A stretch of DNA of 47,283 nt from Tepidiphilus sp. J10 (lineage in GTDB: Bacteria; Pseudomonadota; Gammaproteobacteria; Burkholderiales; Thiobacillaceae): contig CAMDHJ010000011.1 of assembly GCA_945897865.1 (NCBI GenBank), positions 1 through 47,283 of the forward strand, given 5' to 3'. This document shows positions 1-47,283 of the stretch, one piece after another. Below the pieces are notes generated by a model, which made no database searches, had not been told where the DNA came from, and saw only the letters and a program-made list of their open reading frames with translations. Made by a program: the position numbers and the translations under genes. Positions within the stretch are counted from its first letter, which is position 1. Every line of letters begins with the position of its first letter.

Positions 1-485
1 GGTTCAAGATTTTGACCATCGGGGGATTCCGGGCGACCATGTATACCCAGCATGGTGGGTTGCGACGGGCCGTAGATGTCGGCGTCAAGCATGCCGACAT
101 TGGCGCCTTCTGCAGCCAGAGCGAGTGCCAGATTGACCGCTGTGGTGGATTTGCCGACACCACCTTTGCCAGAGGCAACTGCAATGATGTTTTTTACGCC
201 AGGGATCAGCTTCACACCCTTTTGTACACTATGTGCGACGATCTTCCATGACACATTGGTTTGAACGCTTTCCACGCCTTCAAGACTCTTGATCTTGTCT
301 TCGACCAGTTTTGCCATCTCTGACATGACCATTTTGACTGGGTAGGGCAAGACGATATCGAGACTGATTTTGCCGCCATCAACTTGAATATTGCGGGCTG
401 ACTTGGTGGCAATGAAATCTTTTTGTGTATTGGGATCAATAACTTCTTTGAGTGCTACCTGTATTTGCTCGACGGAAACCGGCAT
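1..485 (-). CDS. apbC: Mrp/ApbC iron-sulfur cluster carrier ATPase (N-terminal part, runs off window)
   Basis: Reading the minus strand from the ATG at 485 gives about 161 residues before the window ends. Residues 1-80 resemble the MIP18/DUF59 domain that precedes the ATPase in Mrp proteins. Around residues 105-115 there is a deviant Walker A motif, GKGGVGKST, typical of the MinD/Mrp P-loop family, followed by [16 protein letters not shown], which is highly characteristic of Mrp/ApbC. Family members bind and transfer [4Fe-4S] clusters in the cytoplasm. An AGAGG-like ribosome site lies just upstream of the ATG. The C-terminal half, with the CxxC cluster ligands, is outside the window, so integrity cannot be judged. 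Confidence 0.93.
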
Positions 486-500
486 GGTCTAACCTCTAGG

Positions 501-528
501 TTGATAAAAGATGGAATTGCTGACACAA
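501..528 (-). promoter_or_regulatory. Candidate sigma-70 promoter for apbC
   Basis: On the minus strand TTGTGT (523-528) and TATCAA (501-506) are separated by 16 bp, and the apbC start codon follows 16 bp downstream of the -10 box. The upstream gene on the same strand ends at 690, so the 204-bp gap 486-689 is the natural place for an apbC promoter. The match is only moderate and rests on spacing and position. I see no gene in the rest of the gap. Confidence 0.3.
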
Positions 529-689
529 GGATGAATTCTTGATTTCTGAGCAAATGAAGGCGATAGCCTGCTTTTCAAGATCAGAAATTACTTGATAATT
601 TTACTCGGGATTTGGTCTGCGTGCGCTACCCACTTGGGTAGTTGATTGAGATGGGATGCGTAAAAAGGCGATTTGGCGCTGTTCGGTTT

Positions 690-1367
690 TTATGGGCAAA
701 CATCCAATATGCCATCTTTCCAGCATAACTTGCGGACCCTTTTGTTTGCTTTTTTCTTCGCGGTTCTTGCTTTCCTGAGCGTGTTTACTTCATTTCCTGT
801 ATTTGGCACTGCTTCAGTTTGCGCGATATTTTCATCTGGGGGCGCCGGAGAGAGAGGCGTGTCAATGGCTGAATTCGCTCTGGAAACCTCTATCGGAATC
901 ATTGCCTGCGAAGTTTCCTCGGGGTGTTGTTCGGGATTTTTGATCGAAACATCAGTTTTTTCTGGTGGGATGAGTGTTGCCTCAGTGGAGGATGTCGCCT
1001 GATGGTCTGCTTGCGATATCTTCGGAGATGCGTCCGGCTGGACGGCTTCCTCTTGCAGGGCAGAGGTCGGAGGCGAGAAAGTTGCTGGCATGGAAGCCGA
1101 AGGAAGGGGGAGGGGCAAAGATAAGGGTTGCGGCGGTAACGGCCACAGCCAGAACGGTGTTGGAAAAGGAACAGTTGGTGAAACCCCGAGTCTCGGCATA
1201 GCAGTCGGTTGCGCCCAAGGTTGCGGTTGCAACATATACGGATTGACAGTCCAGAACAGGATTTGCGGCCAGCCTGTGGGTTGAATGGTGGCGGGCTGTT
1301 GCGACCAGGCGGCTGATGTAAATATCGCCAGCGAGATGACCATCAGGTTGCGCATCAATAACAACAT
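690..1367 (-). CDS. Exported proline-rich hypothetical protein
   Basis: 225 residues from the ATG at 1367, chosen because GGTGA, which overlaps the stop codon of the preceding gene, lies at ribosome-binding distance. The N-terminus (MLLLMRNLMVISLAIFTSAA, then WSQ) reads as a Sec signal peptide with likely cleavage before the Q. Residues about 25-115 are extremely rich in Pro, Leu, Trp and Gln; the middle is Ser/Thr/Glu/Pro-rich and probably disordered. The C-terminus is a basic stretch (KARTAKKKANKRVRK) followed by two cysteines in CWKDGILDVCP. I recognise no family. It is the last gene of a run that begins with the CBS-domain gene. Periplasmic or surface location is inferred. Confidence 0.65.
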   Translation of the reverse strand: MLLLMRNLMVISLAIFTSAAWSQQPATIQPTGWPQILFWTVNPYMLQPQPWAQPTAMPRLGVSPTVPFPTPFWLWPLPPQPLSLPLPLPSASMPATFSPPTSALQEEAVQPDASPKISQADHQATSSTEATLIPPEKTDVSIKNPEQHPEETSQAMIPIEVSRANSAIDTPLSPAPPDENIAQTEAVPNTGNEVNTLRKARTAKKKANKRVRKLCWKDGILDVCP

Positions 1368-1371
1368 CTTT

Positions 1372-1734
1372 TCACCGTAGGTCTGGATTATGGGCAACCA
1401 GCTTTAGCATGGGTGCCTTGGCACGCAGGGCAGCTACGATTTCAGCCATGATTCCTGGGCGATACTTCAACGAGACCCAGAGCAGATTGAGTTTCAGATT
1501 GAAATCAGCAAACACGACCCAGTTTGAAAACTGGGCGAGAACGTTCTGAATGATTCGGGTCAGGCATTCAATTTCATGTACTGGTCGTTTCTTGATGCCC
1601 GGTGCCAGCATCATGAAATCAATATAAGGATGGCCTTCGCTATCTCGCTTCGGGGCTAGTTTCCACAAGGGTTCCCCACACGTCCACTGACCCGCACAGG
1701 CGGGTTGTGAGTCGGCGCGGAGAGCCAGTTTCAC
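1372..1734 (-). CDS. Small conserved hypothetical protein
   Basis: An open frame of 120 residues if started at the GTG at 1734, which lies one base after the stop codon of the upstream CBS-domain gene (1736-1738); this tight spacing suggests translational coupling. The frame is open further upstream, to about 1875, but that part overlaps the CBS gene and reads like a shadow. The core (PYIDFMMLAPGIKKRP, then VVFADFNLKLNLLWVS) has a folded, mixed alpha/beta look with no transmembrane segment or signal peptide. I do not recognise a family and assign no function. The Shine-Dalgarno is weak. Confidence 0.6.
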   Translation of the reverse strand: MKLALRADSQPACAGQWTCGEPLWKLAPKRDSEGHPYIDFMMLAPGIKKRPVHEIECLTRIIQNVLAQFSNWVVFADFNLKLNLLWVSLKYRPGIMAEIVAALRAKAPMLKLVAHNPDLR

Positions 1735-1735
1735 G

Positions 1736-2329
1736 TTATCTGCCGAGTTCTGCGCCCAATTCGGCGAAGGTGCTGGCGACGCCAGCTGTTTCAACGTGTG
1801 AGCCAAGTTGCCGACTGATCTGAGAGACCGAAAACATGCCGCGCAAAATCTGGCTACGATCCTTCGTCCGCTCAACTACCAAAGCATGCTGGCGGCCATG
1901 TGTTTTGAGGGTGGTGACAATATCGCCAACATGAGCGGTTTGCAGATTCTCCATGCACAGGACTTCCAGCCTTTCCCGAGGTGTCATGATGTCTTTCACC
2001 ATGACGTCGGAGTGGCGGATGCCCTGGGTTTGCACGACTTGCATTGGTTTTTCGCTGGTCAGGTCGGAAGAGGTAATCAAACCCAGAATATGGTTTTGGT
2101 CATCCACCACCAGCAACATACGTACACCGCGATGAATCATCTTATCCCGAGCAGCTTCGATGGTTTCCAGCGGGAAAATCGTGTACGCAGTGACGACAGT
2201 GAAATCGGTCATCACCGTCGCCGCCGGCTGGTCCAGGGAGACTTTTTCGGGAAGCGACTGGCACGGTTTATGGAAAGTTGCACCCTTCTGCAAGGGAGAT
2301 GTCGGAATGACGTTGTAGGTTCTGCTCAC
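1736..2329 (-). CDS. CBS domain-containing protein
   Basis: 197 residues from a GTG at 2329. Residues about 40-165 hold two CBS repeats: the first around VMTDFTVVTAY and LLVVDDQNHILGLITSSDL, the second around VKDIMTPRERLEVL and HALVVERTKDRSQILRGMFS. CBS pairs usually bind adenine nucleotides and act as energy-sensing regulatory modules. No catalytic or transporter domain is attached, so this is a stand-alone CBS protein whose partner is unknown. The two genes downstream on the same strand begin within a few bases of the preceding stop codons, suggesting one transcript. Confidence 0.85.
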   Translation of the reverse strand: MSRTYNVIPTSPLQKGATFHKPCQSLPEKVSLDQPAATVMTDFTVVTAYTIFPLETIEAARDKMIHRGVRMLLVVDDQNHILGLITSSDLTSEKPMQVVQTQGIRHSDVMVKDIMTPRERLEVLCMENLQTAHVGDIVTTLKTHGRQHALVVERTKDRSQILRGMFSVSQISRQLGSHVETAGVASTFAELGAELGR

Positions 2330-2385
2330 GATAAATCTCGCTTAATGGGTTGCCTGAATGGATTTATTCCAGACAGGGACGTGCT

Positions 2386-2928
2386 TCAGGTACGGCCGAT
2401 GCCGTGTGTACGCATTGCCAGCATATAAGGATGACAAGTGCGTGGATGCTCGGCGCCGATGCTCAAATAACGTTCCAGTTCACTGAGGGCTGTACGGTAG
2501 ACCTCGCGCTTGAATTCAACAACATCGTCTGCCGGCGCCCAGTACTCATGCCAGCGCCAGGCGTCGAATTCCGGATGATCCGACGCGCGCAATCTGACAT
2601 CACAATCACGCCCCACCAGCCGCAGCAAAAACCAGATCTGCTTTTGGCCACGGTAATGGCCGCGCCACTCGCGTTTCATCCAGTCGCGCGGCACGTCATA
2701 CCGCATCCAGTTGCGGGTGCGACCAAGTATGCGAACATGTTCCTGGGCCAACCCAACTTCTTCCATCAACTCGCGAAACATAGCCTGTTCTGGGCTTTCT
2801 CCATGCTTGATGCCGCCCTGAGGAAACTGCCAGGAATTCTGACGGATGCGTTTGCCCCAGAAAACTTCATTGCGTGCATTACAGATGATGATGCCCACGT
2901 TCGGCCGGTAACCGTCTTTGTCGATCAT
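2386..2928 (-). CDS. rppH: RNA pyrophosphohydrolase RppH (Nudix)
   Basis: 180 residues. The complete Nudix box runs from G38 to L60 in the form GX5EX7REUXEEXGU (E44, R52-E53, E56-E57), and the N-terminus [17 protein letters not shown] is typical of RppH. RppH removes pyrophosphate from triphosphorylated 5' ends of mRNA in the cytoplasm and so primes RNase E decay. A GAGG ribosome site precedes the ATG. The last 25 residues after position 155 are less conserved in the family. The gene sits alone, with 95 bp upstream and 56 bp downstream. Confidence 0.95.
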
Positions 2929-3023
2929 GGCCGCCTCGAAAAATTACAGAATTAAAACAATTTTCCCACCCTTCATCAGGGATGGAAAGCATCCTGAAAG
3001 GTCAAGGTTGTGGCTTCGCTGTG

Positions 3024-3797
3024 TCAGAGAATGAATGCGTCGAAAGAGGTCGGGTTCCAGTTCCGCATGCGGGATAGAAAGGCTTCAAACTCCAGACCCA
3101 ATTCAGCTTCCAGGAGTTGGGCCTTGCGCAGCATGGGTTCGAATTTGGTTATAGGTAGGGGTTTGCGGAAGGCGAAAATGATGATGTTGCCCTTCTTTTC
3201 GGCGGGCAGTTGCAGCACATGTTCCCCAAAGGCGCGGGAAAGGCGATCGTAGTAGCGGGGATAGTATTCATCCGATCCCCACAGGTTGAAGATTGCAACC
3301 CCACCGGGGCGCAGCATATCTCTGCTGGCGCGATAAAACTCGGCGCTGGCGAGTGCGTCGACAATTCGTTTGGCATCAAAACCATCGACCAGCAGGACAT
3401 CCTGGCTATCCGGGTTTCCATGCACGAAAGCAGCGCCATCTCCGGTGATCACTGAAAGTCGCTCGTCATCCGGCGGCACCATGAAATAGGCGCGAGCCGC
3501 TGCGACCACTTCCGGATTGATTTCCAGCGCGGTCAACCGGCTTTGAGGCAGGTGGCGATGTATATATTTGGCTATTGAACCGCCGCCGAGTCCGATCAGC
3601 GCAATATCGCTTGGTGCTTGCCGAAACAGCAAAAACGCCATCATGGCGCGGGTGTACTCGAGATCCAGCGCATACGGTTCTTTTAGCCGCATCGCACTTT
3701 GCACGGCGGGGCCGCCCAGGTGCAGGAAACGTGTGTCATTGCGTTCGGAGATTTCGACCGGGGAATGGCCGGGGCTGCGGCGACGGAAAAAGCTCAT
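3024..3797 (-). CDS. Spermidine synthase-like methyltransferase-fold protein
   Basis: 257 residues from the ATG at 3797; a GTG at 3839 is possible but would crowd the divergent pcm promoter region. The Rossmann motif IALIGLGGGSIAKYIHR (GxGGG) and the following LTALEINPEVVAAAR match the spermidine synthase (SpeE/PABMT) fold. LLVDGFDAKRIVDAL corresponds to the region that in true spermidine synthases carries the catalytic Asp. The N-terminal beta domain is short. Many such proteins are annotated only as fused or orphan spermidine synthases, and the actual substrate cannot be read from the sequence. It is divergent from pcm. Confidence 0.8.
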   Translation of the reverse strand: MSFFRRRSPGHSPVEISERNDTRFLHLGGPAVQSAMRLKEPYALDLEYTRAMMAFLLFRQAPSDIALIGLGGGSIAKYIHRHLPQSRLTALEINPEVVAAARAYFMVPPDDERLSVITGDGAAFVHGNPDSQDVLLVDGFDAKRIVDALASAEFYRASRDMLRPGGVAIFNLWGSDEYYPRYYDRLSRAFGEHVLQLPAEKKGNIIIFAFRKPLPITKFEPMLRKAQLLEAELGLEFEAFLSRMRNWNPTSFDAFIL

Positions 3798-3891
3798 GGA
3801 AAATCCGGAATCAACAGAGGGCAGGCGAGAATACTTCACTCTGGCTGATCAGCTAAAATCAGACCCAATTCTAATTTCGGATGTACGGGCG

Positions 3892-4545
3892 ATGGATTAC
3901 GAACAAGCGCGCTTCAATATGGTTGAACAGCAGATTCGTCCCTGGGACGTTCTCGATCCCAAGGTGCTGGATCTACTGCATAAGGTCAAACGGGAAGACT
4001 ATGTGCCACAGGTCTATCGGTCACTGGCATTTGTCGACATGGAAATTCCAATAGGTGACGGCGAAGTCATGTGGGCGCCAAAAATCGAGGCGCGTGCTTT
4101 GCAGGCGTTGCAATTGCGAAGTCATGAACGGGTTCTCGAAGTTGGCACCGGCAGCGGTTATTTCACGGCCTTGCTGGCGCATCAGGCCAGTGTTGTCGTC
4201 AGTGTCGAATTACGGACTGAACTGAAAAATGAAGCCGAGCGCAAATTCAAGGCGCACGGACTGACCAATATTCAAAGCCGCCTGGGCGATGCTGCGCAAG
4301 ACTGGACCGATGATGGTGGTTTCTATGTCATCGTGCTCACCGGCTCCACTCCTTTGTTGCCGCTGGCTTATTTAAACCGACTGAGTCCTGGTGGCCGTCT
4401 GTTCGCCATCGTTGGTGAAGGTGACGCGATGGCGGCGACCTTGGTGACTTGTCTTGCGCCCTCCACCTACCGGACTGACCGTTTGTTTGAAACCAGTGTG
4501 CCGACGTTGAAGAATGCTTTGGTGCCGGAGCGGTTCATTTTCTGA
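3892..4545 (+). CDS. pcm: Protein-L-isoaspartate O-methyltransferase
   Basis: 217 residues from the ATG at 3892; the frame is open further upstream but those codons overlap the divergent gene. The SAM-binding motif I is VLEVGTGSGYFTALLA, preceded by the substrate-loop region around PIGDGEVMWAPKIEARALQA. PIMT enzymes methylate damaged isoaspartyl residues to allow repair, or in some bacteria act in related protein maintenance. In this sequence the usual TxSxP pre-motif is replaced by GEVMWAPK, so it belongs to the divergent betaproteobacterial branch. The stop overlaps the next start (TGATG), indicating coupling with the rhodanese and TolC genes. Confidence 0.85.
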   Translation: MDYEQARFNMVEQQIRPWDVLDPKVLDLLHKVKREDYVPQVYRSLAFVDMEIPIGDGEVMWAPKIEARALQALQLRSHERVLEVGTGSGYFTALLAHQASVVVSVELRTELKNEAERKFKAHGLTNIQSRLGDAAQDWTDDGGFYVIVLTGSTPLLPLAYLNRLSPGGRLFAIVGEGDAMAATLVTCLAPSTYRTDRLFETSVPTLKNALVPERFIF

Positions 4546-4868
4546 TGCGGCAACTTCCACCCGCTGAGTTAAAGGCCTGGCTCGATGATCCGCAACGTGA
4601 AAAGCCGTTATTGCTTGATGTGCGGGAAACCTGGGAGTTCGAGCGTTGTCACATCGATGGCGCAAAATTGATGCCGATGAGCCAGTTTCAATCGACTTTC
4701 GCCGAACTCGACCCGGATCAGGAAACCGTGGTGATCTGCCATCACGGTGTGCGCAGTTTTCATGTCGCCCGCTTCCTTGAACATAATGGTTTTGAGAAGG
4801 TGATCAATCTGACCGGCGGCGTCGATGCCTGGGCGAAAGAGGTCGATCGCCAGATGCCGACTTATTAA
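4545..4868 (+). CDS. Single-domain rhodanese-like sulfurtransferase
   Basis: 107 residues forming one rhodanese domain. Signature pieces are LLLDVRETWEFERCHIDGA near the N-terminus and the active-site loop CHHGVRS with the catalytic Cys at position 65; the C-terminal NLTGGVDAWA is the standard closing motif. Such proteins transfer sulfane sulfur in the cytoplasm. The loop CHHGVRS is characteristic of the small proteobacterial forms. Its ATG shares one base with the pcm stop codon, and the TolC-like gene starts only a few bases downstream, so the three are probably co-transcribed. The physiological acceptor is unknown. Confidence 0.9.
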   Translation: MRQLPPAELKAWLDDPQREKPLLLDVRETWEFERCHIDGAKLMPMSQFQSTFAELDPDQETVVICHHGVRSFHVARFLEHNGFEKVINLTGGVDAWAKEVDRQMPTY

Positions 4869-4872
4869 TTGT

Positions 4873-6177
4873 ATGAGTGAAAAAATGATCCGCCAGAATC
4901 TGACTTTTGTCGTGCTGATGTGCGCCCTGCCAGCCATGGCCGGAAACACCAATCTTGGTGCTGTGTATCAATTGGCGCGTGAAAACGATGCCGAATATGC
5001 TGCAGCACGAGAGAGTTTCAAGGCGGGGCAGGAGAAGGTTCCTCAGGGCAAGGCGGGATTGCTGCCCACCGTTAACCTTGGCGCCAATGCACGTCAAAAT
5101 GAATCGCGGAGCAATGGTGTTTCATCCGACTACGATTCGCGCAGTATTTCTTTGACTCTGACGCAGCCGATTTACCGCAAACAAAACCTGGAAACCTACG
5201 CGCAGGCCAAGATCCAGGCGTTAATCTCCGAACAGCAATTGCAGTTGGCAGAGCAAAAACTGCTTTTGACTGTGGCGCAGGCCTACTTTGCGGTGTTGCA
5301 GGCACAAGATGTACTGACAACAGCACAATCGCAGAAAAGCGCTTTTGCCGAGCAACTTGCGCAGGCGCGCAAGAGTTTTGAGGTGGGGGCTTCCACGATC
5401 ACCGACACGCATGAAGCTCAGGCCCGCTATGACCTGACTGTGGCACAAGAAATTGCTGCGATGAATGATCTTGAAGTGACGCGGCGTTCACTGGAAAAAA
5501 TCATCAACAGTGAAAGCCCGGAACTTGCTCGCTTGGCGGAAGGCGTCAGAATGACTCTGCCTGAACCCAACAATATGGACGCCTGGGTCAAACAAGCAGA
5601 AGAAGACAGTCTTAGCGTCAGCCTGAATCAGTCTACATTGGAGTTGGCGCGACGTGATGTCGAGCGTCTGCGTGCTGGCCATCTGCCCACCTTGGATTTG
5701 ACGGCCAATTACAGCGATAGTCGCAACCCCTCCTCATCCATCAATTCCTCTCGAAGCGGCAGCATTGGCCTTGAATTCGGCTGGCTGCTCTATCAAGGCG
5801 GGTTGATTGGTTCACGAGTGCGCGAAGCGGTCGCCATTCAGGAAAAAACTCGCTTTGACCTTGATAACGCCCGCCGACAAGCCCGGCTGGATGCGCGTCA
5901 AGGTTTTCTCGGTGTCCTCTCGGGTGATGCGCAGGTAAAGGCCCTGGAGCAAGCCCTGGTGTCCAGCGAAGCGCAATTGAAATCGACCAAACTTGGTCTG
6001 GAAGTGGGCGTGCGCACGCGTGTCGATGTGCTTAATGCGCAGCAGCAACTCTTCACCACCAAGCGTGATCTCGCCGCCGCGCGCTATCAAACCCTGGTTG
6101 CCGGTTTTCAGCTCAAGGCTGCCGCCGGTCGTTTGACAGAAGACGATTTGAAAGCGGTTGATGCGCTATTGAAGTAA
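4873..6177 (+). CDS. tolC: TolC family outer membrane channel protein
   Basis: 434 residues from the ATG at 4873; an in-frame ATG at 4885 is an alternative. The first about 23 residues form a signal peptide (LTFVVLMCALPAMA, then GN). Two related halves of an outer-membrane efflux protein follow, each rich in Ala/Gln/Leu coiled coil, for example LAEQKLLLTVAQAYFAVLQA and LEVGVRTRVDVLNAQQQLF, the latter being a TolC hallmark. TolC trimers span the outer membrane and periplasm and serve type I secretion and RND/ABC efflux. No inner-membrane partner lies nearby, so it may serve several pumps. It converges on waaA, with 69 bp between the stops and no clear terminator. Confidence 0.93.
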   Translation: MSEKMIRQNLTFVVLMCALPAMAGNTNLGAVYQLARENDAEYAAARESFKAGQEKVPQGKAGLLPTVNLGANARQNESRSNGVSSDYDSRSISLTLTQPIYRKQNLETYAQAKIQALISEQQLQLAEQKLLLTVAQAYFAVLQAQDVLTTAQSQKSAFAEQLAQARKSFEVGASTITDTHEAQARYDLTVAQEIAAMNDLEVTRRSLEKIINSESPELARLAEGVRMTLPEPNNMDAWVKQAEEDSLSVSLNQSTLELARRDVERLRAGHLPTLDLTANYSDSRNPSSSINSSRSGSIGLEFGWLLYQGGLIGSRVREAVAIQEKTRFDLDNARRQARLDARQGFLGVLSGDAQVKALEQALVSSEAQLKSTKLGLEVGVRTRVDVLNAQQQLFTTKRDLAAARYQTLVAGFQLKAAAGRLTEDDLKAVDALLK

Positions 6178-6246
6178 GGCTTGCACTTGCACACTGAACG
6201 CAGCGAGGTTGCTGGCTGAAGAACCGAGTGACGGGAACGCCGCCGT

Positions 6247-7545
6247 TTATCTTGTTGCTGAAGGCATTGTCCTTAAATCTACCCAGCTCGCTTCAAGCAT
6301 ATCCAGCGTTCTTGCCGTTGCTCCGCGATTCTGTTCGGCAAAAATCTTGCCCGCACTCGCCATGAGCTGACGTTTTGCCGCGTCGTCATGCAAGTCCCGC
6401 AATGCCATCAACATCTCCTCGCCATCCGCCACGCGCAGAGCTGCGCCCGTCGCCACCGATTGCTCCGCAGCTTCGCTGAAATTCCAGGTATGCGGTCCGA
6501 TCAACGCCGGGCATCCTGCCGCTGCCGCTTCGATCAGATTCTGGCTGCCGAATGGCAGCAGGCTGCCGCCAATGTAGGCGACATCCGCAGCGGCGTAATA
6601 GGTGGCCAATTCACCCATGCTGTCACCCAGAAAAACCTTGGTCTCCGGTAGGAGCGGATCATTGCCAGATGCTTCGCTGCGTCGTGCCCAGGCGGTGTGA
6701 CGAGAAGCGATCAGGCTGGCGACTTCCGCGAACCGTTGCGGATGACGCGGCACGATGACCAACACGGCATCGGGCAGATAGAGCCGGTCAAACAGATCAA
6801 GTAAAACAGATTCCTCGCCTTCACGAGTGCTCGCCGCCAACCAGACAAAGCGGCCTGCAAACTGATGCCTTAAGTCCTGCGCGCGTTGGGCGGTGTCGAG
6901 TGGGACTTGGACATCAAATTTGAGGTTACCGGTGATCTTTATTTCTTCCGCGCCGAGGGCGGCAAAACGATCTGCATCCTGTGTGGTTTGTGCGGCCAGT
7001 CCGCTCAGCGAGCGCAAAGTCTGCGCGACCAGCCGGTGGAAGCGGGCGTAACCGCGTGCGGAACGTTCCGACAAGCGTGCATTGACCAGGAATAGCGGCA
7101 CATTGCGCTGCTTGCAGGCGACAAACAGATTTGGCCACAACTCGGTTTCCATGATCACTCCCAGGTTGGGGCGGGCGCGCATCAGAAACAGCCAGGTCAA
7201 AAGGGGAAAGTCGTAGGGTAAATAAGCTTGTTCAAACCCCGCTCCGGCTGCTTCGCCAAACAGTGCCTTGCCGGTTTCTCGACCGGTGGGCGTGGTATGC
7301 GTCAACAGAATCGCGCAATCGGGATGCCGCGCGCGCCAAGCGGCAATCAAGGGAGCCGCCGCCCGTGTCTCGCCGACCGAAACGGCATGAATCCAGAGAC
7401 GTCGTTGGCCTGACCAGCGACGAATCCAGCCGAGGCGTTGCGGCCAATATTGAAGATATTCGGGCTGCTTCCTTGCTCGCCAGAGCAGGTGCAAAAAAGC
7501 AAACGGCAAGACCAGAATCCAGGCCAGGGAGTAGAGCATTCGCAT
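6247..7545 (-). CDS. waaA: 3-deoxy-D-manno-octulosonic acid (Kdo) transferase
   Basis: 432 residues. One N-terminal hydrophobic segment (LAWILVLPFAFLHLLW) anchors the enzyme to the inner membrane. The GT30 features are WIHAVSVGETRAA, LLTHTTPTGRETG, GVIMETELWPNL and, in the C-terminal half, GDSMGELATYYAAADVAYIGG and LIEAAAAGCPALIGPH. WaaA adds Kdo from CMP-Kdo to lipid IVA, making the base of the LPS inner core. It lies about 13 kb from the main heptose/core locus. It is divergent from the epimerase gene, with a 133-bp intergenic region that must hold promoters for both. Confidence 0.96.
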   Translation of the reverse strand: MRMLYSLAWILVLPFAFLHLLWRARKQPEYLQYWPQRLGWIRRWSGQRRLWIHAVSVGETRAAAPLIAAWRARHPDCAILLTHTTPTGRETGKALFGEAAGAGFEQAYLPYDFPLLTWLFLMRARPNLGVIMETELWPNLFVACKQRNVPLFLVNARLSERSARGYARFHRLVAQTLRSLSGLAAQTTQDADRFAALGAEEIKITGNLKFDVQVPLDTAQRAQDLRHQFAGRFVWLAASTREGEESVLLDLFDRLYLPDAVLVIVPRHPQRFAEVASLIASRHTAWARRSEASGNDPLLPETKVFLGDSMGELATYYAAADVAYIGGSLLPFGSQNLIEAAAAGCPALIGPHTWNFSEAAEQSVATGAALRVADGEEMLMALRDLHDDAAKRQLMASAGKIFAEQNRGATARTLDMLEASWVDLRTMPSATR

Positions 7546-7678
7546 GGGCTGGATGTTATTGAAGCTGCGCGATCATGTCTTGAAATTGCACATTCAAGTT
7601 TGCACTGGGCAATTTGAAAGAGTGACAGGCGCCAAACCGGCCTCTAACATCCGTTCGGCTCAAACAAGGGGAAACGAA

Positions 7679-8686
7679 ATGAAAGTTCTCGTCACCGGCG
7701 CCGCCGGTTTCATCGGCATGCACGTCGCACAAATCCTGCTCAAACGCGGTGATGAAGTGGTTGGCATCGACAATCTCAACGACTACTACGATCCCAAGCT
7801 CAAGCTGGCGCGCCTGGAGCAGCTCAAGCCCTATCCCAATTTCAAATTTGTGCGCGGCGACATCGCGGATCGTGTCACCGTCGAAGACCTGTTTGCCGCC
7901 GAGAAATTCAATCGTGTCATCAATCTCGCTGCGCAACCCGGCGTACGCTATTCGCTGAAGAATCCCTACGCCTACATACAGACCAATCTGGTCGGCTTCG
8001 GCAATTTGCTCGAAGGTTGCCGCCACAATGGCGTCGAACACTTCGTCTACGCCAGCAGTTCCAGCGTCTACGGCGCCAACACCCACATGCCGTTCTCGGT
8101 GCACGACAATGTCGATCACCCGGTCAGCCTGTATGCCGCCAGCAAAAAGGCCAACGAACTGATGGCCCACACCTACAGCCATCTGTATGGTCTACCGACC
8201 ACCGGCCTGCGTTATTTCACCGTTTACGGGCCATGGGGGCGCCCGGACATGTCGCCTTGGTTGTTCACTAGCGCCATTCTGGAAGATCGAACCATCGACG
8301 TGTTCAACCACGGCAAGATGCAACGCGACTTCACCTACGTCGACGACATCGCCGAAGGCACCGTGCGCGTACTCGACCGTATTGCTACGCCAGACCCGGA
8401 CTTCTCCACCGATGCTCCCGACCCCAGCACCAGCTACGCGCCGTTCCGTGTCTACAACATCGGCAATAACCAGCCGGTGGAGCTGATGACATTCATCAAG
8501 ACCATTGAAGACGCGATTGGTCAGGAAGCGAAGAAAAACTTCCTGCCGATGCAGCCGGGTGATGTCGTGGCGACCTATGCCAATATCGATGCATTGAAAC
8601 GCGATGTTGGCTTTGAGCCAAAAACCGAACTGGTTGTAGGTATTGGCAATTGGGCGGCGTGGTACCGGAAATATACCGGCCAATGA
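7679..8686 (+). CDS. NAD-dependent nucleotide-sugar epimerase (UDP-glucuronate 4-epimerase type)
   Basis: 335 residues from the ATG at 7679, preceded by AGGGGAAAC at good spacing. It is an extended short-chain dehydrogenase: the Rossmann motif GAAGFIG is at residues 7-13, and the catalytic SSSS...Y...K set appears as YASSSSVYG and LYAASKKANELM. NLAAQPGVRYSLKNPYAYI and LRYFTVYGPWGRPDM are typical of the CapI/LspL/WbpP branch, which interconverts UDP-GlcA and UDP-GalA or the corresponding N-acetylated sugars. The exact substrate cannot be fixed. It probably feeds LPS or capsule synthesis. It stands as a single gene between waaA and the convergent flavoprotein. Confidence 0.9.
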   Translation: MKVLVTGAAGFIGMHVAQILLKRGDEVVGIDNLNDYYDPKLKLARLEQLKPYPNFKFVRGDIADRVTVEDLFAAEKFNRVINLAAQPGVRYSLKNPYAYIQTNLVGFGNLLEGCRHNGVEHFVYASSSSVYGANTHMPFSVHDNVDHPVSLYAASKKANELMAHTYSHLYGLPTTGLRYFTVYGPWGRPDMSPWLFTSAILEDRTIDVFNHGKMQRDFTYVDDIAEGTVRVLDRIATPDPDFSTDAPDPSTSYAPFRVYNIGNNQPVELMTFIKTIEDAIGQEAKKNFLPMQPGDVVATYANIDALKRDVGFEPKTELVVGIGNWAAWYRKYTGQ

Positions 8687-8704
8687 AGCCCGTCTATCCG
8701 CAGT

Positions 8705-8730
8705 AATCGGTGTGGCCAGCCGCGCCGATT
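8705..8730. terminator. Candidate hairpin between convergent genes
   Basis: AATCGGTG (8705-8712) pairs with CGCCGATT (8723-8730) as an 8-bp stem with one G:T wobble and a 10-nt loop. It exactly fills the gap between the epimerase stop (8686) and the convergent flavoprotein stop (8731-8733). There is no long T run on either side, so factor-independent activity is uncertain. Position is the main argument. Confidence 0.35.
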
Positions 8731-9660
8731 TCAGTGGATGCTTTCCGCATCCCGTTCCGCCGCGCGTGCCGCTACCAGACCCTGCGCCAATGCGGTCGGC
8801 ACGCTGGGCTGCGGGGTTTCGGTGAGATCTCCGGCGGCATAGATGCCGGCGACTGTTGTTCGTTGCCAGGCATCGGCAATGACATGACCAGACGCGCTCA
8901 GCGCCGGTTTCAGTTCGGGTGCGAAGCCGTTGAGAACGTTGCTATTCGGTAGATAGCCGAACATCGCCAGCAACCAGTCGTAACGAACCTTGATCTGCCC
9001 CCAGGTTGCAACGATACGGGCATCCTCTAGTTGCAGGTCATCCGGTTCGCAATCATGGCGTAGTTCGATCTTGGGATTGGTTCGGCAGGTACTTTGGAAC
9101 GGTTGCCGCGCGGAAAACGCACGCCGTGTGCAGACGCGTATCTGGTTGTCCCGCTCGGCGAGAAACAGTGCATGGTCGAGCGCGTTGTCGCCGCCGCCCA
9201 GAATGAGAACGCGGGCGGCGAGGATATCGTCGCGAATGGTTTCGGAAAGCGGTCCGATGATCACGCGGGGCGATTGTTCAGCCAACGCCGTCAGCCCGGG
9301 TGTACTGCGCGGATAGGTGCCGGTGGCAAGGACGATGGCGCCAGCATGAATCGATTGCTTGCCGGTGGGAGTCTCCACTTGCAGCGTGAAATTACCCGCT
9401 TTGCCATGCACGCTGGTCACGCGGCTATTGCGCAAACAGCTTAGCGGCAGTGCGGCAAAATGGCGCGCCATGCGGACGCTCATCTCGCGCCCGGTTTCTT
9501 CCGGCTCGCCCAACAGCCAGAGGTTGGGATGGAAATTGCCGAGTTGAATGCCGCCGATTTCACTGCTTTGTTCGATGACCACCGGCGTCAATCCGAACGA
9601 GAGACAGGCATTGGCGCAGGACATGCCGGCGGGGCCGGCGCCGAGGATGGCAACGATCAT
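8731..9660 (-). CDS. NAD(P)/FAD-dependent oxidoreductase (thioredoxin reductase-like fold)
   Basis: 309 residues from the ATG at 9660; an open extension to 9843 overlaps the divergent gene and is discounted. The start MIVAILGAGPAGMSCANACL carries the FAD GxGxxG motif; a second dinucleotide motif is VLILGGGDNALDHALFLAE and the C-terminal FAD motif is IYAAGDLTETPQPSVPTALA. This is the two-domain fold of TrxB and of TrxR-like ferredoxin-NADP reductases. The redox-active CxxC of thioredoxin reductase is absent, which favours a ferredoxin/flavodoxin reductase or another TrxR-like enzyme. It is divergent from the methyltransferase gene, with only 49 bp between start codons. Confidence 0.85.
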   Translation of the reverse strand: MIVAILGAGPAGMSCANACLSFGLTPVVIEQSSEIGGIQLGNFHPNLWLLGEPEETGREMSVRMARHFAALPLSCLRNSRVTSVHGKAGNFTLQVETPTGKQSIHAGAIVLATGTYPRSTPGLTALAEQSPRVIIGPLSETIRDDILAARVLILGGGDNALDHALFLAERDNQIRVCTRRAFSARQPFQSTCRTNPKIELRHDCEPDDLQLEDARIVATWGQIKVRYDWLLAMFGYLPNSNVLNGFAPELKPALSASGHVIADAWQRTTVAGIYAAGDLTETPQPSVPTALAQGLVAARAAERDAESIH

Positions 9661-9709
9661 GGCGGTGCAGACAAGGTTAAGATTCGTCGCCAAAACTAGC
9701 ACAGTCGCC

Positions 9710-10888
9710 ATGCCGTCTCCAACCTCAATTCCCCAATTACCCCCGCCTGACCCGGATGCGTTGATCCACTGCCGGACAGTGCGGGCGCATATCCAGGCTG
9801 CAATCGCGCAATCCGGCGGCTGGCTATCGTTTGCGCGATTCATGGATTTAGCGCTGTATGCACCGGGATTGGGCTATTACGCGGGCGGTGCGGCGAAGTT
9901 CGGCACGGCCGGGGATTTTGTTACCGCGCCGGAAATGACGCCCCTGTTTGGCCGAACGCTGGCGCAGACGGCCATGCCTGTATTGCACGCAACGGGGGGC
10001 GATAAGGGTGGCGATATGCTGGAGTTGGGCGCCGGAAGCGGCCGTCTGGCGCTGGATCTGCTGCATGAACTGGAAACCCGGCAAGCGTTGCCGAGGCAGT
10101 ATCAAATTCTTGAAGTCAGCCCCGATTTGCAAGCGCGTCAACGTGCGCTATTCGAAACCGAAGCGCCGCATCTGCTGGAACATCTGGTCTGGCTGGATCG
10201 ATTGCCAGCCTCTTTTTCTGGCCTGATCCTGGCCAACGAAGTCCTCGATGCAATGCCGGTGCATCTGGTTCACTGGCTGAATGGTGAAGTTTTTGAACGT
10301 GGTGTGATTGATCAATCAGGTGAGTTCGCCTGGCAAGACACGTTGCTAACTGATGGTCCGTTGCGGCAGGCCGCCAGCGCGATTGAACCCGGTCTTGATT
10401 ACCTGTCCGAGATCAACCTCGCCGCGCCGGCTTGGATCAACAGTCTGGCGCAATGTCTGGAACGGGGCGTCATTCTGTGTATCGACTATGGTTTTCCGCG
10501 CAGCGAGTATTTCCACCCCCAGCGCGATAGCGGTACGTTGCGCATGCATTACCGCCACCACAGCCTGGATGATCCCTTTTACCTGCCGGGTTTGTGCGAC
10601 ATCACCGCGCACGTTGATTTCAGCGCCGTCGCGGATGCCGCTGTTGAGTCGGGGCTGGACCTGCTGGGCTACACCAGCCAGGCGAATTACCTGCTGAATG
10701 CGGGGCTGCTTGATTTGATGACGGTAATGTCGCCGATGAGCGGCGATTATCTGCGCGCCGCCGCCGCTGTGCAGAAGTTGTTGCAGCCCTCTGAAATGGG
10801 CGAACTATTCAAGGCAATCGCTTTCGGGCGCGGTGTGGCGCCAGACCTGCACGGGTTCCAGCGCGGCGATCGGCGCGGTGCCCTGTAG
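9710..10888 (+). CDS. MidA/NDUFAF7-family SAM-dependent methyltransferase
   Basis: 392 residues from the ATG at 9710. Motifs are LYAPGLGYYAGG and FGTAGDFVTAPEM near the N-terminus, SAM motif I in MLELGAGSGRLALDLL, and ILANEVLDAMPVHLV, which together identify the PF02636 (MidA, NDUFAF7) family. The human member methylates an arginine of complex I; the bacterial substrate is unclear. The C-terminus ends GDRRGAL and its TAG stop lies inside the GTAG of the palindromic element that begins at 10885, so the original C-terminus may have been altered by that insertion. Family assignment is sure; role is not. Confidence 0.9.
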   Translation: MPSPTSIPQLPPPDPDALIHCRTVRAHIQAAIAQSGGWLSFARFMDLALYAPGLGYYAGGAAKFGTAGDFVTAPEMTPLFGRTLAQTAMPVLHATGGDKGGDMLELGAGSGRLALDLLHELETRQALPRQYQILEVSPDLQARQRALFETEAPHLLEHLVWLDRLPASFSGLILANEVLDAMPVHLVHWLNGEVFERGVIDQSGEFAWQDTLLTDGPLRQAASAIEPGLDYLSEINLAAPAWINSLAQCLERGVILCIDYGFPRSEYFHPQRDSGTLRMHYRHHSLDDPFYLPGLCDITAHVDFSAVADAAVESGLDLLGYTSQANYLLNAGLLDLMTVMSPMSGDYLRAAAAVQKLLQPSEMGELFKAIAFGRGVAPDLHGFQRGDRRGAL

Positions 10889-10964
10889 GTTGGGCTGAAG
10901 AAAGGAAGCCCAACAGCCAAGCTTGCTCGCTCATGTTGGGCTTCCTGGCGTCAGCCCAACCTAC
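10885..10964. repeat. REPIN-like double palindrome
   Basis: An 80-bp element that starts GTAGGTTGGGCTGA and ends TCAGCCCAACCTAC. Each half is itself a hairpin (TTGGGCT 10890-10896 with AGCCCAA 10907-10913; TTGGGCT 10936-10942 with AGCCCAA 10953-10959), and the halves face each other as inverted repeats. GTAG at the foot of a hairpin is the hallmark of REP sequences mobilised by RAYT (TnpA-REP) transposases. No RAYT gene lies in the window. The left GTAG supplies the TAG stop codon of the upstream methyltransferase gene, and the right end lies 14 bp from the stop codon of the Uma2 gene. Confidence 0.85.
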
Positions 10965-10978
10965 GAAGTTACGAAGCT

Positions 10979-11551
10979 TTAGCCAAACGTCCCGGTCAAA
11001 TTCACGCTAGCGCCAGCAAGGCCGGGAACCTGGGTTGCACCCGGTGTTTCTGTCGCAGTGATATCGGTGTAGCGGCCATCAACGGGCGCGCGAAGAAAAC
11101 GGACACTGCGTGCCGGAATGTCAACGATCCAGTATTCGGCGATGCCATGCCGGGCATACAACTCGGCTTTGATGCTGCGGTCGAATGCAGCGGAACTGTC
11201 GGCAACTTCCACCACGAGCAGGACATCGTCTGGACCGGGATGTAAGTGGCGATAAAAGTCGGCGCGCGGTTTCAACAGTGCGATATCCGGATAGACCTCG
11301 ACATCTGAGGAAAGTCGGAGCGCATTTTGCACGGCGACAATCAATCTGCCCGCTACGGCTTGATGGAATACCTGATCAAGCCAGTTGACATTGCCGCAAT
11401 GAAAACTGCCGATTGGCGCCATGTTGATAATCTCCCCCTCGATCAGTTCTACGCGTTCTCCTGGTACGAACATGCCGACTTCCGCCATTTTATGGAATTG
11501 TTCGGCATTGATGCGGTGACGCGTGATGGGGGGCGGAAGAACCAGTTCCAT
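10979..11551 (-). CDS. Uma2 family (DUF820) putative endonuclease-fold protein
   Basis: 190 residues. The order ERVELIEGEIINMAPIG, then EVYPDIALLKPR, then VLLVVEVADSSAAFDR and ELYARHGIAEYWIVD matches the Uma2/DUF820 PD-(D/E)XK fold; the E of VELIEGE, the D of YPDIAL and the ExA of VVEVA are the expected acidic active-site positions. These proteins are abundant in cyanobacteria and scattered elsewhere, with unknown physiological role. It is a single gene flanked by the REPIN-like element at its 3' end and by ntrC upstream, consistent with an accessory insertion. Confidence 0.85.
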   Translation of the reverse strand: MELVLPPPITRHRINAEQFHKMAEVGMFVPGERVELIEGEIINMAPIGSFHCGNVNWLDQVFHQAVAGRLIVAVQNALRLSSDVEVYPDIALLKPRADFYRHLHPGPDDVLLVVEVADSSAAFDRSIKAELYARHGIAEYWIVDIPARSVRFLRAPVDGRYTDITATETPGATQVPGLAGASVNLTGTFG

Positions 11552-11619
11552 GGTTTACTCCGATTTCTGGATTGGCCGAATATTGGCGCTTCAGCCATGA
11601 CACGGCAAGTATGCCGGCA

Positions 11620-13020
11620 TTACTCCTCGCCGCCTGCCTCCATACCCAGTTCCTGAATCTTCCGGGTCAGCGTATTGCGTCCCCAGCCAAGCAAGGTGGC
11701 GGCTTCGATCTTGCGGCCACCCGTGTGGGTGAGGGCGACGCGGATCAGGGTACGTTCGAATTCGCTGGTCAAGTCGTTGAGAATTCCGCTGTCGCCTCGC
11801 GCCAAGCGGGTTTGCGCGGTACGCGCGAGGGCTTCTGACCAATCCAGCGCGGTGCTTGCGGTGTCTTGATTTGTTTCCGGTGGCAGGTCTTTCACATCGA
11901 CGACCTGGCTGGGTGCCATCACGGTCAGCCAGTGGCACAGATTTTCCAGTTGCCGCACGTTGCCGGGGTAGGGCAGGGCGGATAGCGCTTTCATCGCTTC
12001 TTCGGAAACATGCTTCATTTCGACGCCGAGATCCTGCGCGCTCTTGTTCAGGAAATGCTTGATCAACAGCGGGATGTCTTCACGCCGCTCGCGCAAGGAC
12101 GGCAGTTTGATGCGGATGACGTTAAGGCGATGGAACAGATCTTCCCGGAACAGGCCTTGGCGCACACGATCTTCCAGCGCCTGATGGGTGGCGGCGATGA
12201 CGCGGACATTGACGCGCACCGGAGAATGGCCGCCGACGCGGTAGAACTCGCCATCCGCCAACACGCGCAGCAAACGGGTTTGCAGATCGGATGGCATGTC
12301 GCCGATTTCATCCAGGAACAGCGTGCCGCCGTCGGCCTGTTCAAACCGGCCGCGGCGCGACGCGGTAGCGCCGGTAAAGGCGCCGCGTTCGTGACCAAAG
12401 AGTTCACTTTCCAACAGGTCTTTCGGGATTGCGGCGGTATTCAGCGCGATGAACGGTTTGTCCTTGCGCGGGCTATGTCGGTGCAACGCGTGCGCGACGA
12501 GCTCCTTGCCGGAGCCGGTTTCGCCGGTGATCAACACCGTGGCGTGGCTTTGCGACAGGCGGCCGATGGCGCGAAACACATCCTGCATGGCCGGCGCCTG
12601 GCCCAGCATGGCCTGGCCGACCAGACCGGAATCGAGGCCGGGTGCTTCATCGCCGCGATTGCCTTCTTCCAGGGCGCGGTGAATCAATTCCAGCGCGTGA
12701 TTGACGTCGAACGGTTTCGGCAGATATTCGAAGGCGCCGCCTTGAAACGCCGATACGGCTGAATCGAGGTCGGAGTAGGCCGTCATGATGATGATCGGCA
12801 GGCGCGGATGTGCGGCTTTCAGGTGTTCCATGAAATCCAGCCCGCTCATGCCGGGCATGCGGATGTCGGACACTACCGCGCCCGGTGTTTCCCGGTCGAG
12901 CGCGCGCAAGGCGGCTTCCGCGCTTTCAAAGATGCGATGCGGCAGGTTTTCGCGCGCCAGGGCTTTCTCGAACACCCAGCGAATGGAGCGGTCGTCGTCA
13001 ATGATCCAGACGGGTTTCAT
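11620..13020 (-). CDS. ntrC: Nitrogen regulation response regulator NtrC (NR-I)
   Basis: 466 residues with the three expected domains. The receiver (1-120) has its phosphoacceptor at D52 (VVSDIRMPG). The sigma-54 AAA+ domain has Walker A GETGSGKE, the sigma-54 contact loop GAFTGA and Walker [12 protein letters not shown]. The C-terminal Fis-type helix-turn-helix is [20 protein letters not shown]. Phosphorylated NtrC activates sigma-54 promoters under nitrogen limitation. It follows ntrB by 22 bp, so the two form an operon. The commonly linked glnA is not present here. Confidence 0.95.
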
Positions 13021-13042
13021 GGGTGTTGACTCCTTGGAGTGC

Positions 13043-14071
13043 TTATTTGATGGGTAAGAAAATCGAAAAACAGGTGCGCCCGGGTTGGCTTTCGACGTGG
13101 ATCGCGCCTTCGTGGCGTTGCACCAGGCTTTGCGCCAAAGTCAGCCCGAGGCCGGTACCGCCCTCGCGGCCGGATACCAGCGGGAAGAAGACGCGGCCGA
13201 GCATGTCGTCTGGAATGCCGGGGCCGTTGTCGATCACGTCGAGCCGGATTGCCAGCTTCCACAACTTCATCGCCAAAGTCACTTGTCGGGCTACCCGCGT
13301 GCGGAAACTGATGCGGCCGTCCCCTTCCATCGCTTGCGCCGCATTGCGCGTGATGTTCAGCACGGCCTGGATCAGTTGTTCCGGGTCGCCTTCCAGATCC
13401 GGCAGGCTGGTGTCGTAGTCGCAATGAAATTGCAGCAGCGGAAATTCGGCGCGCAACAGGCTGCGTACCCGTTCCAGCACTTCGTGCACGTTGATCGGTT
13501 GCACTACCGGTCGCTTGGCCGGAGTCAGCAATCGGTCGAGCAGGCTTTGCAGGCGATTGGTTTCCTGGATGATGACCTGGGTGTATTCGCGCAGGTCGGT
13601 TGAATCCAGTTCTGCTTCGAGCAGTTGCGCTGCGCCACGGATGCCGCCAAGCGGATTGCGGATTTCGTGCGCCAACTGACGCAGCAAGTGCTGGCTGGCC
13701 TGGGTCTGCGCCATGACTTGCTCGTCGCGCGCAATGCGCACATTGCCGGCGGCCGGATGCAGTTCAATCACTGCCGCACCTTGATCTTCGTCGAGCGGTG
13801 AAACCGTTGCCGAAAGCACCAACGTATGCCCATTGATGGGGAGCGCGACATCGTGTTCGGTGTAACTGGCGCCCTCCGATAGTGCGCTGTCAATTGCTCG
13901 CACCAATTCAGGGCATTCGCCGAGCAGCGTGCCAACCGGCCTTCCCAGCGCGTGATGAGACGAGATGCCAAGCAGGTTTTCCGCTGCCGGGTTGAGGTAA
14001 CAGGTAACACGCTGCTTGTCCGCAATCAGCACGGCGGTAGCAAGGATGTCGGTATTGGGTATGTTTTGCAT
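13043..14071 (-). CDS. glnL: Nitrogen regulation sensor kinase NtrB (NR-II)
   Basis: 342 residues: an N-terminal PAS domain (about 1-110), a DHp helix with phospho-His H135 in RQLAHEIRNPLGG, and a HATPase_c domain with the N box (NITRNAAQAM), G1 box (DNGPGIPDD) and G2 box (GGTGLGLTLAQ). No transmembrane segments, as expected for a cytoplasmic PII-controlled kinase. It phosphorylates NtrC. The 134-bp gap to the divergent nifJ must hold its promoter; I found no convincing sigma-54 site there. Confidence 0.94.
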   Translation of the reverse strand: MQNIPNTDILATAVLIADKQRVTCYLNPAAENLLGISSHHALGRPVGTLLGECPELVRAIDSALSEGASYTEHDVALPINGHTLVLSATVSPLDEDQGAAVIELHPAAGNVRIARDEQVMAQTQASQHLLRQLAHEIRNPLGGIRGAAQLLEAELDSTDLREYTQVIIQETNRLQSLLDRLLTPAKRPVVQPINVHEVLERVRSLLRAEFPLLQFHCDYDTSLPDLEGDPEQLIQAVLNITRNAAQAMEGDGRISFRTRVARQVTLAMKLWKLAIRLDVIDNGPGIPDDMLGRVFFPLVSGREGGTGLGLTLAQSLVQRHEGAIHVESQPGRTCFSIFLPIK

Positions 14072-14205
14072 ATTGGCAGGCAGGCAATGTCAGACTGAGA
14101 TTAGCAAGAAGCAGGCCATTGAGTGTTGCGAGTTTGTTTCGGCCGGACGCGACATCTGTCTCAGGTCAAATAGAATGCTTGTAATTCTTGGGGGAGCTGC
14201 AGGCG

Positions 14206-17200
14206 ATGACGAGTTTTCTGAATCTTGACGGCAACGAAGCCGCCGCGCGCATGGCGTATCAGTGTAATGAGGTGATTGCGATCTACCCGATCACGCCTTC
14301 GTCGAACATGGGCGAATGGGCTGATGAGTGGGCTTCGCAAGGCAAACCCAATCTGTGGGGCGCGGTGCCGAAGATCATCGAGATGCAATCGGAAGGCGGC
14401 GCCGCCGGTGCGCTGCATGGCGCGCTCACTTCCGGTGCGTTGGCGACCAGTTTCACCGCCAGCCAGGGCCTGCTGCTGTTTATTCCCAATCTTTACAAGA
14501 TCGCCGGCGAGTTGTCGCCGTTCGTGCTGCACGTTGCGGCGCGCGCACTGGCGACGCATGCGCTGTCGATCTTCGGTGACCATTCCGACGTGATGGCCTG
14601 CCGCGCCACCGGATGCGCCATGCTGTGTGCCAACTCGGTGCAGGAGGCGCAGGACTTCGCGTTGATCGCGCAGGCCGCGACGCTGGCCGGGCGGATTCCT
14701 GTGATCCATTTCTTCGACGGTTTCCGCACTTCGCATGAAGTCGCCAAGATCGTCGCAGTCGAACCGGAAACGGTGCGCGCGATGATCGACGACGTCCAGG
14801 TGGCGGCGCACCGTACGCGCGCGTTGTCGCCGGAGCATCCGGTGTTACGTGGTACCTCGCAGAATCCGGATGTGTTCTTCCAGTCGCGCGAACGGGCGAA
14901 TCCGTTCTACGACGCGTTCCCGGACATCATGCAAACGGCGATGGATCGCTTCGCCGTGTTGACCGGGCGGCAATACCGTTTGTACGACTATGTCGGCGCC
15001 GCCGATGCGGAACGGGTCATCGTACTGATGGGCTCCGGTGCCGAGACCGCGGAGGAAACCGTGCAGCATCTGACCGCGCGCGGCGAGAAGGTCGGTCTGC
15101 TGAAAGTGCGCCTGTATCGGCCATTTGCCGCCGATGCCCTGCTGGCGGCGCTGCCGGAAAGCGTCAAGGCGATTGCCGTGCTGGATCGTTGCAAGGAACC
15201 TGGCGCCGATGGCGAACCGCTGTACAAGGATGTGATTACCGCGCTGGCGCAGGCTGCGGCGGATGGCCTTTGCGCAATGCCGAAAGTAATCGGCGGACGT
15301 TACGGGCTGGGCAGCAAGGAGTTCACGCCGGGCATGGTGGCGGCGGTATTTGCCGAGTTGACGCGGGAGCGGCCGAAACGCCAGTTCAGCATCGGCATCC
15401 GCGACGATGTCACGCATTTGTCGCTGGATTGGGACGCTGCCTTCCGCAGCGATGCCGCGCGCGGTCTGCAACAGGCGGTGTTCTGGGGCCTGGGCGCGGA
15501 TGGCACGGTGTCGGCCAACAAGAATTCGATCAAGATCGTCGGCGAAGCCACCGACCTGCAAGCGCAAGGCTATTTCGTCTACGACTCGAAGAAATCGGGC
15601 GCGGTGACGGTGTCGCATCTGCGTTTCGGACCGGCTGCGATTCGTTCGACCTATCTGGTGGAAGAGGGCATGGCCGGTTTCGTCGCCTGCCATCAGACGG
15701 TGTTCGTCGAACGCTACGACCTGCTGGCGCATGCCGCGCCGGGCGGCGTGTTTCTGCTCAACACGCCGAGTCCGGCCGAGTCGGTGTGGGGCAGCCTGCC
15801 GGAAAAAATGCGCGCGCAGATTGTCGATAAAGGCCTGCAACTCTGGGTCATTGATGCCTACGCCGTTGCCGCAGAAGCCGGCATGGGGCGACGCATCAAC
15901 ACCATCATGCAGACCTGTTTCTTTGCCATTTCCGGCATCCTGCCGAAGGATCAGGCCATCGCCGCGATCAAGAAAGCCGTGGACAAGACCTATGGCAAGA
16001 AGAGCAAGCGGCTGGCGGATTTGAATTACGGTGCCATCGACAAGACGCTGGAGCATCTGCATCAAGCGGTGATCCCTGACGTAGGTCGGCAATCCCTTGC
16101 CGACAGCGGAGGTTGGGTTGTCGGCAAAGTGTTGCCGACCTACGACCTTCCTGCCTTCGTACGCGACGTCACGCTTCCGATCTACCACGGCAACGGCGAT
16201 GCGCTGCCGGTCTCGCTGATGTCCATCGACGGCACCTTCCCGGTCGGCACCGCGCAATACGAGAAGCGCAACATCGCGCTGGAAATCCCGGTCTGGGAAG
16301 CGGACATCTGTACGCAATGCGGCAAATGCGTGTTCGTCTGTCCGCATTCGGCGATCCGCGCGCGGGTCTTCAGTGCGGAAGCTGTCAGCAACGCACCGCC
16401 AACCTTCAAGCACGTACCGGCGAAGAGCAAGGATTTCCCGGCCGGCACCCACATGAGCTATCAGGTCGCCCCCGAGGACTGCACCGGCTGCGGCGATTGC
16501 GTCGAAGCCTGCCCGATCCACGACAAGAGCAACCTCAGTCGGCGCGCCGTCAACATGGCCGAACAAGCGCCGCTGCGTGAAGCGGAACGCGACAACTACG
16601 CCTTCTTCCTGGCCTTGCCGGAATTCGACCGCAGCGCGGTGAAGCACACGACGATTCCCGGCTCGATGTTGCTCGACCCACTGTTCGAATATTCCGGCGC
16701 CTGCGCCGGTTGCGGCGAGACGCCGTATATCCGGCTGGCGACGCAGTTGTTCGGCGACCGCATGCTGATCGCCAACGCCACCGGCTGCTCGTCGATCTAC
16801 GGCGGCAACCTGCCGACCACGCCGTACACGGTCAACGGCGCCGGGCGCGGCCCGGCCTGGAGCAATTCGCTGTTCGAGGACAACGCCGAATTCGGCTTGG
16901 GCATGCGCCTGGCAGCGGATCAGTTGATGATCTACGCCAAGCAATTGGTCAAGGAACTGGCTTCTGAAGTTGGCGGAGACCTGGCCAATGCAATGGTCGA
17001 AGCAGACCAGCGCGAGGAAGCCGGCCTGTACGAGCAACGTCGCCGCGTCACGCTGTTGCTGGAAAAACTGGTGGTCTCGCAACACCCGCGCGCCAAGGAA
17101 CTGATCAGCGTCGCCGAATGGCTGATCCGCCGTTCGGTCTGGATCATCGGCGGCGACGGCTGGGCTTACGACATCGGCTACGGCGGCCTCGACCACGTGC

Positions 17201-17799
17201 TGGCGCTGCCCTACGACGTCAACATTCTGGTGCTCGATACCGAGGTGTATTCCAACACCGGCGGCCAGACCTCCAAGGCCACACCCATCGGCGCGGTGGC
17301 CAAGTTCTCCGCCGGCGGCAAGGCGACGGCGAAGAAAGACCTGGGCAAGCTGGCGAGCGATTACGGCCATGTCTACGTCGCCAACATCGCCTACGGCGCC
17401 AAGGACACACAGACCCTGCGCGTGTTCCACGAAGCCGAGTCGTATGACGGCCCGTCGCTGATCGTCGCCTACAGTCCATGCATCGCGCACGGCTTCGACA
17501 TGCTATACAACCAGCGCCAGCAGGACATGGCGGTGAAGACTGGCCACTGGCCACTGTTCCGCTATGACCCGCGCATGGCGGCCAGCGGCGGCAACCCGTT
17601 CAAGCTCGATTCCGCCGTACCCAGCCTGCCGATCAAGGATTTCATGGCAAATGAAACCCGCTTTGCCATGTTGCAACGCAGCCATCCGGAAGCGGCGCAG
17701 CATTTCCTTGAACTGGCGCAGAAACAAGCTGAACAGCGCTTCAAGACGTATCAAGAGTTGGCGCAAGGCCACGCTGATGTTCCCAAGACAGGAGCCTGA
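14206..17799 (+). CDS. nifJ: Pyruvate:ferredoxin (flavodoxin) oxidoreductase, single-chain
   Basis: 1197 residues from the ATG at 14206, preceded by GGGGGAG. Domain order is that of one-chain PFORs: pyruvate-binding domain (YPITPSSNMGEWADEW), gamma-like domain, ferredoxin domain with two [4Fe-4S] sets (C702/705/708/712 and C759/762/765/769), proximal-cluster ACAGCGETPY, then the TPP domain (IIGGDGWAYDIGYGG, YSNTGGQTSKATP). It converts pyruvate and CoA to acetyl-CoA and CO2 with reduction of ferredoxin or flavodoxin. Residues 626-646 are encoded by a palindromic element (16081-16143), in frame and without disrupting any known motif. The enzyme therefore looks intact but carries a 21-residue insert in a linker. 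The dihydroorotate dehydrogenase-like gene follows after 1 bp. Confidence 0.95.
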   Translation: MTSFLNLDGNEAAARMAYQCNEVIAIYPITPSSNMGEWADEWASQGKPNLWGAVPKIIEMQSEGGAAGALHGALTSGALATSFTASQGLLLFIPNLYKIAGELSPFVLHVAARALATHALSIFGDHSDVMACRATGCAMLCANSVQEAQDFALIAQAATLAGRIPVIHFFDGFRTSHEVAKIVAVEPETVRAMIDDVQVAAHRTRALSPEHPVLRGTSQNPDVFFQSRERANPFYDAFPDIMQTAMDRFAVLTGRQYRLYDYVGAADAERVIVLMGSGAETAEETVQHLTARGEKVGLLKVRLYRPFAADALLAALPESVKAIAVLDRCKEPGADGEPLYKDVITALAQAAADGLCAMPKVIGGRYGLGSKEFTPGMVAAVFAELTRERPKRQFSIGIRDDVTHLSLDWDAAFRSDAARGLQQAVFWGLGADGTVSANKNSIKIVGEATDLQAQGYFVYDSKKSGAVTVSHLRFGPAAIRSTYLVEEGMAGFVACHQTVFVERYDLLAHAAPGGVFLLNTPSPAESVWGSLPEKMRAQIVDKGLQLWVIDAYAVAAEAGMGRRINTIMQTCFFAISGILPKDQAIAAIKKAVDKTYGKKSKRLADLNYGAIDKTLEHLHQAVIPDVGRQSLADSGGWVVGKVLPTYDLPAFVRDVTLPIYHGNGDALPVSLMSIDGTFPVGTAQYEKRNIALEIPVWEADICTQCGKCVFVCPHSAIRARVFSAEAVSNAPPTFKHVPAKSKDFPAGTHMSYQVAPEDCTGCGDCVEACPIHDKSNLSRRAVNMAEQAPLREAERDNYAFFLALPEFDRSAVKHTTIPGSMLLDPLFEYSGACAGCGETPYIRLATQLFGDRMLIANATGCSSIYGGNLPTTPYTVNGAGRGPAWSNSLFEDNAEFGLGMRLAADQLMIYAKQLVKELASEVGGDLANAMVEADQREEAGLYEQRRRVTLLLEKLVVSQHPRAKELISVAEWLIRRSVWIIGGDGWAYDIGYGGLDHVLALPYDVNILVLDTEVYSNTGGQTSKATPIGAVAKFSAGGKATAKKDLGKLASDYGHVYVANIAYGAKDTQTLRVFHEAESYDGPSLIVAYSPCIAHGFDMLYNQRQQDMAVKTGHWPLFRYDPRMAASGGNPFKLDSAVPSLPIKDFMANETRFAMLQRSHPEAAQHFLELAQKQAEQRFKTYQELAQGHADVPKTGA
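16081..16143. repeat. REPIN-like double palindrome inserted in frame in nifJ
   Basis: 63 bp starting GTAGGTCGGCAA and ending TTGCCGACCTAC. Left hairpin: GTCGGCAA 16085-16092 with TTGCCGAC 16097-16104, loop TCCC. Right hairpin: GTCGGCAA 16120-16127 with TTGCCGAC 16132-16139, loop AGTG. The two hairpins are inverted copies, and the whole has GTAG and CTAC ends. Its length is a multiple of three and the reading frame used contains no stop, giving 21 residues from VGRQ to LPTY. GAC occurs immediately on both sides and could be a short target duplication or chance. Same architecture as the element at 10885-10964, with a different stem sequence. Confidence 0.9.
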
Positions 17800-17800
17800 C

Positions 17801-18814
17801 ATGATTGATCTCTCCACCGACTACGTCGGACTCAAGCTGAAAAACCCGTTGGTCCCTTCGGCCTCGCCACTCTCGAAAAATCTGGATAGCGCGCTACGCC
17901 TGGAAGATGCCGGTGCCGGCGCGCTGGTGATGTATTCGCTGTTCGAGGAGGAATTGCGCGCGGAGGAGGCGATGACTGATCGCTTTCTGCTGCATGCCGA
18001 TCTCGGGCATGGCGAGGCGGATGGATTTCTGCCCGATCACGGCCACTTCACGAGTTGCCTGGATCAATATCTCGACCATCTGCGGCAACTCAAACAACGC
18101 CTGGAAATTCCAGTGATTGCGAGTCTGAATGGGGTTTCGCTGTCGGGTTGGGTCGAGCTCGGCAAGGAAATGCAGCAGGCCGGTGCCGATGCGCTGGAAC
18201 TCAATGTCTATCACGTTGCCGCCGATGCCGCCCAATCCGGCGATGTCGTGGAAGCGCGCTACCTCACTCTGCTTGAAGAACTGCGCGGTTCGGTGAATGT
18301 GCCGATCATCATGAAGCTATCGCCGTATTTTTCCTCGCTGCCGCATTTCGTCAAACAACTTGAACAGGCTGGCGCCCGAGGCATCGCACTGTTTAACCGA
18401 TTCATGCAGCCGGATATCGATCTCGACAGTTTGCGTATGGTCGATCAACTCCATCTTTCATATCCTGACGAAGCCTTGCTGCGGATGCGCTGGATCGCCA
18501 TTTTGCGAGGCAGAACGGCGCTCACGCTGGCTGCCACCGGTGGTGTGCATGGCTATGAGGAGGCCATCAAATTACTGCTGGCGGGGGCCGATGTGGTGCA
18601 TCTGGCGTCCTGTCTGCTGCAGCATGGGCCGGCCAAGTTGACGCAAATCCTGCATGAAATGGAAGCCTGGATGAGCGAGCGTGAATACATTTCGGTGGCG
18701 CAACTCAAAGGCAGCATGAGCCAGCAGAATCTGCCTGATCCAAGTGCGATGGCGCGCGCCAGCTACATTCGTGTAATCGAGCACTACGAAGCGCCGCGCG
18801 GTGTCTGGCGCTGA
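17801..18814 (+). CDS. Dihydroorotate dehydrogenase-like flavoprotein, NifJ-associated
   Basis: 337 residues from the ATG at 17801 with GGAG upstream. The TIM-barrel DHOD/PreA-like fold is shown by MIDLSTDYVGLKLKNPLVPS, VPIIMKLSPYF and the C-terminal phosphate-binding region LAATGGVHGYEEAIKLLLAG, which should bind FMN. Where true class 1 enzymes have the NxSCPN active-site loop, this protein has ELNVYHVAADAA, so the catalytic Cys is missing and pyrimidine synthesis is unlikely. Such DHOD-like genes are known to follow nifJ in several phyla. The 1-bp spacing to nifJ argues for a functional link, perhaps in electron transfer; that is inference. Confidence 0.87.
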   Translation: MIDLSTDYVGLKLKNPLVPSASPLSKNLDSALRLEDAGAGALVMYSLFEEELRAEEAMTDRFLLHADLGHGEADGFLPDHGHFTSCLDQYLDHLRQLKQRLEIPVIASLNGVSLSGWVELGKEMQQAGADALELNVYHVAADAAQSGDVVEARYLTLLEELRGSVNVPIIMKLSPYFSSLPHFVKQLEQAGARGIALFNRFMQPDIDLDSLRMVDQLHLSYPDEALLRMRWIAILRGRTALTLAATGGVHGYEEAIKLLLAGADVVHLASCLLQHGPAKLTQILHEMEAWMSEREYISVAQLKGSMSQQNLPDPSAMARASYIRVIEHYEAPRGVWR

Positions 18815-18869
18815 ATATGGTTGATTGCACCCGGATTTCTGTCACGCCTGCGGTCTACAATCGCGCGCC

Positions 18870-20324
18870 ATGAGCGACCACCACGAAAACCAAGTCCACG
18901 AATCGGTTGAGGACAGCCTGAAGCAGGTGATGGACTTGCTCGCCCGCCACAAACTGGTCGAGTCGTTGGTGCACAAGCAGAACATGCCGCGCCAGGAACT
19001 GGTCGAGTCGCTGGTGCATAAACAGAACCTGGCCGAACTGTCGAAAAAGCTGGAATCGCTGCACCCGGCTGACGTCGCCTACATATTGGAAACGCTTCCG
19101 CTGGAAGAGCGACTGATCGTTTGGGATCTGGTCAAGGCCGACCGTGACGGCGACATCCTGCTGGAAGTCTCCGACGCGGTGCGTGAGTCGCTGATTGCGA
19201 CCATGGACAATCGCGAGTTGCTCGCCGCCGCTCACACGTTGGATACCGACGAGATTGCCGATCTGGCGGCAGACTTGCCGAAGGACGTCGTTCTCGAACT
19301 GATGAAATCGCTGGATCACGCCAAGCGCGCCCAGGTCGAATCCTCGCTCGCCTACGACGAAGACTCGGTGGGCGCCTTGATGGATTATGACTTCGTCACC
19401 ATCCGTTCCGATGTCACCCTGGAAGCCGCCTTGCGCTACCTGCGCATGCTGGGTGATCTGCCGAGTCATACCGACAAGCTGTTTGTGGTTGAACGGGATG
19501 GGCGTCTGGTCGGCCTGTTGCCGATCAAGCGCTTGCTGGTGCATGACCCGGAAGTACACGTCGCGGCGGTGATGTCGGATGAACCGGTGAAATTCCACCC
19601 CTCCGACGATGCTTCCGACGCCGCGCAGGCGTTCGAACGATATGACCTGATTTCGGCGCCGATCGTGGATGCGCACGATCGCCTGGTTGGCCGTCTCACC
19701 GTTGATGTGGTGATGGACTTCATCCGCGCTGAATCGGAAGCCGACATGTTGCAAGCCGCCGGTCTGCGCGAAGACGAAGACCTGTTCACCACGGTCTGGA
19801 AAGCCGCCAAGAATCGCTGGCTGTGGCTGGGCATCAACCTGTGCACCGCGTTGTTCGCATCGCGCGTGGTCGGCGCCTTTGAGGGCAGCATCGAGCAATT
19901 GGCCGCACTCGCTGCCTTGATGCCGATTGTCGCCGGCATGGGCGGCAATTCCGGCAGCCAGACATTAACCCTGATGGTGCGCGGTCTGGCGCTGAATCTG
20001 ATCTCGAAAGACAACGCCAAGCGCCTGATGATCAAGGAGTTGGGCATCGCCTGGCTCAACGGCCTGCTCTGGGGCAGCATCATGGGCGTGGTGACCTATT
20101 TCCTCTACAGCGATTTGCCGCAGGCTTTACCGCTGGCACTGGTCATGGCCGCCGCCATGTTGATGAACCTGATCGTCGCCTCGATGGCCGGCTATATGGC
20201 GCCGATGATCATTACCCGACTCGGCCACGATCCCGCCTTTGGCGCACATGTGCTGTTGACGTTCATCACCGATTCGATGGGCTTTTTGATCTTTTTGGGG
20301 TTGGCGACGTTGGTTCTACTCTGA
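18870..20324 (+). CDS. mgtE: Magnesium transporter MgtE
   Basis: 484 residues from the ATG at 18870. The N-terminal MgtE domain includes LHPADVAYILETLP and VGALMDYDFVTIRSD; a CBS pair follows (LFVVERDGRLVGLLPIKRLL and DLISAPIVDAHDRLVGRLT), then a plug helix and five membrane helices with the pore region PIVAGMGGNSGSQTLTL. MgtE is a gated inner-membrane Mg2+ channel. Near the N-terminus the block LVESLVHKQN occurs twice, 15 residues apart, which I believe is usual in betaproteobacterial MgtE. The 3' end overlaps the convergent gmhA by 9 bp. Confidence 0.95.
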   Translation: MSDHHENQVHESVEDSLKQVMDLLARHKLVESLVHKQNMPRQELVESLVHKQNLAELSKKLESLHPADVAYILETLPLEERLIVWDLVKADRDGDILLEVSDAVRESLIATMDNRELLAAAHTLDTDEIADLAADLPKDVVLELMKSLDHAKRAQVESSLAYDEDSVGALMDYDFVTIRSDVTLEAALRYLRMLGDLPSHTDKLFVVERDGRLVGLLPIKRLLVHDPEVHVAAVMSDEPVKFHPSDDASDAAQAFERYDLISAPIVDAHDRLVGRLTVDVVMDFIRAESEADMLQAAGLREDEDLFTTVWKAAKNRWLWLGINLCTALFASRVVGAFEGSIEQLAALAALMPIVAGMGGNSGSQTLTLMVRGLALNLISKDNAKRLMIKELGIAWLNGLLWGSIMGVVTYFLYSDLPQALPLALVMAAAMLMNLIVASMAGYMAPMIITRLGHDPAFGAHVLLTFITDSMGFLIFLGLATLVLL

Positions 20325-20879
20325 GAACGCGGCGTCAATCATCGCGCACCAGATATGGCCAACCAGAATGTGGCATTCCTGAATGCGGGCGGTGACGTCG
20401 TTCGGAACGACAAGGGCGTGCTGTGTCAGTTCGCGCAGTTTTCCGCCTTTGCCGCCAAGCAGGCCAAGCGTGGTCACGCCCATCGCATTGGCCTGTTTTA
20501 CGGCGGCAATGACATTCGCGCTGTTACCGCTCGTGGAAATTCCTATCAAAAGGTCGCCCGGGCGCGCCAGTGCTTCTACCTGTCTGGCGAAAACCTGCTC
20601 ATAGCCAAAATCATTTCCGATCGCGGTTAGCGCTGAGGTGTCTGTAGTTAGTGCGATGGCAGGCAGCGCTCGGCGCTTTGTTTCAAAGCGGCAGACCATC
20701 TCGGTGGCGATGTGCTGCGCATCTGCTGCACTGCCGCCGTTGCCGCAGAGAAAAATACGATGGTCTTGGCGAAGGCAAGTGGAGAGAAGCTCTCCCAACA
20801 AGCGAATTCGCTCTGTCTGTACTTCCAGCTCATGAATGGCAGAAAAATGCGCGGCAAAGATGTCTGAAATCGACGTCAT
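20316..20879 (-). CDS. gmhA: Phosphoheptose isomerase
   Basis: 187 residues from the ATG at 20879; longer readings reach into the divergent hldE. The SIS-domain sequence FLCGNGGSAADAQHIATEMV and the later LLIGISTSGNSANVIAAV are signature GmhA motifs, with catalytic His/Glu in HIATE and in the C-terminal IQECHILVGHIWCAMID. It converts sedoheptulose 7-phosphate to D-glycero-D-manno-heptose 7-phosphate, the first step of ADP-heptose synthesis. The next enzymes HldE and HldD are encoded divergently 57 bp away; no gmhB phosphatase gene is in the window. Confidence 0.95.
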   Translation of the reverse strand: MTSISDIFAAHFSAIHELEVQTERIRLLGELLSTCLRQDHRIFLCGNGGSAADAQHIATEMVCRFETKRRALPAIALTTDTSALTAIGNDFGYEQVFARQVEALARPGDLLIGISTSGNSANVIAAVKQANAMGVTTLGLLGGKGGKLRELTQHALVVPNDVTARIQECHILVGHIWCAMIDAAFSE

Positions 20880-20936
20880 GGCAGGTTGGCCCCAAGTAGA
20901 ATGTGCGCCGCGATTTAACCTCAGATTGCCGCTTCC

Positions 20937-22361
20937 ATGCATTTGAAACTGCCCGATTTTACCGCCGCTTCCGTTCTGGTCGTTGGTGATGTCATGCTGG
21001 ATCGATACTGGCAAGGGTCGACTTCACGTATTTCTCCGGAAGCGCCAGTGCCGGTGGTGAAAGTGGAGGAGGACGAATTACGCCCAGGTGGTGCCGCCAA
21101 CGTCGCGCTGAATGCCGCCGCGCTCGGCTCACGCGTCGTCCTGGTCGGTTTGGTAGGTGCCGATGCCGAGGCCGGCCTATTGGCAGATCGGTTGCTTGAG
21201 CATGGGGTATTCAGCCATTTTGAGCAGGTGCCGGGCAGTCGTACCATTACCAAATTGCGCATCCTGTCGAAACATCAGCAATTGATCCGCTTGGATTTTG
21301 AGGATGGCTTTCAGGGTTGCGATGGTACTGGCATCCTGAGCCGCTTCGAGGCGGCGCTGGCGGATGCCAAAGTAGTGGTGTTGTCGGATTACGCCAAGGG
21401 TGTGCTGCGCAATGCGCCAATCCTGATCCGCGCCGCGCGCGCGCGCGGTTTGCCGGTGGTGATTGACCCCAAGGGCAGTGATTTCGAGCGCTATCGCGGC
21501 GCCACCTTGCTGACGCCGAATCAATCCGAATTCGAGGCCATTGTCGGGCGTGTCGCCGATGACGCCGATCTGGCCGCCAAAGGCGCGGCGTTGCGCGATG
21601 CGCTTGACCTGGAAGCGTTGCTGGTGACTCGCAGCGAGAAAGGCATGTGTCTGCTGCAACGCGGACACGCGCCTATTCATTTGCCGACCCGAGCCCGCGA
21701 GGTGTATGACGTCACCGGCGCCGGCGATACCGTGGTGGCGGTGCTGGCGGCGGCGATGGCGGCGGGTGAGTCGATGTACGACGCGGTGGCGCTTTCCAAT
21801 CTGGCGGCGGGCGTGGTGGTCGGCAAGGTCGGTACGGCCACGGTTTCTCCGGCGGAACTGGCGACTGCGATGGAAGAACATCTGCCGATCCAGCGCGGTG
21901 CGGTGACGGAAGACCTGTTGCTGCAACTCGTCGCGCGTGCGCGCGCCGCCGGCGAACGCGTCGTCATGACCAACGGCTGCTTTGACATCCTGCACGCCGG
22001 TCATGTGACTTACCTGCAACAGGCACGGGCGATGGGGGACCGCCTGATCGTGGCAGTCAACGACGACGATTCAGTGCGGCGCCTGAAGGGCGAGACTCGT
22101 CCCATTAACCCGCTTGGTGCGCGTCAAACCGTGCTCGCTGCACTGGCTGCTGTAGATTGGGTCGTGCCGTTTTCCGAGGACACGCCGCAACGACTGATCT
22201 GCCAGGTTTGCCCGGATATTCTGGTCAAGGGCGGCGATTACCGCATCGAGGACATCGCTGGTGGGGAATGCGTCATGGCTGCGGGCGGCGAGGTGAGAAT
22301 TCTGACCTTTGTGCCGGGACATTCCACTTCCGGCATGATTGCAACCATCAAGAAGGGCTAA
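20937..22361 (+). CDS. hldE: Bifunctional heptose 7-phosphate kinase / heptose 1-phosphate adenylyltransferase
   Basis: 474 residues with both domains fused as in enterobacteria. Residues about 1-315 form the ribokinase-like kinase ([48 protein letters not shown] with the catalytic Asp). Residues about 340-474 form the nucleotidyltransferase with the HxGH motif in [17 protein letters not shown]. It phosphorylates heptose 7-phosphate at C1 and later transfers AMP. The gene begins a plus-strand operon followed by hldD (3 bp gap), waaF and GT2, with start/stop overlaps. Confidence 0.96.
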
Positions 22362-22364
22362 AAC

Positions 22365-23315
22365 ATGTACATCATTACCGGCGGCGCTGGCCTGATCGGC
22401 AGCAACATGGTCAAGGCGCTGAACCAGCGCGGCATCTCAGAAATCCTGGTGGTAGACGACCTCAAAGAAGGCATCAAATTCAAGAATCTCGCCGATTGCG
22501 ACATCGTGGATTATGTCGACCGACTCGACTTCATCAAACGCATCCAGGCTGGCTGGGATTTCGGCAAGGTTGACGCGGTGGTACATGAAGGCGCCTGTTC
22601 CGCCACCACCGAGTGGGATGGCGAATTCATCATGAAGAACAACTTCGAGTACACCAAGACGCTGCTGCACTGGTGCCAGGCCATCGAAGCCCCGTTCATC
22701 TACGCATCGAGCGCCTCGGTCTACGGCATGGGGCCGGTATTCAAGGAAGAACGCCAGTATGAGCAGCCGCTCAACATGTATGCGTTCTCCAAATTCCAGT
22801 TCGACCAGTACCTGCGCCGCCATCAGGGCGCGCTGACCAGCCAGGTTGCTGGACTGCGTTACTTCAACGTCTATGGCCCGCGCGAACAGCACAAGGGCAG
22901 CATGGCCAGCGTCGCCTTCCACTTCCACAACCAGATCCTCAAGGAAGGCAAGCTCAAGCTGTTCGAGGGTACCGACGGCTATGGCAACGGCGAGCAACTG
23001 CGCGACTTCATCCACGTCGACGATGCCGTCGCGGTGAAACTCTGGCTGCTCGATAATCCCGGCGTTTCCGGCATCTTCAACGTCGGCACCGGCCGCGCGC
23101 AGAGCTTCAACGATGTTGCGCGCGCGGTGCTCAAGTATCACGGTCGCGGCGAGATCGAATACGTGCCGTTTCCGGATCATCTCAAGGGCCGTTATCAGAG
23201 CTATACGCAGGCGGATATCTCCAAGTTGCGTGAAGCTGGCTACACAGCGGAGTTCATGACGGTGGAACAGGGCGTTCCTGAATACCTGGCCTGGCTGGAA
23301 CAGCATCCGGCCTGA
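22365..23315 (+). CDS. hldD: ADP-L-glycero-D-manno-heptose 6-epimerase
   Basis: 316 residues of the extended SDR family: [14 protein letters not shown] at the N-terminus, ASSASVYG with the catalytic Ser, and [12 protein letters not shown] with Tyr/Lys. [19 protein letters not shown] and [14 protein letters not shown] are specific to HldD (RfaD). It converts ADP-D,D-heptose to ADP-L,D-heptose, the donor used by WaaC and WaaF. The TGATG overlap with waaF signals coupling. Confidence 0.96.
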
Positions 23316-24319
23316 TGGCGAAGCCCTATCGTTGCCTGGTCGTCGGCCCGTCCTGGGTGGGTGACATGTTGATGGCGCAAAGCCTGTTCAAGACACTGGC
23401 CGCGCGCCATCCCGGCCTCCAACTTGATGTACTCGCCCCGGCCTGGTCGCACGGCATTCTGGCGCGCATGCAGGAAGTGCGGCGCGCACTGGTCGCCCCT
23501 TTCAGTCACGGCAGTTTCGGTTTGAAGGATCGCTGGCGTCTAGGTAGGGAACTGGCTGCTGAACACTACGATCAGGCCATCATCCTGCCCAACTCCTGGA
23601 AATCCGCCCTCGTCCCGTTCTTTTCCGGCATCCCGCTACGCACCGGCTATCTCGGCGAATTCCGCCATGTGCTGCTTAACGACAAGCGGTGGCTGGATAA
23701 ACAGGCCATGCCCAGGCTGGTGGAACGCTATGCCGCGTTGGGAACTTCGCCCGGGGAGGCACCGCGCGCCGCTCCGCAACCACGGCTTACGCTCAACAAG
23801 ATCGCTCAGCAAGCCACTTTGGTTCGCCTGCGCCTCACTCTCGACAAACCCATCCTCGCCCTCTGTCCCGGCGCTGAGTTCGGCCCCGCCAAGCGCTGGC
23901 CGGAAACCCACTACGCGGCGGTAGCCCGCGCCAAATTGGCGCAGGGCTGGCAAGTCTGGCTGTTCGGCTCGGCCAAGGATCGGCCGGTCACCGAAGCAAT
24001 CGACCTGCTGGCAGGCAATACATGCGTGAACCTCGCCGGTCAGACCAGCCTGGAGGAAACCGTTGATCTCCTCGCCTGCGCCGCAGCCGTGGTCAGCAAC
24101 GATTCCGGCCTGATGCACATCGCCGCCGCGGTCGAAGTTCCGCTGGTCGCCGTCTACGGCTCCACCGACCCTGGCTACACGCCGCCGTATTCGGACAAGG
24201 CGCAGGTGCTGCGTCTCGGCCTGGAATGCAGCCCCTGTTTCAAGCGCGAATGTCCTCTCGGGCATCTGGATTGCCTGAACAAGCTGGGGCCGGAGAAGGT
24301 ACTGGAAGTTTTGCCATGA
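23315..24319 (+). CDS. waaF: ADP-heptose:LPS heptosyltransferase II
   Basis: 334 residues, GT9 family with the two-Rossmann GT-B fold. LVVGPSWVGDMLMAQSLFK at the N-terminus, LCPGAEFGPAKRWPETHYA and VVSNDSGLMHIAAAVEVP are the classic WaaF blocks, with the catalytic Asp of the heptosyltransferases in the N-terminal WVGDM segment. It adds the second heptose to the inner core on the cytoplasmic face of the inner membrane. Its ATG shares the last base of the hldD stop, and its own stop is nested in the start codon of the following GT2 gene (ATGA). Confidence 0.94.
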   Translation: MAKPYRCLVVGPSWVGDMLMAQSLFKTLAARHPGLQLDVLAPAWSHGILARMQEVRRALVAPFSHGSFGLKDRWRLGRELAAEHYDQAIILPNSWKSALVPFFSGIPLRTGYLGEFRHVLLNDKRWLDKQAMPRLVERYAALGTSPGEAPRAAPQPRLTLNKIAQQATLVRLRLTLDKPILALCPGAEFGPAKRWPETHYAAVARAKLAQGWQVWLFGSAKDRPVTEAIDLLAGNTCVNLAGQTSLEETVDLLACAAAVVSNDSGLMHIAAAVEVPLVAVYGSTDPGYTPPYSDKAQVLRLGLECSPCFKRECPLGHLDCLNKLGPEKVLEVLP

Positions 24320-25077
24320 CCGCTAGCCAACGTCAGCCTTACTCCTTGGTCATCATCGCCCGCGACGCCGCGCTTATGCTGCCCGACTGCATCGCCAGCG
24401 CGCCTGGCGCAGACGAGGTGCTGGTGGTGGATTCTGGTAGCCGCGATGACACGGTGGCGCTGGCCGCAAGGCTGGGCGCGCGGGTGATTCATCAGGACTG
24501 GCTGGGCTATGGCCCGCAAAAGCGCTTCGCGGCGTTGCAGGCGAAGCACGACTGGATCCTTTCCCTGGACGCCGACGAGCGATTGACACCGGAACTACTG
24601 GAAAACATCAAGCAAGTGCTGCTGGCCCCAGATGCGGCCGCATACTCTTTGCCCCGCCGCAACCGCTTCATGGGCCGATGGCTGCGCCACGGAGAAGGTT
24701 ACCCGGACTGGTGCGCTCGCCTGTTCGACCGTCGCCGAGCAAATTGGAGTGCGGATCTAGTACATGAAAAGTTGGTGGTTAATGGGGCTACCACAAAACT
24801 CTCGGGGGATCTTCTGCATGAATCCGAACAGGGACTTTCAGACTATCTTGTCAAACAAAACCAATACACTGATATCCAGTCTCGGTTGATGTGCCAATCA
24901 GGCAAGCGTTCTTCGCTTGTAAAGATGCTGATCAGCCCGATGGTCCGTTTCATCAAATTTTATTTGATGCGTCGGGGGTGCCTGGATGGTGTGCCTGGTC
25001 TGGTTCATATACTTGTAGGTTGCTGGACAGTGTTTCTTAAGTATGCAAAGTTATATGAGTTGAATAGAAAGCGTTAA
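24316..25077 (+). CDS. Family 2 glycosyltransferase, WaaE/KdtX-like (LPS core)
   Basis: 253 residues from the ATG at 24316. GT-A features are SLVIIARDAALMLPDCIASA, DEVLVVDSGSRDDTVALA and the DxD-type metal site in ILSLDADERLT; PRRNRFMGRWLRHGEGYPDW is typical of the WaaE/KdtX group, which adds a beta-glucose to inner-core heptose I. The C-terminal 100 residues hold a hydrophobic stretch (VPGLVHILVGCWTVFLKY) suggesting membrane association. Base composition becomes clearly AT-richer from about 24,740 onward, within the gene, so the 3' part may have been exchanged by recombination. Confidence 0.88.
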   Translation: MTASQRQPYSLVIIARDAALMLPDCIASAPGADEVLVVDSGSRDDTVALAARLGARVIHQDWLGYGPQKRFAALQAKHDWILSLDADERLTPELLENIKQVLLAPDAAAYSLPRRNRFMGRWLRHGEGYPDWCARLFDRRRANWSADLVHEKLVVNGATTKLSGDLLHESEQGLSDYLVKQNQYTDIQSRLMCQSGKRSSLVKMLISPMVRFIKFYLMRRGCLDGVPGLVHILVGCWTVFLKYAKLYELNRKR

Positions 25078-25295
25078 TCCAGAATGGTATCTGGATGTAA
25101 TGAGGCCGGATCAGAGTTTTATTACCGGTTGAGCGGGGACTGTGATGTAGGATTAAGTGAAATATGGTCTGATTGACTGCGAACATTCCGCCAGTCGATG
25201 GTGAATGGGAATATTTCATTATGCATGGTAGTAAATAGTTGATTGAAGGGGCTCGACGTTGATTTGTGTGAAATGTTTAGGTGACAGGTGCTGAT
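25078..25295. other. AT-rich intergenic region without a recognisable gene
   Basis: 218 bp between the GT2 and GT9 genes, AT-rich like the adjoining coding sequence. It begins with a hairpin (ATCCAGA 25077-25083 with TCTGGAT 25090-25096) that has no T run, so it is not a clear terminator. Open frames here are short and lack family features. The promoter of the downstream GT9 gene, if separate, should lie here, but I see no convincing -35/-10 pair. Confidence 0.5.
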
Positions 25296-26414
25296 ATGAG
25301 CCGAATCGCTTCGCCCAGATCGATTATTGTTATAGCAACGCGCCAAATTGGTGATGTTCTATTGGTCACCCCTTTACTTCGTTCGCTTAGGCGTGCTTAT
25401 CCAGATTCGATTATTGATGTCCTAGTCTATTCTATGAAGGGTGGCATGCTGGAGGGGAACCCGGATTGCAATTCCGTGATTGAAAGTAAGGAACATCCTG
25501 ATTGGAGAGAATATCTTACGCTGATACGGCGGATCGTGCGTCGTTATGACTTGTCCGTGACTACCCAGTCAAATGATAGAGGCCACATTTATGCTCTCCT
25601 GTCCGGGCACCGTCGAGTGGGCGTGGTGCCCAAATTAACGCCGGGATCGGTCTGGAAATATATTTCCTGCGCAGTTTATGTACCGAATGACAATTCTGAT
25701 GTACATACGGTAGTTCAAAACCTTATGCTGGCCGATGCGATAGGAATACGGCGAGAACATGATGTTGTGCCACCCGGTCGGCCTGATGCTGATCAACTCG
25801 TTGACTCACTGTTACCGTGGTCTGCAGACGAGCCATTTGCGGTTTTGCATCCGTTGCCAATGTGGAATTACAAACGCTGGACCTTGGCAGGCTGGAGGGG
25901 GTTGATTCAAGCGCTGCGGAAAAGAAGTTTCCGAGTTGTTTTGACCGGAGGGCCGGATAACAATGAAAAAAACTATTGCGCTGAATTGGTGGATGGTCCG
26001 GATGTGGTCAGTCTGGCAGGGAGTTTGCCATTCGGTGCATTACCTGCTTTGATACGGCGATCTAAATTGTTTGTGGGCCCTGATACGTCATTGACTCACT
26101 TGGCCGCTGCATGTGGCATACCCACAGTTGCCATATATGGTCCAAGTAATCCAATTAAATGGGGACCTTGGCCGTCCGGTTGTCAGGAGGCGCTGAGTCC
26201 CTATGTCATGAAAGCCACACCTTGGCAGTCCAATAGAAATGTGGTTTTGGTGCAAGCTCCCCAGCCTCCTGAAAGAGACAACTGTGTGCCATGTTTGCGG
26301 CAGGGCTGCGATGGACATAAGCGCAGTTTCAGTCGATGCCTAGAGTTATTGGATGTGAATACTGTAGTGGGGGCGGTAGAAACTGTCTTGGGGTACCCCG
26401 AAACAATTGGTTAA
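25296..26414 (+). CDS. Family 9 glycosyltransferase (heptosyltransferase III / WaaQ-like)
   Basis: 372 residues from the ATG at 25296 with AGGTG five bases upstream; an in-frame GTG at 25281 is less likely. The N-terminal IVIATRQIGDVLLVTPLLRS is the GT9 signature with the conserved Gly-Asp pair. LFVGPDTSLTHLAAACGIPT is the C-terminal nucleotide-sugar site. It is closest in pattern to WaaQ/RfaQ, which adds a branch heptose, though it could transfer another sugar. A Cys-containing tail (CVPCLRQGCDGHKRS) resembles that in some WaaF/WaaQ proteins. Base composition is lower in GC than in hldE-waaF, suggesting recent exchange. Confidence 0.88.
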   Translation: MSRIASPRSIIVIATRQIGDVLLVTPLLRSLRRAYPDSIIDVLVYSMKGGMLEGNPDCNSVIESKEHPDWREYLTLIRRIVRRYDLSVTTQSNDRGHIYALLSGHRRVGVVPKLTPGSVWKYISCAVYVPNDNSDVHTVVQNLMLADAIGIRREHDVVPPGRPDADQLVDSLLPWSADEPFAVLHPLPMWNYKRWTLAGWRGLIQALRKRSFRVVLTGGPDNNEKNYCAELVDGPDVVSLAGSLPFGALPALIRRSKLFVGPDTSLTHLAAACGIPTVAIYGPSNPIKWGPWPSGCQEALSPYVMKATPWQSNRNVVLVQAPQPPERDNCVPCLRQGCDGHKRSFSRCLELLDVNTVVGAVETVLGYPETIG

Positions 26415-26437
26415 GAGATTGGCTGTCAAACTCGGGT

Positions 26438-27043
26438 TTACTTGACCGGTCGCAAGACGTAGTGGATCTGCCAAGCTGTCCATAGCCAGGCCCAGCGGCG
26501 TTCGTAAATGGCCTGAGTCGCGAAGTTGAAATTGACTGCGACGCGGAGGAACGGTACCAGTAGCCGGTCGAAGAGCGACGTGCGGTAGAAGTCGATGCGC
26601 GTGCTGACCAACGAGAAGCGGGTCGGGGTGTAAAAGGCGGGCACCTTGCGGCCGGGCTGCTCCACCTCATCCATGAAGTAGTGCATGGTATATAGACCGA
26701 AATAACGCACATGCGTGGGGTCCGAATAAAAAAACGGGTTCGAGAAGTGCGGGACGATAATTTTGATCTCCGCGCCGGGCCGGCAGATCCTGTGCAGTTC
26801 CGCCATGAGTCCCATGAAGTTGTCGATGTGCTCGAGCGTGTGCCGGGTATGGATGGCATCGACCGAGTTGTCGGGAATCTGGTCCAGGGGTTCGTTCAGG
26901 TTGGCGACGATATCGACGCCGGGCAGTTCGACCAAGTCGACGCTGAAATACCCTTCCAGATGCGATTTCCCGGACCCCAGGTGCAGCTTGATCTGCGTGT
27001 TCGAGCCGAGCGCCTGCAAGACAACCTGGTTAACTATTTTCAA
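26438..27043 (-). CDS. Class I SAM-dependent methyltransferase (type 11-like)
   Basis: About 201 residues if started at the TTG at 27043, which has GGAG nine bases upstream; another TTG at 27070 has a poorer site. It overlaps the 3' end of the GT4 gene by 14 bp. The glycine-rich motif is shortened (KLHLGSGKSHLEGYFSVDL), followed by DQIPDNSVDAIHTRHTLEHI and RICRPGAEIKIIVPHF, the usual pattern of methyltransferases in polysaccharide clusters. It may methylate a core or O-antigen sugar, but the substrate cannot be read. It is the last gene of the minus-strand LPS block. Confidence 0.8.
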   Translation of the reverse strand: MKIVNQVVLQALGSNTQIKLHLGSGKSHLEGYFSVDLVELPGVDIVANLNEPLDQIPDNSVDAIHTRHTLEHIDNFMGLMAELHRICRPGAEIKIIVPHFSNPFFYSDPTHVRYFGLYTMHYFMDEVEQPGRKVPAFYTPTRFSLVSTRIDFYRTSLFDRLLVPFLRVAVNFNFATQAIYERRWAWLWTAWQIHYVLRPVK

Positions 27044-28091
27044 TTCGCGTTTCTCCGTCTCGATCCGCAAGCTCGTTTAGCCAGGCGATCATATGTTTTG
27101 CAGTCTCGTGCAGGCTAAAGTGCTGTATTGCCCTTGCCCTGGCTGCTGCCCCCATCCGGTTGCGCAAGGCCGGATCCGTGATGAGCCGTTCCAGCGCGTC
27201 GAACCATTCGGATTCGTCACCAGCCAGAAAACCGTCGATCCCGTCCCGGACGACTTCGCGGTTCGCGCCGATGTCTGAACACACCGTAGGCAAACCCGTC
27301 GCCATGTACTGAATGGCCTTGAGTGCACATTTGCCTCTGGCCCATTCATTATCCGGGATTGGCATCAGGCCGATATCGACCTGCGCCAAGTCATGGACTT
27401 CGCTGTGTTCCTGCCATGTCAGGGTCTCCAACGGGATGCCGTCCATTTTAAATTCGCCCCGCGAGATTACGCGCAGTTTTATGTTCGGGTGGGCCTTGCC
27501 TAGCCTGGCCAGAACGGGGGCAAGCGCCTGGAGGTAGCCATAATTGACCGGCTGGCCGATCCAGCCGAGCACGATCTCTTTGATGTCGCCTTTTTGTTCC
27601 AGGTCGACATAGCGGGCGGCATCGATCACGGTAGGTAGCACCTTGACGGTGGCTCGTCCATGCCCGGCCTGTTCAGCCAGATACTGATTTCCGGCAAGGA
27701 TGAGGTCTGCGTGTTCGCAGATGGCATGAAAACGGTTGCGGGAGCGTAACCGCGTCAGAGTCGATCTGTGCGCATTCTGCGAAGTAAGTATGGAATCGTC
27801 GAAGTCGAATACGAGCTTGGCGCCGTATCGTTTGAGCTGCTTCACGAATGCGGGACGAAAAAGCCGTTTCTGGATGAAAACGATGTCATTGCGGCGCGCC
27901 TTGCGAATGATCTCGCGTTCCTCACGGATCGTGGCGAAGACCCGTTTGATTCCGGATGGCTTCTCTGCAGGGAAGTGCAATTCGGCTTGGAAGCCGTGCT
28001 TTTCCAGATATGGGATGAACTGGATGGCCCTGTACCTAGGGCTGGCCTCCTGCCGCGTTCCTGCCAAGATAAAAAGTATGCGCTTGCTCAT
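27030..28091 (-). CDS. Family 4 glycosyltransferase (GT-B)
   Basis: 353 residues from the ATG at 28091; no good ribosome site is visible, and a TTG start further upstream (28199) would add poorly conserved residues. FILAGTRQEASPRYRAIQF opens the N-terminal Rossmann domain; KLVFDFDDSILTS and the C-terminal CALKAIQYMATGLPTVCSD with later REVVRDGIDGFLA (the E-x7-E-like donor site) mark a GT4 enzyme. It lies inside the LPS locus and probably adds a core or O-chain sugar. The segment 28092-28258 between it and the GT90 gene holds no gene. Confidence 0.85.
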   Translation of the reverse strand: MSKRILFILAGTRQEASPRYRAIQFIPYLEKHGFQAELHFPAEKPSGIKRVFATIREEREIIRKARRNDIVFIQKRLFRPAFVKQLKRYGAKLVFDFDDSILTSQNAHRSTLTRLRSRNRFHAICEHADLILAGNQYLAEQAGHGRATVKVLPTVIDAARYVDLEQKGDIKEIVLGWIGQPVNYGYLQALAPVLARLGKAHPNIKLRVISRGEFKMDGIPLETLTWQEHSEVHDLAQVDIGLMPIPDNEWARGKCALKAIQYMATGLPTVCSDIGANREVVRDGIDGFLAGDESEWFDALERLITDPALRNRMGAAARARAIQHFSLHETAKHMIAWLNELADRDGETRIENS

Positions 28092-28258
28092 TGGGGTGGC
28101 AAGTGATTGTGTTTTGAGTTGGTCATAATGTAATAGGGGTGGTTCAACTCCCAAGTGCAACGCCCCTGAGTCAATGAATTGAGGTTGGTGATTCGTCAAG
28201 TTTACTGCTGGATTAATTCCAATTTGTCACTCATTTTATCAAAGAGGAGGACAGTTAT

Positions 28259-29230
28259 TTACAGTTGCCCTGAATTCCGGAAGTAGCGCTCCAGAATCTT
28301 CAGTCCTAGCCAATCTTCCACCTTGGGGTCCTTGAACTGGTCCGTCCATTGATTAGCGTGGCGGATGATTTCTTCAGCTTCATCGGGGTGGTCGATGTAA
28401 TAAGCCACCTTTTCTTCCATGTCTGAATAATCATCTTTAAGTTCAACGTAATGAGTGCCGGGTTGCAAGCGGCCTTCCATTAGCCATGTTTCAAATTTTG
28501 GTCTTTTCATGAAGAGCACTGAATTCGATGACAACCCCCATTTTGTGTTGGTGGCGACGTCATTGCCTTCAATGGAAAACACGAATTTGTTTTGCAATTG
28601 TTCGGCCATGGTCATGAACGGCATTTGCCATTGCTGGTTGCGGTTGCCAGTTTTGTTGTGCTGGCCAACATCGATAATAGGCGATTTTCCAAAAAACTGT
28701 TCCATGAATGCGATGCGGTGCTTTTGGTAAACCGCGCCGCGCCAGATGAGTTTGTTTTTCTTTTGTCGAAATGGAATGTCATTTTCGACGAATTTAAAAT
28801 TTCGAATCTTGCAGAATTTGTACAGCACAGATTGTCGATTGGGTTGCTCCGGGGTGGAAATCGGGCGACTTTTAACCAGCGTGGGGGTTTCCGGTACATG
28901 AGTGACATCGAGAAACAGGTAAGCCACGCGGGCATCTTGCGGAAAGTAACGTGCGTATTCCATGAGATCAAGCCAATACATGCTGCCGGAGCCCTTAAGC
29001 GGAATGTCCTTCAACTGTTTTGCTTCGTCTCCCAATAAAAAATGCTGGGTGTTCTGATTATAATAGTCTAGTCGCTCGTTTAATGCGGCTTCATCAAAAT
29101 TCTGGATGCGGGCTTCGAGTTTTTTGTAATCAAGATTTAATAGCGATTTCGGGTAAAGCTCGCGACCGAAACCTCTTATATAGTAAAAGAAACGATTATT
29201 TCTAGTTTGCAACAGTCTTCTGATATCCAT
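28259..29230 (-). CDS. Family 90 glycosyltransferase, LpsA/CAP10-like
   Basis: 323 residues from the ATG at 29230; a TTG at 29272 overlapping the upstream stop is an alternative. The C-terminal half has KLIWRGAVYQKHRIAF, then FVFSIEGNDVATNTKWGLSS and LMEGRLQPGTHYVELKDDYS, which match the CAP10/LpsA (GT90) domain found in fungal capsule enzymes and bacterial LPS glycosyltransferases. The sequence is AT-richer than the flanking housekeeping genes. It likely adds an outer-core sugar; donor and linkage are unknown. Confidence 0.83.
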   Translation of the reverse strand: MDIRRLLQTRNNRFFYYIRGFGRELYPKSLLNLDYKKLEARIQNFDEAALNERLDYYNQNTQHFLLGDEAKQLKDIPLKGSGSMYWLDLMEYARYFPQDARVAYLFLDVTHVPETPTLVKSRPISTPEQPNRQSVLYKFCKIRNFKFVENDIPFRQKKNKLIWRGAVYQKHRIAFMEQFFGKSPIIDVGQHNKTGNRNQQWQMPFMTMAEQLQNKFVFSIEGNDVATNTKWGLSSNSVLFMKRPKFETWLMEGRLQPGTHYVELKDDYSDMEEKVAYYIDHPDEAEEIIRHANQWTDQFKDPKVEDWLGLKILERYFRNSGQL

Positions 29231-29268
29231 GGTCGTGAGCGTTATGCGGAGTCGCTGAGTTAAAAGTA

Positions 29269-30195
29269 TCAATGGTTGATGGTTTTGACTTGCTCAAACG
29301 TCTGGCCATGAATACTCCAGCCTGGGAGCTCATTTAGCCGTTCTAGAATATGGCGGAAATATTCATAATTGTTGTTGAAATCGGTTTTGTGTCCGGCCCC
29401 GCCCATATGAATCCAGCAATCGTCAATGATTTGCAAAGTTAATGTGGGGGCTTTGTTGGTGAGCGTGGCCAATACATTTGAAGCGAAAGTGAGTTGGCTG
29501 CGAGATTGATGCTGGTAAAGTCGCGTGAAATTACGTCCCCCAGTATCGAGGCCGTTTGAAAAATCATAAAGAAAATTCAATTGGTATTTTTGCGTTTGAC
29601 TGTAGTTGAAGGAACAATAGCCCGCCCAAAGTTGCCACGCGTCATCTGGTTTGTTTTTCCAGAGCACACCATAAATCGGGTGATTGCCCAGTAGTCGGGA
29701 GAAGCTGAAAGGTTTAGTGGGAATCAGGTCGTGGTCGATATAAGTGAAACAACGTGGTTGTAGCGGTCGCACGATGTTTTCGTAACACCATTGCATGGCC
29801 ATGCCGTGTGAGCGGTTGGCGTGGCGAGCGGTATTGCGTGGCAGTCCGATATACGCAACTGAGGCTTGGGCACACAGGCTTTGGATGGCTTGGCGTGCGG
29901 CAGGTGTTCGCGAATTGTCGGCAACGACGAAGACGCTGTTTTCGGCGTTGTCACGTATGTATTGAATTTGCGTGGCGATTACCTTGGGTTGTTCAAAGGC
30001 GATGCTGAGCACGAGGTCGGGCATTACTTCGCCGACGAAATGATTTTTGAGGGCGGCAAGCCAAACGGCATGGCCTTCAGGGGTGTGGCGGCAAAACAGT
30101 TTCAAATAAAGGTCGTTTCGGGTCTGCTTGAAGGCATCCACCAAGGGCTGGCCTGCGAGCCATTGGGCGGGCGTGAAGTCTCGGAGTCGTTTCAT
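29269..30195 (-). CDS. Uncharacterised protein, probable GT-A type glycosyltransferase
   Basis: 308 residues. I do not recognise a named family. In favour of a GT-A transferase are LSIAFEQPKVIATQIQYI and SVFVVADNSRTPAARQAI, which resemble the beta-alpha start of family 2 enzymes, and the metal-site-like CFTYIDHDLIP (DxD). There is no signal peptide or transmembrane helix. The gene lies between the GT90 and WaaG-like genes on the same strand, so a role in core assembly is likely by context. Base composition is AT-rich compared with the inner-core genes. Confidence 0.6.
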   Translation of the reverse strand: MKRLRDFTPAQWLAGQPLVDAFKQTRNDLYLKLFCRHTPEGHAVWLAALKNHFVGEVMPDLVLSIAFEQPKVIATQIQYIRDNAENSVFVVADNSRTPAARQAIQSLCAQASVAYIGLPRNTARHANRSHGMAMQWCYENIVRPLQPRCFTYIDHDLIPTKPFSFSRLLGNHPIYGVLWKNKPDDAWQLWAGYCSFNYSQTQKYQLNFLYDFSNGLDTGGRNFTRLYQHQSRSQLTFASNVLATLTNKAPTLTLQIIDDCWIHMGGAGHKTDFNNNYEYFRHILERLNELPGWSIHGQTFEQVKTINH

Positions 30196-30228
30196 GCGGC
30201 CAGTCGCAAAATAATTGGCAGAAAGAAA

Positions 30229-31359
30229 TCAGGTTGCAGCGAGAGCGGCATAAAGAGTCAGCAGTTTTTCGCTCATGGCGTCGAGCGTGCAGGGTTCAGC
30301 TGTGCGGCGGGCTTGGTCGCCCATGCGTTGTGCTGTGACAGGGTCGCAAAGTTGCGTTAGTGCATCGCGCAAACCTTCAGTGTCGTCGCGCACAAAGCCG
30401 TTTTTTTCGGCGTCGATCATTTCCGCGCCACCGCATCCCGAGGTGGTGATGACTGCCAGGCCGCTGGCGAGGGCTTCGAGTACTACATTGGGGAAGGGGT
30501 CGTAAGTGGTGGGCAAAATCAGTGCATAGGCGAGGCCATACCATGGCGCGGGGTCGTTGACTGTGCCAGCCCAATGCACACGTCCAACTAAGCCGAGTTT
30601 TTCGGCCAGGGCTACATAACGCTCGGCATGTTTATCTTTGCCCAGAACTATGAGATGCGGTGAACCGGTAACGAGTGCCAGTGCTTCCATGGCAGCTTGC
30701 AGACCTTTACGGGCGAAACCGGAGCCGACAAAGAGAAAGATCGGCACATCAGAAGGAATGCCAAGCGCACGTAATCGTTTTTCGCGTTCACCGCGATGAC
30801 CAGGATGAAATCGTTCGGTATCGACGCCGTTGTAGATGACATGCAGCTTTTCGGGGGCGATGGCGAAACGTTCGAGGATTTCGTTACGCACCATATTGGA
30901 ATTGCAGATTACCGCGCGCAGGTGTTGTGACTCGAACATCGCTTGTTCGGTTTGCATGACGTAGCGGTGATAGGGCGCGAGCCGGTCTTGCCAGCGCAAG
31001 GTGCCGCCATTGCGCCGTTCAAGCCAGGCTTGGTGTACCCCGTCACCCGCGCGATAAATGTCGCAGCAAGTGAGACGTTCGTGGCTTTGCACAAAGTCGA
31101 AAGATTGCGAGGTAAGCTGTTTGCATACAGCACGTGCAAATCCGCGATCACGTGACAGGCGGCCAAGGTAGACGGGGTTGCAGGTTTCAAAGCGAATACC
31201 GGGCTGGCTTTCCCATTTGCGTGCAAACAGGGTGATTTCAGCACCGCGTTGCGCCAAGGCATTGAGCGCACGTGACACAAAACGCTCTGCGCCGCCATCC
31301 GTGCGATAGGTCTGACGGATCAGGGCGATGCGTAAAGTGGGGGAGTTGTCAGGATGCAT
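30229..31359 (-). CDS. waaG: Family 4 glycosyltransferase, WaaG-like (LPS core glucosyltransferase)
   Basis: 376 residues. RIALIRQTYRTDGGAERFVS is the WaaG N-terminal pattern, with DFVQSHERLTCCDIYRAGDG and VHQAWLERR characteristic of that family. The C-terminal domain has FLFVGSGFARKGLQAAMEAL and the donor-binding TTYDPFPNVVLEALASGLAV. WaaG adds the first outer-core glucose to heptose II using UDP-glucose. It is the first gene of the minus-strand LPS block, divergent from waaC with 77 bp between start codons. Confidence 0.87.
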   Translation of the reverse strand: MHPDNSPTLRIALIRQTYRTDGGAERFVSRALNALAQRGAEITLFARKWESQPGIRFETCNPVYLGRLSRDRGFARAVCKQLTSQSFDFVQSHERLTCCDIYRAGDGVHQAWLERRNGGTLRWQDRLAPYHRYVMQTEQAMFESQHLRAVICNSNMVRNEILERFAIAPEKLHVIYNGVDTERFHPGHRGEREKRLRALGIPSDVPIFLFVGSGFARKGLQAAMEALALVTGSPHLIVLGKDKHAERYVALAEKLGLVGRVHWAGTVNDPAPWYGLAYALILPTTYDPFPNVVLEALASGLAVITTSGCGGAEMIDAEKNGFVRDDTEGLRDALTQLCDPVTAQRMGDQARRTAEPCTLDAMSEKLLTLYAALAAT

Positions 31360-31436
31360 GAGGTTGAGATCGATTGTTCAACGCGAGTCTAACGGATAAT
31401 GTCACTGCTTTCGACGCAGGTTCGGCCATCTCTGTT

Positions 31437-32426
31437 ATGCACATCCTGATTGTCAAAATGACTTCCTTGGGCGATGTTGTACATATGCTCCCAGCATTGA
31501 CCGAGGCGATGCGCCACGTCCCGGATCTGCATGCAGACTGGGTTGCCGAGGAAGGTTTCGATGTCATTCCGTCCTGGCATCCGGCGGTGCGGCGAGTCAT
31601 CCCATCCGCCCTGCGGCGTTGGCGCAAGCATATTGTTCAAGCTGAAACCTGGCGTGAAATCAGGCGGTTTCGCGATGCAATACACCAGGAAAAATACGAT
31701 CTAGTATTGGACGGACAGGGCTTGCTCAAGAGCGCGGTGGTAACCCGAATGGCCCGCGGGCCCGTTGCTGGATTGGATGCCCGGAGTGCACGGGAGCCAC
31801 TGGCCAGTTTGTTTTATGGCGCGCGTTTTGCAGCGCCCACAGCGTTGCATGCGATTACCCGTAATCGGCTGTTGATGGCTCAGGCGTTGGGTTATGCGAT
31901 GGGTGATGAGACGGATATCCGCTACGGGTTATCCGCGCAGGATGGCGTTGCTGTTCCCGGCCTGGTAGGTGATTACGTGCTGTGTTTGCATGGTACGGCG
32001 CGACCAGAAAAGGAATATCCGGAAGCGGATTGGGTGCGCCTGCTGCAGCAGGTCGCCGCGCGTGGCTTGGGCGTGGTGCTGCCATGGGGTAATGAGCGCG
32101 AGCGGTTACGCGCGGAACGACTTTCGGTTGCACTACCTGCCGCAGTGATATTGCCGAAAATGGGGTTGGCCGATCTGGCGAGCGTAATCGCTGGTGCTTG
32201 CATCGTTTTGGGCGTGGATACCGGGTTGATGCATCTGGCTGCGGCTTTCCGACGTCCAGGTGTGGGGCTGTATCCGACGACACCACCGGCACGGTTCGGC
32301 GCGCGTAATGAGGCGGATGCGCCGGCGATGGTGAATCTGTCCGGCGAGTCGGCGTTGCAGCCGGAGCAGGTTTTTCATGTCGTGGAAAGTCTTTTCGAGG
32401 GCGATAAAAAGGTGGAGCCTGATTAA
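31437..32426 (+). CDS. waaC: ADP-heptose:LPS heptosyltransferase I
   Basis: 329 residues from the ATG at 31437. MHILIVKMTSLGDVVHMLPA is the canonical WaaC start with the catalytic Asp in LGDV; LVLDGQGLLKSAVVTRMA, LCLHGTARPEKEYPE and VLGVDTGLMHLAAAF complete the GT9 pattern. It adds the first heptose to Kdo. The last codons (KVEPD) form the 5' arm of a strong terminator hairpin, with the stop codon lying in the loop. Confidence 0.95.
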   Translation: MHILIVKMTSLGDVVHMLPALTEAMRHVPDLHADWVAEEGFDVIPSWHPAVRRVIPSALRRWRKHIVQAETWREIRRFRDAIHQEKYDLVLDGQGLLKSAVVTRMARGPVAGLDARSAREPLASLFYGARFAAPTALHAITRNRLLMAQALGYAMGDETDIRYGLSAQDGVAVPGLVGDYVLCLHGTARPEKEYPEADWVRLLQQVAARGLGVVLPWGNERERLRAERLSVALPAAVILPKMGLADLASVIAGACIVLGVDTGLMHLAAAFRRPGVGLYPTTPPARFGARNEADAPAMVNLSGESALQPEQVFHVVESLFEGDKKVEPD

Positions 32427-32443
32427 AGGCTCCACTTTCGTTT
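32412..32443. terminator. Rho-independent terminator at the waaC 3' end, probably bidirectional
   Basis: GTGGAGCCT (32412-32420) pairs perfectly with AGGCTCCAC (32427-32435) around a 6-nt loop that contains the waaC TAA. TTTCGTTT follows on the plus strand. On the minus strand the hairpin is followed by CTTTTT, so it could also end transcription coming from the ssb/HEPN side. Confidence 0.85.
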
Positions 32444-32470
32444 ACTGACAGAATAGAAAAGAACCGGACG

Positions 32471-32533
32471 TTAGAACGGAATGTCGTCGTCCATATCACT
32501 CATGCGGCTGGCAGCGCTGCCGCCGGCGGGCTG
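32471..32533 (-). pseudogene. Diverged ssb 3'-end relic (C-terminal tail only)
   Basis: On the minus strand this segment encodes [20 protein letters not shown] followed by TAA. The last ten residues are identical to the tail of the intact SSB at 33800-34276, while the preceding linker differs, as does about a fifth of the bases over the final 45 nt. The acidic DDDIPF tip is the SSB protein-interaction motif. No OB-fold is attached: upstream the sequence switches to a truncated ELM1-family gene in another frame. It is best read as the remains of a second, older ssb copy or of a recombination event. Confidence 0.7.
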
Positions 32534-32877
32534 TCGTGTTCCGGGATGACGCAAAGATCGAACCAGGACAGCGTCAAACCCGGCTTCATTAAAACTACAG
32601 TCTTGCCACCATAAGCGCGGCGCGCCGCCAGCAAGGCGAAATGCGTAGCGTGGCCGGCAGCAAGGATGATGTCCGGCGCGGGCAGGCCTCTGCCGGGAAC
32701 AAATCGGCCCAGCAGCCATTGCAGCAGTGGCTTGCTACGCGATGCGACCGGTAAATCCACGCATTGGCCTTTTCGGTCTCGCAGCAATGCATACGCCAGC
32801 CCGAGTGTCTGTTTCTCGTGGCCGGGCTTGCCATCGACAAGGCGCCAGATGATCAGAGCGGGAATTCGTTCAGGCAT
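32500..32877 (-). CDS. Truncated ELM1-family (DUF1022) protein
   Basis: 125 residues, against about 300 or more for intact members. ALIIWRLVDGKPGHEKQTLG, APDIILAAGHATHFALLAAR and VVLMKPGLTLSWFDLCVIPEHD are the N-terminal blocks of the mitochondrial-fission ELM1/GT-like family (PF06258). Homology stops at about 32,535, where the DNA turns into an ssb tail in a different frame; the frame then ends at a TGA at 32500. The C-terminal domain is missing, so function is doubtful. The ATG directly follows the stop codon of the HEPN gene, so it would be expressed with that pair. Confidence 0.75.
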   Translation of the reverse strand: MPERIPALIIWRLVDGKPGHEKQTLGLAYALLRDRKGQCVDLPVASRSKPLLQWLLGRFVPGRGLPAPDIILAAGHATHFALLAARRAYGGKTVVLMKPGLTLSWFDLCVIPEHDSPPAAALPAA

Positions 32878-33372
32878 TCATGCCATGTCGATCTTGTTGC
32901 ACAACCCACGCCGCGAGACTTCATCCATCATGTTTTGCGCCGTCGCCACAAGTTGTGGCACAAAGGCATGACCGGTAGTCAGCGCGTTGTGCAGGATGTT
33001 CATGTCTTCGACATATTCGTGAACCATCTGATTTCGCAGGCTGCGCATGCCAAGCCAGGGCTCAACGGTGAGCCAACCGAAACGTTCAGCTTGGTCGAGG
33101 TTGTCGATGGCAGGCCCTGTTCTTTCGCCAAGGGCCAATAGCAGAACTGGTAGCAGTTTGTCGCCCAAGGTGTCTTGCAGGCGGCCAAAGCGTCCGACGA
33201 AGGCTTCGACTCGCTCAGCCCGTTCAGGGGTGATATCGAGTTGTTCGGCATCTGCTAAGCAGAAGCCGGGCTCGAACAGGCGTGCGTCGGTTTGCAACAG
33301 GTATTTGCATTCCTTCTGTACGACGCGCAGCAGAAAGCAGATCCGGGACTGCTGGATGGGACTCAGCGTCAT
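32878..33372 (-). CDS. HEPN-domain protein, HepT-like toxin candidate
   Basis: 164 residues, all-helical in appearance. The decisive motif is RNQMVHEY with R113, H118 and Y120: the RX4HXY pattern of HepT-type HEPN ribonucleases, where Arg and His are catalytic and Tyr is the residue AMPylated by the partner MNT enzyme. It overlaps the upstream nucleotidyltransferase gene by 4 bp (ATGA), the normal arrangement of MNT-HEPN toxin-antitoxin operons. Somewhat longer than typical HepT proteins. RNase activity is inferred from family knowledge. Confidence 0.82.
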   Translation of the reverse strand: MTLSPIQQSRICFLLRVVQKECKYLLQTDARLFEPGFCLADAEQLDITPERAERVEAFVGRFGRLQDTLGDKLLPVLLLALGERTGPAIDNLDQAERFGWLTVEPWLGMRSLRNQMVHEYVEDMNILHNALTTGHAFVPQLVATAQNMMDEVSRRGLCNKIDMA

Positions 33373-33668
33373 AGCAAGACCCCCTCTCTGAGCGCGATGT
33401 CGTGGATGGCTTGGTGCATCAGGTTGGGTGCGTGGATGACGACATCGACTTTGCGGCCCCGCATCAAACGCGAGACCTTGGCCGAGAGCGTTGCGGCCAG
33501 CAAGGCGGGTTGCTCAACCGGCACAGGGACATCCAGCAATAGATCGACATCGCCGCCGCGTGCCGAGTCATCCAGACGCGAGCCGAAGAGTCGTACCGAC
33601 GCATGCGGCCCCGCCACCTGAAGGGCGAATTGATGGATGCCTTCAATCTGTTCCGGTGTGAGGCGCAT
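33369..33668 (-). CDS. MNT-domain nucleotidyltransferase, MntA-like antitoxin candidate
   Basis: 99 residues from the ATG at 33668. The minimal nucleotidyltransferase signature is GSRLDDSARGGDVDLLLD, with GS at 29-30, catalytic Asp at 40 and 42, and a third Asp at 75 in KVDVVI. Family members transfer AMP to the HEPN partner and neutralise it. First gene of the pair. The region upstream up to ssb (33669-33799) carries a dispersed palindromic repeat but no gene. The ribosome site is weak. Confidence 0.82.
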   Translation of the reverse strand: MRLTPEQIEGIHQFALQVAGPHASVRLFGSRLDDSARGGDVDLLLDVPVPVEQPALLAATLSAKVSRLMRGRKVDVVIHAPNLMHQAIHDIALREGVLL

Positions 33669-33730
33669 GGCAGTGCGGATATCCAGACTAGGTAGGCGCT
33701 GAATTACTCGGTTTTGCTGTTCCAGCGTAG

Positions 33731-33784
33731 GCGGGAACCCAGTTGAATCAAGGGACTGGATTCCCGCATTCGCGGGAATGACGA
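33731..33784. repeat. Dispersed palindromic repeat (CGTCATTCCCGCG...TCCAGT family)
   Basis: ACTGGATTCCCGCATTCGCG and the following GGAATGACG (33756-33784) form a hairpin of TTCCCGC with GCGGGAA; 11 bp to its left lies GGCGGGAACCCAGT, a degenerate inverted copy of its outer part. Translated, this family produces the familiar spurious peptide VIPANAGIQ. A second member lies at 38450-38523. Such elements are widespread intergenic repeats in beta- and gammaproteobacteria. Confidence 0.75.
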
Positions 33785-33799
33785 ACTTATGAGCATCTC

Positions 33800-34276
33800 T
33801 CAGAACGGGATGTCGTCGTCCATGTCGCTCATGCTGGGCGCAGCGCCGCTGGTGGGCTTTGCGCTGGTGCGCGGCGGGGTGGCTGACATGCCTTCCGACG
33901 GCGCCGAATCGTAATCCGCCATGCCGCCACTGCCGCCGCCACCACTGCGGCCGCCCAGCATCTGCATGCGGTCGCCGCGGATTTCGGTGGTGTAACGGTC
34001 GTTGCCGTCCTTGTCCTGCCATTTGCGCGTGCGCAGGCTGCCTTCCACATACACCTGGCTGCCCTTTTTCAGGTACTGGCCGCAGACCTCGGCAGTTTTG
34101 CCGAAGAAGGCGACGGAGTGCCATTCGGTGGATTCCTGCATTTCGCCGTTGCGATCCTTGTATTTCTCGGCGGTGGCGATGCGCAGGTTGGCGATGGCAT
34201 CGCCGCTGGGCATGTAGCGCATTTCGGGGTCGCGTCCCAGATTACCGATGATGATGACTTTATTGACCGAAGCCAT
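33800..34276 (-). CDS. ssb: Single-stranded DNA-binding protein
   Basis: 158 residues. The N-terminal OB-fold covers about 1-110 ([58 protein letters not shown]); a Gly/Ser-rich linker follows, and the acidic tip SDMDDDIPF recruits repair and replication partners. An AAGGAGG ribosome site stands seven bases before the ATG, and the MFS gene ends directly upstream, so they are co-transcribed. It is complete, unlike the tail relic 1.3 kb away. Confidence 0.97.
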
Positions 34277-35659
34277 TTAGTTTCCTCCTTGAAGTAGATG
34301 TCGAATGCCTTCCTCGTCCCAGCCGGTCTGCGCCACTTTCAGCAGTACCGAACCTTCTGCCGGCATTACGGTGACCGCTTCGACGCCGGTGAATACGGTC
34401 AGCCGGGTTGCCAGCCGTTGTGCTTCTTCGGCGGAAATGACGCCGATGTGGAACATCTGGGTTTTTACGCGCGGCGGCGGCGTCATGCTGGCGGCAAGCA
34501 CCAGCCAGATTGCCATCAAGCCGGCGCAGAACGCGAATACCACGCCAAAGCCGTAGTTTTGCGCCAGCCAGCCGCCGGCTGCGCCGCCGAAGAACAGACC
34601 GAGCGCTTGCGAGGTGTTGTAGACGCCCATTGCCGTGCCCTTGGCTTCCGGCGGCGCGATCTTGGATACCAGAGAGGGAAGGCTGGCTTCGAGGATGTTG
34701 AAGGCGATGAAGTAGGCGAAGAGCGAGGCGACAACTCCCCAGAACAAATGCATCGAGAAGGCGAGGCCGATCTGCGCCGCCAGCATCAACGCGATGGCGG
34801 CAACGAAGACCTTCTTCAGGCCACCGTGTTTTTCGCCATATATGATTACCGGCACCAGAATGATCAGCGAGCCGAGCAGGACCGGTAGGTAGACCTGCCA
34901 GTGATGTTCTGCATCGAGACCACCGTCGACCAGCGCGAACGGGACGATGATGAACATCGCCATCTGTGCCGCGTGCAGCGCGAAGATGCCCCAGTTGAGG
35001 CGGAGTAGTTCGGGCAGGCGCAGCACATCCTTGAGCCGGGCCGGATTGGTTTCGGCATCGGAGTGGAACGCCGTCTTGCCCGGATTGGGGGTGACGAACT
35101 TGACCACCAGAATCGCCAGCAATGCCAGTACCCCGGTCAGCGCAAACATGCCGGGAACGCCGATCCAGCGGTAGAAAACAGGGCTGGCGGCGAGCGAGAA
35201 GGCGAAGGCGAGGCCGATGGTGCTGCCGATCATGGCCATTGCCTGGGTGCGTTTTTCTTCCCGCGTCAGGTCGGCCAGCAAGGCGGTGACCGCCGCCGAG
35301 ATGGCGCCTGCACCTTGCAATGCACGGCCGAACAGCACGCCCCAGAGGTCATCTGCCGAGGCGGCGAGGAAGCTGCCGAGGGCGAAGATCAGCAGGCCGG
35401 CGATGATCACCGGTTTGCGGCCGAAACGGTCGGAGGCGATGCCGAACGGAATCATCAATACGGCCTGGGTTAGTCCGTACATGCCGAGCGCCAGGCCGAC
35501 CAGCGTGTGGTTGTCGCCCCCCGGCAGGGTGGCGGCATAGAGCGCGAAGACCGGCAGGATCAGGAACATGCCCAACATGCGCAAGCCGAAGATGCCGGCC
35601 AGCGAGAACGCCGCGCGGCGTTCGGTGGTGGTCATCGGGTTGGCGTTGGTGCGGGACAT
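34277..35659 (-). CDS. MFS transporter with C-terminal YAM-like domain (YajR type)
   Basis: 460 residues from the ATG at 35659. Twelve membrane helices are readable; the MFS motif A appears as GIASDRFGRKPVI after helix 2. After the last helix (AGLMAIWLVLAASM) a soluble domain of about 70 residues follows, with MFHIGVISAEEAQRLATRL and VMPAEGSVLLKVA, resembling the ferredoxin-like YAM domain of E. coli YajR. The substrate is unknown. MFS-ssb is a common betaproteobacterial pair, usually with uvrA on the other side; here aroQ is divergent instead, 291 bp away. That gap (35660-35950) holds only a small hairpin, TTCAGGC with GCCTGAA at 35771-35788, and no clear gene. Confidence 0.9.
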   Translation of the reverse strand: MSRTNANPMTTTERRAAFSLAGIFGLRMLGMFLILPVFALYAATLPGGDNHTLVGLALGMYGLTQAVLMIPFGIASDRFGRKPVIIAGLLIFALGSFLAASADDLWGVLFGRALQGAGAISAAVTALLADLTREEKRTQAMAMIGSTIGLAFAFSLAASPVFYRWIGVPGMFALTGVLALLAILVVKFVTPNPGKTAFHSDAETNPARLKDVLRLPELLRLNWGIFALHAAQMAMFIIVPFALVDGGLDAEHHWQVYLPVLLGSLIILVPVIIYGEKHGGLKKVFVAAIALMLAAQIGLAFSMHLFWGVVASLFAYFIAFNILEASLPSLVSKIAPPEAKGTAMGVYNTSQALGLFFGGAAGGWLAQNYGFGVVFAFCAGLMAIWLVLAASMTPPPRVKTQMFHIGVISAEEAQRLATRLTVFTGVEAVTVMPAEGSVLLKVAQTGWDEEGIRHLLQGGN

Positions 35660-35950
35660 GTTCAAGTGCTTTACAAGTTAAATGCTTTATCAGTTGGATG
35701 AAACGTTGTCAGTACGTTTTCAGCTATACCTTATCTGGCGCTTTGCCAAAGGCCCGACATATTAGCTGTTTTCAGGCTTCTGCCTGAACCCGGAAGAGGG
35801 GCTTGGTTTAGACGTGTGAGGCAAGTCATTGATTTGTCGCGATAGACGCAAATTCGATGCGGAATTGTGGACTTATCCGATGCGCTTCCGGCACAATCGC
35901 CGCCGTTTCCACAACTGACAGTCTGTTGAAAGCTGTCGAGTTGAATACTG

Positions 35951-36484
35951 ATGAATCGCAAGCGATCGCCCAAAACCCCGGCCGCGGAGGCTGTTGCTGA
36001 CGCTTCCTCCGACGTTTCTACCAACGTTTCCAGCAAAAGCCCGGAAAAGTCGATTCTGGTATTGCACGGCCCCAATCTGAACCTGCTTGGTGTGCGCGAG
36101 CCTGATCACTATGGTGACCAGACCCTGGCCGATATTGATGCCGCGTTGGTTGAACAAGGGGCGGCGATTGGTATCAAGGTAAAGTGTTTTCAGAGCAACG
36201 CTGAACATCTTCTGGTTGAGCGCGTGCACGCAGCACGGCTCGACAACACCGCTTTCATCATCATCAACCCCGCCGCCTTCACGCATACCAGCGTGGCCTT
36301 GCGCGACGCGCTGGCGGCGGTGGCCATCCCTTTCATCGAAGTGCATTTGTCCAACGTCCATGCACGCGAAGCCTTCCGCCAGCATTCGTATTTTTCCGAC
36401 AAGGCGGTCGGTGTCATTTCCGGACTTGGAGCAAGTGGGTATCTGTTTGCCCTGGGCTATGCCCTTCACGCATTGGAGGATTGA
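35951..36484 (+). CDS. aroQ: 3-dehydroquinate dehydratase, type II
   Basis: 177 residues, about 30 longer than usual because of a Ser/Ala/Lys-rich extension before [17 protein letters not shown]; no alternative start codon exists close to the conserved part. The catalytic Tyr is in DHYGDQTL, followed by [34 protein letters not shown] and [14 protein letters not shown]-type sequence with the catalytic His. It dehydrates 3-dehydroquinate in the shikimate pathway. In many proteobacteria aroQ precedes accB-accC as here, 4 bp upstream of accB. Confidence 0.95.
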
Positions 36485-36488
36485 ATTC

Positions 36489-36941
<453 letters not shown>

Positions 36942-36953
36942 TGCCGGGAAGGA

Positions 36954-37028
36954 TGGTGTGGGTGATGGTTGATGGGGAATGGGAAATGGGACGCTTGCGG
37001 CCCATCTCTCATCTCTCATTCCCCATTA
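36954..37028. repeat. Inverted heptamer (STRR-like) array between accB and accC
   Basis: Left arm: consecutive 7-mers GGTGATG (36961), GTTGATG, GGGAATG, GGAAATG to 36988, with a weaker unit before. Right arm: CCCATCT (37001), CTCATCT, CTCATTC, CCCATTA to 37028. The arms are roughly reverse complements (ATGGGGAATG with CATTCCCCAT), so the transcript can form a long imperfect hairpin with the spacer GGACGCTTGCGG. Period 7 and degenerate units recall cyanobacterial short tandemly repeated repetitive sequences. Confidence 0.75.
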
Positions 37029-37061
37029 CCGCCTTCTTTCCCCCTTTACCGGGGTTAAAGC

Positions 37062-38411
37062 ATGTTTGAAAAAGTTCTCATCGCCAATCGTGGCGAAATC
37101 GCTCTCCGTATCCAGCGTGCCTGTCGCGAAATGGGCATCAAGACGGTGGCGGTGCATTCCGAGGCCGATGCCGAAGCCAAATATGTGCGTCTGGCCGATG
37201 AGTCGGTCTGCATTGGCCCGGCGCCTTCCGCCAAGAGCTATCTGCACGTTCCCTCCATCATCGCCGCTGCCGAAGTCACTGACGCGGAAGCGATCCATCC
37301 GGGTTACGGATTCCTGTCCGAGAACGCCGATTTTGCCGAACGGGTGGAGAACTCCGGCTTCGTGTTCATTGGCCCGCGTCCGGAGACCATCCGTCTGATG
37401 GGCGACAAGGTCTCCGCCAAGGATGCGATGAAGGCTTCCGGCGTGCCCTGCGTGCCGGGTTCGGAAGGCGCCCTGGGCGAAGATCAGGATGAATGGATAC
37501 GCATGGCCAAGGATGTCGGTTATCCGATCATCATCAAGGCTGCTGGCGGTGGCGGTGGCCGCGGCATGCGCGTGGTGCATACCGAGGCAGCGCTGATCCA
37601 GTCTGTGCAGATGACTCAGAACGAAGCCGGCGCGTCGTTCAACAATCCCACCGTGTACATGGAGAAATATCTCGGCAACCCGCGCCATATCGAGATCCAG
37701 GTGCTGTCCGACACGCATGGCAACGCCATCCATCTGGGCGAACGAGATTGCTCGATGCAGCGCCGCCACCAGAAAGTGCTGGAAGAAGCGCCGGCGCCGG
37801 GGCTGGATACCAAACTGCGCAACAAGATCGGCGAACGCTGCGCCGAAGCCTGCCGCAAGATCGGCTATCGCGGCGCCGGCACGTTCGAATTCCTCTATGA
37901 AAATGGTGAATTCTTCTTCATCGAAATGAACACCCGTGTACAGGTCGAACATCCGGTCACCGAACTGATCACCGGTGTCGACATCGTGCAGGAAAGCATC
38001 CGCATTGCGGCCGGTCTGCCTTTGGCCAACACGCAGAAGGAAATCCATTTCAAGGGCCATGCCATGGAATGCCGCATCAATGCGGAAGACCCGCATACCT
38101 TCGTGCCGTCGCCCGGCCGCATCACGCTGTACCACGCCCCCGGCGGTCCCGGTGTGCGGGTTGATTCACATGTCTACCAGAACTACTACGTGCCGCCGCA
38201 TTACGACTCGATGATCGGCAAACTGATCACCTACGGCGCCACCCGTGAGCAAGCCATCGCCCGCATGCGCATCGCGTTGTCCGAGATGATCGTGTCCGGC
38301 ATCAAGACCAATATTCCGCTGCATCAGGAATTGCTGGTTGACCAGGTGGTGCTGGAGGGCGGCTTCAGCATCCATTATCTGGAAAACAAGCTGGGTTTGA
38401 ACAAGCATTGA
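37062..38411 (+). CDS. accC: Biotin carboxylase subunit of acetyl-CoA carboxylase
   Basis: 449 residues, the normal length. [20 protein letters not shown] opens the preATP-grasp domain; [17 protein letters not shown] is the ATP-grasp Gly-rich loop; [16 protein letters not shown] contains the metal-binding Glu and catalytic residues; [13 protein letters not shown] begins the C-terminal domain. It carboxylates biotin on AccB using bicarbonate and ATP. GGGG precedes the ATG at 37062. Confidence 0.98.
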
Positions 38412-38449
38412 TGCGCGCCTTGAATTCAGCCCGCGACTCGAAATCAGCC

Positions 38450-38523
38450 CGTCATCCCGGCGTATGCCGGGATCCAGTCAGCACGGCACAAACACTGGAC
38501 ACTGGCGTTCGCCGGTGTGACTG
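38450..38523. repeat. Dispersed palindromic repeat, two facing hairpins
   Basis: CGTCATCCCGGCGTATGCCG continuing to GGATCCAGT (38450-38478) is a hairpin with stem ATCCCGGC / GCCGGGAT. After 15 bp comes ACTGGACACTGGCGTTCGCC continuing to GGTGTGACTG, a degenerate inverted copy. It belongs to the same family as 33731-33784 (reverse-strand peptide WIPAYAGMTG). It fills most of the accC-prmA gap. Confidence 0.8.
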
Positions 38524-38538
38524 CGGGATTTGACGGCA

Positions 38539-39441
38539 ATGTCCTGGGTCTCCCTAAAACTGGCCGCCGATGGCGAAGGCGCGGAAACGCTGGCCGATGC
38601 CTTGATGGAAGCCGGTGCATTGTCGGTCTCGATCGAGGATCGGGACGCCGGCACCGCTGCCGAGCAGGCCCAGTTTGGCGAACCCGGTCTGGATGATCCA
38701 AAAGCCTGGCAACGCAACTGGGTCGTGGCGTTGCTGACAGAGGATACCGATGTTGCCGCGCTGATCGCCGGCCTGAATCTGCCGGCAGATATTGAACACG
38801 AAGTCGAAGCCGTAGCCGAGCAGGACTGGGTGCGCCTGACCCAATCCCAGTTCGAACCGATCCCGATCTCGAATCGGCTCTGGATCGTACCTTCCTGGCA
38901 TGACGCCGCCGATTTTGTCGATTCGCCGGACGCCATCGTGCTGGTGCTTGATCCCGGTCTTGCCTTCGGCACTGGCAGCCATCCCACCACGCGGCTGTGC
39001 CTGAAATGGCTGGAACAGAACCTGCTGGCTGGCGCGTGTGAAACAACCAGCGTGCTCGATTACGGATGTGGCTCCGGCATTTTGGCGATCGCCGCAAGAA
39101 AGCTGGGTGCGAACCCGGTTGTGGGGACTGATGTCGATGCCCAAGCGGTCACCGCCTCGCGGGACAACGCCGAGCGCAATCAGGTCGAAGCCGCCTTCTA
39201 TCCATCGGATGCGTTACCCACCGGGACGTTCGACGTTCTGGTCGCCAACATCCTGACCAATCCGCTGAAAGCATTGATGCCGCTGCTTGCCGGACGGGTC
39301 AACAGCGGAGGCCGTATCGCCTTGTCCGGCATTCTTGCCGAGCAGTCTGACGAAGTGCTGGCGCTCTACCGCCGGCACTTCGATATGCGGTTGTGGGCAA
39401 CCGAAGATGGCTGGGTTTGCCTGACCGGCATAAAGCGTTGA
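38539..39441 (+). CDS. prmA: Ribosomal protein L11 methyltransferase
   Basis: 300 residues from the ATG at 38539. The N-terminal substrate-recognition domain has the usual SLKLAADGEGAETLADALME and GALSVSIEDRDAG; the hinge WIVPSWHD leads to the catalytic part LDPGLAFGTGSHPTTRLCLK, VLDYGCGSGILAIAARKLG (SAM motif I) and VLVANILTNPLKAL. PrmA trimethylates L11. The order accC-prmA-DUF3426 is standard in betaproteobacteria. Confidence 0.96.
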   Translation: MSWVSLKLAADGEGAETLADALMEAGALSVSIEDRDAGTAAEQAQFGEPGLDDPKAWQRNWVVALLTEDTDVAALIAGLNLPADIEHEVEAVAEQDWVRLTQSQFEPIPISNRLWIVPSWHDAADFVDSPDAIVLVLDPGLAFGTGSHPTTRLCLKWLEQNLLAGACETTSVLDYGCGSGILAIAARKLGANPVVGTDVDAQAVTASRDNAERNQVEAAFYPSDALPTGTFDVLVANILTNPLKALMPLLAGRVNSGGRIALSGILAEQSDEVLALYRRHFDMRLWATEDGWVCLTGIKR

Positions 39442-39459
39442 TCGCCTGACGCCGGCAGT

Positions 39460-40452
39460 ATGCAAACCACCTGTCCCGAATGCAGCACCACCTTCCGGGT
39501 CAGCCAGGATCATCTTGGCGCGCGTCGCGGGCTGGTCCGTTGCGGAACCTGCAACGCGGTCTTTAATGCCTACGACACCCTTTTGCCGGAACTTGAGCCT
39601 CCGCCCGACGAAGGCCGTCTGAATGACGCCGGTGAACTGCCGGAAACGACTGCCGAGTCGGTGACTGAAGAGGGGGGGGACGTGCCTGCGGAGGCTGCCG
39701 GTCCAGAGCTGGCTGTTGAAGACGGCGCCGGGGTGGAAGTGTTTCTGTCGCAACAGACAGCGCAAAGTTTCAGCGAACCGGAGTCCGAGCCGGCCGAAAG
39801 CCAGACTGCCACGGCCTTCATCCCGGCCAAACCGCCTGGGGCTGCGTCTTTACCGGCCGTTGGCCAGATTGAGCGCACGACTGACAGCAAAGCAGAAAGC
39901 AAAACCTACAGCAAAGCCGAGCCGGATATCTTGTTCGAACCGCTCTGGAAGCAGTCCGAAAAGCAGCCAAGAACCTGGAAGTTCTGGCTGTATTTTCTTC
40001 TCGCGCTGCTGCTCTTCGGCCTGCTTGGGCTGCAGGCCGCGTATTTCTTGCGCGCCGAGCTGGTTGCCGCCGCGCCATCCACCCGCCCGATGCTGGAAGC
40101 CTTATGCCGCCCGCTGGATTGCAGCGTGCCGTTGCCGCGCCAATTGACCAAGGCGGCAATCAGCGCGTCTTCGCTGGAATTTGACCCGGAAAACAAATCG
40201 CGCGTCAGCCTGACTCTATTGCTGACCAATCGCACCGGACACACCCAGGCCTGGCCACAGATCATGCTGACATTGAGTGATGTCCGCCAAGCGCCGGTGG
40301 CGAAGCAAGTGTTTCGCCCGCAAACCTATTTGCCGAAAACGGTGAACGTCGCGGCTGGCATCGCGGCGGACGCTGAACGCGAGATTCGGCTCAACCTCGA
40401 TATTGGCAATCTGGTTGCTTCTGGCTATACGCTGAACCTGTCCTATCCGTAA
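39460..40452 (+). CDS. DUF3426 zinc-ribbon membrane protein
   Basis: 330 residues. The N-terminal MJ0042-type zinc ribbon uses C5/C8 and C28/C31 (TTCPECSTTF, RCGTCNAVF). A long acidic, Pro/Glu/Ala-rich linker follows to about 165; one membrane helix is FWLYFLLALLLFGLLGLQAA; the rest (about 200-330) is the DUF3426 domain, predicted periplasmic. The family follows prmA in many betaproteobacteria; its function is unknown. Confidence 0.9.
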   Translation: MQTTCPECSTTFRVSQDHLGARRGLVRCGTCNAVFNAYDTLLPELEPPPDEGRLNDAGELPETTAESVTEEGGDVPAEAAGPELAVEDGAGVEVFLSQQTAQSFSEPESEPAESQTATAFIPAKPPGAASLPAVGQIERTTDSKAESKTYSKAEPDILFEPLWKQSEKQPRTWKFWLYFLLALLLFGLLGLQAAYFLRAELVAAAPSTRPMLEALCRPLDCSVPLPRQLTKAAISASSLEFDPENKSRVSLTLLLTNRTGHTQAWPQIMLTLSDVRQAPVAKQVFRPQTYLPKTVNVAAGIAADAEREIRLNLDIGNLVASGYTLNLSYP

Positions 40453-40469
40453 CGAATGCGACATGGAGA

Positions 40470-40498
40470 TTGTTCCGACTCGGTGCGCCCGGTATAGT
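40470..40498 (+). promoter_or_regulatory. Sigma-70-type promoter for the lipA-gcv operon
   Basis: TTGTTC (40470-40475) and TATAGT (40493-40498) are separated by exactly 17 bp and sit just upstream of the riboswitch, which begins about 12 bp after the -10 box. The -10 box matches 5 of 6 consensus bases and the -35 box is moderate. Position relative to the aptamer makes this convincing. Confidence 0.65.
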
Positions 40499-40510
40499 CC
40501 GCCCCGCTAT

Positions 40511-40682
40511 CGTTCTCGCGGGAGAGCGCCGGAAGCAAGTTGCCGGCCGCCGAAGGCGCAACGCCACCCGCAACCGCTCAGGCAAAATGGACCGCGAGAA
40601 TTGGGCAACTCTGGAGAGCGCCGCGCATTTGCCATGTTGCGGACACCGATGGGGCAAATCTCTCAGGTAACCGGACAGAGGG
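40511..40682 (+). promoter_or_regulatory. Tandem glycine riboswitch (two aptamers)
   Basis: Aptamer 1 (about 40513-40600) is closed by TTCTCGC with GCGAGAA and contains GGGAGAGC, GCCGAAGGCGCAA and CGCTCAGGCAAAATGGACCG. Aptamer 2 (about 40609-40680) is closed by CTCTG with CAGAG and contains GGAGAGCG, CACCGATGGGGCAAAT and CTCTCAGGTAACCGGAC. These are the conserved glycine-aptamer cores. The short linker between the two is normal for cooperative tandem forms. In this class glycine usually turns on gcv genes, consistent with the downstream operon. Confidence 0.95.
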
Positions 40683-40720
40683 GTGAACGTTTGGGGCAAC
40701 TCGCGTTCGCCCTTTTTATT
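40681..40720 (+). terminator. Intrinsic terminator as riboswitch expression platform
   Basis: GGGTGAACG (40681-40689) pairs with CGTTCGCCC (40704-40712), one G:T wobble, loop 14 nt, then TTTTTATTT. It begins at the base after the closing stem of aptamer 2. A transcriptional ON switch is the simplest reading: without glycine the terminator stops transcription before lipA; with glycine a stabilised aptamer 2 would hinder it. The mechanism is inferred. Confidence 0.8.
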
Positions 40721-40733
40721 TCTGGAGCCCGGT

Positions 40734-41663
40734 TTGCACGATTTGCACGCTGATCTGTCCGCCAAGTCCCGTAATGCCGCTCGCATGCCGATCTGGATTC
40801 GTCAGAACCTGGGCCGCGAGGCGCAGTTTCCCGATACCGCCCGCGCCGTGCATGGCCGCGACCTGCATACCGTCTGCGAAGAAGCGCGCTGCCCGAATCG
40901 CGGCGAATGCTGGAGCCGCGGCACCGCCACCTTCATGTTGCTGGGCGATACCTGCACGCGTGCCTGTGCCTTCTGCTCGGTGAAGACCGGCCGCCCGACC
41001 TGGACCGACGCCGACGAACCGCGCCGTGTCGCTGAATCCTGCATCGAACTGGGCCTGAGTTTTGTTGTGCTGACTTCGGTTAATCGCGACGATCTGGCCG
41101 ATGGCGGTGCCCGCTGCTTTGCTGACACGCTGCGCGAATTGCGCAAGCAGCGCGGCGATATCGGCGTCGAATTCCTGACGCCGGATTTCCGCCAGGTGCA
41201 GGAAGCCGCCGCTGCGCTGTTCGTCGATACGCTGTCAACGCTGCCGGAAGGCGCTCGGCGCGATCTGATCTGGGGCCACAACATCGAAACCGTGCCGCGC
41301 CTGTACAAGGAAGCGCGCAAGGGTGCCAAGTACGAACGCTCGCTGCGTTTGCTGGGAATTGCCGCCGGCTTGTCGAATCCGCTGCCCGGCGTCGAGGCCA
41401 AGTCGTCGCTGATGCTTGGCCTCGGCGAAACACAGGCGGAAGTGCTGGGCGTGCTGCGCGATCTGCGCGCGGTCGGCGTGCAACGTCTTTCGCTCGGCCA
41501 GTATCTGCGCCCGACGCTGGACAATCTGCCGGTTGCCCGCTACGTGCCGCCGGAAGAATTCACTGAATACGAAATTGCAGCGCGCGAGTTGGGCTTCGCC
41601 TGGGTCAAGGCGGGTCCGCTGGTGCGCAGTTCCTATTACGCCGAGGAGATTCAACATGGCTGA
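40734..41663 (+). CDS. lipA: Lipoyl synthase
   Basis: 309 residues from a TTG at 40734, chosen because TGGAG stands six bases upstream, after the terminator; an ATG at 40785 ([10 protein letters not shown]) is the alternative. Auxiliary-cluster cysteines are in [12 protein letters not shown] (CX4CX5C), radical-SAM cysteines in CTRACAFC (CX3CX2C), and the C-terminal RSSYYAEE provides the Ser ligand of the auxiliary cluster. LipA inserts two sulfurs into octanoyl-protein, including octanoyl-GcvH. No lipB is adjacent. Its placement ahead of gcvT in the same glycine-controlled transcript couples cofactor and enzyme synthesis. Confidence 0.95.
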
Positions 41664-42741
41664 CCTGAAACAGACCCCGCTCATCTACAAACACCGTGAA
41701 GCCAACGCCAAACTGGTCGATTTCTCCGGCTGGGAAATGCCGATCCACTATGGTTCGCAGATCGAGGAACACCATATCGTGCGGCGCGACGCCGGCATGT
41801 TCGATGTGTCGCACATGCTGCCGGTCGATCTGAAAGGCGAGGGCGCGCGTGACTTCCTGAAAAAGCTGGTTGCCAACAACGTCGATAAGCTGCAGACCAC
41901 CGGCAAGGCGCTGTACAGCTGCATGCTGCACGAAGGCGGCGGCGTGGTGGACGACCTGATCATCTACTTCCTCAACGAATCCTGGTTCCGCATCGTGGTC
42001 AACGCCGGTTGCGCCGACAAGGACATCGCCTGGATGGAAGTGCAACTGGCAAAACATGCGCCGAAGCTGACCCTGACACCACGCCGCGACCTCGCCATGA
42101 TCGCCGTGCAAGGCCCCAACGCCGCCACCAAACTCTGGCAGGCGATGCCCGGCATGCAGGAACTGGCCGGGCCGATGAAGCCCTTCTTCGCGGTGGTCGT
42201 CGGCGACATGTTCGTCGCCCGCACCGGTTACACCGGCGAGGATGGTTTCGAAATCATGCTGCCGGCGAAAGCCGCGCCATTCTTCTGGCAGGCTTTGCTG
42301 GATGCCGGCGTCAAACCCTGTGGCCTCGGCGCACGCGATACCTTGCGCCTGGAAGCCGGCATGAACCTGTACGGCCAGGATATGACCGAAGCGACGACGC
42401 CGCTGGAATCCGGCCTCGCCTGGACGGTGGACCTGAAATCCGAGCGCGATTTCATCGGCCGCTCATCGCTGCTGCACTTGCCGCGTTCCCGCCAACTGGT
42501 TGGTCTCAAGCTGATCGAGCGCGGTGTGTTGCGCAATCATCAGTCGGTATTCACCGCAGAAGGCGAAGGCGAAATCACCAGTGGTTCTTTTTCGCCGACG
42601 CTGAATGGCTCGATAGCGCTGGCGCGCGTGCCGGTCGGGGTCAATATTGGCGACACGGTCGAGGTGGAAGTCCGCGACAAGCTGATGCGGGCGTTGGTGG
42701 TGAAATACCCGTTTGTGCGCAACGGTCAGCCGTTGGTTTGA
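41656..42741 (+). CDS. gcvT: Glycine cleavage system T protein (aminomethyltransferase)
   Basis: 361 residues, overlapping lipA by 8 bp. [20 protein letters not shown] and [17 protein letters not shown] are N-terminal GcvT blocks; [18 protein letters not shown] and [16 protein letters not shown] bind the folate; [20 protein letters not shown] is the C-terminal signature. It transfers the methylene group from aminomethyl-GcvH to tetrahydrofolate with release of ammonia. Confidence 0.97.
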
Positions 42742-42781
42742 TCTCCCAATACAATTCGTTCCTTACCGACAGGAGTCTGCA

Positions 42782-43174
42782 ATGTCCAACATCCCCACCA
42801 ACCTCAAATACACCAAGTCGCACGAATGGGTCCGCCTGGAAACTGATGGCAGCGTTGCCGTCGGCATCACCCAGCATGCACAAGATCTGCTCGGCGACAT
42901 GGTTTTCGTTGAAAACCCGGTGGTTGGTCGCCAACTTGCCGCTGGCGAAGAATGCGCCGTGGTCGAATCGGTGAAAGCCGCTTCCGACGTATATGCACCG
43001 GTCGCCGGCGAAGTGCTGGCCGCCAATGCCGATGTCGAAGCCAGCCCGGAAAGCATCAACCAGGACGCCTACGCCGCCTGGATGTTCACGCTGAAGCCGG
43101 CCAATGCCGACGATCTGGACGGCTTGATGGATGCCGCGACGTACGCGGCGCACGTCGAATCGGAAGCCCACTGA
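42782..43174 (+). CDS. gcvH: Glycine cleavage system H protein
   Basis: 130 residues. The lipoylation lysine is K65 in [14 protein letters not shown], preceded by the standard [20 protein letters not shown] and [10 protein letters not shown]. GcvH shuttles the aminomethyl group between P, T and L proteins on its lipoyl arm. ACAGGAG precedes the ATG. The 103-bp gap to gcvPA is almost wholly filled by the heptamer array. Confidence 0.97.
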
Positions 43175-43182
43175 GTATTGAT

Positions 43183-43269
43183 GCAAGGGACAAGGATCAA
43201 GGAAAAGCCCCGCTGCCGGCTTCCCCTTGCCCCTTGTGCCATGCCCCTTGTTCCTTGCCACCTTGCACC
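43183..43269. repeat. Inverted heptamer (STRR-like) array between gcvH and gcvPA
   Basis: Left arm: GCAAGGG (43183), ACAAGGA, TCAAGGA to 43203. Right arm: CCCCTTG (43223), CCCCTTG, TGCCATG, CCCCTTG, TTCCTTG to 43257, then a looser CCACCTTGCACC. The right arm is the reverse-complement type of the left (CAAGG/CCTTG). It ends 8 bp before the gcvPA start codon and leaves no recognisable Shine-Dalgarno sequence. Confidence 0.8.
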
Positions 43270-43277
43270 TATAAAAA

Positions 43278-44687
43278 ATGCCCTTCATTCCGCATACAGA
43301 ATCCGACATCGCCGCCATGCTGGCGAGCATCGGCGCATCCTCCACCGATGCGCTGTTCGATGAAATTCCTACCGACCTGAATTGCGGCGGTTTGCCCGGC
43401 ATTCCCGATGGCCTGTCGGAAATGCACGTCAGCCGCTTGATGAACCAGCGCGCGGTGCAGGACGGATTCTTCAGCAACTTCATCGGTGCCGGCGCCTACG
43501 AGCATCACATTCCGGCGGCGGTGTGGCAGATCGTCACACGCGGCGAGTTCTACTCCGCCTACACGCCTTATCAGGCCGAAGCCAGCCAGGGCACGCTGCA
43601 ACTTTTGTACGAATACCAGACCATGATGGCCAGCCTGACCGGGCTGGATGTCTCCAACGCCTCGCTCTACGACGGCGCTTCCGCGCTGGCTGAGGCGGTG
43701 CTGATGGCGGTGCGCGCCAACAAGGCCGGTTGCCGCCGCGTGCTGGTGCCGGCTTCGGTGCATCCACGTTATCTGGCGGTGACACGGACGACGGTGAAAA
43801 ACCAGAACATCGAACTGGTCAGCGTGCCGTTCGACAGGACGACTGGCATTGCCGACCTGGCCGCATTGGACGCAGTCACGGGCGACTTTGCCGCTTTGGT
43901 CATCCCGCAGCCCAATTTCTTCGGCGCGCTGGAACCGGTCGATGCGCTGACTGACTGGGCACACGCGCACAACATGCTGGCGATTGCTGTGGTGAATCCG
44001 CTGGCGCTGGCTTTGCTGAAGCCGCCAGGACAGTGGGGCGAGGCCGGCAAAAGCCAGGGCGCTGATATCTGCGTCGGCGACGGCCAGCCGCTCGGCGTGC
44101 CGATGTCTTCCGGCGGCCCCTATTTCGGCTTCATGACTACCCGCCAGTCTCTGGTACGCCAGATGCCGGGCCGCATCGTCGGACGCACAGTCGATCTCGA
44201 TGGTCAGCCTGGTTTTGCGCTGACTTTACAAGCCCGCGAGCAGCATATCCGCCGCTCCAAGGCAACGTCCAACATCTGCACCAACCAGGGTTTGCTGGTG
44301 ACGGCCGCTACCATCCACATGTCGCTGCTGGGACCGGAAGGACTCAAGAGCGTCGCACTCGAATCGCATGCCAAGACGCGCGCATTGCTGGAAAAACTGC
44401 TCGCTGTGCCAGGCGTTGAGCGCGTCTTCAACTCGCCGTTCTTCCATGAAGCGGTGATCCGGGTCAGCACCTCGGTTGATGATGTGCTGCGTGCGTTGCG
44501 CGCGCAGGGCATTCTCGGTGGTCATGCGTTGGGTGGCGATTACCCGGAACTGGCCGACTGCATTCTGGTCTGCGCTACTGAAACCAAAACCGATGAAGAC
44601 CTTGAGCATTATCGGCAACAATTGCAACGTATTCTGAGTCGGCGCAACGGGCGAGAGCCCGGCGTGCCGCCTTGCGCCTACAAGTAG
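43278..44687 (+). CDS. gcvPA: Glycine dehydrogenase (decarboxylating) subunit 1
   Basis: 469 residues, the N-terminal half of the split P protein. [35 protein letters not shown] and [20 protein letters not shown] are standard GcvPA blocks; the PLP-fold region without the catalytic Lys covers [20 protein letters not shown] onward. With GcvPB it decarboxylates glycine and loads GcvH. The start lacks a clear ribosome site (see the array upstream). tpx follows after 26 bp. Confidence 0.96.
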
Positions 44688-44713
44688 TTCAATCCACACA
44701 AAGGAGACATCAC

Positions 44714-45226
44714 ATGGCAACAGTCACTCTCGGCGGCGAACCCATCTCGGTTGGCGGCAATTTCCCGCGCGTTGGCGATTCCGCGCATTCCTTCATGCTG
44801 GTCGACAAGGATCTGAAGGACGTCTCCCTGTCCTCCTTCTGGGGCAAGCGCAAGATTCTCAACATCGTGCCCAGCCTGGATACGCCGACTTGTCAGGCTT
44901 CCGCCCGCAAGTTCAATGAACTCGCGGCGAGCATTCCAAACACCGTCGTACTGGTCATTTCCGCCGATCTGCCGTTTGCGCAGAACCGCTTCTGCGGCGC
45001 CGAAGGCCTCAAAAACGTCATCACCCTATCCACCATGCGTGGCCGTGATTTTCACAAGGATTACGGCGTCATGATCATGGACCCGCCGTTGTCCGGCCTT
45101 ACCGCCCGCGCCGTCATCGTGCTGAACGAAAACGACAAGGTGGTGTATTCCGAGCTGGTACCTGAAATCAAGCAGGAACCCACTTACGAAGCCGCACTGG
45201 CGGCTGCCAAAGGGGAACCGCTTTAA
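44714..45226 (+). CDS. tpx: Thiol peroxidase (atypical 2-Cys peroxiredoxin)
   Basis: 170 residues. The peroxidatic Cys is C60 in [17 protein letters not shown] and the resolving Cys is C94 in NRFCGAEGL, as in E. coli Tpx; the start [15 protein letters not shown] is canonical. It reduces peroxides using thioredoxin. AAAGGAG is placed seven to eight bases before the ATG, unlike its gcv neighbours. It lies between the two P-protein genes of the gcv operon, which is unusual and may give protection of the lipoyl and PLP enzymes from peroxide; that is inference. Confidence 0.96.
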
Positions 45227-45233
45227 ATTGATT

Positions 45234-45350
45234 CAAGGTTCGAGGGGCAAGGTTCAAGGGGCACGGTTCAGGCAGATCCTTCCTCGCCAAGCCCAAGTCC
45301 CTTGCACCATGTAACTTGCCCCATGCCCCATGTAACTTGCCCCCATCCCC
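45234..45350. repeat. Inverted heptamer (STRR-like) array between tpx and gcvPB
   Basis: Left arm: AAGGTTC (45235), GAGGGGC, AAGGTTC, AAGGGGC, ACGGTTC to 45269. Right arm: seven consecutive 7-mers CTTGCAC (45301), CATGTAA, CTTGCCC, CATGCCC, CATGTAA, CTTGCCC, CCATCCC to 45349. The last unit abuts the gcvPB ATG at 45351. The unit type differs from the other two arrays but has the same period and G-rich/C-rich opposition. Confidence 0.82.
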
Positions 45351-46799
45351 ATGCTCATCTTCGAACACGCTCATCCCGGTCGCCGTGCCCATGCCCAGGC
45401 GCCCTATAACGCACCCGCCGCTGACGATCTGCCGGCCGACATGCTGCGGCAGACGCCGCCGTTGCTGCCGGAAACTTCCGAGCTCGATGTGGTGCGCCAC
45501 TACACCGGGCTGAGCCAGAAGAATTTCAGCATCGACACCCAGTTCTATCCGCTGGGATCCTGCACGATGAAATACAACCCGCGCGCCTGTAATTCGCTGG
45601 CCATGCTGCCGCAGTTCCTCGGTAGGCATCCGCTGGCGGATGAGTCAACCGGGCAAGGTTTCCTGGTCAGCATGTATGAATTGCAGGAAATGCTGAAGGA
45701 AGTCACCGGCATGGCAGGGGTCAGCATGGCGCCGATGGCCGGCGCGCATGGTGAATTCGCCGGCGTGGCGATGATCCGCGCCTATCACGACGCGCGCGGC
45801 GACACGGCGCGACGCGAGATCATTGTGCCGGATGCCGCACATGGCACCAATCCGGCCACCGCAACGATGTGCGGCTACGTCGTGAAGGAAATCCCCACCG
45901 ATCGCCAAGGCAATGTCGATCTGGAGGCGTTGAAAGCCGCTGTCGGTCCGCAGACTGCCGGCCTGATGCTGACCAACCCATCGACTTTGGGTGTATTCGA
46001 GAAAACCATCGTCGAAATCCAGAAGATTGTCCACGCAGCCGGCGGTCTGAGCTATTACGACGGCGCCAACCTGAACGCGATTCTTGGCCGCGTGCGACCG
46101 GGCGACATGGGTTTCGATGTCATCCACATGAATCTGCACAAGACCTTCTCGACGCCACACGGCGGCGGCGGCCCGGGTGCCGGTCCGGTCGGCGTATCGG
46201 AACGGCTGATTCCGTTTTTGCCGATTCCTTACGTCATCAATGAACGTGATTTTTACCGCTGGGCGGTTGAAGCCGATGTGCCGCAAAGCATTGGCCGCAT
46301 GAGCGCCTTCGGCGGCAACATGGGGGTGCTGCTGCGCGCCTACGTATACGCCCGCATGTTGGGCGGACGCGGCATGCAGCGGGTGGCTGAATTTGCCGCG
46401 CTGAACGCCAACTACCTGGCGGTGGAACTGAAAACAGCCGGCTTCGAACTGGCCTTCCCGGAACGCCGCGCCAGCCATGAATTCATCGTCACGTTGAAGA
46501 AACTGAAGGACGAAACCGGCATTTCCGCGATGGATTTCGCCAAGCGCCTGCTCGACTACGGCTTCCATGCGCCAACCACTTATTTCCCGATGCTGGTGCC
46601 GGAATGTCTGCTCATCGAGCCGACCGAAACCGAAAGCAAGGAAACGCTGGATGCCTTTGTACAGGCGATGATCGCAGTCAAACGTGAAGCTGAAAGTCAG
46701 CCTGATCTGGTCAAAACCGCGCCGCACAAACTGCCGTCGCGTCGTCTGGATGACGTCAAGGCAGCGCGTGAACTTGATCTGGTCTGGAAAGCGGCGTGA
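45351..46799 (+). CDS. gcvPB: Glycine dehydrogenase (decarboxylating) subunit 2
   Basis: 482 residues, the C-terminal half of split P protein. [20 protein letters not shown] is the family start, which fixes the ATG at 45351 even though no Shine-Dalgarno is present: C-rich heptamers run up to it. [27 protein letters not shown] and [18 protein letters not shown] follow, with the PLP-binding lysine K264. The stop overlaps the dgkA GTG start. Confidence 0.96.
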
Positions 46800-47191
46800 A
46801 CGCGCCAGTCGAAAGCCCGCTGAAGGAAAGTCCGCACAAGGGCAAAACCGGCCTCAAGCGGGTCTGGAACGCGTTTTTCTATTCCCTGGAAGGTTTCGGA
46901 GCGGCGTGGAAGCACGAAGACGCATTTCGCCAGGAAAGCCTGCTAGCGGCGGTGTTGGTTCCGCTGGCGTTTTTCCTTGCCGAAGCGCCTCTCGAACGTG
47001 CCCTGATGATCGCCAGCGTTTTGCTGGTGCTGATAGTCGAACTGGTCAACTCCGCGATCGAAGCCACAGTTGATCGCATTTCGCTGGAAAACCATGCGCT
47101 GGCCAAACGGGCAAAGGACATCGGCAGCGCCGCCGTGCTGATTTCCCTGATCAATGTGCTGGTGATCTGGGGCCTGGTTCTGTTCGGCTGA
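46796..47191 (+). CDS. dgkA: Diacylglycerol kinase (prokaryotic DgkA type)
   Basis: 131 residues from a GTG at 46796 overlapping the gcvPB stop codon. Three membrane helices (about 45-63, 66-85, 107-130) and the signature [17 protein letters not shown] with the catalytic Glu are clear; HEDAFRQE is the conserved first motif. It phosphorylates diacylglycerol to phosphatidic acid in the inner membrane, recycling lipid from envelope-polymer synthesis. It carries an N-terminal hydrophilic extension of about 20 residues. Confidence 0.94.
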
Positions 47192-47196
47192 GCAGG

Positions 47197-47283
47197 ATGC
47201 CGGAATACGCGCCAGATTCACTCCGCCAGCTTGCCGGCCGCTTTCCCCGCCCGGGCCGTATCGAAGCGATTTATCTGCGTCCG
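47197..47283 (+). CDS. N-terminal fragment, probable MOSC-domain protein (runs off window)
   Basis: 29 codons from the ATG at 47197, with AGCAGG upstream, to the window end. The piece LAGRFPRPGRIEAIYLRP resembles the start of bacterial MOSC-domain proteins, which bind sulfur or molybdenum-cofactor species, but the fragment is too short for a firm call. It follows dgkA by 5 bp. Confidence 0.45.
   Translation, partial: MPEYAPDSLRQLAGRFPRPGRIEAIYLRP

Follow-up and report, generated by a model that had tools for sequence, protein, structure and literature searches.

Why would the spacers at two junctions of a single operon be built of short mirrored repeats, and what keeps them there? The question arises at the end of the 47,283-nt stretch of DNA from Tepidiphilus sp. 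J10 that we analysed (hereafter, the window), where a glycine riboswitch precedes gcvT-gcvH-gcvPA-tpx-gcvPB and a gene for diacylglycerol kinase (Pfam and Rfam; Table 1). A first-pass annotation had described the gcvH-gcvPA gap (gap 1) and the tpx-gcvPB gap (gap 2) as inverted arrays of degenerate 7-bp units in strict phase that could fold into long imperfect hairpins. The arrays are indeed there: lag 7 is the best of lags 4-12 in both gaps (identity 0.51 and 0.50), each with p = 0.0003 against 3000 base shuffles. The period of 7 stands and the strictness does not, as several units are degenerate and the mirror in gap 2 does not run unit for unit. Array 1 stops 8 bp short of the gcvPA ATG, with TATAAAAA in between, and array 2 reaches the gcvPB ATG directly. 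The predicted folds have energies of -34.5 kcal/mol in gap 1 and -40.1 kcal/mol in gap 2. Judged against dinucleotide shuffles, this supports the first hairpin well (z -3.78) and the second one weakly, because its z is only -1.58. A search for intrinsic terminators (GC stem plus T-run) between 42600 and 45500 returned one site, at 42720-42735, and none in either gap, and the riboswitch was the only Rfam family at gathering score in the whole window, with no match in the gaps. The annotation had overlooked a third inverted array, at accB-accC.

Table 1. Features of the gcv operon, its two intercistronic arrays and the accB-accC array in the window
Feature	Coordinates	Strand	Evidence
gcvH	42782..43174	+	Pfam GCV_H 5e-40
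gcvPA, no Shine-Dalgarno	43278..44687	+	Pfam GDC-P 6e-122
tpx (redoxin/AhpC-TSA family)	44714..45226	+	Pfam Redoxin 2e-34
gcvPB, no Shine-Dalgarno	45351..46799	+	Pfam GcvP2_C 8e-31
Glycine riboswitch aptamer, operon upstream side	40509..40604	+	Rfam RF00504, 66.8 bits
gcvH-gcvPA gap (gap 1), inverted heptad array	43175..43277	+	lag-7 0.51, p 0.0003; RNA fold z -3.78
Gap 1 left G-rich arm, CAAGGNN x3	43184..43202	+	sequence, motif search
Gap 1 right C-rich arm, CCTTGNN units (one CCATG)	43225..43265	+	sequence
tpx-gcvPB gap (gap 2), inverted heptad array	45227..45350	+	lag-7 0.50, p 0.0003; fold z -1.58
Gap 2 left G-rich arm, CAAGG-type	45234..45272	+	sequence; recovered by motif-free scan
Gap 2 right C-rich arm, CATGNNN/CTTGNNN units reaching start codon	45299..45350	+	sequence
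Shine-Dalgarno AAAGGAG of tpx	44700..44706	+	sequence; SD 4-mer in 18/18 genomes of genus
Third inverted heptad array, accB-accC gap (GATGGGG/AATGGGA ... CATCTCT/CATTCCC)	36942..37061	+	lag-7 0.48, p 0.0003; fold z -3.33

The annotation further proposed that the arrays replace the ribosome-binding regions of the two P-protein genes. Its observation was correct, in that tpx has a Shine-Dalgarno (SD) sequence and neither gcvPA nor gcvPB is preceded by any SD 4-mer in the window. Across the genus, however, the same holds with or without arrays: an SD 4-mer precedes tpx in 18/18 genomes, gcvPA in 0/20 and gcvPB in 0/18. Four of these genomes have array-free gcvH-gcvPA gaps (34 nt in G225, 19 in G210, 13 in G226 and 3 in G213) and their gcvPA is still SD-less; in G226 and G213, where the gap is shorter than 17 nt, the bases further upstream also hold no SD. 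Because SD is absent in array-bearing and array-free genomes alike, the SD-less state is independent of the array in the window's own genus, and replacement finds no support there. In a second genus (described below), an SD 4-mer precedes gcvPA in 0/16 heptad-type gaps and in 4/4 others (AGGT in L376, L377, L380 and L385, the four gcvH-gcvPA gaps without heptads), so displacement by arrays is possible in that genus. Both SD states occur before gcvPA in other families, and one array there (L401) retains its SD. A takeover of the ribosome-binding region by arrays that tune P-protein translation would suit the SD-less starts, the 0-8 bp between arrays and start codons and the split in the second genus; set against the own-genus counts and L401, we think it unlikely. 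What can be said plainly is that the arrays accompany SD-less starts. In six genome samples, the downstream gene has an SD in 7/28 heptad gaps versus 132/280 other codirectional gaps (p 0.028), or, counted the other way, is SD-less in 21/28 versus 148/280. The gcvPA-tpx gap, which bears an SD, has no array in any of the 9 gaps long enough to be tested (of 18).

The annotation had suggested looking for further copies with variable unit number, and these exist: CAAGGNNCAAGGNNCAAGG has 33 matches in the genome (3.89 Mb in 247 contigs, 86% complete) and its reversed control has 0. An overall excess of period 7 is seen in one measure and not in another. Lag 7 is the commonest period in 439 background gaps (31, with 2-15 at each other lag between 4 and 12), and near-perfect tandem segments in a 447-kb sample of the own genome show no standout (6 at lag 7, 6 at lag 9, 10 at lag 12). 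In the sample of G222, lag 7 does stand out among such segments, with 22. Heptads as a general component of intergenic DNA were rejected, as pooled autocorrelation gives no lag-7 excess in G000, G220 and G088 and an excess of only 0.5-0.6% in G222, G218 and G212. Within the family, CAAGGNNCAAGGNNCAAGG matches occur in 28/117 genomes (own included) and very unevenly, with 104 in G222, 63 in G217 and none in 89 genomes. The inverted CAAGG pattern, present in the own genome, was found in 0/199 others drawn from the order and in 10/16 genomes (own included) taken from the 28 with matches. A wider contig scan returned at least 110 stretches with CAAGG arrays, and the 80 examined fall by record name in 10 phyla, 45 of them in Pseudomonadota.

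Heptad units resemble each other within a genome (mean cosine 0.270, 208 pairs) far more than between genomes (0.033, 782 pairs; the comparison set still held one N-run gap), and each genome therefore has its own heptad pool, on which the gcv gaps appear to draw. The own genome also holds one-armed, near-perfect (CCTTGAA)n or (CCTTGCC)n arrays (L003, L009, L018, L023, L025), several of which, read by eye, appear to begin within the stop codon of the preceding gene (TTGAACC). A second inverted heptad family, GATTTCG, occurs in the CAAGG-rich G222 (L222 10770-10921, L223 9846-9959, L215 14103-14217) and in the tpx-gcvPB gap of G220 and G224. Two contigs, L120 (Nitrospirota) and L137 (Planctomycetota), carry several inverted heptad arrays inside 8 kb.

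We then compared the gcv junctions across the genus, calling a gap heptad-bearing when lag 7 reached p <= 0.005 against shuffles and treating gaps of at least 40 nt as testable; since p derives from shuffles, counts shift by 1-2 between runs. Twenty-two of 23 genomes have gcvPA, and its upstream side was read in 20. At gcvH-gcvPA, 12/16 testable gaps pass at lag 7, which is the best lag in 15/16; at tpx-gcvPB, an array is present in 12/18. Every other lag from 4 to 12 gives just 0-2 passes per set in these gaps. The background rate in the six genome samples is 32/439 gaps of 60-150 bp, a count that leaves out the window's two gcv gaps and L316 (a run of N), draws on samples excluding the second genus, and uses genes called by a simple codon-usage script, so that starts are approximate. 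Heptads occur there in 28/308 codirectional gaps versus 4/131 others (p 0.027) and in 21/169 SD-less codirectional gaps. Against this last class, the gcvH-gcvPA (12/16), tpx-gcvPB (12/18) and second-genus (14/20) counts are all enriched (Fisher p 1.7e-7, 1.2e-6 and 8.4e-8), although the genomes are related and their counts non-independent, which weakens the contrast.

The position recurs and the unit differs. The gcv gaps of the genus contain CAAGGGG (G000, G229, G217, G222), GATGGGG/GAATGAG (G216), ACTGAGT (G212, G220), GGCGAGT (G088), AGTCGGT (G218) or an ACTGCAA type (G211), and the tpx-gcvPB gap has GGATTTC in G220 and G224. G216 (GATGGGG) and G217 (CAAGG) are sisters on the gcvPA tree (support 84/85). 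Among 20 genomes from 18 other families of the order, 19 have gcvH upstream; most gcvH-gcvPA gaps are short (11/19 below 40 nt), and 3 of the 8 testable ones, from three families, pass with further units. Because the same mirrored design occupies the same places with different heptamers in related species, the sequence may matter less than the folded shape. Folding strength is uneven: heptad gaps that fold little better than base shuffles exist at gcvH-gcvPA (G221 -0.8, G129 -2.3) and at tpx-gcvPB (G226 -1.3, G129 -1.8, G221 -2.0), and some non-heptad gaps hold another strong hairpin (z -12.7 in G224, -12.6 in G223). As side observations, GTAG-headed REP-like hairpins lie in heptad-free gaps of some species (L238 and L252 at gcvH-gcvPA, L233 at tpx-gcvPB), and gcvPA of G220, G223 and G222 (L251, L252, L253) has an in-frame insert of ~20-30 codons (..LTPSPSPE..GE..APLRGG..). 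The insert resembles a dispersed palindromic repeat that is translated, and a similar repeat is found in the gcvPA-tpx gap of G220, G223 and G224.

The second genus shows the same recurrence. A search of 31 genomes found gcvPA in 30, and of the 20 whose gap was read, 14 pass (15 in a rerun), with TCAGGGG, CTAGGGG or GTGAGGC units, and L382 and L387 fall just outside the threshold (0.0057 and 0.0060). The four gaps with other structures are L376 (z -12.2), L377 (-9.8), L380 (-3.9) and L385 (-2.5). Thirteen gaps share an alignable central stem, and covariation was examined in 33 of its 35 RNAalifold pairs. In eight of the gaps the left arm reads CAGG and the right mostly CCTG, and in five the arms are mostly TAGG and CCTA, a joint switch of both arms. 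In-register pairing holds in 94.1% of cells and drops to 28.7-53.7% when the partner is slid by 1-3 columns, a comparison that favours the in-register version since the stem came out of that very alignment. Double-sided changes are seen in 26 cells versus 11.9 after shuffling, and 0/500 shuffles reach as high. Two other measures in these 33 pairs and 13 gaps are unremarkable, namely pairs with double changes (10 versus 8.0 shuffled, 58/500) and pair types (25 versus 25.4). On the flanking-gene tree, the five TAGG rows do not group as a single clade (AU p 0.0057), and the best tree has 4 changes; since well-supported branches yield only 1 independent pair, how many times the arms switched independently is uncertain, and recombination could give the same appearance. 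The cross-species covariation in this genus lends support to the hairpin idea. Within the CAAGG arrays of many genomes, rung-by-rung pairing does not exceed rung-shuffled controls (0.536 versus 0.522, p 0.24; 64 of 100 arrays), and the five G222 arrays taken alone go in the opposite direction (0.346 versus 0.448). Mirror pairing in CAAGG arrays compared across arrays (0.536 versus 0.314) was set aside as evidence, being confounded by genome and negative in the within-array test.

On this sequence evidence, we tentatively read the gcv gaps as intercistronic mRNA hairpins whose shape is kept and whose sequence is replaced, an explanation to which we give somewhat less than an even chance. A neutral or selfish repeat process is a serious rival, close behind and with a substantial chance of its own. 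On this view, slippage and copying within the genome create and spread heptad tracts, which survive where they hit no SD or promoter and owe their matched arms to quasi-palindrome template switching rather than selection. The likeness of units within genomes, the preference for codirectional gaps and SD-less downstream genes, and the existence of one-armed arrays all agree with it, as does the gene tree of the second genus, on which unit families are unclustered (10 changes versus a shuffled mean of 10.6, on a weak tree with 13/17 inner branches below 80). Simple tolerance, however, leaves two things unexplained: the excess at the gcv junctions, whose contrast with the background is weakened by kinship, and the presence of different hairpins in some of these gaps.

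The arrays also have a polarity that any mechanism must account for: the G-rich arm comes first, on both strands, and this extends to unrelated heptamers in several phyla. The reverse CAAGG order (C-rich arm first) was found in 0/16 genomes, of which 10 have the G-rich-first order. A motif-free scan of the six genome samples gave 26 inverted heptad arrays, with a G-skewed left arm in 24, a C-skewed one in 0 and a neutral one in 2, compared with 181 G-first versus 111 C-first among other inverted repeats in the same samples. In the 80 CAAGG-selected loci, 24 arrays of other units divide into 22 G-first, 1 C-first and 1 neutral, versus 47 and 29 for other inverted repeats; the single C-first array lies in a Bacteroidota MAG (L105 1044-1153). 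At the gcv gaps themselves, heptad-free ones included, G-skew is higher in the left half than in the right in 54/54 (16/16, 18/18, 20/20). As the rule is identical on either strand, it cannot stem solely from the direction in which the DNA is transcribed or replicated. We guess that Rho would be loaded by a C-rich arm if that arm emerged first.

Two further explanations look to the arms as such. The C-rich heptads by the start codon could be binding sites read by a trans-acting protein such as S1, a cold-shock protein, CsrA or Rho; the skew of the right half in all 54 gaps fits, and such proteins have been proposed for TAACTGA heptads near starts (MacGregor 2015, PMC4679880). Since the unit sequence is not conserved between species, a fixed protein specificity is unlikely, and we consider the explanation improbable. 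Alternatively, the arrays could be G-quadruplex elements, as proposed for GGGNATC heptads. CAAGGGG and GGGAATG units do contain G-runs, quadruplexes of other units were detected by CD (Rehm 2015, PMC4692102), and the two-tier motif (G2+N1-7)x4 is present in 8/12, 10/12 and 15/15 heptad gaps in the three sets of gcv gaps. The three-tier motif (G3+N1-7)x4, on either strand, is found in only 0/12, 2/12 and 2/15 of them, so that it was rejected as a shared feature, and we regard the quadruplex explanation as very improbable.

The accB-accC gap was considered as a second hotspot of the genus, and this is partly borne out. In 17 gaps read among 21 genomes, one is 11 nt long and 8/16 testable ones pass p <= 0.005; two of the passes are in ~207-nt gaps that include a copied accC start, and some gap ends are doubtful. 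Eight do not pass, with G217 (0.011) and G228 (0.014) near the threshold. Upstream of accC in G129, G212, G222 and G218 (L352, L356, L357, L358), there is a copy of the first accC codons (MFEK.LIANRGD), followed by ~80 nt of similar sequence. It sits just before the real accC start, as if an insertion had duplicated the beginning of the gene.

How might a hairpin act here? The elements would be intercistronic stem-loops made of genome-specific tandem heptamers, whose units presumably multiply by 7-nt slippage and by copying inside the genome; what is kept at the gcv junctions would be the hairpin in the gcv mRNA and not its sequence. Its likeliest job is that of a REP-type hairpin, in which, following cleavage by an endonuclease or arrest by Rho, the stem would block 3'-5' exonucleases. 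The gcvT-gcvH and tpx cistrons on its upstream side would then persist and the SD-less P-protein genes decay; P-protein is needed in smaller amounts (stoichiometry). Once unfolded, the C-rich 3' arm may leave a G-poor leader at the start codon. Recurrence at the junctions, turnover of units, covariation of the arms, other hairpins in some heptad-free gaps, a gcvPA-tpx gap without an array and the accB-accC counts speak for the hairpin. Against it speak the 4/20 genus genomes with 3-34 nt gcvH-gcvPA gaps and no hairpin, the short gaps of other families, the weak folds of some heptad gaps (gap 2 of the window included), the rung-shuffled comparison in CAAGG arrays and the two unremarkable covariation measures. 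A genome-wide proxy for protection of small abundant proteins was also negative, as heptad gaps are not preceded by smaller genes (median 264 vs 235 aa, p 0.51). A stronger version, that selection acts on position, period 7, arm pairing and strand polarity and that the heptamer is repeatedly replaced from the genome's own pool, is possible but doubtful. If it is true, neither homology nor covariance-model searches would see such sequence-agnostic hairpins, which could occupy many operon junctions in many phyla.

The arrays are real, more general than the first-pass annotation said, and partly known. Cyanobacterial STRR heptads are tandem heptamers between genes. They differ from the arrays described here in that only a few paired inverted cases were found in Nostoc (Rehm et al. 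2015, PMC4692102). The annotation took this form to be unfamiliar in proteobacteria, but the same paper prints convergent heptad pairs for Xanthomonas, 70 and 75 in two genomes, with function unknown. Those Xanthomonas and Nostoc repeats share with ours the period of 7, a mostly intergenic location, many copies, a preference for codirectional genes and a G-rich strand that is the coding one downstream of stops and the non-coding one upstream of starts; the Xanthomonas pairs are also convergent, with the G-rich strand inward. They differ in their unit (GGGNATC or GGGGA(C/T)T, versus CAAGGNN at gcv and GGGAATG-like only at accB-accC) and in the three-tier quadruplex motif, which is mostly absent here. 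Moreover, one unit and 83% of positions are common to two species there, whereas the arrays described here stay in place and change their unit. The TAACTGA heptads of Beggiatoaceae (PMC4679880) also lie close upstream of starts where canonical SD sequences are rare, but they are direct repeats of one fixed unit, with one inverted set among 169; the gcv gap sequences of the genus do not match such direct arrays. Heptanucleotide elements in Geobacter metallireducens (PMC2700814) are likewise dispersed, with four or five tandem heptamers; their units differ, and the passages on them describe no conserved operon site. Other heptads are described in PMC6749651, and PMC13104608 treats a gcv operon, with no such repeats mentioned in the passages available. 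In searches of open-licence papers, we found no report of a conserved heptad site with a changing unit, nor of heptads in gcv operons.

REP/BIME intercistronic hairpins of the malE-malF type stabilise upstream mRNA, and the REP sequence has a GTAG-type head. Read by eye, the heptad gaps of the genus have no such head, and GTAG-headed hairpins are found in some sister gaps. Both kinds of element are dispersed palindromes between operon genes with the same proposed function; REP/BIME elements, however, form one sequence family per genome group, whereas the stem here consists of changing heptamers. The malE-malF type is also cited in PMC5927463, where the protective structures behind differential decay in E. 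coli operons lie mostly inside coding regions, and stem-loops are described as setting complex stoichiometry in PMC4423207. The bacterial heptad repeats of the cited papers (2009, 2015) were described without a known function. A junction at which the architecture is kept and the unit differs in dozens of genomes is a natural experiment, and comparison of the gcv junctions separates structure from sequence and from quadruplex motifs. Relative to these known systems, the new part is a design that persists at given operon junctions while its unit turns over.
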